The notes below the pieces were generated by a model. The model was given only the letters and a program-made list of their open reading frames with translations, did no database searches and was not told the origin of the DNA. From an uncultured Acidimicrobiales bacterium (lineage in GTDB: Bacteria; Actinomycetota; Acidimicrobiia; Acidimicrobiales; Poriferisodalaceae): 50,958 nt of DNA. The position numbers and the translations under genes were made by a program. Positions 1-50,958 of the stretch are shown here, in pieces (within the stretch, counting starts at the first letter, position 1; each line of letters starts with the position of its first letter). The stretch covers positions 1-50,958 of the forward strand of contig CAJQGN010000005.1 in assembly GCA_905477545.1 (NCBI GenBank), read 5' to 3'.

Positions 1-520
1 GGCCTAAATATTTAGACCCAAGCGTTGAAGATCCATAAGGACTATCCGCTGCACTAGTCATCCTAATAAAACTAATTTGTCCAATTTTCATATTTGGATA
101 AAGCGTCATTGGTAAATTCGCCACATTCGAAAGTTCTAGAGTAAGGTAACCGTCCCACCCAGCATCTACAAACCCCGCTGTCGTATGGATTAGGAGCCCA
201 AGTCTACCCAGAGAAGACTTACCTTCTATACGTCCCACAAGATCGTTTGGGATCGAAACGCGTTCAAGGGTAGAACCTAAAACAAATTCACCAGGGTGAA
301 GAATAAACACACCATCTTTTTCGACAACTACTTCTTCAGTAAGATCCTGTTGGTCCTCTTTAACATCGATTACTTGGCGTGTGTGATTCAAAAAAACTCG
401 AAAAGTGTCATCAAGATGCAAATCAACCGACGAAGGTTGAATATCTCTCTGATCCAATGGTTCTATAACTATACGGCCATTAGCGATTTCTTCACGTATA
501 GTTCGATCTGACAAAATCAT
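1..520 (-). CDS. dcd: dCTP deaminase, 3' end runs off the window
   Basis: Reverse translation from ATG at 520: MILSDRTIREEIANGRIVIEPLDQRDIQPSSVDLHLDDTFRVF...HPGEFVLGSTLERVSIPNDLVGRIEGKSSLGRLGLLIHTTAGFVDAGWDGYLTLELSN...; characteristic Dcd sequence. Absent from the ORF track because it is truncated. Confidence 0.96.
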   Translation of the reverse strand, partial: MILSDRTIREEIANGRIVIEPLDQRDIQPSSVDLHLDDTFRVFLNHTRQVIDVKEDQQDLTEEVVVEKDGVFILHPGEFVLGSTLERVSIPNDLVGRIEGKSSLGRLGLLIHTTAGFVDAGWDGYLTLELSNVANLPMTLYPNMKIGQISFIRMTSAADSPYGSSTLGSKYLG

Positions 521-620
521 GTAGTTACCAGCATATCTTTTCCCAGTCGACCTTTTGCTGAGCTAGTGCGTACATTCGCCGTATCGCTAGACTCCCAACT
601 AGTGTTTATAAGCCAGACAT

Positions 621-694
621 GCGGGTGTAGTTCAATGGTAGAATATCAGCTTCCCAAGCTGAGGACGCGGGTTCGATTCCCGTCACCCGCTCCA
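621..694 (+). tRNA. tRNA-Gly (anticodon CCC), CCA encoded
   Basis: Acceptor gcgggtg/cacccgc, anticodon arm tcagc-ttCCCaa-gctga, T-arm ggttcgattcc, 3' tCCA. Confidence 0.95.
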
Positions 695-749
695 TACAAA
701 ACTAGACATTAGAATTCGGTTCTGAAGCACATAATGCAAATGGCACGCG

Positions 750-986
750 TCAAGTACTAAGTGTCGCAATTGCCCAGCTAGCACAAGCTAAACCGCCAAG
801 GCTCATAATTATGCTTCGCTTAATCGGTGCCTTTTCCAGTTCACCAGACTTAACCGCTCTTTTACGCGGCTTAAACATTGCTAAAAAGTTACCGACAAAC
901 ATTGCGCTCCCCATAGCTAAAATCAACATTGGTAAAAAATCCGCACCTAAGAACAAAATTTCAACTTCCTCGAGCCATATTGGCAA
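750..986 (-). CDS. Small hypothetical membrane protein (78 aa)
   Basis: ORF with two hydrophobic segments; start overlaps the 3' end of dnaB by 26 nt. Confidence 0.55.
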   Translation of the reverse strand: MPIWLEEVEILFLGADFLPMLILAMGSAMFVGNFLAMFKPRKRAVKSGELEKAPIKRSIIMSLGGLACASWAIATLST

Positions 987-2382
987 ATCGCGTATAATTA
1001 CTCAACCAAGCCAGACGAACCGTTCCTGTCGGCCCATTTCGATGTTTAGCAATAATAATTTCAGCTGTGCCGATATCAGGCGACTCAGCATTATAAACCT
1101 CATCACGATAAAGAAAAGCAACGACGTCTGCATCTTGTTCAATAGATCCAGACTCACGCAAATCAGACAACATGGGCCGTTTATCTGTCCGACCTTCTAA
1201 TCCTCGGCTCAGCTGGGATAATGCAATTATTGGAGTCTCAAGTTCACGAGCAAGAATTTTTAGACCTCGAGACATTTCTGAAACTTCAACTTGTCGACTC
1301 TCTGCACTGCCACGCCCACTCATCAACTGCATATAGTCCACAACTATTAGTCCCAAATCTCCTAAGCGACTTTTTAAGCGTCTTGCTTTAGCTCGAATTT
1401 CCATAACAGTTAGATTCGGATTATCATCTATCCATATTGGGGCTTCAGCAAGTCGGCCAACACTGCGAGTAATTTTCGGCCAATCATCTTCCGACAGATT
1501 GCCCGTTCGTAAACGAGTGGAATCAACTTTCGCGTCCGAGCACAACATTCTTTGCGTCAACTCAAGATGCCCCATTTCCAGTGAAAAGAACAGTACTGGA
1601 CGTTGTGACTGTAGCGCTGCATTTGAAGCTATCCCTAGAGCAAATGCTGTTTTACCCATGGCCGGGCGAGCTCCAATAACGTTCAACGTACCTGGTTGCA
1701 AACCCGCTAACAGCTCATCAAAATCCATATAACCGGTCGACAAGCCTGTTATCGCTTCACCTCTTTCATAAAGTTCTTCTAGGCGATCTAAATTAGCGTC
1801 AAGTAACTCGCGTATTGGTTTAGTTGAATCAATAACACGACGTTCAGCTACTTGGAACACCATAGCTTCAGCTTCATCAACAGCCTTTACTACGTCATCC
1901 GGATAGCTATAGCCCAGCTCCACTATCTCGCCAGCTACGCCAATCAGACGTCGCAAAAGCGCGTGCTCTTCAACAATTTTTGCGTATCTAGCCGCATTAG
2001 AAGTTGCAGGCGTGATGGTCTGTAATTCAATTAAGCGTTGGGCACCGCCAACTTGTTCCAGTAAACCAGAACGAGTTAACTCCTCTGCAACGGTAACCGG
2101 ATCAGCAGGTTCTCCTGCCCCATAAAGAGACGCAATAGCATCAAAGATAAAGCCGTGGGACGGGACATAAAAGTGATCACCACTTAATACTTCTACCGCT
2201 GGACCTATCGCATCCCGGGACAAGAGCATTGCCCCGAGCACCGATGCCTCTGCATCTAAATTATGTGGAGGTACTCGGGCCGTTACAGATTGCGAACGAC
2301 TTTTATGCGGCTCTTCATAGCTTGTTGAGTTCATCAGGTACAGTCTCTCAGATAACTCATGTGCAGAACTAGAGGTACACAT
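961..2382 (-). CDS. dnaB: Replicative DNA helicase DnaB (alternative start at 2334)
   Basis: Walker A GARPAMGKTAFALGIA, LIVVDYMQLM, SRGLKILARELETPIIALSQLSRGLEGR. Confidence 0.97.
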   Translation of the reverse strand: MCTSSSAHELSERLYLMNSTSYEEPHKSRSQSVTARVPPHNLDAEASVLGAMLLSRDAIGPAVEVLSGDHFYVPSHGFIFDAIASLYGAGEPADPVTVAEELTRSGLLEQVGGAQRLIELQTITPATSNAARYAKIVEEHALLRRLIGVAGEIVELGYSYPDDVVKAVDEAEAMVFQVAERRVIDSTKPIRELLDANLDRLEELYERGEAITGLSTGYMDFDELLAGLQPGTLNVIGARPAMGKTAFALGIASNAALQSQRPVLFFSLEMGHLELTQRMLCSDAKVDSTRLRTGNLSEDDWPKITRSVGRLAEAPIWIDDNPNLTVMEIRAKARRLKSRLGDLGLIVVDYMQLMSGRGSAESRQVEVSEMSRGLKILARELETPIIALSQLSRGLEGRTDKRPMLSDLRESGSIEQDADVVAFLYRDEVYNAESPDIGTAEIIIAKHRNGPTGTVRLAWLSNYTRFANMARGS

Positions 2383-2404
2383 TGGGGATTTCTTTTAGTT
2401 TTTT

Positions 2405-2430
2405 TGTGGATAAACTAATATTTATCCACA
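2405..2430. promoter_or_regulatory. Inverted pair of perfect DnaA boxes upstream of dnaB
   Basis: TGTGGATAAA-ctaata-TTTATCCACA: 10-bp arms, each with a consensus TTATCCACA, 6-nt spacer. Confidence 0.7.
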
Positions 2431-2493
2431 GAAGATGACATTTAGGTTACAAATTGAGCATGAAACTGCTTATAAGCCCATCTCTGGTTGAAA

Positions 2494-3732
2494 TTATCTG
2501 GATCCTACTACTGCCACATCAGGTTGATCCATGAACTGCTCCGGAATAGAAATTCGAAAAACTTCTGCAGCATTTAATCCTAGAATTTTTGCCCTATTTG
2601 TATCAGTTAAATTCCCCATAGATCGTTCTATCGCTTCAGCCGAATGCGGCCACGAACCCTCATGATGTGGATAGTCATTAGCCCACATAAAATTATTTAT
2701 GAGCCCATGTTCAGTTGCAAGATCGAGACCAGCCGCGTCTTCCTGAAAAGTCGCAAATCCTTGCCGTTTAAAATATTCGCTCGGTAGCAACTCTAATTTT
2801 GGACGAACAAACATATGGTGTTTTAAATAGGCCTCATCCATTGCTTGAATCGCCCATGGCACCCAACCTATTCCGGCCTCTACGCTGCCAAAACGCAGCG
2901 TTGGGAACTGTTCAGCTACCCCTGAAGCACAAATATTAGCTATCGGTTCCATGTTCTGAGCTAACGAATGAACCGCGTAGTTAATGATTGCTCCGCCGCG
3001 ACTACGAGACGTGCGAGGATCTCGACCAGTCGAAATATGAAAAGTTACCGGCAGGTCAACCTCAGTTATACATTTCCAAAGTGGATCAAACTCACGTAAA
3101 TTGTAGTTAAGTGCTTCGTGATCCGGAGCTCCCCAAATTGGCTTACTTGGTAATTGAAGACCTTTAAAGCCCAAACTTGCGCAACGCTCAATTTCTGCGA
3201 TTGCGTCAACAAGTGTTGCAGGAGCGATACAAGCCATCGGCATTAACCGATCGTTATATTCACCAAACGTTTCCCAAGCCCAATTATTGTATGCGACACA
3301 CATAGCATGCGAAAATTCCGCATCTTGTGTAGCCCACATCGTCAAACCTTTGTTTGGGAATATAATTTCTGCGTCAACACCATCTGCCGTTAAATCGTCG
3401 AGCCTTTCTTGAGGGGTATACCCAGCTTTGTTCCTTAACTTATCTTGACCACCAAATTGAATATCATTCAACTTCAAAGGTGTTCTAAAGCCTTCGGTCT
3501 TTTGAAATTTTTGCCCACCTGACCCAATGATTACGCCTGGTAAACGATCACGATACTTTAGATCCACTCTAGTAGACCACAAATCCTTAGGCTCTTGAGC
3601 ATGCCCATCTGTCGAAACCATAAAGTACTTATTTTCCGCCGACGGGCGTGGCGATCTGTCCCACCCATTTGATCCTGGGCTATCGAGCCGCCATTCATTA
3701 TTCGAATCTGGGATGGGGATGACAACAGACAT
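2494..3732 (-). CDS. Amidohydrolase family protein (metal-dependent TIM-barrel hydrolase)
   Basis: VSTDGHAQEPKDLW N-terminal motif; ...WANDYPHHEGSWPHS C-terminal motif of the amidohydrolase_2 type. Confidence 0.85.
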   Translation of the reverse strand: MSVVIPIPDSNNEWRLDSPGSNGWDRSPRPSAENKYFMVSTDGHAQEPKDLWSTRVDLKYRDRLPGVIIGSGGQKFQKTEGFRTPLKLNDIQFGGQDKLRNKAGYTPQERLDDLTADGVDAEIIFPNKGLTMWATQDAEFSHAMCVAYNNWAWETFGEYNDRLMPMACIAPATLVDAIAEIERCASLGFKGLQLPSKPIWGAPDHEALNYNLREFDPLWKCITEVDLPVTFHISTGRDPRTSRSRGGAIINYAVHSLAQNMEPIANICASGVAEQFPTLRFGSVEAGIGWVPWAIQAMDEAYLKHHMFVRPKLELLPSEYFKRQGFATFQEDAAGLDLATEHGLINNFMWANDYPHHEGSWPHSAEAIERSMGNLTDTNRAKILGLNAAEVFRISIPEQFMDQPDVAVVGSR

Positions 3733-3985
3733 AATTATTCCTCAGCATCTGATTTAAACAACACAGCTACAGTCAAACAGTCTATTCGAAAAACATTTCT
3801 GACGTTCAAATTGCTGCACGCGCCGAGTCAAAAGACAGCACTACCAAAACAAGATAAAATCGTCTTCGAAGAACTAAATTAACCAAACTAATTTATCAGA
3901 ACTCAGAAAACCAGATGATTTCCAAACAGACTATTCATGGAAACCGTACCTAATAAAAAATTTTCACAAACCATTAGTAGCGAGA

Positions 3986-4435
3986 CTAACTTTGAGCAGC
4001 TACTTCAACCAATAAAGAAAATTGAACTTCTCTGTGAAGCCGAACCTCAACCGAATGACTACCAGTAGTTTTGATAGCCGATGCTAGATTCATGCGACGG
4101 CGATCAAGCTCAACACCTGTTTGAGTTTTCACAGCCTCAGCAATTTCCATCGTAGTAACTGAGCCATACAACTGTTCACCAGAACCTACACGCGCTTCGA
4201 TCTTAATTACGGCTGACACGAGCCTGCGGGCTACTTCTTCTGCCCCTTCACGATCGCGCCCATCACGTACATCACGAGACCGCTTCATCGCCGCAGCCTG
4301 AGCTAACGCTCCATTAGTTGCGCGAAGAGCAAGGCCTTTTGGAACGAGATAATTCTGTGCATAACCATTTTGAACTTCAATAACGTCGCCAGCATTACCT
4401 AAACCAGAAACATCACTACGAAGAATTACTTTCAT
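3986..4435 (-). CDS. rplI: 50S ribosomal protein L9
   Basis: [40 protein letters not shown]. Confidence 0.97.
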
Positions 4436-4887
4436 TCTGTCGTTTCCTCCTGAGGCGTTTCCTCGGTCCCAACTTCAACAGCATCAGAAACCACATCGTC
4501 AGTACTATGCGCATTTTTATCATCATCGAAGACACTGTCATTAGCTTCTGGCTCAAACCCTCGATCTCGATCTTCTCGATCTCGACCTCGTCCGCCGCCT
4601 CGCTTATCGCCTTTTCGCTGGGTAACGACCCTCATGTGATACGGCAACAAAGCCATCTCACGAGCAATTTTTATTGCTCCTGCAGCTTGGCGTTGTTGTT
4701 GTCGGTTATTACCAGAAACCCTTGAGCCGCGTATCTTTGCGCGATCTGAAAGAAAGGCCTTAAGCAAATTAACGTCTTTATAATCTACGTATTCAATGCT
4801 GTCTTTAACAATAGGGCTTATCTTTTTCTTACGAGGCTTACGCGTATCTTTAGCCTTCGCTCGCGGTTGTTGCTTCTTACCTGCCAC
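4432..4887 (-). CDS. rpsR: 30S ribosomal protein S18 with long C-terminal extension
   Basis: S18 core [54 protein letters not shown] followed by about 68 extra residues. Confidence 0.93.
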
Positions 4888-5354
4888 TAGAAGGGCTCCT
4901 CATCGGGGATGTCGTATCCGGCTCCAAAATCAGATCCGGTATTGGGTGCATTATTAGGTCGTCCACCTGCAGATGGTCCGTTACCTTGATTTCCACCGCC
5001 ATCACGACGGTCAATTCTATTTACTTGTGCTGTAGCAAATTTTAAACTTGGTGCTACATCTTCAGCTAAAACTTGGATCTTACTGCGCCGTTCCCCATTT
5101 TGACCTTCCCAGGTCTGGTAATCAAGCCGTCCTTGCACAAGCACACGGCTCCCCTTACCCAGGGTCTCAGCTACATTTTCCGCTAATTCACGCCAACATG
5201 TGACATCAAAGAAATGAGCTTTATCTTCACCATTTTGTGATCGTTGGTTCCAGGCAACGCCAAAGTCACAAACTGCTAAACCAGTTTGAGTAAAACGGAG
5301 CTCAGGATCACGAGTCATATTTCCAACAATTGAAACTGTGTTATCAAATGCCAT
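4887..5354 (-). CDS. ssb: Single-stranded DNA-binding protein
   Basis: [38 protein letters not shown]...; acidic C-terminal tip DIPDEEPF. Confidence 0.96.
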
Positions 5355-5368
5355 AAAAACCCCTCAGA

Positions 5369-5710
5369 TCAGTCAGCGGCAACAGTTGTGTCAACGTCAC
5401 CGATTAGGCCGCGACGCTCTGCTTCATGATCAGGAAGACGAATGAGCTTATGACGGACAACATTATCAGATATCTGCAAGGCCTTTTCTACTGGATCCAT
5501 GGCCCCACCTTCAGCTAATAACTCCACTACAGAGTAATAACCTTCGGTCTTGTGGTTGATCTCATAAGCGAAACGACGTCGGCCCCAGAAATTCACGCTC
5601 GCAATAGTTGCTACTTCTTCGATACGGGTTCGAACTTCTTTGAGCTCTTCTTGAACCGCTACATCATCGAGGCCACCATCATGAATGACCATTAATTCGT
5701 ATACACGCAT
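5369..5710 (-). CDS. rpsF: 30S ribosomal protein S6
   Basis: MRVYELMVIHDGGLDDVAVQEELKEV...FWGRRRFAYEINHKTEGYYSV. Confidence 0.95.
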   Translation of the reverse strand: MRVYELMVIHDGGLDDVAVQEELKEVRTRIEEVATIASVNFWGRRRFAYEINHKTEGYYSVVELLAEGGAMDPVEKALQISDNVVRHKLIRLPDHEAERRGLIGDVDTTVAAD

Positions 5711-5724
5711 ACGGTGCTTCCTCC

Positions 5725-5805
5725 TTCGGACCCGCTATTCACGGGGCCCCTTATGGGGCAGGGGTAGAGATTGAATTGTAATAAGAGTTCCTAAAAACTC
5801 TTATT
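5725..5805 (-). promoter_or_regulatory. Structured rpsF 5' leader (candidate S6:S18-binding autoregulatory RNA)
   Basis: Just upstream of rpsF: 10-bp perfect hairpin AATAAGAGTT-cctaaa-AACTCTTATT (5780-5805), then GCCCC/GGGGC and CCCG/CGGG pairs leading into the SD. Confidence 0.35.
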
Positions 5806-5887
5806 TAAGTGCCCTAACGGTAGAGGCAGAAAAGGTAAAACACACTGTCATTTTCCTTCAGACCCTAAAAAATTAATAAAGAACTAA

Positions 5888-7450
5888 TTAGTCTCTGTTA
5901 AGTTCAGCAAAAATCTGGTTGAAAACTGCAGCTGCGCAGCAGCTTTCCAGATCTTTTTCTTCTCCAGAACTACGTAAAACTGTTATCACCCCTATTGAAT
6001 ATCTTTGATTGAAGCCAATCGCCCACTCTTTTGTTCCATTTGAATCGCTACTCAATACCCCAGATATTTGAGGCAGTTGTGAATCAAAACTAGGCCGCAT
6101 CAGCATTGAAGAACTAAGTTCAAAAAGTTTTTGGTGGTCTCTCACTAAAACCGGACTTGAAGAGTTCAACCAACCACTTCTGGGTGCAAAAGTTACTTTT
6201 TCCCCATCATCCCATTTCATGAGTATTTCTATACGTCTAAGTTGCCCGTCATTGGCAAAAATAGAAACCGCCTCAGTTCCCTGAACTAGCGATAAATAAT
6301 CGTCATACAAATAAAATTCCTCAGGCATCCCTGTAACGAATTCATCTAAAGCTCCTAAAATCTCAACACGAGGTAGTTCTTTCTCGAAAAGCCCCAAATG
6401 AATATCAGAAGTCGTAAACATAGATCTGACCTGACCCTGATCATCTAATACAACTAAACCAATATCAAGGTCTCCAGTTTGTTCTTCTCTCAACTTTTCT
6501 ACAGTGGATGTAACAATTTTTTGTATCTCAAGATCAATAGTCGTTTTTATTAATAGATTTGAAGTCAAACTTTTTCGTTCACCTAGCTCCTCCATAATCG
6601 AAGATTTGGCAAAATTAACTGCATGAGCTAGAGCAAAAGACGGCTCACTGAGAAGCAATGGATTAACAACTGCCTCAGTGATTGTTAGCTCTAACAAAGA
6701 CGAAGTTTGAGCCTGGAAAAATTCAGCTTCAGTAATGTGCTCTTTCGCCAGCATGTCAAAAAGTATCTTGTCAGCATAAATTTCAGCTAAACCCACATTT
6801 TTTCGATCACGTGCGACAAGAAACAGCGATGCTAAATACACTGCCTGATCAACATCTAAGTTTGAGGCACTAACTCCAAACCATGCCTGCGCTCCTGCCT
6901 CAATCCCAAATGACTCCCTGCCGAATGGAATCACATTTATATAACGCTCTAAAATTTCCTCCTTAGAGAGAGTTCGTTGGATCCGCAAGATAGACGCCGC
7001 CTCGCGTAATTTTGTCCAACCTGATAGATCATTATTTCCACTTACTAAACGAAGATACTGTTGCGATAACGTCAAATGATTAAGTTCATTAGAACCTCGT
7101 AAATCTCTCCAAAATGCTCTAACTAATTCACTAAACTCATAATTACTAGCCAAAAAATTAGGATCGGCGGCGATTACAAGCGCGTCCACAGCAACGGGAG
7201 AAATTTGTTCAAGAGTGATAGGAATATAGTTTTTTTCCGGAGTCAGTTCAGCAATTGGTATCTCGCGTCGATCCAGTATCAGACCTTGGCCATCAACGTT
7301 CATCGGTTGCGGAATTGGCAACGACCCAATAACCCGAATGGCTACGCCAGCTCCAAAAATGACTACAATTACACCTAAACAGAGAGAAATTCGCCATTTT
7401 TTTAGCGGTAACTTTTCACCTGTTGGGTTAGCTAAAGAATTTTCAGTCAT
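5888..7450 (-). CDS. Class A penicillin-binding-protein-like protein (GT51-like) with degenerate motifs
   Basis: N-terminal TM segment; KLREAASILRIQRTLSKEEILERYINVIPFGRESFGIEAGAQAWFGVSASNLDVDQAVYLASLF matches the GT51 family. Located beside a DUF5318-like gene, as ponA is in mycobacteria. Confidence 0.85.
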   Translation of the reverse strand: MTENSLANPTGEKLPLKKWRISLCLGVIVVIFGAGVAIRVIGSLPIPQPMNVDGQGLILDRREIPIAELTPEKNYIPITLEQISPVAVDALVIAADPNFLASNYEFSELVRAFWRDLRGSNELNHLTLSQQYLRLVSGNNDLSGWTKLREAASILRIQRTLSKEEILERYINVIPFGRESFGIEAGAQAWFGVSASNLDVDQAVYLASLFLVARDRKNVGLAEIYADKILFDMLAKEHITEAEFFQAQTSSLLELTITEAVVNPLLLSEPSFALAHAVNFAKSSIMEELGERKSLTSNLLIKTTIDLEIQKIVTSTVEKLREEQTGDLDIGLVVLDDQGQVRSMFTTSDIHLGLFEKELPRVEILGALDEFVTGMPEEFYLYDDYLSLVQGTEAVSIFANDGQLRRIEILMKWDDGEKVTFAPRSGWLNSSSPVLVRDHQKLFELSSSMLMRPSFDSQLPQISGVLSSDSNGTKEWAIGFNQRYSIGVITVLRSSGEEKDLESCCAAAVFNQIFAELNRD

Positions 7451-7505
7451 AGCTATTGTGCCCAGCAGATTACCTCTCCACTCAACATATTGGACTATTT
7501 ATAAT

Positions 7506-7895
7506 TCAATCCAGTGGATAGCGCCTTATTAAATGATTCCAGCAACAGGTGGGGCACACCTCTACTTCATAGGAAACAAAATCTCCGCTTCTTTTAGCTA
7601 ATCTTTGCAGTTCTTCATCAGAAACAACACACTTACCGCCGCCGCCGAGACGTGGGCCAAAAACATAAGCAACTATACGGAGCTTCCCATCAGCACATAA
7701 TGGACAAGTACGGCCTGAAGGCGGTGCCACACTTCGCGCTACTCGCAAAAGCTCTGGGTGAATTTCACAGGCTTCAGAACGATCAATTTCACCAGATTCT
7801 ATAGATTTTAAAAAGTGAAGTCGTTGCAATTTGTAATCAACCACACCAGAACCGGGCAGTATATTTTTATCTACTATTCCAGGATCAAATGGCAC
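7506..7895 (-). CDS. DUF5318-like actinobacterial protein
   Basis: Cys pairs CPLCADG...CPTCCWNHLIRRY; position next to the aPBP-like gene. Confidence 0.7.
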   Translation of the reverse strand: MPFDPGIVDKNILPGSGVVDYKLQRLHFLKSIESGEIDRSEACEIHPELLRVARSVAPPSGRTCPLCADGKLRIVAYVFGPRLGGGGKCVVSDEELQRLAKRSGDFVSYEVEVCPTCCWNHLIRRYPLD

Positions 7896-7917
7896 ACGAA
7901 CAGATTAGTCAATTCTT

Positions 7918-9150
7918 CTACGAAGAAGACCAATCCTCAAGGGCTTTAATTGCCTCTTGACGTGAAATCAAACCAACCTGAAAAATAAGCGCAGTTAGAT
8001 AATTGATTGCTCTACCCACTATTGGGCCATGACCAACAATTCCCATTATTTCGTTTCCATCCAAGGGAGATTGAGGGCCTCTACTACCCTCCAATTCGAT
8101 AACCTGATTGAAAACACTTAGTAGGCGTTGAGAAGGAATTTTTTTAAACGTCTTTAAAACAGCAAGCGCTTCAGGAAATTCATCTCCCCAAAAGAACAAA
8201 ACTCGTCTCACGTTAGGCTCAGTAGCCTCACCTATCGAAGAAATTTGGTGAGTAGCTTCTATAACCCTGCCTACTTTTTTAGCCAAATTACTTGAGGCCC
8301 TCATATCAACTAAAAGAACTCTTGCCTGCTCGCCAGAAGTCACAATCGGGTATAAGAGGGTCGCCCAACTCAGCGCCAAATCATGGCTACTGTCATTACC
8401 AGCTAATTCTGGAACAGGAACAAGACCGTTATAGCCTTCGATCACTAGGCCCAGTACCCCTGTTTGTTCCAAAAATAGGAGCCCCTTTCTAGGAGCTTGA
8501 ACCTTAAGTAATTTTTTTAACTCTTCGATCACACGCTCTTTTGAAACAATCGATATCCGATCTCTAAGCAGTTCTACTGCGGCTATCAGATCTATCCCAG
8601 GAACAAGCTGGTAGCCCGCCATAAATCGAGCAGCCCGCAACATTCTTAAAGGATCATCACTAAAAGATACTTCAGGATCTAAAGGCGTCCGCAAAACTTT
8701 GTGCTCTAAGTCTAATTGTCCCCCAAACGGATCTATTAACTCCCAGTCAGGAAGCTTTATTGCCATTGAATTAACCGTAAAATCACGTCTCGACAGATCA
8801 TCTTCAATAACCTTCGAAAACTGGACACTAGGTTTACGAGAATTACTTACGTAATTTTCAGATCGATGGGTTGTTATTTCAATAATCTGCGAATTTTTGC
8901 GAATACCAATCGTTCCAAATTTTGCTCCTTGATCCCAAATTGCATCTGCCCAACCAGTCACTAACTCCACGATTATTTCAGGTTCAGCACTGGTTGTAAC
9001 ATCAATATCATCATTCAATTTTCCCAATAGAAGATCTCTTACAACACCCCCAACTAAATAAAATTTATAACCAGCGCTAACAAATTTATGAGCTAAGGCG
9101 CCAACTTGAAGATCCAGTTCTAGTTTTTGAGCTTCTAAAACCTTCTTCAT
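7918..9150 (-). CDS. cca: CCA tRNA nucleotidyltransferase / poly(A) polymerase family
   Basis: YLVGGVVRDLLLGKLNDDIDVTTSAEP, RRDFTVNSMAIKL, DPFGGQLDLEHKVLRTP, DDPLRMLRAARFMAGY. Confidence 0.95.
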   Translation of the reverse strand: MKKVLEAQKLELDLQVGALAHKFVSAGYKFYLVGGVVRDLLLGKLNDDIDVTTSAEPEIIVELVTGWADAIWDQGAKFGTIGIRKNSQIIEITTHRSENYVSNSRKPSVQFSKVIEDDLSRRDFTVNSMAIKLPDWELIDPFGGQLDLEHKVLRTPLDPEVSFSDDPLRMLRAARFMAGYQLVPGIDLIAAVELLRDRISIVSKERVIEELKKLLKVQAPRKGLLFLEQTGVLGLVIEGYNGLVPVPELAGNDSSHDLALSWATLLYPIVTSGEQARVLLVDMRASSNLAKKVGRVIEATHQISSIGEATEPNVRRVLFFWGDEFPEALAVLKTFKKIPSQRLLSVFNQVIELEGSRGPQSPLDGNEIMGIVGHGPIVGRAINYLTALIFQVGLISRQEAIKALEDWSSS

Positions 9151-9282
9151 AAAGCAAATATTACAGGGGTCTTGTCATAAGGCTCATAAAAAAGTTTACG
9201 TGATTCACTAGTTTTCTTTGGTAAACATACAAATCATCTGGCACTCTAGGAGTTCCCGGATCGTCGTCGTGGAGATAAATTA

Positions 9283-9771
9283 ATGGGCTTAAAGTTTGAT
9301 CTTGGTGACCGAGTCATCTACCCCCATCATGGAGCAGCGCTTATCACTTCACGTGAAACTCGAAAAGCTTTTGGAGAAACACGCGAATACCTTATTTTAG
9401 AAACAGCCCACGGAGACTTAACTTTATCTGTCCCCACAGACATGATCGATACTGTAGGTATGCGTCCTCCAATCGACGAGGATGATGTAGCCGACCTATT
9501 TGAGCTCTTGGCAAAAAAAGACATCCGTGAACCAGCTAACTGGAGCAGAAGATTTAAAAATCACCAAGAAAAATTGAAATCTGGCGACATTTACCAAGTC
9601 GCTGAAGTAGTTCGGAACCTCGCCCTTCGAGAATCTTCCAAAGGTCTTTCGGCGGGAGAAAAATCAATGCTCGACAAGTCTAGGCAAATACTTGTTTCCG
9701 AACTTTCAATAAGTATGGATGTGACAGAAGAAGAAGCTTCTGAACAGGTTGAAACACGCCTAGCTGGATAA
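9283..9771 (+). CDS. carD: CarD family transcriptional regulator
   Basis: GDRVIYPHHGAALITSRETRKAFGETREYLILE...VPTDMIDTVGMRPPI. Confidence 0.93.
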   Translation: MGLKFDLGDRVIYPHHGAALITSRETRKAFGETREYLILETAHGDLTLSVPTDMIDTVGMRPPIDEDDVADLFELLAKKDIREPANWSRRFKNHQEKLKSGDIYQVAEVVRNLALRESSKGLSAGEKSMLDKSRQILVSELSISMDVTEEEASEQVETRLAG

Positions 9772-9777
9772 ACTATT

Positions 9778-9800
9778 GAGCTCAGTGGGAGCTCTTGTTT
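9778..9800 (+). terminator. Weak intrinsic terminator-like hairpin after carD
   Basis: GAGCTC-agtgg-GAGCTC followed by TTGTTT. Confidence 0.45.
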
Positions 9801-10054
9801 GAATAGCGACTGCCAAAAAGTCATTATGCGCACTATCTTTTCAGTCGGGAGAGTTAAGTGCGAAAAGATACGAGATTCAATTTGGTTTTTTCGGCTCTGC
9901 GCTGGCAGGACTGTCACTCGATGCAGATTCAACGCTCCTACACCCAACCCTCACGTTCGCGACTTATTACCCGCACTAAGTGCACTTCAGTTTTTCTCAA
10001 ACTAAACAGGGCGCAATATCTAAAAAACCATCGTTCTCATTTAAGTGGTTCTAT

Positions 10055-11941
10055 ATGAGAACGAAATACAAATTTCTTAAGCCACCGATTATCGTAGTGT
10101 TTTTTTTAATGTTCGCTACGTCCGCCAATGCTGCTACTCAGTCTTCCGATGAAATGAACATAGTCACGCAAAGTTTTTCAGCTGGACTAGGTGAATCAAT
10201 CAATCTCAAAATTCAGCTCTCAAATCTTCTTCCCAGCGACAACCAACTTATTATTACGCTGCATGAGCCAGTTCTGAATGAACAGGACTTCTTACTTTCA
10301 ACTACTGGAGAAAAGCTCGGTGGGGTTCTATCATCTGCGACAAGTAATATTTCTGAACTCGAAATATCTGAAGCTGGTTTAACAAACATCACTCTTCAAA
10401 TCGCCGAAGATAACGAACCATTTGATCAATCTTTGATCCGGGCCGTTCGCCCCGGTGTCTATCCAATTTCATTGGAGCTTCGGACAAGCAGCCAGGAATT
10501 AGTTGACGGCCTCATTACTCACCTAATACGAGTACCAAGTAACGCAGATGAAATCGAACCTCTACAAATTATTTTGATCAATTCTCTTGATTTCAACGCA
10601 ACTAAGTCATTTGACAAATCGGCAGTTTCTTGGTTTACAACCTTGCACAAGCACCAACAAGTACCAATGTCTCTCGTAGCACCTCCTCGATTCCTTAAAG
10701 ACTTTCAGAACACTCCAACTTTTAAGTTATGGGAGCAAAATAATCAGTCCCACGAACTCATTCGCTCTTCATTTGTACCCATAGATGAAGCACTTCTTAC
10801 TAATGCTGGCCTAGATACTGAAGCGGCTCTATTGATCGAAGAAGGGTTAGAAGCTCTTATCTCAATAGGATCAGTAGCACCTTCAACTCTCTGGATAGAA
10901 ACTAACGACACAGATGTCAGCCAATTCGACACTCGTTGGGCAAGAGGCATTCGTCATGCCGTCCTATCATCAAAATCACTCGTCACAACTGACAATTTAC
11001 ACCCAAGACAACCTGTCGAGATTCGGTCTCAAAATTCATTAATGACAGCGCTGATAGTTGATGATTTGGCGCCGAGACAACTTAAAGATAGCCCCCATAG
11101 CGCCGCTCATAGACAACTATCGCACCTCGCTACCATAGCGTTGACACAACAATCGCCTAAATTTATAACCTTAGATATTAGTCCAGACGAAGCTGATTCA
11201 ACATCTACTGACTACCTACTCGAAGGAATTGCTTCGCTGTTATTTATAGAACCTCTATTAGCAAGCGAAGCTATCGGAAAACCACTGGCAGTAACCGCAG
11301 CAGGAGTGCCGCTTCAATATCAAATAGAAAACAAAGATTCTGCAACAAGACAAGATTTTTCTGTATACAGAAAAGCTAAAACTCATCTCAATGCTTACCG
11401 ATCAATGATTCGAGATGAAGATGCCAGTGACCATGATAATTTTTCTCAGGAGCTTCTCTATTCACTTTCCGATGATTTAAAGGAACTCGAACAACAAACT
11501 AAATGGCGAACAATTATTGACTATGTGAGACAACGAAGCAGTCTTCTGGATGCACCACCTGAAGAAACGATTCAAATGACATCTCGAAGCGCTGCAGTAC
11601 CCTTTAGTTTCCAAAATCGGTCTAAGACTGCTTTGCGAGTTGAACTTAGGATAATTAGTGAAAAAATAACCGTCGAAGACTTTGATGACGGAGAAACGAC
11701 GACCCTAGTACTTGAACCTGGAATTACAACCTACCGTTTTAACCTTCGATCGCTTTCATCAGGATCTTTTCCGATTAAAATTGAACTTCTTTCTCCAAAC
11801 GGTTCACTCCTTATCAGCCAAACACAATCTGTAATAAGAGCCACCGCTCCAACCGGCGTCGGACTTGCCTTAACACTGGGAGCTGCACTATTTTTAGCCA
11901 TCTGGTGGATTGTAGATAGTCGTCGGAGAAGATCATTTTGA
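10055..11941 (+). CDS. DUF6049-like secreted/membrane-anchored protein upstream of murJ (Rv3909-like position)
   Basis: Signal-peptide start MRTKYKFLKPPIIVVFFLMFATSANA; C-terminal TM ALFLAIWWIVDSRRRRSF; directly upstream of murJ. The ORF track extends the start to 9980. Confidence 0.7.
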   Translation: MRTKYKFLKPPIIVVFFLMFATSANAATQSSDEMNIVTQSFSAGLGESINLKIQLSNLLPSDNQLIITLHEPVLNEQDFLLSTTGEKLGGVLSSATSNISELEISEAGLTNITLQIAEDNEPFDQSLIRAVRPGVYPISLELRTSSQELVDGLITHLIRVPSNADEIEPLQIILINSLDFNATKSFDKSAVSWFTTLHKHQQVPMSLVAPPRFLKDFQNTPTFKLWEQNNQSHELIRSSFVPIDEALLTNAGLDTEAALLIEEGLEALISIGSVAPSTLWIETNDTDVSQFDTRWARGIRHAVLSSKSLVTTDNLHPRQPVEIRSQNSLMTALIVDDLAPRQLKDSPHSAAHRQLSHLATIALTQQSPKFITLDISPDEADSTSTDYLLEGIASLLFIEPLLASEAIGKPLAVTAAGVPLQYQIENKDSATRQDFSVYRKAKTHLNAYRSMIRDEDASDHDNFSQELLYSLSDDLKELEQQTKWRTIIDYVRQRSSLLDAPPEETIQMTSRSAAVPFSFQNRSKTALRVELRIISEKITVEDFDDGETTTLVLEPGITTYRFNLRSLSSGSFPIKIELLSPNGSLLISQTQSVIRATAPTGVGLALTLGAALFLAIWWIVDSRRRRSF

Positions 11942-13620
11942 CTTCTGCCAAAGCAAGCGTTGCTGCCATTGCGATTTTTTTGTCACGTCTCTTCGGTTTA
12001 ATCCGGGCTGCTCTAGTCACTAATGTCTTAGGAATTGGATTCGTTGGTGATGCTTTCGCTGCAGCCACGAAAATCCCTAACCTCCTACAAAATCTTCTCG
12101 GTGAGGGTGCTTTGTCCGCAGCTTTCATACCAGAATATTCAAAAAATGTCGAAGATGACCCAGTAACAGCCGGCCAAATAGCCGGTGCAATCGCATCCTT
12201 TCTTTTAGTGATTACTTCGCTATTAGTTGCCATAGGAGTTTTTGCCGCACGCCCGATAGCGCGTTGTATCGCCTGGGGTTTTGATCAGGACCGGCTCGAT
12301 CTAACTGTTCAACTAATGCGGGTAATCACAATTGGCTCTGGAATTTTAGTTATGAGCTCATGGTGCCTCGGTATTTTAAATAGCCATCGAAAATTATTTT
12401 TGTCATACATTGCGCCAGTTATTTGGAACATGACACAGATCGTTGTGCTGATAACAGTCACACTTTCACATTGGACGCAACTATCCCAAGTACAAGCTCT
12501 TTCATGGGCCCTGGTAGTCGGTGCTCTTGCTCAACTACTTATACAACTGCCATCTACTCTTCGATCAAACCCACATATCCACTTTAATTTTCAATGGAAA
12601 ACGGTTGGATCAAGGAAAGTCATCAAACGATTAGGACCCGCAATATTAGGACGAGGCGCGCTCCAAATTTCAGCGTTTATTGACTTGGCACTGGCTTCAT
12701 TGTTAGGTGTTGGAGCCGCTGCAGCAATGGTCGCAGCACAGGCCTTATTTTTGTTACCTCTTTCATTACTAGGGACAAGCGTCGCAGCTGCAGAATTACC
12801 AGAGCTCAGTCGTACTAAAAATATTCAAGATTCAACAAATAGAATCTCTAAGCGTCTACCAGAAATGCTTTGGATAGCCGGAGCAATTATTGCGTTGTAC
12901 CTGGTAGCCGGTAAAGCCTTAGCTGACACAATTTTTAATCTGGGGGGATTTCGCAACAAAATTCCTTCAGACGATTTAACACTGATTGCTATGACACTTG
13001 GGGCCTACTCGCTAGCAATCCCAGCTCTGCTGGGGTCTCGGCTACTACAAAACTTGCTATTCAGCACCGGCGACACAAGTACACCAGCAAAAATTGGGGT
13101 TAAAAGATTACTCGTATCTGCTCTAACTGGAATTTTTCTTATGTTTCAATTTGATCAGATAATGATTGTAGGAAATTCCATAATTGGCTTTGGCGACCTG
13201 TCGTTGCGTTTTTCTCCCATCCCTGATGCAGTTCGCTTAAACAACGAACTCCCAGCACGGCTTGGTGCAGTTGGGTTGGCTCTCGGAGCAACGTGTGGGG
13301 CCTGGTTTGAATTTTTTCACCTGAGGAAAATAGCTCTGATAAAGTCAGCGCGTAAACGACTCACTTCCTCCAATCTTCACCGCTATATCACTCCTTCACT
13401 GATAGCTAGCTTTACAGGTATTGGAATTCACCAAATTTCATTTCAAACTGCTTTGGTGCAAATAACAGTTACCGGTTCAGTCATGCTTCTAGTTCATTTT
13501 GTTACATCATTAGCAATCCGAACCCCTATTGCATTAGATATAGGTTCTAAAGTTAAAGTGCATTTAGGCTTTCAGTCAAAAGACCCCCCTCTATCACCAA
13601 GGGAAAAAGAAAAATTATGA
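11938..13620 (+). CDS. murJ: Lipid II flippase MurJ/MviN
   Basis: ASVAAIAIFLSRLFGLIRAALVTNVLG...GDAFAAATKIPNLLQNLLGEGALSAAFIPEYS. Confidence 0.95.
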   Translation: MTSAKASVAAIAIFLSRLFGLIRAALVTNVLGIGFVGDAFAAATKIPNLLQNLLGEGALSAAFIPEYSKNVEDDPVTAGQIAGAIASFLLVITSLLVAIGVFAARPIARCIAWGFDQDRLDLTVQLMRVITIGSGILVMSSWCLGILNSHRKLFLSYIAPVIWNMTQIVVLITVTLSHWTQLSQVQALSWALVVGALAQLLIQLPSTLRSNPHIHFNFQWKTVGSRKVIKRLGPAILGRGALQISAFIDLALASLLGVGAAAAMVAAQALFLLPLSLLGTSVAAAELPELSRTKNIQDSTNRISKRLPEMLWIAGAIIALYLVAGKALADTIFNLGGFRNKIPSDDLTLIAMTLGAYSLAIPALLGSRLLQNLLFSTGDTSTPAKIGVKRLLVSALTGIFLMFQFDQIMIVGNSIIGFGDLSLRFSPIPDAVRLNNELPARLGAVGLALGATCGAWFEFFHLRKIALIKSARKRLTSSNLHRYITPSLIASFTGIGIHQISFQTALVQITVTGSVMLLVHFVTSLAIRTPIALDIGSKVKVHLGFQSKDPPLSPREKEKL

Positions 13621-14459
13621 CGTCAGTGAAAATTATCACCGACAGTTCTTGTGACCTCCCGCAGGACATCGTCGATGATTTAGACATTGGTATAGTGCCC
13701 CTCAAAATTCGATTCGGTTCTGAGGAGTTTGTTGATCGTTTCGAATTGTCAACTGATTCTTTTTGGGAACGTTGCAAAGTATCTCAAGAGCTTCCCTCTA
13801 CGGCAGCACCCTCGCCAGGAGCTTTTGAAGAAATGTATCGTCAAGCTGCAAACGATGGCCGATCAGGAGTAGTAACAGTCGTTTTGAGCGGTTCATTATC
13901 CGCTACGATCGAAGCAGCTGAGTCCGCAGCGCGCGCAGTAGTCGATCTTATTGATGTCACGGTAATAGACAGTCGAACCGTAACTCTTGGTTTAGGCTCA
14001 CTAGTGATCCAAGCTGCAGAAGCTTCTATGCAAGGCCAAAGTGTCCTAGAAATAAGCACGATGATTTCTGAAGCTGCTACAAGAACCCAAGTACATGCAG
14101 CACTTGACACCCTTGAGAATTTACGTAAGAACGGTCGAATCGGAGCAGCTCAATCATTCCTCGGCTCAGTTCTATCAATAAAACCCCTAATCGAGGTTCG
14201 TAATGGTGTCGTTGAGCCAGCTGGAAAGCAACGAACAAGGTCTAAGGCAATGGCACATTTAATAAATTTAGTTGCTGACAATGCGTCCAATATAGAGCGA
14301 ATTAGCATCATGCACGCTGCATGTGACGATATTGACACTTTCGGTTCTCAAGTCCAATCGTTGGTGACTTCAAAAGTAATAATTGGCGAAATTGGACCAG
14401 TAGTCGGAGCCCATGCTGGGCTTGGCACAATCGGCGTAGTTTTTCAGACAAATAACTAA
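13617..14459 (+). CDS. DegV family (fatty-acid-binding) protein
   Basis: VKIITDSSCDLP...IVPLKIRFG...TAAPSPGAFEEMY...VVLSGSLSATIEAA. ATGA overlap with murJ. Confidence 0.93.
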   Translation: MTSVKIITDSSCDLPQDIVDDLDIGIVPLKIRFGSEEFVDRFELSTDSFWERCKVSQELPSTAAPSPGAFEEMYRQAANDGRSGVVTVVLSGSLSATIEAAESAARAVVDLIDVTVIDSRTVTLGLGSLVIQAAEASMQGQSVLEISTMISEAATRTQVHAALDTLENLRKNGRIGAAQSFLGSVLSIKPLIEVRNGVVEPAGKQRTRSKAMAHLINLVADNASNIERISIMHAACDDIDTFGSQVQSLVTSKVIIGEIGPVVGAHAGLGTIGVVFQTNN

Positions 14460-14461
14460 AA

Positions 14462-15877
14462 ATGGTTTTTTTATCCAAACGATATCGAATGGATAAAAAA
14501 ATTGAGAACGGCCCCGTTGAGTCCTGGAGTGGACTTGATTTAACTCTCAACCGCCCAGTAACTATTCGCATAACCGATACAGAAACTGAGATTGGTCAGC
14601 GGTTAAGAATGCAGGCGCAGGCTCTCTCACGACTTGAACATCCTTCTCTTCTCCATATTTATGACTCAATTTCAACCTCTAATCAGTTTGCAATAATTAC
14701 CGAGATTTTACCTTCACGTAATCTTTCGCAAGATCTGCAAGAACGAGGGCGTTTCTCCGCTTATGAGGCGGTGCAGCTTGTGATCCAAGTCAGTGAAGGC
14801 CTAGCTTCGCTTCACCAAGCGGGATTTGCTCACGGAGGCGTCGAAGCTCATCACATAGCGTTAAGAGAAGACAAAACTCCCGTAATAATTGTTGGCCCAC
14901 CTACGGGAGACGCAGTTAAAATACCGGCGCGCCCATCAAACGACATATCTTCTCTAGGTAAATTATGTCATCTTCTGATCGTCGGAACTACTCCAACAAT
15001 TGATGTGCACGGCCGCACAGCCATACATCCAACAGTACCTTCATCGCTTCAACCAATACTAAAAAAGGCCCTCTCAGATCAACCACCCTGGGGCAACAGT
15101 TCTGCATTGATTTTGGCTTTTCAATCTGTTCTTCATGACCTGAAAGAATTAGAATTTCAGGCAGATATTGGTAAAACATCTTATTTAGAAAGCGAAAAAA
15201 CTTGGTTCGCACCGATTTTCGCCATTGTGTCTGCGGCTGTTCTTATTATCGGTATCGGGCTGCTCCTAGCCAAAACTGACTTAGCCCCGTCACTAGTTGA
15301 CAATGTTAAACAGGTAGTCAGTGGTAGCAAGTCCTCAGATCAACAGGCAAATAACACTTTCTTTCCACCATTAGAGGACTTATCTCGTAATGAGCCATTA
15401 CCTAAAAGTGCTCGCTTACCCATCATTGACATAATAGATTTTGACCCTGAAGGTGACGACCGACTTGAACATCCTGACAAAATAAAACGAATTAATGACG
15501 GTGATGCAAGTCGAGGATGGAATACGTCTCGATACAACTCACGCAAGTTTGGGGGTTTGAAAAGTGGAGTTGGATTAATAATTAAGCTTAGCAATAACCA
15601 CCATATAGATTTAATTGAAGTTGGTGCCACGGCAATTAACTGGGGCTTCGAATTATACGCCATTAATGAATCTCCAGGCTCACTAATCGAATGGAGTTGG
15701 GGTTCGCCAATTACTTCGTTAGCGGAATTAAAAGGTATAACTAAAGTTAATTTCACTGATCTAACTGGTTCTACGCTTTTACTTTGGATAACCGACTTAG
15801 GAAATTCGCTTCCTGTTGGAGGCCATCGAGTCTCGATAAATGAAGTATCTGTTTATGGAAGACCAGTGAGCAATTAG
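14462..15877 (+). CDS. Pseudokinase with TM segment and extracytoplasmic C-terminal domain (MviN C-terminal-half-like)
   Basis: Kinase-like fold segments LEHPSLLHIYDS...YEAVQLVIQVSEGLASLHQAGFAHGGVEAHHIAL without HRD/DFG; TM IFAIVSAAVLIIGIGLLLA; C-terminal discoidin-like region. Confidence 0.8.
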   Translation: MVFLSKRYRMDKKIENGPVESWSGLDLTLNRPVTIRITDTETEIGQRLRMQAQALSRLEHPSLLHIYDSISTSNQFAIITEILPSRNLSQDLQERGRFSAYEAVQLVIQVSEGLASLHQAGFAHGGVEAHHIALREDKTPVIIVGPPTGDAVKIPARPSNDISSLGKLCHLLIVGTTPTIDVHGRTAIHPTVPSSLQPILKKALSDQPPWGNSSALILAFQSVLHDLKELEFQADIGKTSYLESEKTWFAPIFAIVSAAVLIIGIGLLLAKTDLAPSLVDNVKQVVSGSKSSDQQANNTFFPPLEDLSRNEPLPKSARLPIIDIIDFDPEGDDRLEHPDKIKRINDGDASRGWNTSRYNSRKFGGLKSGVGLIIKLSNNHHIDLIEVGATAINWGFELYAINESPGSLIEWSWGSPITSLAELKGITKVNFTDLTGSTLLLWITDLGNSLPVGGHRVSINEVSVYGRPVSN

Positions 15878-15943
15878 TAGGACTCTGTTAAACCATCGGC
15901 GTCTTTACACATACGTCATAGCTATGTCGATAGAATCGTCGAG

Positions 15944-16258
15944 GTGGCCAATTCTGAAACTTCTGGAAAAGAAAGCAAGCAAGACTTGGGTTTTAACATC
16001 AAGGCAACTAATACTTTCGTTAATTTGATTGACAGCGTCAGAAATAAAACCACTGGCCCAATTTTAGGACTAGCTAGAGCTTGTGTTTATGGAGTGATGC
16101 TGGCTGTTTCAGCCAGCATCACTCTGATATTTTTAATTATAGGCTTGATACGACTCGTAAATATTGCGCTGCCAGGTTCAGTTTGGAGCGCTTATCTCAC
16201 ATTAGGCCTCGTATTTCACGTTGCGGGTGTTTTGCTATGGTCACGCCGAACTAGATAG
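15944..16258 (+). CDS. Hypothetical membrane protein (104 aa)
   Basis: GTG start; two TM segments GVMLAVSASITLIFLIIGLIRLV and SAYLTLGLVFHVAGVLLW; lies in the pseudokinase-trxB interval. Confidence 0.75.
   Translation: MANSETSGKESKQDLGFNIKATNTFVNLIDSVRNKTTGPILGLARACVYGVMLAVSASITLIFLIIGLIRLVNIALPGSVWSAYLTLGLVFHVAGVLLWSRRTR
16092..16124 (+). repeat. Perfect 15-bp inverted repeat (3-nt loop) inside a CDS
   Basis: GAGTGATGCTGGCTG-ttt-CAGCCAGCATCACTC followed by tgatatttttaatt. Confidence 0.97.
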
Positions 16259-16306
16259 AACTTATGAACTTTATTTTTACCATTAAAAAACTTCGGAGTA
16301 TTGATC

Positions 16307-17254
16307 GTGTCTGAAATTCGCGACGTTGTAATTATTGGGAGCGGACCGGCAGGTTTAACAGCAGCTATTTATGCCGCCCGCGCAAGCCTTTCCCCACTAG
16401 TCATTGAAGGTGAACCATCTTCAACAAGTGACCAACCAGGCGGCCAGCTTATGCTGACTACGGACGTCGAGAATTTCCCAGGTTTCCCTGAAGGCATCAT
16501 GGGACCTGAATTAATGAGTAATTTTCGGTCACAAGCACAAAGATTTGGTGCAAAATTCATAACAGAAAAAGTAACTGCCGTAAATTTCGAAAATCGCCCC
16601 TTCGAAATAAGCGTAGGTAACGACAAATACTTAACCAGATCAGTAATTATTTCTACTGGGGCTCAAAGCCTTATGTTAAATATCCCTAATGAGAGTCGGC
16701 TTATTGGTCATGGATTATCTACTTGTGCCACCTGTGATGGCTTTTTCTTCCGAGATCAGGAAATAGCAGTAGTGGGTGGTGGAGATAGCGCTATTGAAGA
16801 AGCTATTTTCTTGACACGCTTCGCTTCGAAAGTCTATTTAATTCATCGCCGTGACGAGTTAAGGGCTTCAAAGATTATGCAAGAGCGTGCTTTTCAGAAC
16901 CCAAAACTCGAATTTCTTTGGAATAACGAAGTTGCCCAAATAAACGGCGATCAAAAGCTTGATGGAATTACTCTTAATAACACTATTACCTCTGAAAAAT
17001 TAGATCTTAAAATTCAGGGACTTTTCATTGCTATTGGCCACAGACCAAACACCGACTTATTCAAAGGACATTTAGAGCTGAAAGACAACGGTTACCTTGT
17101 AACACTTCCTGATAGCAGTCGAACCGCTATTGATGGTGTATTTGCCTGTGGCGATGTACAAGATGACTATTACCGTCAAGCTATTACCGCAGCTGGGTCA
17201 GGATGTATGGCAGCAATAGATGCGGAACGGTGGTTAGAGGAACACGGCCACTAG
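16307..17254 (+). CDS. trxB: Thioredoxin-disulfide reductase
   Basis: IIGSGPAGLTAAIYAARA, redox CATCDGFF, VVGGGDSAIEEA, GVFACGDVQDDYYRQAITAAGSGCMAA. GTG start proposed at 16307. Confidence 0.97.
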   Translation: MSEIRDVVIIGSGPAGLTAAIYAARASLSPLVIEGEPSSTSDQPGGQLMLTTDVENFPGFPEGIMGPELMSNFRSQAQRFGAKFITEKVTAVNFENRPFEISVGNDKYLTRSVIISTGAQSLMLNIPNESRLIGHGLSTCATCDGFFFRDQEIAVVGGGDSAIEEAIFLTRFASKVYLIHRRDELRASKIMQERAFQNPKLEFLWNNEVAQINGDQKLDGITLNNTITSEKLDLKIQGLFIAIGHRPNTDLFKGHLELKDNGYLVTLPDSSRTAIDGVFACGDVQDDYYRQAITAAGSGCMAAIDAERWLEEHGH

Positions 17255-17356
17255 ATTTGCAATAATACAAAAACTTATCTATCACTCCGCAGCACTAAAC
17301 CACACAGCAACTCTCTTACGGGTATGCTCCAGATCATACGAATTTAGGAGCATTGC

Positions 17357-17680
17357 ATGGCAGCAGACATTAAAAATCTCGACGAGAGTACATTTGACGA
17401 GACTATCGGATCTTCTGAGACACCTGTGCTCGTGGATTTTTGGGCAGAGTGGTGTGGGCCGTGCAAAATGATTGCACCGATCTTAGAAGAAATCGCCACA
17501 GAAGAACAAGGTCTGAGTATCGCCAAAGTAAATGTCGATGAGAGCCCAGATCTGGCTCGCAGATACGGCATAATGAGTATTCCAGCTCTAATTCTATTTC
17601 AAAACGGCGAACCGGCAAAAACTATGGTTGGAGCAAAACCAAAAAGTGCTCTTCTCGAAGAGTTAGGTGAATTCCTATAG
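17357..17680 (+). CDS. trxA: Thioredoxin
   Basis: VLVDFWAEWCGPCKMIAPILEEIA...YGIMSIPALILFQNG. Confidence 0.97.
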   Translation: MAADIKNLDESTFDETIGSSETPVLVDFWAEWCGPCKMIAPILEEIATEEQGLSIAKVNVDESPDLARRYGIMSIPALILFQNGEPAKTMVGAKPKSALLEELGEFL

Positions 17681-18654
17681 ATTCTCTCCCATCAGTAAGT
17701 CCTTTTGGTGTCGGTGCATTCGGAAACCACGTACGAGACTTACAAAACCGTCTCCAAAAACTGAATTATGATCCTGGTCAAATCGACGGAAGTTTTGGCA
17801 ACAAAACTGAGTCTTCTCTTCGCTCGTTCCAAAAACGCCGAGGAATAGACACAGATGGTATCTGTGGTCCAGAATCATGGTCCGAAATCGTTGAGGCTGG
17901 TTACTACTTGGGCAGTCGTTTGCTCTACCTACATGAACCCCCGCTACGAGGTGACGATGTCGCTGAAATGCAACAGTTACTAAGCACTCTCGGGTTTAAA
18001 AGTGGACATGTCAATGGAATACATACATCGAAAACTGCTGATGCAATAACTGATTTTCAACTTAACGCAGGGTTAACTGCAGACGGCATCTGCGGCACTC
18101 TTACTCTAGAAAGCCTAAGACGATACGGTAGTAACGTAAAACTTGGTGAGCTTGCATCTCTTCAGGAACGAAATCAATTTAACTCACTCGGCACTCAACT
18201 AAATGGCAAGAAAATTGTTTTAAGCGAAACTGGAGGTCTTGACGCCACGATCGCCTCCTTAAGAAGATCTCTTGGAGAGTTAGGCGCGAACGTTCTAACT
18301 ATTCACCACCCAGATGCCTCCGCTCAAGCAACTCAAGCAAATACATACCGAGCAGACCTCTTCATAGCCTTAGAAGTAAGACACGACCGCCCATCAATTT
18401 GTCATTTCCAGGGTGAACATTATTTAAGTCCTGTCGGCTCACTCTTAGCTGAAAAGCTCGTGAATGAACTCAGCCAATACTTTCCCAACTTAGAAAACAA
18501 AGGAATGGCTCTCCGAATTTTACGGGAAACTCAAATGCCCACAGTTCTATGTCGCTTTAACTCAGCCAATACCCTTGTTCGAAGTAATCAGTTAATTGCT
18601 TCATCAATTTGTACTGCGATTAACAACGCCCTCGGGACAGGCTTTACAAGTTAA
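17671..18654 (+). CDS. cwlM: CwlM-like protein: two peptidoglycan-binding domains plus degenerate amidase_3 domain; start codon unclear
   Basis: In-frame translation from 17671 reads IPIDSLPSVSPFGVGAFGNHVRDLQNRLQKLNYDPGQIDGSFGNKTESSLRSFQKRRGIDTDGICGPESW..., a complete PG-binding domain, then a second (LRGDDVAEMQQLLSTLGF...DGICGTLTLESL). The ORF track begins only at TTG 17908. Located between trxA and parB as in mycobacteria. Confidence 0.8.
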   Translation: MPIDSLPSVSPFGVGAFGNHVRDLQNRLQKLNYDPGQIDGSFGNKTESSLRSFQKRRGIDTDGICGPESWSEIVEAGYYLGSRLLYLHEPPLRGDDVAEMQQLLSTLGFKSGHVNGIHTSKTADAITDFQLNAGLTADGICGTLTLESLRRYGSNVKLGELASLQERNQFNSLGTQLNGKKIVLSETGGLDATIASLRRSLGELGANVLTIHHPDASAQATQANTYRADLFIALEVRHDRPSICHFQGEHYLSPVGSLLAEKLVNELSQYFPNLENKGMALRILRETQMPTVLCRFNSANTLVRSNQLIASSICTAINNALGTGFTS

Positions 18655-18684
18655 TAAGTAATTTTAGTAAATATTCTTTATAAC

Positions 18685-18694
18685 TTGTGGATAA
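18685..18694 (-). promoter_or_regulatory. DnaA box between cwlM-like gene and parB
   Basis: TTGTGGATAA (reverse complement TTATCCACAA). Confidence 0.5.
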
Positions 18695-18723
18695 CTAACA
18701 AATATTATCTATCATCAACAACA

Positions 18724-19683
18724 CTATTTCGGTAAAATAATATTATAGATACGTTCTAAATCACTTAGAGTGGCAAATGATATCTCTATTTTTCCCTTTT
18801 TTTGAGCATGATGAACGCTTACAGTGGTAGAAAAGTGTTCACTGAGTAGTCCTTCAACTTCTAAGAACGAAGCATTTTTTACAGCTCTCTCCTTTTTAGA
18901 GTTATCCACAGTTTTATCTACAGACTTCGCCAGTTTTTTTACTTCATTCTCAAGTTGTCGAACGGACCAAGCCTTCTTAATAGCTTGACGCGTTAAATTT
19001 TTCCGAACAAGTAGATCATCAATACCTAACAAGGCTCTACCGTGACCAGCAGACAATTCTCCGCTGACAATTGATTTCTGTGATTCTAAAGGAAGCTGCA
19101 ACAGCCTTAGGGAATTAGTAATCGTTGCTCGTCCCTTGCTCAGCATTTCACCTAAGTCATTATGGGTAACACCAAAATCTTCAAGAAGTTGTTTAAATGC
19201 TGAGGCTTCTTCAATAGCGTTAAGATCTTGTCGATGAATATTTTCAACCAACGCCTGAACAAGCGTCCTCTCATCATCAGCTTCTTTCACAATTGCTGGA
19301 ATAGTCGACAATCCTGCAAGTTGAGCAGCTCTCCAACGACGCTCTCCAGCAACTAGTTCAAAATAACCAGCAGGCTCTATAGCTCTAACAACTACAGGTT
19401 GCAAAACCCCAAACTCAACAATTGACGCTCTAAGAACTTCTAGTCCTTCGACATCGAAATGTTTACGTGGCTGCTGGCTATTTGCCTGAATTTTTAACAA
19501 TTCAATTTCTCTATAAACATCTATATTAGATGCACTATTACTATCCCAGGACGAAACTTCTTTGTTTGCTAATTCGTTCTCATCACCGATATTTACTAAT
19601 GGGATAGAGTTATCAATAACTTCCTCTGTATTTGGAATTAGAGCTTCCAAACCACGTCCTAAACCGCCAAGAGGTCGACTCAT
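18724..19683 (-). CDS. parB: ParB/Spo0J chromosome partitioning protein
   Basis: QPRKHFDVEGLEVLRASIVEFGVLQPVVVR...LVAGERRWRAAQLAGLSTIPAIV...ENIHRQDLNAIEEA. Confidence 0.97.
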   Translation of the reverse strand: MSRPLGGLGRGLEALIPNTEEVIDNSIPLVNIGDENELANKEVSSWDSNSASNIDVYREIELLKIQANSQQPRKHFDVEGLEVLRASIVEFGVLQPVVVRAIEPAGYFELVAGERRWRAAQLAGLSTIPAIVKEADDERTLVQALVENIHRQDLNAIEEASAFKQLLEDFGVTHNDLGEMLSKGRATITNSLRLLQLPLESQKSIVSGELSAGHGRALLGIDDLLVRKNLTRQAIKKAWSVRQLENEVKKLAKSVDKTVDNSKKERAVKNASFLEVEGLLSEHFSTTVSVHHAQKKGKIEISFATLSDLERIYNIILPK

Positions 19684-20477
19684 TGGTATATTCCTTTTCC
19701 ATTATTCTTGAAACCTATAGTTTGTTTGGCTATTTCATTTGCTAACGCTTTATAAGCAATCGCCCCTTTACTTAAAGAATCATATTGGTTCACCGGCTGG
19801 CCATAACTTGGTGCCTCAGACAACCTCACGGATCTCGGAATGACTGTTTCCCGAACCTGATCAGGAAAATGACCTCGCACTTCATTAACAACTTGTTCAG
19901 CTAGCCGCGTTCGCGCATCAAACATCACTAGAACAATTGAAGACACAAAAAGATCTTTGTTTAAATTTTGTTGAATCAATTTCACATTATTTAAAAGTTG
20001 ACCTAACCCTTCAAGGGCGTAATATTCACATTGAACGGGAATGACAACTTCTTCAGCCGCAGCAAGACCATTTATTGTTAAAATACCCAAGCTAGGTGGA
20101 CAATCGATAATAACATAGTCGTAATTATTCTGGACTACAGCAATCGCATTACGTAGTCTCAACTCGCGACTAAATACTGACACCAGTTCAATTTCTGCTC
20201 CAGCTAAATCTAAATTAGATGGGACCACAAACAGCCGCTGCATAGGTGTCTCTAAAATTGTCTCCTCGATAGTTTTTTGGCCTAGAAGCACCTGGTACAT
20301 CGATGAATAAAGGGTTCTAGGATCAATACCAACGCCAGTAGTAGCGTTTCCTTGAGGGTCTAAGTCGACTAACAGAGTCTTATAGCCAACTTCAGCAAGA
20401 CATGACGCCACATTAACTGCGGTAGTTGTCTTACCAACTCCGCCCTTTTGATTAGCGACAGCTATAACTCGAGCCAT
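19680..20477 (-). CDS. parA: ParA/Soj chromosome partitioning ATPase
   Basis: MARVIAVANQKGGVGKTTTAVNVASCLAE...LLVDLDPQGNATTG...IIDCPPSLGILTING. Confidence 0.97.
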   Translation of the reverse strand: MARVIAVANQKGGVGKTTTAVNVASCLAEVGYKTLLVDLDPQGNATTGVGIDPRTLYSSMYQVLLGQKTIEETILETPMQRLFVVPSNLDLAGAEIELVSVFSRELRLRNAIAVVQNNYDYVIIDCPPSLGILTINGLAAAEEVVIPVQCEYYALEGLGQLLNNVKLIQQNLNKDLFVSSIVLVMFDARTRLAEQVVNEVRGHFPDQVRETVIPRSVRLSEAPSYGQPVNQYDSLSKGAIAYKALANEIAKQTIGFKNNGKGIYQ

Positions 20478-20564
20478 CTAATCCCCATTCATACAGCGTT
20501 TAATAAAAATTACTGCCAACTCAAATAGACAAGTTGAAGTAAGCATTGATAATAACTATAGCTA

Positions 20565-20580
20565 TGTTTCACGTGAAACA
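20565..20580. promoter_or_regulatory. parS: parS site (perfect 16-bp consensus)
   Basis: TGTTTCACGTGAAACA, upstream of parA. Confidence 0.95.
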
Positions 20581-20606
20581 TAGCACTGTTCAACATCAGG
20601 ACTAAA

Positions 20607-20622
20607 GGTTGCACGTGAAACA
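20607..20622. promoter_or_regulatory. Second, degenerate parS (14/16)
   Basis: GGTTGCACGTGAAACA, 42 bp from the perfect site. Confidence 0.7.
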
Positions 20623-20643
20623 TCTAAGTGAACTCGCCAAAAT

Positions 20644-21252
20644 TCAATAAAGTGGAGTTTTTGACACTTTCTTCCATGTTCGAGGTATGAAAGCTGGACA
20701 TTCATTTCCAAGTAAAAGGGAGACGAATCTCGGTGGTCCTTCAAAATAATCTATTTCACTAAACCCTAATTCTAGTAAAGATTCCAACGGCCAGCGATCA
20801 CTTGCCTCTATTGGAGGTTCACTCACAACAAGTTTTCCATTTCGCTTCAACAGACCTGCTGAACACTCTGCGACAATAGCCGGAGTTCCAAATGATCTAC
20901 TAAAAATACCATCGAATTTTTCTCTGAATTTCTGCAAGTGAGCTAACTCTGTTACATCACCTAAAACAGCTTTCACTCGGTTTTGATACCCAAGGGTTTC
21001 TATCGCTGATTCAAGAAAACTTACCCTTTTCTCACCACGGTCAATTAAAACCATCTCAAGCTCAGGCACAATACTCGCGACAATCAAACCAGGTATCCCG
21101 CCGCCAGATCCTAAATCACACCAAAGCTCAGTAGGACTCAAACATGCTGCATCCAAATGCGCCTTTGAATGCTTCATGTACTGATCTATTGGTTCAAGAC
21201 CAATGAATCCCAATGCTTGAGCACGCGTCAGAACTTCAACAAGTTTTGACAC
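20644..21252 (-). CDS. rsmG: 16S rRNA (guanine-N7) methyltransferase RsmG/GidB
   Basis: WCDLGSGGGIPGLIVASIVPELEMVLIDRGEKRVSFLE; position next to parA. Confidence 0.94.
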   Translation of the reverse strand: MSKLVEVLTRAQALGFIGLEPIDQYMKHSKAHLDAACLSPTELWCDLGSGGGIPGLIVASIVPELEMVLIDRGEKRVSFLESAIETLGYQNRVKAVLGDVTELAHLQKFREKFDGIFSRSFGTPAIVAECSAGLLKRNGKLVVSEPPIEASDRWPLESLLELGFSEIDYFEGPPRFVSLLLGNECPAFIPRTWKKVSKTPLY

Positions 21253-21266
21253 TAGTTACTTTGTTT

Positions 21267-21755
21267 TCAAGCTTTTGAAGGAATAAGAACCACTCGACGA
21301 CGTGGTTCGTCGCCGACCGAAATAGTCGATATTCCCTCTATTTCATTTGCTGTATCGTGAACAACTTTTCGATCCGCGGCGTTCATGGTCTCAAGACCTC
21401 TTTCAACACCGTCTCCGAGCACTGACTTGGCTAATTCTTGAACATAAGCTTGCAGTACTTCTCGTCGACGCTGTCTGAAACCAGCAACATCCACTCGAAT
21501 ACGAGCACGATTAGCACCAGGTAATCGGCGCTGAAGCATCGTCTTAGTGACTTCATGTAACGCCACTAAATGACTACCACGGGGACCAATCAAAGCTCCT
21601 AAAGCTGTTTTCTCTCCAGCTAAATTAACTTCAAAGCTATCATCATCAGCTGATACGTTCTCTGCAGATGCCTGAAGGCCAAAAGATTTGGCTAGACCTT
21701 CTAAGAATTCACCAACCATTTTCTGTTGTTCTTCTACTGTTATTTCACTACTCAT
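21267..21755 (-). CDS. jag: Jag/KhpB-like RNA-binding protein, KH and R3H domains only
   Basis: LIGPRGSHLVALHEVTKTMLQRR (KH); MNAADRKVVHDTANEIEGISTISVGDEPRRRVVLIP (R3H). SD-like AGGAG upstream of ATG. Confidence 0.9.
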   Translation of the reverse strand: MSSEITVEEQQKMVGEFLEGLAKSFGLQASAENVSADDDSFEVNLAGEKTALGALIGPRGSHLVALHEVTKTMLQRRLPGANRARIRVDVAGFRQRRREVLQAYVQELAKSVLGDGVERGLETMNAADRKVVHDTANEIEGISTISVGDEPRRRVVLIPSKA

Positions 21756-21792
21756 CGCAGTCTCCTGCTTGTTAAACGGGGTAATTTATCCC

Positions 21793-22407
21793 CTACTGGG
21801 CGATTTTACGTGTTCTACTTTTAGTTGTTACTGAATCACTATTAGAAACATCAGATTTTCCACTAACTGTCATATTCGTCTTTTTTGGGATGTTGTTTGA
21901 ATAAATTGACTTAGAACCATCATTATTCTTTGATGAATTATCACTTAAGGTCCTTTTCCGCCTAACTACTCCATCACTATCATTAGTTTTATTTAAATCT
22001 TCTAATTTTACAGATTCCTGATTAATAGTTCTAGACCGAGACACTGTCTGCGTATTTACTTTTCTTGTTTTATTCTGGTTTTTAATCGAAGACTGGTTTT
22101 GATTTTTAGCTTTCCTAATATCTGAGGGCTTTTTTATATGAGAGGCTTTAGCAGGCCCATTAGATTTAGTTTTTTTAGCCTCATAACGATTTTTCTTCCC
22201 TTTATATACCCGCTCTAATTTTTGTGGCGGTGTTAAAGGTTTTAATCTTGCCCTAATTTGAGCAGGAGTTCGTCTAAAACTAAACAAAGATTTCTTAGCC
22301 TCTGAGATTGTCTCAAACTCTGCATCCTCAATCGTCACAGACAATTGTTCTAAAGCTATTTCCTGTGCCTCTTCAACCGTGTCCCCCGACGTTAAAATCC
22401 AATCCAT
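21793..22407 (-). CDS. Jag N-terminal-domain protein with long basic/polar low-complexity tail
   Basis: MDWILTSGDTVEEAQEIALEQLSVTIEDAEFETISEAKKSLFSF resembles Jag_N; the rest is Lys/Asn/Ser/Arg-rich. Confidence 0.75.
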   Translation of the reverse strand: MDWILTSGDTVEEAQEIALEQLSVTIEDAEFETISEAKKSLFSFRRTPAQIRARLKPLTPPQKLERVYKGKKNRYEAKKTKSNGPAKASHIKKPSDIRKAKNQNQSSIKNQNKTRKVNTQTVSRSRTINQESVKLEDLNKTNDSDGVVRRKRTLSDNSSKNNDGSKSIYSNNIPKKTNMTVSGKSDVSNSDSVTTKSRTRKIAQ

Positions 22408-22412
22408 TGCTA

Positions 22413-23447
22413 TTACTTTCGTTTTTTCCGGGTACGCCCATCACCTGATGTACGTTTACTTTGAATTGACTGAGGCTTCTTCGCCTCACCTTTTTTAGTT
22501 GTTTCTGTTCTGGTCCGAGATCGCTGTTTTTTAGGCAAATTCTCATTACTCTTTTGCCTCTTTTTACTACGCTCGGCTCGCTCATCTCTGCGCGACTCTT
22601 CCGCGGCCAAAGCTTTATTCGACTTACGATTTTTAATTTCTTTGGGGGTTATTTCAACAGGATCAATTTCCTCAACATCAATTGGATCGTCTTTCCCGTC
22701 AGAAGTTGATGCTAACATTACGGGCTTCATCGTCGCGTGAATAAAGGCTTGTTGCCCAATTCGGTAAAGACTTGAAGCTATAAAATAGATCCCTAAAGCT
22801 GCCGGAACCATGAAAGCAAACACCGGAAGCATGTATGGCATAATCTTCATCAACATTTCCATCTGTTGATTTGTAGATGGTGCATTTCCTCGCCGCGACT
22901 TCATTTGCTTTTGTTGGAACCATGACAAAATAAATGTGACGCCCACTAAAAGTAAATAAGGAAGAGATTCAACAAAATCTATCTTAAGTACATCAACAGC
23001 TCGCCTTGATAAATCAACTCCAAATGAAACCATTTGGCCAGCTTCTTCAACCAAATCAACATATAAATCTGATTCCTTATCAAGGTACTTAGGATCTGGT
23101 TCTCCGTTTGAACCAACATGGGCAAGACCATTAATAACTCTATAGAGTACAAAAAATACCGGTAACTGAACTAATGATGGTAGACACCCGCCTAACGGGC
23201 TAACGCCGTTTTTGGAATAAAGCGCCATCATTTCTTCGTTTAGTTTCTGACGATCATTTTTGTTACGTGTTTGAATCCGTTTTAGTTCTGGCTGTAATTC
23301 CTGCATTCTCATCATCGAACGCGTACCTTTGAGCGTTAACGGTGTAAATACAAGCATTATTATCAAAGTAAGAAGACTTATTGATAATGAATAGTCGCTA
23401 GTTATTGCATAAAACCAGGCTAAAACACCGGCTATTACATCAAACAT
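22413..23447 (-). CDS. yidC: Membrane protein insertase YidC/Oxa1 with long basic C-terminal tail
   Basis: SLLTLIIMLVFTPLTLKGTRSMMRMQELQPELKRIQ...GVSPLGGCLPSLVQLPVFFVLYRVI. Confidence 0.96.
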   Translation of the reverse strand: MFDVIAGVLAWFYAITSDYSLSISLLTLIIMLVFTPLTLKGTRSMMRMQELQPELKRIQTRNKNDRQKLNEEMMALYSKNGVSPLGGCLPSLVQLPVFFVLYRVINGLAHVGSNGEPDPKYLDKESDLYVDLVEEAGQMVSFGVDLSRRAVDVLKIDFVESLPYLLLVGVTFILSWFQQKQMKSRRGNAPSTNQQMEMLMKIMPYMLPVFAFMVPAALGIYFIASSLYRIGQQAFIHATMKPVMLASTSDGKDDPIDVEEIDPVEITPKEIKNRKSNKALAAEESRRDERAERSKKRQKSNENLPKKQRSRTRTETTKKGEAKKPQSIQSKRTSGDGRTRKKRK

Positions 23448-23713
23448 GAGTTCTCAGTTCTAGTTACTCGGGCAGGCACAGGATCAAAGCCCTTTCCCCC
23501 CCACGGATGACAACGTCCAATTCGACGTAAAGAAAGAACAGAGCCCTTCAATGATCCATGTATATTTATAGAATCATATGCATATTCTGAACAGGTTGGT
23601 ATAAATCGGCATACGGGAGTGCGGCTTCTCGGGAAAAATCTATAAAATTTTATGAAACCTACAAGGATTTTTTTTATAGGAGAATTGTCGCCAGCTATTT
23701 TAAAACACTTCAT
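23435..23713 (-). CDS. yidD: Membrane protein insertion efficiency factor YidD
   Basis: LVGFIKFYRFFPRSRTPVCRFIPTCSEYAYDSINIHG...RIGRCHPWGGKGFDPVP. Confidence 0.96.
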   Translation of the reverse strand: MKCFKIAGDNSPIKKILVGFIKFYRFFPRSRTPVCRFIPTCSEYAYDSINIHGSLKGSVLSLRRIGRCHPWGGKGFDPVPARVTRTENSCLM

Positions 23714-24036
23714 TAGACGTTCTCAGCTCTCGCTAAAAGTAGCGACATGTCCTCACAAATTTGCGAATACGTTATTGATCGAGCGTTACGACGGCTACCA
23801 ATTAAATATCTGCCCGTCCTAATACTCATACCTTTATCATTCAAACAACTTTTTATACGTCTCCTAAGAAGATTTCTGTAAACTGCATTTCCTATTTTGC
23901 GGTTAAAAGCAAACGCAACGCGAGGGTTGGAAATGTTTGGATCTGGAGCAAACATCATCCAAAGAATTGGCCCGTTAAGCCGTTTCCCCTGGCTTATAGC
24001 TGCAAAATCAGCCTTTAGACTACATCTATCGATCAA
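23713..24036 (-). CDS. rnpA: Ribonuclease P protein component
   Basis: [28 protein letters not shown]; located between rpmH and yidD. Confidence 0.93.
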
Positions 24037-24167
24037 GCGCTAAGTCTCTGACGACCTTTAAGGCGTCTTCCTTTTACGATAGATCGCCCCGCCTTAGTTG
24101 ACATTCGATGACGAAACCCGTGTTTACGGGATCTTCGACGGGTATTAGGTTGAAAGGTACGTTTCAT
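24033..24167 (-). CDS. rpmH: 50S ribosomal protein L34 (44 aa, missing from ORF track)
   Basis: Reverse translation: [48 protein letters not shown] overlap with the rnpA start. Confidence 0.98.
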
Positions 24168-24599
24168 AATTCGGCCTCCAAATCGGCCGTAAAGACGAAG
24201 CTGCCTTCATTGAACCGAATAAGTAACCGAGCCTGAGTGGTCAACGATCTCTGCCGCTACCAGGTCCAGTTAATTCTTATTAAGCTCAAGAAAACAATTT
24301 CGAGATTTTTAGGACACTTTAGTGGCAGGTCCAAGACCAAACCACACACACGCCTAATCTTAGAGGGATTTGTCTAACAAATGAAATTTAAACAAGGAAT
24401 GCTGTATTCCTCGCGCGGAGCGTGCTTAATACGAATATAAAAGTGCCATAAAACTACTAAAAGTGATAATTTGGCATTAACTAGTCACTCAGTGCTAGGT
24501 TCCACAACACTAGATCCTGATTAGTTAGGGGTTTTACACAGCAGCCACAGGTTTTCCACATGTGCTCATTTGTGTTCTATTTTGATTGGTGTTCGATTA

Positions 24600-26027
24600 A
24601 TGAATGAAAATACTAACTCTAATAAAGACATACAGAGTATCTGGGCTACTTGTAGAGGACTTTTACGTAGTCAAGTTTCTGAAGCCGTGTGGTTGACATC
24701 TTTTCGCGATCTTCTGGTATCCGAAATAAGTAGCCAAAAAACGGTCCTTATTGCACCCAGTGCTGTAATTCGTGATCGCGTTATGAACAGGTATCTTCCT
24801 ATGGTCCAAGCTGCTCTATATGAAGCAGGAGCTCAAAGCACAAATATTCAAATTGATGTAACGACAGCAACTACCGCAACAAGCGATGATAAATATGTCG
24901 ATACCACAATTGTTATCACTCCAGATGGATCAGATCTACAAGATCGGTTAGAACATGTTACACCTACTCCGCCATTACCTAGTAATCGTTCTTACACCGA
25001 CACTATAAATTCCCGTTACACTTTCGATTCGTTTGTAACTGGAACCAGCAATAGATTTGCACATGCAGCAGCATTAGCAGTTGCTGAAACCCCAGGACGT
25101 AGCTATAACCCATTATTTATTCATGGAAGTGCCGGCCTTGGTAAGACTCACCTTCTGCAAGGAATAGTTCATTACATTCACAACACATACCCAAATTACA
25201 AAGCTCGATATGTCTCGACCGAGACCTTTTTAAATGAGTTTGTTGAAGCTATTAAAACATCTACGACAAGTACCTTTAAACGCAGATACCGAGATATTGA
25301 CGTTCTTCTTATTGATGACATTCAATTCATGGAAGGTAAAGAAGGTTTACAAGAAGAATTTTTCCACACTTTTAATTCATTACACGGAGCTGGACGCCAG
25401 GTAGTTCTGTCATCAGATCGTCCACCGAGAAACATTGCAACTTTAGAAGATCGGCTCAGGAGTCGTTTTGAATGGGGACTTATAACTGATATTCAGCCAC
25501 CAGATATTGAGACCAGATTAGCGATTTTAAGGAAAAAAACAGAGTCTCAACAAACTAATGTCCCTGATGATGTTCTTGAATTTATAGCAAGTCTAATAAC
25601 CAACAATATTCGGGAGTTGGAAGGTGCTTTGATCAGGGTAAGCGCATATGCATCACTAACACAAGAACCACTTACTAGTGACTTAGCAAAGCGAGTTCTC
25701 GGAGACATAGGATCAGGGAGAGACTCTCGTCCGATTACGCCTGGCGTAATTATGGATGCAACTTCTGAAATGTTTGGGTATGAACTCGAAGAACTTAAGG
25801 GTAAAAGACGCCATAGAAGCCTTGTTCAAGCTCGTCAAATAAGTATGTACGTCGTTCGGGAGTTAACCGATTTAAGCTATCCAGCTATTGCTAGAGAATT
25901 TGGTGGAAGAGATCACACCACGGTTATGCACGCAGTAGAAAAAGTCGGCAAGCAGATGGCTGAGCGGCGACAGGTTTATGATCAAGTGAGTGCCTTAATA
26001 TCAGACATTAAATCTAATAGACCATAA
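24600..26027 (+). CDS. dnaA: Chromosomal replication initiator DnaA (ORF track start 24570)
   Basis: [50 protein letters not shown]...[18 protein letters not shown]. Confidence 0.98.
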
Positions 26028-26263
26028 AGTTATAATGCAAGGAGAACCAGTGGACAATAATGTGTGTTTACTTGTGGATAATATGCACTCGTACACAACC
26101 ATTATCACCTATAGGCTTTACCCAAAATTCCTTGTGGACACCTGTGCAGAGTAGTGTTGACAAGTAAATGATGCTTGACCTGCACTTATAGGTACTTCTC
26201 CACAATCCACAAGCCTTATTGCTACTACTAAATATTTATATCTATTGATAGAAAGGTAATGAC
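26028..26263. other. oriC: Predicted oriC (dnaA-dnaN intergenic region)
   Basis: DnaA boxes: TGTGGATAA 26073-26081 (perfect), AGTGGACAA 26049-26057 (1 mismatch to TTGTCCACA), TTCTCCACA 26196-26204, CAATCCACA 26203-26211, TGTGGACAC 26133-26141; AT-rich stretch 26222-26250. Confidence 0.85.
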
Positions 26264-27370
26264 ATGAAGTTTCGATGTGAACGCGATGCTCTTGTCGATC
26301 AACTAACGGCCAGCAGCAGGGCTGTCAGTAATCGTGGTGGTGCTCTTCCGGTACTGACTGGTGTATTTTTATCAGCAGAAAATGACATGTTAACAATTAC
26401 TGGCAGTGATCTGGATTTAACAGTCCGTGCAAGTCTTCCTGTGACTGTTATCAATGAAGGTAGAGCGATAGTGCCAGCGCGGTTAATTGTTGATATCGTC
26501 CGGTCGCTCGATTCAGGGGCTGTTGAAATTTCCATTCAAGGAGACGAGGCAAAAATTTCAGGTGGTAGATCAAACTTCGCTCTGCGGACTCTACCCGTGG
26601 ATGATTTTCCAATATTGCCCGAACCATCTGGTAATAAAGTGACTGTTACCTCGGAGGCATTATCATATGGACTTCGTCAAGTAGTAATGGCTGCAAGTGG
26701 TGATGATGCTCGCCCGATACTTACAGGAGTACTGCTTTCGGCTGAAGAAGGCGGGCTACGTTTAGTTGCAACCGATTCTTACAGGTTGGCAGTCCGTGAT
26801 TTACCAGACGCGACAGTTCTAAATGAAGGACAAAAGGTTTTAGTTCCATCTAGAGCATTAAATGAATTAATCCGTATTCTGGGTGATGCTGATGAAGTGG
26901 TAGTTCGTCTTGGGGATAGAGACGTGACGTTTGATGTAGTAACAGATACCGGTTCTGTTCAAGTCACTACAAGGCTAATTGAAGGGGAATTCCCTAATTA
27001 TCGTCAACTGATTCCAAGCTCATATCCGAACCAAGTCGTGGTAGCTAGAGAACCACTGCTTGAAGCTGTGAGGAGAGTAAAATTGATGGCGAGAGAAGCA
27101 ACACCTCTTCGTATCACTCAAAAACTTAATGTCTTAGAACTCATGGCAATTACTCAAGATGTCGGACAAGCTCATGAGGAAGTAGACGCCAAATATGACG
27201 GTGAAGAATTAACTGTTGCATTTAATGCTGAATATCTCATTCAAGGCCTAGAAGCAGCCACGGGCGATGAAGTTGTTCTGGAAACTTTAGACGCGTTAAA
27301 ACCTGCAGTATTAAGATCAAATAGCGGCGGAGACTTTTTATATCTTCTTATGCCAGTACGAGTTTCTTAG
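26264..27370 (+). CDS. dnaN: DNA polymerase III beta clamp
   Basis: MKFRCERDALVDQLTASSRAVSNRGGALPVLTGVFLSAEN...YLIQGLEA...LMPVRVS. Confidence 0.97.
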   Translation: MKFRCERDALVDQLTASSRAVSNRGGALPVLTGVFLSAENDMLTITGSDLDLTVRASLPVTVINEGRAIVPARLIVDIVRSLDSGAVEISIQGDEAKISGGRSNFALRTLPVDDFPILPEPSGNKVTVTSEALSYGLRQVVMAASGDDARPILTGVLLSAEEGGLRLVATDSYRLAVRDLPDATVLNEGQKVLVPSRALNELIRILGDADEVVVRLGDRDVTFDVVTDTGSVQVTTRLIEGEFPNYRQLIPSSYPNQVVVAREPLLEAVRRVKLMAREATPLRITQKLNVLELMAITQDVGQAHEEVDAKYDGEELTVAFNAEYLIQGLEAATGDEVVLETLDALKPAVLRSNSGGDFLYLLMPVRVS

Positions 27371-27389
27371 TAGAAATAGTTGGACAACT

Positions 27390-28481
27390 ATGATTGTCAG
27401 TCAACTGTGGCTTATAGATTTTCGCAACCATGTGTCTACCGAACTGGAACTTCATCCAGGTGTAACTCTAATAACCGGCCAAAATGGTCATGGGAAAACA
27501 AATCTTTTAGAAGGTTTATCTCTGTTAAATGGGCATAAATCTTTTAGGGGAGCAAGTTCAGAATCATTAGTTAAAAGCGGCTGTGAATTTGCAGTAATTC
27601 GTGCGCAAATAGTTCGTCATGATCGTGAACACTTGATAGAAATGAAGATTGTTGCTTCTGGGAGATCACGGGTTCAACTTAATCGGCAAGCGGTTAAAAG
27701 ATTTAAAGATTTGTCGGACACCGTAAGCATTGTTGTCTTTAGCCCTGACGATTTGGAACTTATTAAAGGCTCCCCGGGAATAAGAAGAAATTATATAGAT
27801 GAAATTTTATTAAGTTGTGACAAAAAATATCGTCTAGTGAAGACAAATTTTGATCGAGTTATAAAGCAAAGAAATAATTTGTTAAAACAGGGCCGGGGAC
27901 GACTAACAAAAGATTTAGAAGCATCTTTGTCTATTTGGAATTCACAATTTGTTGAACTTAGTAAAGTTATTAGTAAGAGTAGGACTGAATTGGTTCGCGA
28001 TATTGAACCTTTAGTAGATACGTTTTATTCTCAAGTTGCAGGTAAAGAAGAGCAAGTTAAGTTCAGATATGAAACAACATGGATGGATAAGGGATTAGAC
28101 AAAGCACTTCATGAGGTAAAGCACGAAGAATTGCGACGAGGCACGACGTTGGTGGGACCCCATCGAGATGATGTGATAATTGATCTTAATAAATTAGTTT
28201 CCCGTACACATTCGTCGCAAGGAGAACAAAGAAGCCTTGCACTGGCGCTTCGGTTGTCTGAACACAGCTATGTGGCACAAAAAATTAATGATTCACCTCT
28301 TATCCTTCTTGATGATGTTTTTTCTGAGCTCGATGAAGGACGTAGTAAGAGGTTAGTTGAGTGCTTACCAAGTGCGCAGATCATTTTGACATCAGCAACT
28401 GGAACTATTCCAGTAGGTATCAATCCTGGGAAAATACTTAAAGTTTTGAATGGCAATGTAAGTTTAAGTGAAGATGGATAA
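27390..28481 (+). CDS. recF: DNA replication/repair protein RecF
   Basis: LWLIDFRNHVSTELELHPGVTLITGQNGHGKTNLLEGLSLL...HSSQGEQRSLALALRLSE...PLILLDDVFSELDEGR. Confidence 0.96.
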   Translation: MIVSQLWLIDFRNHVSTELELHPGVTLITGQNGHGKTNLLEGLSLLNGHKSFRGASSESLVKSGCEFAVIRAQIVRHDREHLIEMKIVASGRSRVQLNRQAVKRFKDLSDTVSIVVFSPDDLELIKGSPGIRRNYIDEILLSCDKKYRLVKTNFDRVIKQRNNLLKQGRGRLTKDLEASLSIWNSQFVELSKVISKSRTELVRDIEPLVDTFYSQVAGKEEQVKFRYETTWMDKGLDKALHEVKHEELRRGTTLVGPHRDDVIIDLNKLVSRTHSSQGEQRSLALALRLSEHSYVAQKINDSPLILLDDVFSELDEGRSKRLVECLPSAQIILTSATGTIPVGINPGKILKVLNGNVSLSEDG

Positions 28482-28770
28482 CCAACAAGTCAGAAATATT
28501 GCTGATTCAATCAAAAGGGTTATCGATGGACTAGGGCCAAATTCAGAAATATTGGAAGTTCATAGTCATTGGGAAGAAGTAGTCGGAAAAACAATAGCCG
28601 AACACTGTGCTCCTAAAAAGCTTGAGCAAAATGTTCTGTTAGTTGAAGTTGACCACCCCGGCTGGTCAACAGAGATTAGATATTTGGAGTCTGATTTACT
28701 AGAGCGGTTGAACAAAAAAATTCCAAAACTAGATGTGTCTGAAATAAAAGTTCGTGTGAGGAGTAAATGA
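28468..28770 (+). CDS. DUF721 (DciA-like) protein
   Basis: HWEEVVGKTIAEHCAPKKLEQNVLLVEVDHPGWSTEIRYLESDLLERLNKK; recF-gyrB interval. Confidence 0.88.
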   Translation: MKMDNQQVRNIADSIKRVIDGLGPNSEILEVHSHWEEVVGKTIAEHCAPKKLEQNVLLVEVDHPGWSTEIRYLESDLLERLNKKIPKLDVSEIKVRVRSK

Positions 28771-28865
28771 TTTAGATCTTTCCTCATATACCCTAGTGAG
28801 AAGCCCATAGAACAGACCCAACATAGCTCTCGAACCCCCCCTAAGAATGATACAATAAGGGCTAG

Positions 28866-30797
<1,932 letters not shown>

Positions 30798-30806
30798 AGG
30801 TTTTTC

Positions 30807-33323
30807 ATGACTGATGTTCCGCCAAATGACGACACTACACCTCTACGTATTGACGTTGAGCCAATTGAGATACAACAAGAAATGGAGCAATCTTTTCTTG
30901 AATATGCAATGTCAGTTATCACTGCCCGGGCACTGCCCGATGCCAGAGATGGGTTAAAACCCGTTCACCGTAGAATTCTTTGGTCAATGTTTTCAACTGG
31001 AATGAGGCCCGAGCGACCGCATAAAAAATGCGCAAGTGTCGTCGGGGACTGTATCGCTAATTATCACCCACATGGAGACAGTGCCATATACGAGGCAATG
31101 GTCCGAATGGGTCAAACGTTTAGTTTAGCCAACACACTTGTCGATCCTCATGGAAATTTCGGGTCCCCAAGTGACCCACCTGCTGCTTACAGATACACCG
31201 AATGCAGGTTGACTCCTTTAGCTATGAAGATGGTTGAAAGTATCGACGAAGATACGGTTGATTTAGTACCTAACTTCGATGGTTCAGCAGAAGAACCGGT
31301 AGTGATGCCTTCAAGATTTCCAAATTTGTTGGTGAATGGAAGCCAAGGAATAGCTGTCGGAATGGCGACTAATATTCCAACTCATAACATCACGGAAGTT
31401 ATCGATGCGACTCTTTATTTAATAGATAATCCTGAGGCCTCTGTAGCTGATCTGATGGAATTCGTTCTTGGTCCAGATTTTCCAACTGGCGGATTGATTA
31501 TGGGGAAGGCTGGACTTACTCAGGCTTTTAATACCGGACGAGGATCAATTCGAATTCGCGCTAAAGCGGAGATTGTCGACGAGGGTAAAAATAATCGAAT
31601 AATTGTTACTGAAATTCCTTACCAAACTTCGGTAGAAGGAATTGAAGAAAAAATTGCAGATGCAGTAGATCGTAAGGTAATCGAAGGAATTCGTGAATTA
31701 CGAAACGAGTCCGCTAAAGGGAAAACTAGATTCGTTGTTGAGTTAAAAAAAGATGCGCCGGCAAATGTAGTTCTCAATAACTTATACAAACATTCACCTC
31801 TTCAAAGTAGTTTCGCAGTGAATATGGTTGCTCTTGTCGACGGAATTCCTAGAACTTTGAACCTTCGAGATGCCTTAGTTGCGTATGTGGACCATCAAAG
31901 AGATGTAGTCACACGTAGATCTGAGTACCGTCTTAGCCAAGCAAAGGATCGTGCCCATATTGTTGAAGGCTTAATACGAGCACTTGATCTAATCGATGAA
32001 ATTATTGCGTTAGTTCGTAATAGTGATGATCGAGCTTCTGCTCTAATTGGTTTGCAGGCAGAACCTTTTTCATTTACTGATCGTCAGTCCAATCATATTC
32101 TTGACATGCAACTTGGCAGATTAACGCGACTCGGTAGAACTCGTTTAGAAGAAGAATTGATGGAGTTAACGAACAGAATTGCTGATTTAGAATCCATTTT
32201 GGGAGATGAAAATAAGCTTCGTTTGGTTATCAAAGAAGAGTTATTAGAGGTCCGAGCAGAACATGATACTCCAAGAAGAAGCCAGATTACTTTCGATATG
32301 GGTGATATGGAAATTGAAGATCTTATCGACGATGTACCAGTAGTAATTACATTAAGTAAGGGCGGCTACATAAAGGCTGTCGCTTCAGAAACATTTAAAA
32401 CACAGGGTCGCGGTGGTCGCGGTGTGCAGGGTGCTCGTTTAAAGGAAGATGATTTACTGGTTAAAGTTTTGACAACAAGTGTGCATTCGTATCTTTTATT
32501 TTTTAGTAACAAAGGAAAGGTTTATCGCTTAAAGGCGTATCAGGTTCCTGTAATGGAACGAACTGCTCGTGGCACAGCGTTAGTTAACTTGCTTCAGTTA
32601 GATTCTGACGAATTTATCGAAGCTGTTATTGATGCGCGCGAGTTTGACGATCAGCATTACTTAATGTTCGTTACGCGTAATGGCACGGTTAAAAAAACTG
32701 CCCTTAGTGAGTATGACAAGAGTAGAACTAATGGCTTGATAGCAATAAACCTTAGTGAAGATGATGAGTTAGTCCGAGTTGTTGAAACAACAGGTGAGGA
32801 TGACATTTTCATGATTTCTAAAGATGGGCAAACAATTAGGTTTTCAGAATCGGCAGTTCGCCCGATGGGGCGTACAGCTGGTGGCGTTCGGGGTATGAAG
32901 TTGAGAGGTACAGACGTCGTCGTTGCTGCTGTTGCCGCAAATCATATTGATAGTCGACAGTTGTTGATTGTTACAGAAGGTGGCTTTGGTAAGAGGACTG
33001 ATTTAGTTCATTATCCTCGTAAAGGCAGAGGGACTATGGGAGTGCGGGGCATAAAATTAACTGAAGCCCGAGGGGCAGCCGTAGTTGCAGCACGTTTGGT
33101 GGATGTTACTGATCAGATAATCTTAGTGTCATCTGGTGGTGTGTTGATTCGGACTTCGGTTGAGCAAGTTGCTCAACAAGGAAGAGATGCATCAGGAGTC
33201 CGAGTTATGAGCCTGGGAGCGGAAGAGTCGGTTGCTGCTCTAGCTCCTGTCACAGTCGAAGATGATGAAGATATCGAACTTGTTGAGAATGATATTCTTG
33301 CAGTTAGTGAGGAAGGCAACTAG
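30807..33323 (+). CDS. gyrA: DNA gyrase subunit A
   Basis: SFLEYAMSVITARALPDARDGLKPVHRRILWSM...YHPHGDSAIYEAMVRMGQ...GNFGSPSDPPAAYRYTECRL. Confidence 0.98.
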   Translation: MTDVPPNDDTTPLRIDVEPIEIQQEMEQSFLEYAMSVITARALPDARDGLKPVHRRILWSMFSTGMRPERPHKKCASVVGDCIANYHPHGDSAIYEAMVRMGQTFSLANTLVDPHGNFGSPSDPPAAYRYTECRLTPLAMKMVESIDEDTVDLVPNFDGSAEEPVVMPSRFPNLLVNGSQGIAVGMATNIPTHNITEVIDATLYLIDNPEASVADLMEFVLGPDFPTGGLIMGKAGLTQAFNTGRGSIRIRAKAEIVDEGKNNRIIVTEIPYQTSVEGIEEKIADAVDRKVIEGIRELRNESAKGKTRFVVELKKDAPANVVLNNLYKHSPLQSSFAVNMVALVDGIPRTLNLRDALVAYVDHQRDVVTRRSEYRLSQAKDRAHIVEGLIRALDLIDEIIALVRNSDDRASALIGLQAEPFSFTDRQSNHILDMQLGRLTRLGRTRLEEELMELTNRIADLESILGDENKLRLVIKEELLEVRAEHDTPRRSQITFDMGDMEIEDLIDDVPVVITLSKGGYIKAVASETFKTQGRGGRGVQGARLKEDDLLVKVLTTSVHSYLLFFSNKGKVYRLKAYQVPVMERTARGTALVNLLQLDSDEFIEAVIDAREFDDQHYLMFVTRNGTVKKTALSEYDKSRTNGLIAINLSEDDELVRVVETTGEDDIFMISKDGQTIRFSESAVRPMGRTAGGVRGMKLRGTDVVVAAVAANHIDSRQLLIVTEGGFGKRTDLVHYPRKGRGTMGVRGIKLTEARGAAVVAARLVDVTDQIILVSSGGVLIRTSVEQVAQQGRDASGVRVMSLGAEESVAALAPVTVEDDEDIELVENDILAVSEEGN

Positions 33324-33435
33324 GAGTGTTATTGCTAGGTGTTGCTTAGATCGGACATATTGACACGCAAGGGTGAAATAATTTTTGTGAACATAAAAAT
33401 ATTAAATCCGACACCGATATTAAAGTAGATAGCCC

Positions 33436-34134
33436 ATGGGTAAGAAGATAGAAAATATGAGTGGTAGGGCTAAAAATTTCTCATCACGTTTTAAGTTCAA
33501 AGTAAATTTGAATCCAAAAGAAAAAGCTGTGAGAAGGCCAGCCGTTTCTGCAAGAAATAATGATTTTATATCTGATTTTGCCACTGTTGAGCCAGTAGCA
33601 GCGGAGAAAATAAATCAGGTTGAATCGTTAGAGTCAGACGTTAATGAACGTACGGCGATAAGCACTTCAAACAGTAAGCCCAATGTTTTAGAAGTTCCTA
33701 CAAATTTAGAGAAATCTTTGAAAGATGAGAACTATAAATCACAAAGTTGGTTGAGCCGCCGGAGAGCAAAAGTAAAAAGAACTCGAAGGACTATCCGACA
33801 TATAGATCCATGGTCTGTATTTAAAATTTCTTTAATCTTGTATGCGTGTCTATACGGAGCACTTGTGGTTGCAGGAACTGTTTTGTGGTCAATTATTGTC
33901 AGATCAGGTGTGGTAACTGATATTGAGGGTTTCGTCGCAGAAGTGGGTTCGTATGAAGTTTGGGAAATAAATGGTGAAGAGATATTTAGTCGTGCAACAG
34001 TAGTCGGAGCAATACTCCTCGCTGCTGCGGTGGTGTTTAATGTCGTCTTAACTATTATCTTTAATCTTATTAGTGACCTTGTTGGAGGGGTAAGGCTTAC
34101 GATACTTGAAGAAGATGAACCAGTAGAAAGATAA
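33436..34134 (+). CDS. DUF3566 actinobacterial transmembrane protein
   Basis: RTRRTIRHIDPWSVFKISLILYACLYGALVVAGTVLW...LTIIFNLISDLVGGVRLTILEE; immediately downstream of gyrA. Confidence 0.9.
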   Translation: MGKKIENMSGRAKNFSSRFKFKVNLNPKEKAVRRPAVSARNNDFISDFATVEPVAAEKINQVESLESDVNERTAISTSNSKPNVLEVPTNLEKSLKDENYKSQSWLSRRRAKVKRTRRTIRHIDPWSVFKISLILYACLYGALVVAGTVLWSIIVRSGVVTDIEGFVAEVGSYEVWEINGEEIFSRATVVGAILLAAAVVFNVVLTIIFNLISDLVGGVRLTILEEDEPVER

Positions 34135-34204
34135 ATAGTTCAGAATGAATCCGATCTTTGAGTTGGTCTTGACCTTTAATCGCCGGTACGATCATCTGTT
34201 CACC

Positions 34205-34278
<74 letters not shown>

Positions 34279-34336
34279 CATTCCGGATTCTGATTAATCG
34301 GTGGATAGAGTTGTCTTTTTCTAAACGAGTGTCGCA

Positions 34337-34474
34337 GTGAGTGCTATACGGAGAGCAATTTTAGCAGTAACGGTGGGAGCTATGGTGGCCACAGTGTTGC
34401 GTGTAAAAGGTTCTGGTGGGGTGCCTCCAAGGCATGGTAGTTGGCGCCAATTAAGTGGTCCGGATCTGCGCTGA
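34337..34474 (+). CDS. Small single-TM hypothetical protein (45 aa), missing from ORF track
   Basis: GTG start: MSAIRRAILAVTVGAMVATVLRVKGSGGVPPRHGSWRQLSGPDLR*; TGA ends one nt before ATG 34476 of the next CDS. Confidence 0.5.
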   Translation: MSAIRRAILAVTVGAMVATVLRVKGSGGVPPRHGSWRQLSGPDLR

Positions 34475-34475
34475 T

Positions 34476-35465
34476 ATGTCTACTATTGCCATAATTGGTG
34501 CAGGTACTGTAGGTATTCGCGTTGCGCGCCAACTGGCGGCTGCTGATGAAATAGATAAGTTAATTTTAGGTACTAGACACCCTCTAAGAATTAAATCATT
34601 GAGTCGTCAACTATTAGACGTGGATGTTGAGGTGATAGCGCCAGGTCGGCTGCCGGACGTGGATACAGTGGTGTTGGCTCTGCCGCCAGGAGGACATGCA
34701 AAAATTGCTGAAGAAGCTGTTTCACAAGGTGCCCATGTAGTTTCTGTCTCAGACTCAGTTTCTGACATCCAAGAATTGTTAGAACTTAATAGTGCGGCTG
34801 AAAAAGCGGGCAAGTCTGTCATCGTGGGTGCTGGTTTTTCTCCTGGGTTGAGTTGCTTAATTGCTCGCCATGCCACTTCATTGCTTGATCAAGTAGACGA
34901 GGTGCATATCGCAAGAATGGGAACCGGAGGTCCGGCGTGCCAGCGGCAGCTGCATAGAGCTCGAACAAAAGAAGCAATTGATTGGAATGATGGTCATTGG
35001 AGAAAGAGACCTGGTGGTTCTGGAAGAGAATTGGTGTGGTTTCCTGATCCGTTAGGGGCGAGAGATTGTTACAGAGCTGCTCTTGCGGATGCGATTCTCT
35101 TAGTGCCAGCTATGCCGGACGTGCAACGAATTACTTCTCGGATTGCAGCGACTCGACGAGATCGTTTGACAGGCTGGCTTCCAATGTTGCGTCGGCCCCA
35201 CGTTGATGGTGGTCCTGGCGCGCTAAGAATAGAAGTGCGCGGAAAAGTTGGTCAAAGATATCAAACTGAAGTTTTAGGTGTGATTGATCAGCCCAGTGCT
35301 GCTGCAGCTTGTGTATCGGCGTTAGCAGCCGAATGGGTTTCGCATGATAATTTACCGAGGGGGGTTTGGGGCCTTGGCATGCTCGATGACCCGTTGCCTT
35401 GGCTAAAAGAACTTTCGCTTCGAGGAGTTCAAGCAGCTACGTATGAAGGTGTATCGAATCGGTGA
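34476..35465 (+). CDS. NAD(P)-binding saccharopine dehydrogenase-like protein
   Basis: STIAIIGAGTVGIRVARQLAAADEIDKLILGTR...VIVGAGFSPGLSCLIARHA. Confidence 0.8.
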   Translation: MSTIAIIGAGTVGIRVARQLAAADEIDKLILGTRHPLRIKSLSRQLLDVDVEVIAPGRLPDVDTVVLALPPGGHAKIAEEAVSQGAHVVSVSDSVSDIQELLELNSAAEKAGKSVIVGAGFSPGLSCLIARHATSLLDQVDEVHIARMGTGGPACQRQLHRARTKEAIDWNDGHWRKRPGGSGRELVWFPDPLGARDCYRAALADAILLVPAMPDVQRITSRIAATRRDRLTGWLPMLRRPHVDGGPGALRIEVRGKVGQRYQTEVLGVIDQPSAAAACVSALAAEWVSHDNLPRGVWGLGMLDDPLPWLKELSLRGVQAATYEGVSNR

Positions 35466-35524
35466 TTAATCGAAAATATTTCATGCAAGGCTAATGGGAA
35501 TGTGGCACGTCAGGGGATGATTTA

Positions 35525-36364
35525 ATGAACATTATTGCCGCAATACCAAGTCCGTCATTTGATTCAATTGCGTTGGGGCCTTTTAATTTGCGTTTGTACG
35601 GCGTCGCGATAGCGGTGGGTGTGTTAGTTGCCATATGGATCGCAGAGCGCCGATATCAAGCGTTAGGGGGTGAGGCGGGCGTGGTGCAGCGTATGGCCGG
35701 GTGGGTCATACCAGGGGGGATAGTAGGAGCGCGGTTATATCACGTGCTGACAGATTTTGATCGGTTTGATGGAAACTTGGCAGCGATTCCACAAGTTTGG
35801 AAAGGAGGTCTCGGAATTTGGGGTGGGGTGATAGGTGGAACTCTAGGAGCTCTGATATTACTGAAAAAAGAGGGCGAAGATATTCCAGGTATGTTTCACG
35901 CTACAGCCGCTGCAATTCCTGTTGGACAAGCAATTGGGCGTCTGGGGAACTGGTTTAATCAGGAGTTATTTGGGCGTCCGAGCGAGTTACCCTGGGCATT
36001 AGAAATAGAAGCAAGTTACAGGCCTGATCGCTACATAAATTTTGCGACATTCCACCCGACGTTTTTATATGAAGCAGTTTGGAATTTGTGTCTTGCTGTA
36101 TTTATAGCGTTCATTGCACCAAAAATTTTCACAACGCTTCGCACGGGTTATATGTGGGCCGTTTATGTGTTTGGCTACACCTTAGGGAGGTTATGGATCG
36201 AGTTATTACGATCGGATGATGCTACTGAAATTTTTGGGGTGCGAATTAATGTCTGGACGTCCTTAATTGTTATTTCTATTTCTTGTGTAACTATTATCTA
36301 TCAGGTTAGGAAAGATCCAAAAGGTCATCGAAATTCGTCGGATGTTGTTCCACACTTGGACTAA
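35525..36364 (+). CDS. lgt: Prolipoprotein diacylglyceryl transferase
   Basis: VGARLYHVLTDFDRF...GGLGIWGGVIGGTLGALILLKK...PVGQAIGRLGNWFNQELFGRPSELPWALEI...HPTFLYEAVWNL. Confidence 0.97.
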   Translation: MNIIAAIPSPSFDSIALGPFNLRLYGVAIAVGVLVAIWIAERRYQALGGEAGVVQRMAGWVIPGGIVGARLYHVLTDFDRFDGNLAAIPQVWKGGLGIWGGVIGGTLGALILLKKEGEDIPGMFHATAAAIPVGQAIGRLGNWFNQELFGRPSELPWALEIEASYRPDRYINFATFHPTFLYEAVWNLCLAVFIAFIAPKIFTTLRTGYMWAVYVFGYTLGRLWIELLRSDDATEIFGVRINVWTSLIVISISCVTIIYQVRKDPKGHRNSSDVVPHLD

Positions 36365-36411
36365 GGGTTAGTTCTAGTCTCAACCTCTTATTTTGTGGGA
36401 GTGAACTCATA

Positions 36412-37425
36412 ATGCGAATTTTGGTTTCCGGTCATGGCGCTAACATTTTAGGAGATTATTTACAAAATGAAGTGGTTGAACCTCTCAGATTTTTAGGGCA
36501 TGAGGTTTTAGTTGTTGAGCTAACAGAGACTAAGGTACAGAAGGCTCTACACAGATTCTTTCCGGATATTTTAGTTGTTATTCCATCAAATGAAGTGATT
36601 ACTGGGGCTCGCATTAGAGCCTTGACGGTAGAAACAGAAACGATTGCAATCTGCCTGCATCCCGGTGGCCGTTATTCCGGGACAAGCACTTCATTGAATG
36701 ATTTAGAAGAAGATCTACGTGAATATGACTTTGTATTTGTTCCTGAAGAAGATGTTTATGAGGAATATAAAAATATAGGTGGTTATCGTTTAAGTTTATT
36801 GAAGCCTTCAGTTCACCCGCCTTCTTTGGTACCTGCTGTTGTGTCCGAACGTCGGGGAATTGTTTGTGTTGGTGACGCTGATCCAATCAATGTTCAGGTC
36901 GTATTGGAGTTGCAAGGAACAGAAGAAGTAACTGTCCTGGGTGAAGGATGGGAAGATCTGCCATTGGATATAAATTACGAGGTAGCGCTGCCAATAGCTG
37001 AGCGTGGAACGTTATTTGCCGGTGCGAAAATTGTAGTTGAGTTAGCACCGTCTCTTAAGCAGCAGAGCATAACTAGAAGATCGCATTCTGAAATGGGAGT
37101 ATCTTCGTTTGTCCTCGAAGCAGCAGCTGTTTGTACTGCTTCAGTAGTCTTCCAGCGACCGGGCATAGGTGAGCACTTCGATATTGAAAATGAGGTGTTT
37201 ATCTATTGTGGGAATGACGATTTAGCTCCCTTATTACCTATGTTACTTGCCTCAACTAACGATGTTGAAAGAGTTGCTCACAACGCCTGGCAGCGAGTTC
37301 ACAGTGACCACACTTGGTCTCAGCGATGGCAAAATATTCTTGAACCATGGTTACCGCTTTATGAAAGTAGTCCAGAAGAAGACGTACTAAAATTGAAAGC
37401 TAAACAGTCTGTTACTGTTAATTAG
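36412..37425 (+). CDS. Glycosyltransferase-like protein (CgeB-like)
   Basis: Two Rossmann-like halves; MRILVSGHGANILGDYLQNEVVEPLRFLGHEV...FVLEAAAVCTASVVFQRPGIGEHFDIENEVFIY. Confidence 0.55.
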   Translation: MRILVSGHGANILGDYLQNEVVEPLRFLGHEVLVVELTETKVQKALHRFFPDILVVIPSNEVITGARIRALTVETETIAICLHPGGRYSGTSTSLNDLEEDLREYDFVFVPEEDVYEEYKNIGGYRLSLLKPSVHPPSLVPAVVSERRGIVCVGDADPINVQVVLELQGTEEVTVLGEGWEDLPLDINYEVALPIAERGTLFAGAKIVVELAPSLKQQSITRRSHSEMGVSSFVLEAAAVCTASVVFQRPGIGEHFDIENEVFIYCGNDDLAPLLPMLLASTNDVERVAHNAWQRVHSDHTWSQRWQNILEPWLPLYESSPEEDVLKLKAKQSVTVN

Positions 37426-37436
37426 ATTTTAATTAG

Positions 37437-38333
37437 TTAATTCAGCAAGCTGATTAATACTTCACGTGTAGCTAACTTTTCATCACTGGTCCCAAATTCG
37501 GATCCGGTAAATGAATCGATACCAGTTTTTTCGATGTCCTTTATACGTTCAGCTACTTCTAGAGCTGAACCAATAATGGCCAGATCTTCAGGCCCACCCA
37601 AGCCTTCGCGATCGAGCATTGCTCGATATGAAGGAAGTTGTCCATAAATAGAAAATTCTCTGGCTGCCCGTTCTCGAGCAGCATCCTTGTTGTTTGTAAC
37701 ACAGACAGGAAAGCCTGCAACTACCTGTGGCCTCTTTCGCCCGGCCTCTTCTGCTGCCTCGCAAATTGTTGGTACCGTTAATTCGGCCAAGGTTGTCTGC
37801 CCTGTCATCCATGTGATCGTGCCGTCAGCCATTTGACCTGTTAAGCGTAACATCTGGGGTCCTAAAGCTGCGACAAAGACAGGTGGTGCTTCGGTTTTTG
37901 GTGTTGTAATTTCACCACGTCCTGTAACAATTTCTCCACTATATGAAACTTTTTGACTATGTAAAAGTGGCATAAGAATGTTCAGATAATCACGCAGATG
38001 ACCAATTGGTTTCTCAAACTTGAGCCCCCACATACCTTCGACAACTGGCTTATGAGCAAGCCCAATGCCAAGATTTAATCTACCGCTAATCGCTGACTGT
38101 GTAGTTAAAGCTTGTTGAGCAAGCATCATTGGATGCCGCGGAAACGTTGGTACCACAGCAGTTCCCATACAGATGTCGGGAACTCGATCCCCAATTGCTG
38201 CCATTGCTGTTAGTGCGTCCATTCCAAAAATTTGTGGCGTCCAGTAACTCTTAAACCCTTGCTCCGATGCCGTTCGTAGGTTTTCCTCGAATTCCGGGAT
38301 ACTTGATTCAAATCCAAATATTGCTATTTCCAT
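37437..38333 (-). CDS. LLM class F420-dependent oxidoreductase
   Basis: MEIAIFGFESSIPEFEENLRTASEQGFKSYWTPQIFGMDALTA...LNLGIGLAHKPVVEGMWG. Confidence 0.88.
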   Translation of the reverse strand: MEIAIFGFESSIPEFEENLRTASEQGFKSYWTPQIFGMDALTAMAAIGDRVPDICMGTAVVPTFPRHPMMLAQQALTTQSAISGRLNLGIGLAHKPVVEGMWGLKFEKPIGHLRDYLNILMPLLHSQKVSYSGEIVTGRGEITTPKTEAPPVFVAALGPQMLRLTGQMADGTITWMTGQTTLAELTVPTICEAAEEAGRKRPQVVAGFPVCVTNNKDAARERAAREFSIYGQLPSYRAMLDREGLGGPEDLAIIGSALEVAERIKDIEKTGIDSFTGSEFGTSDEKLATREVLISLLN

Positions 38334-38343
38334 ATATAGAACA

Positions 38344-38760
38344 CTAGTCGTCCATTGAGGGTCGTTGCCGTTGTTGTTTCAGTCGACCACGCTGAGTTTT
38401 AGAATCAGCTCGTTTTCTCCTAGCAGATCTAGTCGGAGAGCTGCGCCTTCGAGGAGTCGCTACTATTAACTCCTGACGAATTTTGGCGCTGAGGCGACGT
38501 AAAGCATCATCCTTGTTGCGTTTTTGTGAGCGGTGCTCATCGGCTCGAATAATTAGAAACGTTCCGAAATGTTGAATTAAATCAGATCGCTGTTCATCAC
38601 TTCCGGCGGTTGAATTAGTTATGTCCCAACGAACCTCCGCACGAGTTTGCGAGCGGTTAGCGTGTTGGCCACCAGGGCCGCTTGATGTTGAAAAGAGCCA
38701 TTCAAGTTCCCGGGTATCAATTATGAAGTCATCTGTGACGTGGAGTTTTAAGACTGCCAT
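38344..38760 (-). CDS. arfB: Peptidyl-tRNA hydrolase ArfB/YaeJ-like rescue factor
   Basis: FSTSSGPGGQHANRSQTRAEVRWDI (GGQ motif, stand-alone size) with basic C-terminal tail. Confidence 0.92.
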   Translation of the reverse strand: MAVLKLHVTDDFIIDTRELEWLFSTSSGPGGQHANRSQTRAEVRWDITNSTAGSDEQRSDLIQHFGTFLIIRADEHRSQKRNKDDALRRLSAKIRQELIVATPRRRSSPTRSARRKRADSKTQRGRLKQQRQRPSMDD

Positions 38761-38820
38761 AGAAACATCCTGATGTAGATAACGGGTAAATCTGTCTAAT
38801 AGAAAGCCTTATGAGCATGG

Positions 38821-39792
38821 TTATAACCCAATTAAAGTATGTGTCGACATAAGGTCAGAAAAACGTGCTGGATCTATGTTGCCTCCCGAAAGTGTGACCC
38901 CGATTTTTTTCCCAGCGCAATCAATTTTGTTAGAGAGCAAAGCAGCCATTGCACTTGCTCCACTGGGTTCGATTACTAGTTTTTGAAATCTAAATAAATA
39001 ATCCATCGCTGTTACGATTTCATTGTCTGTCACGGTCACGATTGAATGAACTAAATCATTCATAATTTCAAAAGTTTTTTCCCCGGGCGCAGTCGTTTGT
39101 TGACCATCGGCAATTGTGTTTGGCACCTCGATAGTTACAATTTTTCCTTGTTTAAGTGAAAGCTGAACATCGTTACCTGTGGCAGGTTCAACACCGATTA
39201 TTTGACAGTTAGGAGATAATTTTCTTTTAGCTAGAGCGGATCCTGAAATTAACCCTCCCCCTCCAACACAGACCAGAAGAATGTCTAATGGCCCGACATC
39301 TTCAAAAATTTCTTGAGCGCACGTAGATTGCCCGGCGATTACATTTTCATCATTGAAAGGTGGGATGACAGTCATATTTCTGTCAACTGATATTTTGGTT
39401 GCGATTTCTTCTCGTTGAATAAATTGTCGTTCGTACGTTATAACTTCAGCACCGTAACTTTCCGTGGCGGATTTCTTAGACGGTGGAGCATCATCAGGCA
39501 TAACAATAACGGCTGGAATGTTAAAGATTTGGGCAACTCTTGCAACTGCTTGAGCATGGTTACCTGATGAGTAAGTAACAACTCCTCGAGACCGTTCTAT
39601 TGGGTCTAAGCAGCTAATAGCGTTATAGGCACCACGAAATTTGAAAGAGCCAGTTCGCTGAAAATTTTCTGCCTTTAAATAAATTTCTGCGCCCATGTGT
39701 TCATCGAGCAGACGAGAATGCATCAGCGGTGTGCGGTAGATAGTACCTCGTAGTCTTTTCGATGCTTCTTCTAACTTCTGATGTGTAATCAC
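38821..39792 (-). CDS. PLP-dependent threonine/serine dehydratase family
   Basis: LKAENFQRTGSFKFRGAYNAIS, YSSGNHAQAVA, VCVGGGGLISG, LSGGNID. Confidence 0.92.
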   Translation of the reverse strand: MITHQKLEEASKRLRGTIYRTPLMHSRLLDEHMGAEIYLKAENFQRTGSFKFRGAYNAISCLDPIERSRGVVTYSSGNHAQAVARVAQIFNIPAVIVMPDDAPPSKKSATESYGAEVITYERQFIQREEIATKISVDRNMTVIPPFNDENVIAGQSTCAQEIFEDVGPLDILLVCVGGGGLISGSALAKRKLSPNCQIIGVEPATGNDVQLSLKQGKIVTIEVPNTIADGQQTTAPGEKTFEIMNDLVHSIVTVTDNEIVTAMDYLFRFQKLVIEPSGASAMAALLSNKIDCAGKKIGVTLSGGNIDPARFSDLMSTHTLIGL

Positions 39793-39811
39793 GCTTACTT
39801 TCTAGTCATGT

Positions 39812-40714
39812 CTAAGAAAAAGCATCAAAAATTTCTTGGATGGCATGCATCTGCCCACCGCTGGTACTTGATGGAACTAAAATTGGTGTTTTACAACCTT
39901 GTTCAAACCACTCCTCGACTCCTTCACGAACTTGGTCGACTGAACCGTAGAGGGTTGCATTAGAAAGCCAGTTATCGGTCATGCAAGTAAACATTCGGTC
40001 TTTGTCACCGGCAGCGATAGCTGCTTCAACGCCTTCCATCTCTTCGACGTATCCCGCTTGTTTCCAGTAGTTACGATAATTCGGTAAAGATACATAGCCC
40101 TGCAAAGTCTTTCTATTTCGTGCTGCGCCAGCTTCCCGGTCTGGATCTATAACAGTTGGAATCATATTTCCGACAAAGAAATCACTTGACTGCACGTCTG
40201 CGGGAATATCTGTCATAGAGTTGTTGAAGTCATTACGGCTGGCATTAGCCCAGACAGCGCCTGCACCAATTTCGACGGATAACTCAACCATCTTTCTTCT
40301 CAACGTTGCTAATACAATTGGAGGAAGTTCTCCATGGTTTTTAGCGGCATTTTGCATCGCCTCAACATACTCCCGGATATCAGTGAGCGGCTTGCCGGGT
40401 GTGATTCCTAATCGTTGATGGACTGGCCCGTGAGTCACGCCTATCCCAAGCCTGAAGCGGCCATTGCTTACTTCATGAATGAACGCAGCTGTAGCAGCCA
40501 AATCTTCAGGATTACGGAAATAAATTGGCTGAACTGAAGTACCAAAAGTGATTTCATTGGTGACGGAGGCAATTCCCTGACAGAGAGCGATGCAGTCACC
40601 CATTGATGGGCAGTAGATTCCACTAAACCCGCGACGCTCTATTTCTGCTGCGATTTCGAGTGTTTGTTGACGGCGGCCAGAAACGGCGGCCAGAGAGATT
40701 GCGGGCATATTCAT
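39812..40714 (-). CDS. LLM class F420-dependent oxidoreductase
   Basis: MNMPAISLAAVSGRRQQTLEIAAEIERRGFSGIYCPSMGDCIA...RFRLGIGVTHGPVHQRLG. Confidence 0.88.
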   Translation of the reverse strand: MNMPAISLAAVSGRRQQTLEIAAEIERRGFSGIYCPSMGDCIALCQGIASVTNEITFGTSVQPIYFRNPEDLAATAAFIHEVSNGRFRLGIGVTHGPVHQRLGITPGKPLTDIREYVEAMQNAAKNHGELPPIVLATLRRKMVELSVEIGAGAVWANASRNDFNNSMTDIPADVQSSDFFVGNMIPTVIDPDREAGAARNRKTLQGYVSLPNYRNYWKQAGYVEEMEGVEAAIAAGDKDRMFTCMTDNWLSNATLYGSVDQVREGVEEWFEQGCKTPILVPSSTSGGQMHAIQEIFDAFS

Positions 40715-40828
40715 TGGTACGAGACTCCTATTAGCTCGAGTTTGGTCTTAATACTAATGATGCCTCTTTTTTTGTGGTCGTGCTTAAGTCGTTTTAGTTG
40801 TTTTAAGTCGCTACGCTCAGAAGGAGAT

Positions 40829-40902
40829 GGGGCTGTAGCTCAGTTGGCTAGAGCACCTGCTTTGCAAGCAGGGGGTCGTCGGTTCGATTCCGATCAGCTC
40901 CA
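40829..40902 (+). tRNA. tRNA-Ala (anticodon TGC)
   Basis: ggggctg...cagctcc acceptor; ctgct-tTGCa-agcag arm; ggttcgattcc T-arm. Confidence 0.95.
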
Positions 40903-40932
40903 CAAACAAAACCCCTTAAAACAGGCTTAAAC

Positions 40933-40967
40933 CACAACCCTCTAACAAGACAGGGGGTTGTGTTTTT
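40933..40967 (+). terminator. Intrinsic terminator after tRNA-Ala
   Basis: CACAACCCTCT-aacaagac-AGGGGGTTGTG followed by TTTTT. Confidence 0.85.
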
Positions 40968-41353
40968 GGTTTAGGGGCACCTCTGGGGCACCACGGAACG
41001 ACTCCAGTGCAAAAAGAGACCTGTAATAATGTTGCGATGCGTCGCAAGAAACCCAATTCGGCGAAGAATTTCCACCGGTTTGTAAAGATATTTAGGGACC
41101 ATTTCGAACAAGGAACCATTAGGTGAATTATTCGCAAAGCCCTTGTATTCAAGGCTCCGTCTATGCATGAAAAGCGGATAACTGCTGACCAAGGGGTACC
41201 GCTGCGGCAAAGGTTTGTTCATGGCTCGCTTTTCATACAGAAACAACCTTTTAGAAGAGCAGGCGTACTCACTAGCCCCAGAAACACTAATGTAAAGTCC
41301 TTGGGTTCGGTGTGCTGGTCTAAGATTTGGTTAACCGATTAGTGAGGTTTGAG

Positions 41354-41791
41354 ATGAAAGCTTTGAAAAGTTATTTGGAGTCTTGGCGACGGTACCGAGA
41401 TTTTCAGGGTCGTTCGTCGCGCTCTGCTTATTGGTGGGCGGCGTTGATCCATCCAATCGTCTTCGTTGTTCTTGGCGGAATTTTTGCAACAATTTTAGAT
41501 CTGGATACTGATCAGATCGGCCCGGAAATTATTTATTTCGTTGCGTATATTTGGGTGTCTATTGCGTTGTCTGTGCGTCGTCTCCATGATGTGGGGCGAA
41601 GTGGGAAGTGGTTATTAATCGGACTGATTCCGCTGGGAGGATTGGTGCTTTTGTACTGGTTTATCCAACCGAGTTCCGCAGAGGCAAATGACTGGGGCGA
41701 TTCAGGCGCACAAGGTCATCCTTCAGCAGCCAGCAGCGCCACCGAACCTGAACCGCCACAACAAACAGTTGTTAATGACATCATTCGCTAA
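41354..41791 (+). CDS. DUF805 membrane protein
   Basis: YLESWRRYRDFQGRSSRSAYWWAALIH...SIALSVRRLHDVGRSGKWLLIGLIPLGGLVLLYWFIQPS. Confidence 0.93.
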   Translation: MKALKSYLESWRRYRDFQGRSSRSAYWWAALIHPIVFVVLGGIFATILDLDTDQIGPEIIYFVAYIWVSIALSVRRLHDVGRSGKWLLIGLIPLGGLVLLYWFIQPSSAEANDWGDSGAQGHPSAASSATEPEPPQQTVVNDIIR

Positions 41792-41900
41792 CTTAAGCCT
41801 CAGACATAAACGGCCTAGATATAGAGCTAACGTCAGAAGACAAACTAAATAGCTAATTTAGAGGTCATAAGGAGCTAGGTGTCTCAGAATCAGTTCCCGC

Positions 41901-44900
41901 ATGTTTTTTGATAAGAGACTTTGGGCCTTCACGAAAGGAACACGTGTCGCTATCGCCCAAGCGGTGGTGATCGGTGTCTTAGCTTCAATTAGCGGTATTG
42001 CGCGCCTGGGTTTGTTGGGCTGGCTCTTAGCGAAAGTCTTTCGAGGAGAAGTGCTGAGCGAACTTGCAATCCCAGCCTTTCTAGTCGCGATAGTAATGGT
42101 GGTGAGGGGACTTTTAGAACACTGGCGCAAAATGCTTGCCCATCACACCGCAGCAAAGGTGCAGCTAAAACTTCGTGCTCAACTGCACGAGCACGTTCTT
42201 CAGTTGGGACCAGCACATTTCGGAGATGTACGAACTGGCGAAGTCTTATTGTCGCTAGTTGAAGGGGTGGAGCAACTAGAAGTGTGGTTCGGTGAATACT
42301 TGCCGCAACTCATTGTTGCAGCCGTTATGCCTTTGGTGATTTTTGGAATTTTGGCGCCTCTGGACCTTCCTGTTGCTGGAGTACTCGCTGGATTTGCGCT
42401 CGTTACCCTTATGGCCCCAGCGATTTTCCACCAATGGGACGCGGCCCGAAGTCTGAAACGCCAAGAGGCCTACAGTCGCTTTGCAGCAGATTTCTTAGAT
42501 TCCCTTCAAGGTCTTGGAACACTGAAGGCATTTGGTCAAAGCGAAGCCCGGGGGAAGACACTTGGGCAACGAGCACATGAAGTGTTTAAAAGCACAATGT
42601 GGGTGTTGGCAACCAATTCTCTGACCCGGGGGATCACTGATACCGGTCTGGCTCTTGGAGCGGCAATGGCGCTGACATTGGGTGCCTACCGGGTCCAGGC
42701 TGGTGATATGGAAATGACAACGCTGTTGATCATTTTGATGGCAGGAATCGAAGTGTTCCGTCCTCAGCGTGATCTTCGGGCGTTACTTCACAACGGCATG
42801 ATGGGATTATCCGCAGCACAGGGCATATTTAAGGTTTTTGACACTGAGCCACGTGTTAAGGAGCCAGTTAATCCAGTAGTTCTCGACGAACAGCTCGAAC
42901 CGCGAATCTCATTTGAAGACGTAACTTTTCGTTATCCATCCGGGGCAGCAGCAACACTTAACGGACTCAACATCACTGTCAACCCAGGCGAGAGAGTTGG
43001 CGTGGTTGGGTCAAGTGGAGCTGGGAAAAGTACCGTTGCCAAACTTCTATTGCGTTTTTATGATCCAAGTAACGGTTGTGTATCGCTGGGCGGATATGAC
43101 CTACAAAATCTCTCGGCGGAAGATCGCTATGGCGCAATTGCTGTTGTCTCACAAGATACTTTTCTTTTTCATGGCACGGTTCTAGACAATATTTGTTTCG
43201 GTGATCCCGAATCTGACATGAAGGCCGTCCAACAGGCTGCGGTAGACGCCAATGCGCATTCGTTCATTATGAATTTGCCCAATGGCTATCAAACGGTGAT
43301 TGGCGAACGAGGCATTCGTTTGTCGGGAGGTCAACGCCAGCGCATAGCGATAGCACGAGCCCTTTTGAAAGACTCCCCGATTCTAGTGCTCGATGAAGCG
43401 CTGTCATCAGTAGATGCCGAAACTGAAGCCCTGATCCAAGAAGCCTTAGATCGACTGATGGCTGGTCGTACAACGCTGATATTCGCTCACCGGCTCTCTA
43501 GTGTTATTGGGGCTGACCGCATCTTGGTTCTTGAAGCAGGTGATGTTGCGGAGTCAGGCACTCACTCTGAATTGATGGAACGAGGTGATCGATACTACGA
43601 GCTGATGGTGGGGCAGCTGTCTGGGGGAAGCGTCACTCGAGCCACTCCAAAAAACTCGAGTGCTGTCGACGACAAACGCAGCCTCGATCAAGCAATTATG
43701 GAACCCCCTGACAACGAGATTGTGGCTGCCAGTGGGCTGGGCTGGGCCGGTGCCGTGAGGTGGCTTTTCTCTGAGGTGCGGCCATGGCGAGCGAAGTTAA
43801 TTGCAACTTTCGTATTTGGAGTAACACGAGTGGCTGCGCTGATAGGCGTTGGGGTTCTTAGTGCTCTAATCGTGGCCGCAGTAAAACGCGGAGAACCATT
43901 CGGCAGTCTTGTTACTGCACTGGTAATTACTGCTCCCCTTGCAGGCATTCTGCACTGGTTGGAGTCGTGGGTTGCTCATGACATGGCTTTTCGAATGCTG
44001 GCCGAAATGAGAGTCGCGCTCTATTCCAAATTCGATCAACTCGCCCCCGCCTATCTAGTGCGTCGACGCACTGGTGACATGGTTGCCATGGCAACTCATG
44101 ACGTTGAAATGGTGGAGTATTTCTTTGCTCACACGGTTGCACCAGCGTTCGTAGCGTTATTGGTTCCATCTACGGTTCTAGCTACTTTGATCGTGTTGGG
44201 ATGGCAAATGGCCCTAGCACTGGTTCCATTTTTAGCCATTGTTGTTATAAGCCCGTTCTTATTAAGAAAACGCCTCGACACTCTTGGGTCAGAAGACAGA
44301 GAAGCTTTGGGTGATCTAAACGCATTTGTCGTAGACACGGTGCAAGGTCTCGGTGAAGTCCTGGCGTTTCAGCAAGGAGGCAGGAGATCAGAATCTTTCC
44401 TACGACGGGTGCAACGTCATATTGATGCCCGTTTGCCTTTTTACAGTGATCTATCTCGCCAGACAGCGCTGTTAGAAATAGCTACTGGATTAGGAGGCCT
44501 CGCAGTAGTTGTCACGGGGGCAGGCCTCGTGTCCAGAGGCAATCTAACTCCAACCACGCTCCCTCTCCTCACGCTTCTCGCGCTCGCTTGTTTCTTACCC
44601 GTCTCAGAAATCGCCCACGTAGGGCGACAACTGGCAGATACCCTCGGCGCCTCACGCAGATTGCACCAGGTTCACAAGGAGCCAGTGACGGTTAAATCTG
44701 CTCCTTCCCCAACTCGGATCGATTGGGCTACCGCCGAGAATGCCGTTACCTTTAACAATGTTGGGTTTAGCTATCCAGGTACGGACACGCTGGCTCTAGC
44801 GGGAGTCTCAGTTGAAATCAAAACTGGAAGCACAGTCGCAATAGTTGGACCTTCGGGAGCAGGAAAAACAACTGCTGCACAACTTATTTTGCGGTTTTGG

Positions 44901-45482
44901 GATGTCGACGAAGGAACCATTTCATTATTTGGAGAGCCCCTTCGCAACCTTGATTTAGACGATCTCCGATCCCACGTAGCAATGGTGAGCCAAGAGACCT
45001 ATCTGTTCAACGACACCTTGGCTCAGAACATTCTCATGGCGCGCCCCGATGCGACAGATGCTGAAGTCCGAACTGCTATAGAACAAGCATCCCTCACCGA
45101 CTTCGTCACGAACTTACCCGACGGGCTACAAACCACAGTAGGCGAACGCGGAGTGCGACTATCCGGAGGTCAACGGCAGCGTGTCGCAATCGCTCGAGCA
45201 TTTCTAAAAGATGCTCCAGTATTAGTCCTCGACGAAGCTACGTCACACCTAGACGCAGTAAATGAAGCATTTGTGCACAATGCTTTGCAACAACTAATGC
45301 TCGGTCGGACGACACTCATTATTGCCCACCGACTTTCAACAGTTCGTAACGCCTCGCAGATTGTTGTGATGGATGCCGGCGAAGTCGTACAAATAGGAGA
45401 CCATGACACCTTGATCCGACAAGAAGGCCTCTATGCGAGGTTAGTGACACACCAACTTTCAGCTACCGTCACTAAGCAGTAG
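41901..45482 (+). CDS. Fused two-module ABC exporter (TMD-NBD-TMD-NBD, 1193 aa; CydDC-like arrangement)
   Basis: Two complete NBDs: GSSGAGKST/LSGGQRQR/ILVLDEALSSVD/AHRLSS and GPSGAGKTT/LSGGQRQR/VLVLDEATSHLD/AHRLST, each after a six-TM-like domain. Confidence 0.93.
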   Translation: MFFDKRLWAFTKGTRVAIAQAVVIGVLASISGIARLGLLGWLLAKVFRGEVLSELAIPAFLVAIVMVVRGLLEHWRKMLAHHTAAKVQLKLRAQLHEHVLQLGPAHFGDVRTGEVLLSLVEGVEQLEVWFGEYLPQLIVAAVMPLVIFGILAPLDLPVAGVLAGFALVTLMAPAIFHQWDAARSLKRQEAYSRFAADFLDSLQGLGTLKAFGQSEARGKTLGQRAHEVFKSTMWVLATNSLTRGITDTGLALGAAMALTLGAYRVQAGDMEMTTLLIILMAGIEVFRPQRDLRALLHNGMMGLSAAQGIFKVFDTEPRVKEPVNPVVLDEQLEPRISFEDVTFRYPSGAAATLNGLNITVNPGERVGVVGSSGAGKSTVAKLLLRFYDPSNGCVSLGGYDLQNLSAEDRYGAIAVVSQDTFLFHGTVLDNICFGDPESDMKAVQQAAVDANAHSFIMNLPNGYQTVIGERGIRLSGGQRQRIAIARALLKDSPILVLDEALSSVDAETEALIQEALDRLMAGRTTLIFAHRLSSVIGADRILVLEAGDVAESGTHSELMERGDRYYELMVGQLSGGSVTRATPKNSSAVDDKRSLDQAIMEPPDNEIVAASGLGWAGAVRWLFSEVRPWRAKLIATFVFGVTRVAALIGVGVLSALIVAAVKRGEPFGSLVTALVITAPLAGILHWLESWVAHDMAFRMLAEMRVALYSKFDQLAPAYLVRRRTGDMVAMATHDVEMVEYFFAHTVAPAFVALLVPSTVLATLIVLGWQMALALVPFLAIVVISPFLLRKRLDTLGSEDREALGDLNAFVVDTVQGLGEVLAFQQGGRRSESFLRRVQRHIDARLPFYSDLSRQTALLEIATGLGGLAVVVTGAGLVSRGNLTPTTLPLLTLLALACFLPVSEIAHVGRQLADTLGASRRLHQVHKEPVTVKSAPSPTRIDWATAENAVTFNNVGFSYPGTDTLALAGVSVEIKTGSTVAIVGPSGAGKTTAAQLILRFWDVDEGTISLFGEPLRNLDLDDLRSHVAMVSQETYLFNDTLAQNILMARPDATDAEVRTAIEQASLTDFVTNLPDGLQTTVGERGVRLSGGQRQRVAIARAFLKDAPVLVLDEATSHLDAVNEAFVHNALQQLMLGRTTLIIAHRLSTVRNASQIVVMDAGEVVQIGDHDTLIRQEGLYARLVTHQLSATVTKQ

Positions 45483-45560
45483 TTATCTCATGTCAGCGGT
45501 AGTTATTTAACTCATCTGAGTTGAAAGGTGTTCATAAGCAAAAACTTTTTAACTTAATCA

Positions 45561-46713
45561 TTAGCGACTGCGATCTAAAGCGGCTCGTAACGCATCGGCA
45601 GTTACCCCAAGTGAAGAAGCTGCAGCTTCGATATCTGGGGGAGGAGGCCCCAGCGCGCCGCGAAGCTGCGTCTCGGTAACACCGAGTTGCGCCGAAGCTA
45701 CAGCCAGATTTGGGCCGCTTAATGTTGACCCTGTTTGGTCTCTTGGTACCTGCTCGGAATTAGGGCCTGAGGGCCGCGATTCATTAAATTCGCCTTTCAA
45801 ACAGCGGCTGATGTAAGGAAACTCATTAGTAATCAAATACAAGTAATGATCTTCGATGAATGTTCCATTGCATTCGTCTAGATCTCCAGATCCGGCGAGG
45901 TATTCCCAGTCAGAGGTATAGGTACCATTAGGGACTGTGCCTCTGACGACCGTATTTGGGCCCTGTCGGCCGCCCAGGCTTACATTGCAATTGTTGCCAG
46001 TTCTTAACGAGGCTAAAAGCTGGTAGCTGGACGCGTATGTATTAGTAATCGATATGTAGATTAAGTGGCCGTCTGCTGCGAAGCCGACATGAACTAGGTC
46101 ACCTCCTGAGTAGGCGTGTACCTCAGCCAACAAGTCAGATAACCCGTGATAGTGGTAAGCACCAGTTGGCTGCACATGTGCGTTATTCAAGTCCATACCA
46201 AGATTGAAGGTGTCTTGTAACCCTTCAACCCTGTAGGTCTCACCGGTCGCGCAAGTCACAGTTTCAGCGGTACCAGGCTCAAATTTTACGCCGTTTACTG
46301 CCACACCTGGCACACGTACCTCAGTCGCTGCACCGGTATGAGTAGGGTTCGCTGGGTATTCATACCTGTCCGATTGAGCAGAGATGCTATTTGGGTTCCC
46401 TGAGTTTGGGAACAACCCAGTTTCATGATTTGGTAATGCGTTCGTGATTATTATTCTCGTGTCTCCGGACACTGTCACTGCTGTCTGAGTGCCAAACACT
46501 GCGTCCGAAATTGAATAATTTCCTAGATAAGACCCCGCCTGAAGATTTGTTTGGGCGGTGTTGGTGGTAGGAGTTTGAGCTGCGTTGGGTGATGTGGTTG
46601 CGGCGGTGTTGGTGGTAGGAGTTTGAGCTGCGTTGGGTGATGTGGTTGCGGCGGTGCATGCAGCAACCACTAAGAAAGCCAGCGAAAACGTGAATTTTTT
46701 CAACTTGGTGCTC
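45561..46713 (-). CDS. YHYH-domain lipoprotein (ORF track start 46811)
   Basis: MSTKLKKFTFSLAFLVVAACT lipobox; GAYHYHGLSDLL motif; C-terminal Asx/LGVT repeats. Confidence 0.85.
46555..46650 (-). repeat. Two perfect tandem copies of a 48-bp unit plus 6 nt of a third
   Basis: gcggtgttggtggtaggagtttgagctgcgttgggtgatgtggttgcg at 46555-46602 and 46603-46650; encodes (AATTSPNAAQTPTTNT)x2. Confidence 0.97.
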
Positions 46714-46880
46714 ATTTTGTTCGACGAGATTAGTTTTCGGTGAACGCTAGAGGGCCTTTGTAAGGAAAAACTAAGACTTTGAAGTTTAAGAAGGATTTCG
46801 GTCTGCGACAACCACTAATTTTCTTGAAAAGACGTGGAGTTGTAAACTTCCCTGTCGAAATCAAGTCCCACCCGCTGAAT

Positions 46881-47057
46881 ATGATGTCAAGCATGGCTCT
46901 TTTAAAAAATTCTTATGACATTGAAAACCGCAGGCGTTCAGTAGCAATAAAAGGCACCGGCCAATTAACACACATAGAGTTTTTGTTATCGAAAGAAGAG
47001 GCACTTGTTGTTCTTGCAGTTGCTAAAGAGATCGCAGGACGGCGAGAAGCTGCTTAA
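46881..47057 (+). CDS. Small hypothetical protein (ORF track start 46779)
   Basis: MMSSMALLKNSYDIENRRRSVAIKGTGQLTHIEFLLSKEEALVVLAVAKEIAGRREAA; protein-like amphipathic C-terminus. Confidence 0.35.
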   Translation: MMSSMALLKNSYDIENRRRSVAIKGTGQLTHIEFLLSKEEALVVLAVAKEIAGRREAA

Positions 47058-47316
47058 TTTTTGTTTCTGCAATCAGTCTAAAAATTTCTTAGCTCTTATT
47101 TTTAAGATGTAATTTGTATCCTAAAAACAAATGAGATTCGGTTAGAAATTGCGCTATTTTAAAACCGTGGCGATGCTGGCTCTAGCGTAGATAAGGCTTC
47201 TTAAGTGCTGAGAAATAGATGTTTTTGAAAAGCTAATGATTTATTTATGTCTTAATTGCACTCGACGTTGCAACGTTTTTAGAGCAAGGAATTAATTTTT
47301 ATAAACATAAACCTGG

Positions 47317-47348
47317 ACATTTAACTTAACGTTCGTTAAGTTAAATGT
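47317..47348. promoter_or_regulatory. Perfect 32-bp palindrome (15-bp arms, 2-nt centre) abutting an ATG
   Basis: ACATTTAACTTAACG-tt-CGTTAAGTTAAATGT. Confidence 0.85.
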
Positions 47349-47576
47349 ATGGCACTTGAACTAAGGTCTGCGGGAGCACTCAAAAGCACGGACGGAGTTG
47401 CACCGCCGGTCAGTCGCGCTCCCAGGATAAATTCTTGGTTGAGCCGACTGGCCAACATTTTTGTGGTCAGGATCAGGACCACCCGTAATGATCGTGCTGC
47501 ATCTGTGTTTGTGATGGCTGTCGATCCATTTGGAATGTCGTATGTCAGTTCTGAATATTATGAAGTTGAGAGCTAG
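47349..47576 (+). CDS. Hypothetical protein (75 aa), possibly leaderless
   Basis: ATG immediately after the palindrome; MALELRSAGALKSTDGVAPPVSRAPRINSWLSRLANIFVVRIRTTRNDRAASVFVMAVDPFGMSYVSSEYYEVES. Confidence 0.45.
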   Translation: MALELRSAGALKSTDGVAPPVSRAPRINSWLSRLANIFVVRIRTTRNDRAASVFVMAVDPFGMSYVSSEYYEVES

Positions 47577-47693
47577 TTTCTAGTAATTAATAGTCGTAGT
47601 TCTGGCTACTGTTTTAATAGTAATCAACTCTTGTAACCCCAAGAACTAGTGCTCGTTGAGTTTGGAGAATTCTATATCCTCGTGATGAAAAAG

Positions 47694-48590
47694 CTATTTT
47701 GTCAGTGCAAGTTCGCTTTGCGGACTGCCAGCGATTCTGCTGTGCCACATGACTCGCCGCTCATTCATCGGCCATGGAGTTGCTTGATGCATTAAACGGC
47801 GATTATCCCAAACAACTGTTTCGCCTGGTTTCCACTCGTGGTGATATATACGAGGGTGTTGACAACTGAAGTCAACTAGCTGCTGGAGTAGCAGTTCTGA
47901 TTCAGCTGAACTCATACCGATCACGTTGTAGGCATGGCGGCCGATCAAAAGATTCTTTTCTCCAGTTTCTGGGTGCGCTTTTACCAGTGGCCGAATTGAA
48001 ACCGGTCCATCGTGAAATCCATAGCCCGCATAAGTATCTTCTTTTTGGGCATCGAAGCCGCCTTGATGGGAACCTCGAGTCCCCTTATGTCCTACCTTTT
48101 GTTGAGAGTGATAGAGAGAGTGATGCGCGCGAAGATTCTCAATTTTTTGTCGAAGCTGATCATCGAGCGCATTATAAGCCGCTCTCATGTCAGCAAAGCC
48201 AGTGGCTCCGCCGGAACTGGGAACTTCCTCCGCACTAAAAACAGCACCCTTTGCTTGTACTGGCATGTAGGTACTGTCATGGTGCCAACCCATATTTCCC
48301 TTTAGAACTTGGATTACTTCGTCGGTATCGTTATCAGGCCTGAGAGTTCCATCTTCTAAAACATTACTTAGAGCTGCTATCTCAAATTCCAGAGCTCCAA
48401 AACGCTTAGCAAATTTTATTTGTTCGGTTCGGGTAAGCCATTGGTCGGTAAAAATTAATAGACCGTACTGCAGCCATATTTGGTAGAGATCACTAAAATC
48501 GGTGTCACTTATTTCTGCCAGTTTGATGCCGTGTACATGAGCACCGAAGCTTAAGTCGAGCGGTTTAACAACCAAATCAGATTTTTTCAT
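47694..48590 (-). CDS. TauD/TfdA family alpha-ketoglutarate-dependent dioxygenase
   Basis: NMGWHHDSTYMPVQAKGAVFSAEEVPSSGGATGFADMRAAYNAL...WDNRRLMHQATPW. Confidence 0.94.
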   Translation of the reverse strand: MKKSDLVVKPLDLSFGAHVHGIKLAEISDTDFSDLYQIWLQYGLLIFTDQWLTRTEQIKFAKRFGALEFEIAALSNVLEDGTLRPDNDTDEVIQVLKGNMGWHHDSTYMPVQAKGAVFSAEEVPSSGGATGFADMRAAYNALDDQLRQKIENLRAHHSLYHSQQKVGHKGTRGSHQGGFDAQKEDTYAGYGFHDGPVSIRPLVKAHPETGEKNLLIGRHAYNVIGMSSAESELLLQQLVDFSCQHPRIYHHEWKPGETVVWDNRRLMHQATPWPMNERRVMWHSRIAGSPQSELALTK

Positions 48591-48756
48591 CAGTGCCCCT
48601 AATTAGCTAGCTGAGTCCAGGATACTAATAATTTTGAGCTGTTGGATCGCTTGTTCTGTGGGTGAATGTCGAGTGGAATCTCATAGTAGCTAAATAAGAG
48701 CAATTTATTTACGGCGAATAAATGACAGATCTTAAAAAAAGAGTCATGTTGTAAAC

Positions 48757-49962
48757 ATGAATGACACTCAAAAAGAACAGCCGCCTCTAAAGGGCATTAA
48801 AGTTGTTGAGCTCTCCATGTATGTTCAAGGGCCGGTTGCAGGCCTAGCGCTGGCAAGCCTCGGAGCCAATGTGATTAAAATTGAACAAGTTGGTCAAGCG
48901 GACTACATGAGAACTTTCCATAGTGCGTTTGGGGTCACTTTCGACGAGAGGGGAAAGGAATGGGTCTACTCCTCCTTGAATCGAAATAAACGTTCTCTGG
49001 TCCTAGACATAGGAACCGAGGAAGGGAAACCTGTATTTGAAAAGTTGATTCAAGAAGCAGACGTCTTTGTTACAAACCTGCGTGAGGAAGGTTTGATTAG
49101 GCATGGGGCTGATTCAAAAACACTTCTAACAATTAACCCCCGGCTTGTCTACTGCAGAGGCGGTGGCTTTGCTCTAAAGGGAGAGTTGGCAAATGACCCG
49201 TGCCAGGACACTGTTGGGATGGCATTTGCTGGATTTATGGACACTGCTTCACCAACTGAAACCCCTAATTATCCTCCTGGTTCAATGAGCGATATATTGA
49301 CTGGGACTAATATGGCTTCTGCAATATTGGCGGGGTTAGTGAAACGTTCGCTTACGGGCGCTGGATGTGTCGTTGGCACTTCGCAAACACAGTCGCTGCT
49401 GTGGATGCAGCTACAGGCTGTTGGTGTAGCAGCAAACTTAGATCAAAAACTTGAACGCTTTGATGCCGATAGTGGTAGCAACCCGCTTTTTGGCGTTTAT
49501 AAGACTTCCGACGGGTGGATAGCGATAGCAGCGCTCCAAGCCCACCAATGGCCGTTGATAGCAGAAGCAGTTGGGTTAATTAAACTTTTGAAAGATGACA
49601 GGTTCCAAACCTTTACTGACGTCTTACATAATCGAGATAGTTTTAGACAAATTTTTACACCGCATATGCAAACAAACACAACTCAAAACTGGTGGCATTT
49701 GATGAGAGAAGCAGGAATTTGGGTATCGCCAGTCAATCAGTTAGAAGATTTAGCTATGAACCAAAGCATTTTAGAGAACGAATACTTAGTTACGTTTGAT
49801 GATGGATTTATGGGCCCTCCGACTCCGTTCGATGTTGATGGTTATGAAGGATCAAGAGGTTCTGCTGCTAATTATGGAGAACATACCGATGAGATCTTAG
49901 AGGAGCTTGGCTTGACAGAAGACGAGCTTCTAGATCTTAGAATTTCTGGCGCTATCTGGTAG
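48757..49962 (+). CDS. CaiB/BaiF family (class III) CoA-transferase
   Basis: LKGIKVVELSMYVQGPVAGLALASLGANVIKIEQVGQADYMR...NRNKRSLVLDIGTEEGKPVFEKL. Confidence 0.93.
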   Translation: MNDTQKEQPPLKGIKVVELSMYVQGPVAGLALASLGANVIKIEQVGQADYMRTFHSAFGVTFDERGKEWVYSSLNRNKRSLVLDIGTEEGKPVFEKLIQEADVFVTNLREEGLIRHGADSKTLLTINPRLVYCRGGGFALKGELANDPCQDTVGMAFAGFMDTASPTETPNYPPGSMSDILTGTNMASAILAGLVKRSLTGAGCVVGTSQTQSLLWMQLQAVGVAANLDQKLERFDADSGSNPLFGVYKTSDGWIAIAALQAHQWPLIAEAVGLIKLLKDDRFQTFTDVLHNRDSFRQIFTPHMQTNTTQNWWHLMREAGIWVSPVNQLEDLAMNQSILENEYLVTFDDGFMGPPTPFDVDGYEGSRGSAANYGEHTDEILEELGLTEDELLDLRISGAIW

Positions 49963-49979
49963 CTCTGCTAACGAATAAT

Positions 49980-50390
49980 TCAACTAGATAACAGGGTTAT
50001 TCCTGCTGCTGTAGGATCAAAATTTGGCGGCCAAGCTGTGTCGTTATTAGCGATAGCGTTAGAAAAATTATTGTTAATGAACACGGCACCTAAAAATAGT
50101 GCGTTACGAAGGTCTGCACCGATAAAACTCGAATTAGAAATTCGTGCCCATCGAAGGTCTGAGTTGTTGAGGTTTGTACCGTTGAAGTTTGAAGAATTAA
50201 GCACTGCGCCCGCCAAGATTGTTGATGAAATATCAGATAATGAAAAATTAGCGCACGTTAAATCAGCTTCGGATAAGTATGAACCCGATAAATCTGCGCG
50301 TACAAAGTCCCAATGTGAAAGGTCTGCGCCCGCAAAATTTCTACCGGCAAAGTTAAATCTAATTTGTTCTGATGAGCTGCTAACTTCCAC
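49980..50390 (-). CDS. Pentapeptide-repeat protein
   Basis: Tandem A(D/N)LXX: RNFAGADLSHWDFVRADLSGSYLSEADLTCANF...NFNGTNLNNSDLRWARISNSSFIGADLRNALF. Confidence 0.92.
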   Translation of the reverse strand: MEVSSSSEQIRFNFAGRNFAGADLSHWDFVRADLSGSYLSEADLTCANFSLSDISSTILAGAVLNSSNFNGTNLNNSDLRWARISNSSFIGADLRNALFLGAVFINNNFSNAIANNDTAWPPNFDPTAAGITLLSS

Positions 50391-50494
50391 AAATCCTAAG
50401 TTACTTATAAGAACCCGTTACTAATAAATCCATTGTTTTTATTTGTTGCTCCTAGTTTCGAGTAACAGACAAGGTAGTGCTTCCCATCCAGAAT

Positions 50495-50525
50495 CTAAAA
50501 AGACAACTGACTTTTAAAGGTCAGT
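50495..50525 (-). terminator. Intrinsic terminator for the MFS gene
   Basis: On the - strand: ACTGACCTTTAAAAGTCAGT-tgtc-TTTTT, overlapping the stop codon. Confidence 0.7.
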
Positions 50526-50958
50526 CAGTCTCGGTGGACTACTGGAGGATGAATTAGCCAGCTGGCTGCAAGTAAAGCAAGCATTATTAAAGCTGAAGAA
50601 AGCCAGGCAAGACCCGCTCCGAGATGCACATAAATTGGGGCAGCACTAAGCGCGCCGACTAACGAAAAAACTGAGCCGACAGCTTCGCCTAAACCTTGGG
50701 CTGCAGCTGCATCGTCGGGCCCTGCTGCGTCAGATACAGCCGCTTGTGATCCAGGTGATTGTGCCGCTTCAAAAATACCGTGAGGCATAGCTGCAATCAT
50801 TAGTAAAGGAATACTGCCGATATAGCCATAAGAAGCCATTAAAGGCACAGTTGCGAAAGCTGATAGCAGCGATGTTATTCTCGGGCCGAAACGATCAGAT
50901 AAGGCACCAGCCCATTTTGAGATAATGAGCATTGGCAGAGCAAAGCCGGTTAAAGATA
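50525..50958 (-). CDS. MFS transporter, C-terminal part (5' end beyond window)
   Basis: Frame stays open to the window edge (SLTGFALPMLIISKWAGALSDRFGPRITSLLSAFATVP...). Confidence 0.85.
   Translation of the reverse strand, partial: SLTGFALPMLIISKWAGALSDRFGPRITSLLSAFATVPLMASYGYIGSIPLLMIAAMPHGIFEAAQSPGSQAAVSDAAGPDDAAAAQGLGEAVGSVFSLVGALSAAPIYVHLGAGLAWLSSALIMLALLAASWLIHPPVVHRD

Follow-up and report, generated by a model that had tools for sequence, protein, structure and literature searches.

The class A penicillin-binding proteins (aPBPs) have been studied as enzymes and as drug targets, and any non-catalytic functions that they have are hard to separate from their chemistry, because mutants are needed for it. 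The systems closest to the protein described here fall into two groups. The first comprises enzymes with a GT51 glycosyltransferase (GT) domain: the PonA1-type aPBPs, encoded between a DUF5318 gene and rpsF and bearing a transpeptidase (TP) domain, and the monofunctional GT51 enzymes (MtgA/MGT), in which a GT51 domain sits on a membrane anchor. The second comprises proteins whose role does not depend on their own catalysis. Clostridioides difficile PBP3 has a role in a synthase complex that is independent of its own catalysis (PMC12539705), and CwlM is a homologue of a wall enzyme, with an enzymatic function that is non-essential, and which regulates peptidoglycan (PG) synthesis (PMC4946905). 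The first of these is, however, a class B PBP whose catalysis is dispensable for its role, whereas in the form described here the catalytic residues have been lost by evolution, and across an entire clade. CwlM, for its part, is a cytoplasmic protein that acts on MurA, whereas the protein described here belongs to the aPBPs and carries a membrane helix.

The gene lies in a stretch of 50,958 nucleotides (the window) from an uncultured Acidimicrobiales bacterium, namely contig 5 in an assembly that totals 2.58 Mb in 300 contigs and is 93% complete. It occupies 5888..7450 on the minus strand, as do all features of the locus given below, starts with ATG, encodes 520 aa, and has orthologues in 30 genomes. 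Upstream are a DUF5318 gene (7506..7895; PF17249, 96.8 bits), which is diagnostic of the locus, and a co-directional cca-type tRNA nucleotidyltransferase gene (7918..9150, named by sequence recognition). Downstream are rpsF (5369..5710, named by sequence recognition and position), and then ssb (4887-5354), rpsR (4432-4887) and rplI (3986-4435), which together span 3986..5354 and were named by sequence recognition and order. The resulting arrangement, cca – DUF5318 – aPBP – rpsF – ssb – rpsR – rplI with all genes in the same direction, is that of ponA1 in actinobacteria such as Mycobacterium tuberculosis. This identity of the locus goes beyond the preliminary description of the DNA, as do the clade-wide dead form with its one origin and the other intact aPBP of the genome, described below.

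The protein has three recognizable parts. The first is an N-terminal helix (residues 14–42; 7325..7411) that is hydrophobic and is read as a membrane anchor, with type II topology expected. The second is the GT51 domain (residues 66–210; 6821..7255), which matches Transgly PF00912 with an E value of 2.3e-27 and 96 bits against a cut-off of 27 bits; by this domain, and with aPBPs as the top Foldseek matches, the protein belongs by descent to the class A PBP family. The third is a TP remnant (residues 326–520; 5891..6475) consisting of the edge strands of the TP sheet and a C-terminal helix. The C-terminal PF00905 domain of class A PBPs gives no match at E<=1 in the 520-aa protein, nor does the protein match it in the search of its own genome; the remnant strands nonetheless align with those of intact enzymes and are modelled. 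NCBIfam models for PBP1A, PBP1C and MGT are listed for the protein, every one with a score far under its cut-off.

Alignment with 28 intact homologues (alignment A1) shows that the GT51 active site is only partly present. Where the catalytic glutamate of motif I is expected (E. coli PBP1b E233; S. aureus MGT E100) there is Ala95 (7166..7168), in a column that is Glu in 28/28 intact homologues and in all six intact members of the family. The VIAADPNF reading given in the preliminary description is borne out; Asp96 is retained next to the Ala and the motif I His is absent. In motif II the canonical GGSTITQQ is replaced by NHLTLSQQ (residues 124–131; 7058..7081), within the NHLTLSQQYL noted previously, in which the GGS is gone and Thr127 and Gln130/131 are kept. 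Motif III retains Lys147 and Glu150, the second GT51 glutamate (7001..7003; E. coli E290 equivalent), and motif IV is also retained. The earlier reading of both domains as apparently dead is supported, with the refinement that the persistence of motif III Glu150 and motif IV leaves some GT motifs in place. In the GT reaction the general base is the Glu of motif I (PMC8119973), and the GT module of E. coli PBP1b is inactivated by the E233M change (PMC5089857); because this residue is lost, and in view of this mutagenesis of homologues, the GT51 domain of the window protein is expected to be inactive, and we infer that it would lack activity in the test tube.

In the TP region both SxxK and SxN fall in gaps (A1 columns 696/699 and 767/769), in agreement with the short TP region lacking both motifs that had been described, and at the KTGT position, also flagged as altered, the sequence reads V465-L-S-S468 (6047..6058). 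A region at residues ~350–374 (6329..6403) takes the place of a 93-residue block (residues 397–489 of the intact sister enzyme L162) that carries SxxK and SxN. Judged from the sequence, the TP nucleophile is gone. Two candidate replacements were discarded: L354 and K357 are placed at the SxxK columns by MAFFT in genus g1, but without a Ser, and an STVK string in the related protein L142 is spurious, being located ahead of the TP sheet. Nowhere else in the protein do the alignments reveal an intact catalytic Glu or Ser/Lys pair, the finding that would have told against the earlier reading. The protein is an aPBP by descent and, by motif criteria, not an active GT51 enzyme or PBP, and the GT51 match alone would label such genes penicillin-binding proteins, which is a caution for annotation.

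Structure prediction, as suggested in the preliminary description, returns an aPBP fold. The AF2 model is moderate (pLDDT 71, pTM 0.55) because the deep family alignment of dead forms was left out, the input being 30 sequences from the window protein and related loci. It contains the helix at 14–42, the GT51 helices, sheet strands at 300–346 and 463–492 (those within the TP remnant being 328–336, 340–346, 463–468, 474–480 and 484–492), and a C-terminal helix at 505–519. The best Foldseek matches are S. aureus PBP2, E. coli PBP1b and A. baumannii PBP1a, with E values down to 2.8e-22, and isolated GT51 domains of A. aeolicus match with target-normalised TM scores of 0.79–0.83, the GT51 domains 2oqo/3d3h with 0.81–0.83. 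The protein resembles the PonA1-type aPBPs in locus, N-terminal helix, GT51 fold, TP sheet edges and, as shown below, in grouping with the intact enzymes of the family in trees, but differs from them in lacking the catalytic Glu, SxxK, SxN and KTGT, in the excision of a TP core of ~93 residues, and in the absence of the C-terminal tail. It resembles MtgA/MGT in having a GT51 domain on a membrane anchor, but it has lost the GT51 base and carries a TP remnant in addition.

The window's GTDB family was searched in full (39 genomes in 10 genera, g1–g10), and an aPBP gene was found at the ponA1 locus in 36 of the genomes. There are two forms. Every genome with an assembled locus in six genera (g1 and g6–g10; 30/30) has a degenerate gene, and six genomes of the four sister genera (g2–g5) have an intact enzyme of 640–776 aa. 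The motifs are covered by 28 of the 30 degenerate genes, one of these rows being cut by a contig end at KTGT. In these, A, V or L takes the place of the motif I Glu (28/28, versus E in 6/6 of g2–g5), SxxK and SxN are deleted or lack the Ser (28/28), every row that extends over KTGT has lost it, and none has an intact set of DD-transpeptidase motifs (0/28). The span excised relative to L162 has near-identical boundaries in g6, g8, g9 and g10, and aligns in g1 and g7 as two or three nearby gaps. The remaining three genomes (G007, G010 and G022), which belong to the six genera with the degenerate form, gave no match to the aPBP gene, rpsF or DUF5318, with queries that match elsewhere though with no positive control of their own in these genomes; since rpsF and DUF5318 are also without a match, the locus is probably absent from these assemblies. 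DUF5318 and rpsF flank the gene at all assembled loci, and the neighbors are the same across genera, except that in g7 (loci L166–L175) cca and DUF5318 run in the opposite direction to the dead aPBP and rpsF. Since this differs from the other genera, an inversion has taken place in g7, one that left the pair side by side. The dead-aPBP ORFs of this genus (e.g. L173 in G023 and L172 in G020) span 539–1002 aa, apparently through an N-terminal extension of the frame, and their true starts are uncertain.

Two trees support a single loss of both catalytic sites, in an ancestor of the six genera. First, in a tree of six flanking proteins all 28 sampled carriers of the dead form are separated from the rest by a single branch (100/99). 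Second, in the tree of the protein itself the dead forms are one group (100/99) that joins the family's intact ponA1-locus enzymes (100/99), as expected of orthologues at this locus, with the second aPBP standing apart (100/100). Horizontal gain of a divergent aPBP is excluded by the conserved synteny together with the protein tree, and decay private to one genome is excluded by the 30 genomes of six genera. Chance or misassembly is likewise excluded, since the orthologue in the only other genome of the window's genus, which is 77% identical with no internal indel, shows the same losses.

The preliminary description had regarded the well-preserved GT51 helices as arguing against random decay and had suggested a dN/dS comparison. 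Between the two species of the window's genus (Nei-Gojobori, bootstrap intervals) dN/dS is well under 1, with 0.32 for the whole protein (95% interval 0.25–0.43), 0.15 for GT51 over residues 56–215 (0.07–0.27), 0.36 for the TP remnant (0.24–0.56) and 0.52 for the linker (0.29–0.93); no bootstrap for the whole protein, GT51 or the TP remnant reaches 1. For comparison, the value is 0.07 for the intact paralogue, 0.17 for cca and 0.02 for rpsF. Medians are 0.16–0.19 in g6, g8 and g9 and 0.29 in g7, values that are rough, since dS exceeds 1 in several sets. In the protein tree the dead form has long branches, evolving several-fold faster than the intact paralogue, and the constraint is thus partly relaxed; the dead protein is constrained, but less so than an active aPBP.

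These rates bear on whether the gene is a decaying pseudogene without function, in which long ORFs persist through chance or slow decay. Its faster evolution than both the intact paralogue and the flanking genes, its eroded motifs and its partly deleted C-terminal domain are what such a gene would show. However, it is retained at one locus in 30 of 30 genomes of six genera, the family search found no stop codon within the matched stretches, and its length stays at ~506–540 aa in five genera down to ~28% identity. Moreover, dN/dS is significantly below 1, most strongly in GT51, and two species at 77% identity differ by no internal indel. We therefore regard the pseudogene explanation as very unlikely, and the earlier argument against random decay holds. 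The combination of lost catalytic residues with long-term purifying selection is that expected of a functional pseudoenzyme.

The columns conserved across the dead clade are mostly structural. They are D60-R61, P85, D89-A90, D96, L167-E168, G177-R178, G182, W190-G192, Q202-A203 and A207, and, further downstream, D306, Q310, L335-D336, G402, G464, W476 and G479. Within the GT51 pocket Asp96 is retained in 28/28 degenerate proteins, and Glu150 in 18/18 of g1, g6, g8, g9 and g10; in these 18 genomes Q130 and R134, the latter a conservative Lys-to-Arg change, are retained as well. GGS and the motif I His are lost everywhere in the dead form, and only g1 keeps Lys147. Erosion of the pocket has gone further in g7, where the equivalents of Gln131 and Glu150 are lost, which argues against one common ligand-binding role. 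In S. aureus MGT, Asp101 and Gln136 line the pocket that holds moenomycin, mutation of either abolishes polymerisation, and Lys140 makes a salt bridge to a phosphate (PMC6053601). These residues align with D96, Q130 and R134 of the window protein, and for this reason some ligand binding may survive in the dead form.

Two alternatives to a non-catalytic subunit turn on these residues. One is that the protein is still a glycosyltransferase, with Asp96, Glu150 or a shifted residue replacing the base and only the TP domain dead. The persistence of Asp96 and, outside g7, of Glu150 would fit this, as would Thr127, Gln130/131 and Lys147 in g1 and the GT51 domain being the most constrained part of the protein; but the missing residue is the general base itself (PMC8119973), whose substitution inactivates PBP1b as a GT (PMC5089857), and other parts of the pocket have not been spared, GGS and His being gone throughout, Lys147 outside g1, and Glu150 in g7. 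A monofunctional GT of this sort we consider unlikely. The other is a substrate decoy or brake that binds lipid II without turnover, buffering the precursor or competing with the active synthases. A pocket without its base but with D96, Q130, R134 and E150 in 18 genomes, several of whose MGT equivalents contact moenomycin (PMC6053601), is compatible with such a role, and yet it is eroded in g7, it lacks GGS and His in all genomes, and a decoy leaves the retention of the TP sheet unexplained; we are doubtful of this explanation to much the same degree.

We consider it probable that the gene is a direct descendant of a ponA1-locus aPBP in which both sites were lost once, in the six-genus ancestor, and that it has been kept since then as a pseudoenzyme acting as scaffold or regulator. 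The sequences themselves establish the loss of both sites, the single origin, the one locus, the open frames, the purifying selection and the coexistence with an intact aPBP, and the clade-wide retention of a dead PonA1 suggests a regulator or scaffold of wall synthesis and not an enzyme. Besides the dead gene, the genome carries a single GT51 gene (C187), an intact aPBP in which all 13 catalytic sites are present, together with three SEDS genes and three PF00905 proteins besides C187. Likewise, dead-clade genomes have, where detected, one full-scoring GT51 gene each beside the dead one, with intact motifs in those that were read; g2–g5 genomes have two or three GT51 genes. The N-terminal helix would anchor the protein in the membrane, with the GT51 head and the TP-sheet remnant outside, where it could serve the remaining wall synthases as a scaffold or regulatory subunit, free of chemistry. 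For wall proteins that work without catalysis, C. difficile PBP3 (PMC12539705) and CwlM (PMC4946905) are precedents. Its partner would be either the one intact aPBP of the genome or a pair of SEDS and bPBP, and a possible means is the holding of lipid II or nascent glycan, given that five of the six genera keep Asp96, Gln130, Arg134 and Glu150 and never the base. More tentatively, we propose that this clade-specific pseudo-aPBP, both of its activities having been lost in one ancestor, is now a conserved non-catalytic subunit of the machinery for wall synthesis that binds lipid II or nascent glycan and controls the sole remaining aPBP or a SEDS synthase; this fuller version is possible, and we hold it with less confidence than the descent and retention themselves.

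If this is true, it would be, to our knowledge, the first naturally dead bifunctional PBP retained by a whole lineage. A clade-wide dead class A PBP was not found in the openly accessible literature, a search that largely leaves subscription papers outside and is thus weak evidence of novelty. Evolution has here made the separation for which mutants are otherwise needed, removing both active sites and retaining the rest across six genera, and the conserved surfaces therefore point to a non-enzymatic job of aPBPs. The intact enzymes of g2–g5 and the dead ones of g1 and g6–g10 form a natural series for roles of PonA1 besides chemistry.

Outside the family, one genome was taken from each of the order's other 57 families. 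An aPBP gene lies upstream of rpsF in 21 of these, all intact and none degenerate, with all 13 catalytic positions intact (one position being read as X). The remaining families have no aPBP in the stretch taken, in some because the contig ends. A more eroded aPBP copy in the families lacking one was sought with both intact and dead profiles, which found no aPBP-like ORF at the site; of the loci, three were read over their full length (L192, L200 and L203), and there the place is taken by a panB-like gene or by other genes. It seems that the aPBP of the locus has been dropped or relocated in whole families of the order. In these three and similar loci the panB-like gene (ketopantoate hydroxymethyltransferase by sequence recognition) is near DUF5318.

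Two other genes in the window deserve mention. The first (17908-18654, plus strand), at 17.9 kb between a thioredoxin-reductase-like gene and parB, encodes a CwlM-like protein with one PG_binding_1 domain (57.5 bits). It has no amidase match at E<=0.01, the stretch where the His motif would be reads IVLSETGGL, and it may be another wall pseudoenzyme of this window. The second (14462-15877, plus strand), downstream of a MurJ/MviN-like gene, encodes a kinase-like membrane protein with a partial Pkinase match (39 bits, residues 42–125). It has neither HRD nor DFG, reading AHGGVEAHHI and VGPPTGD instead, and is probably a pseudokinase, resembling the one that is fused to MviN in mycobacteria.
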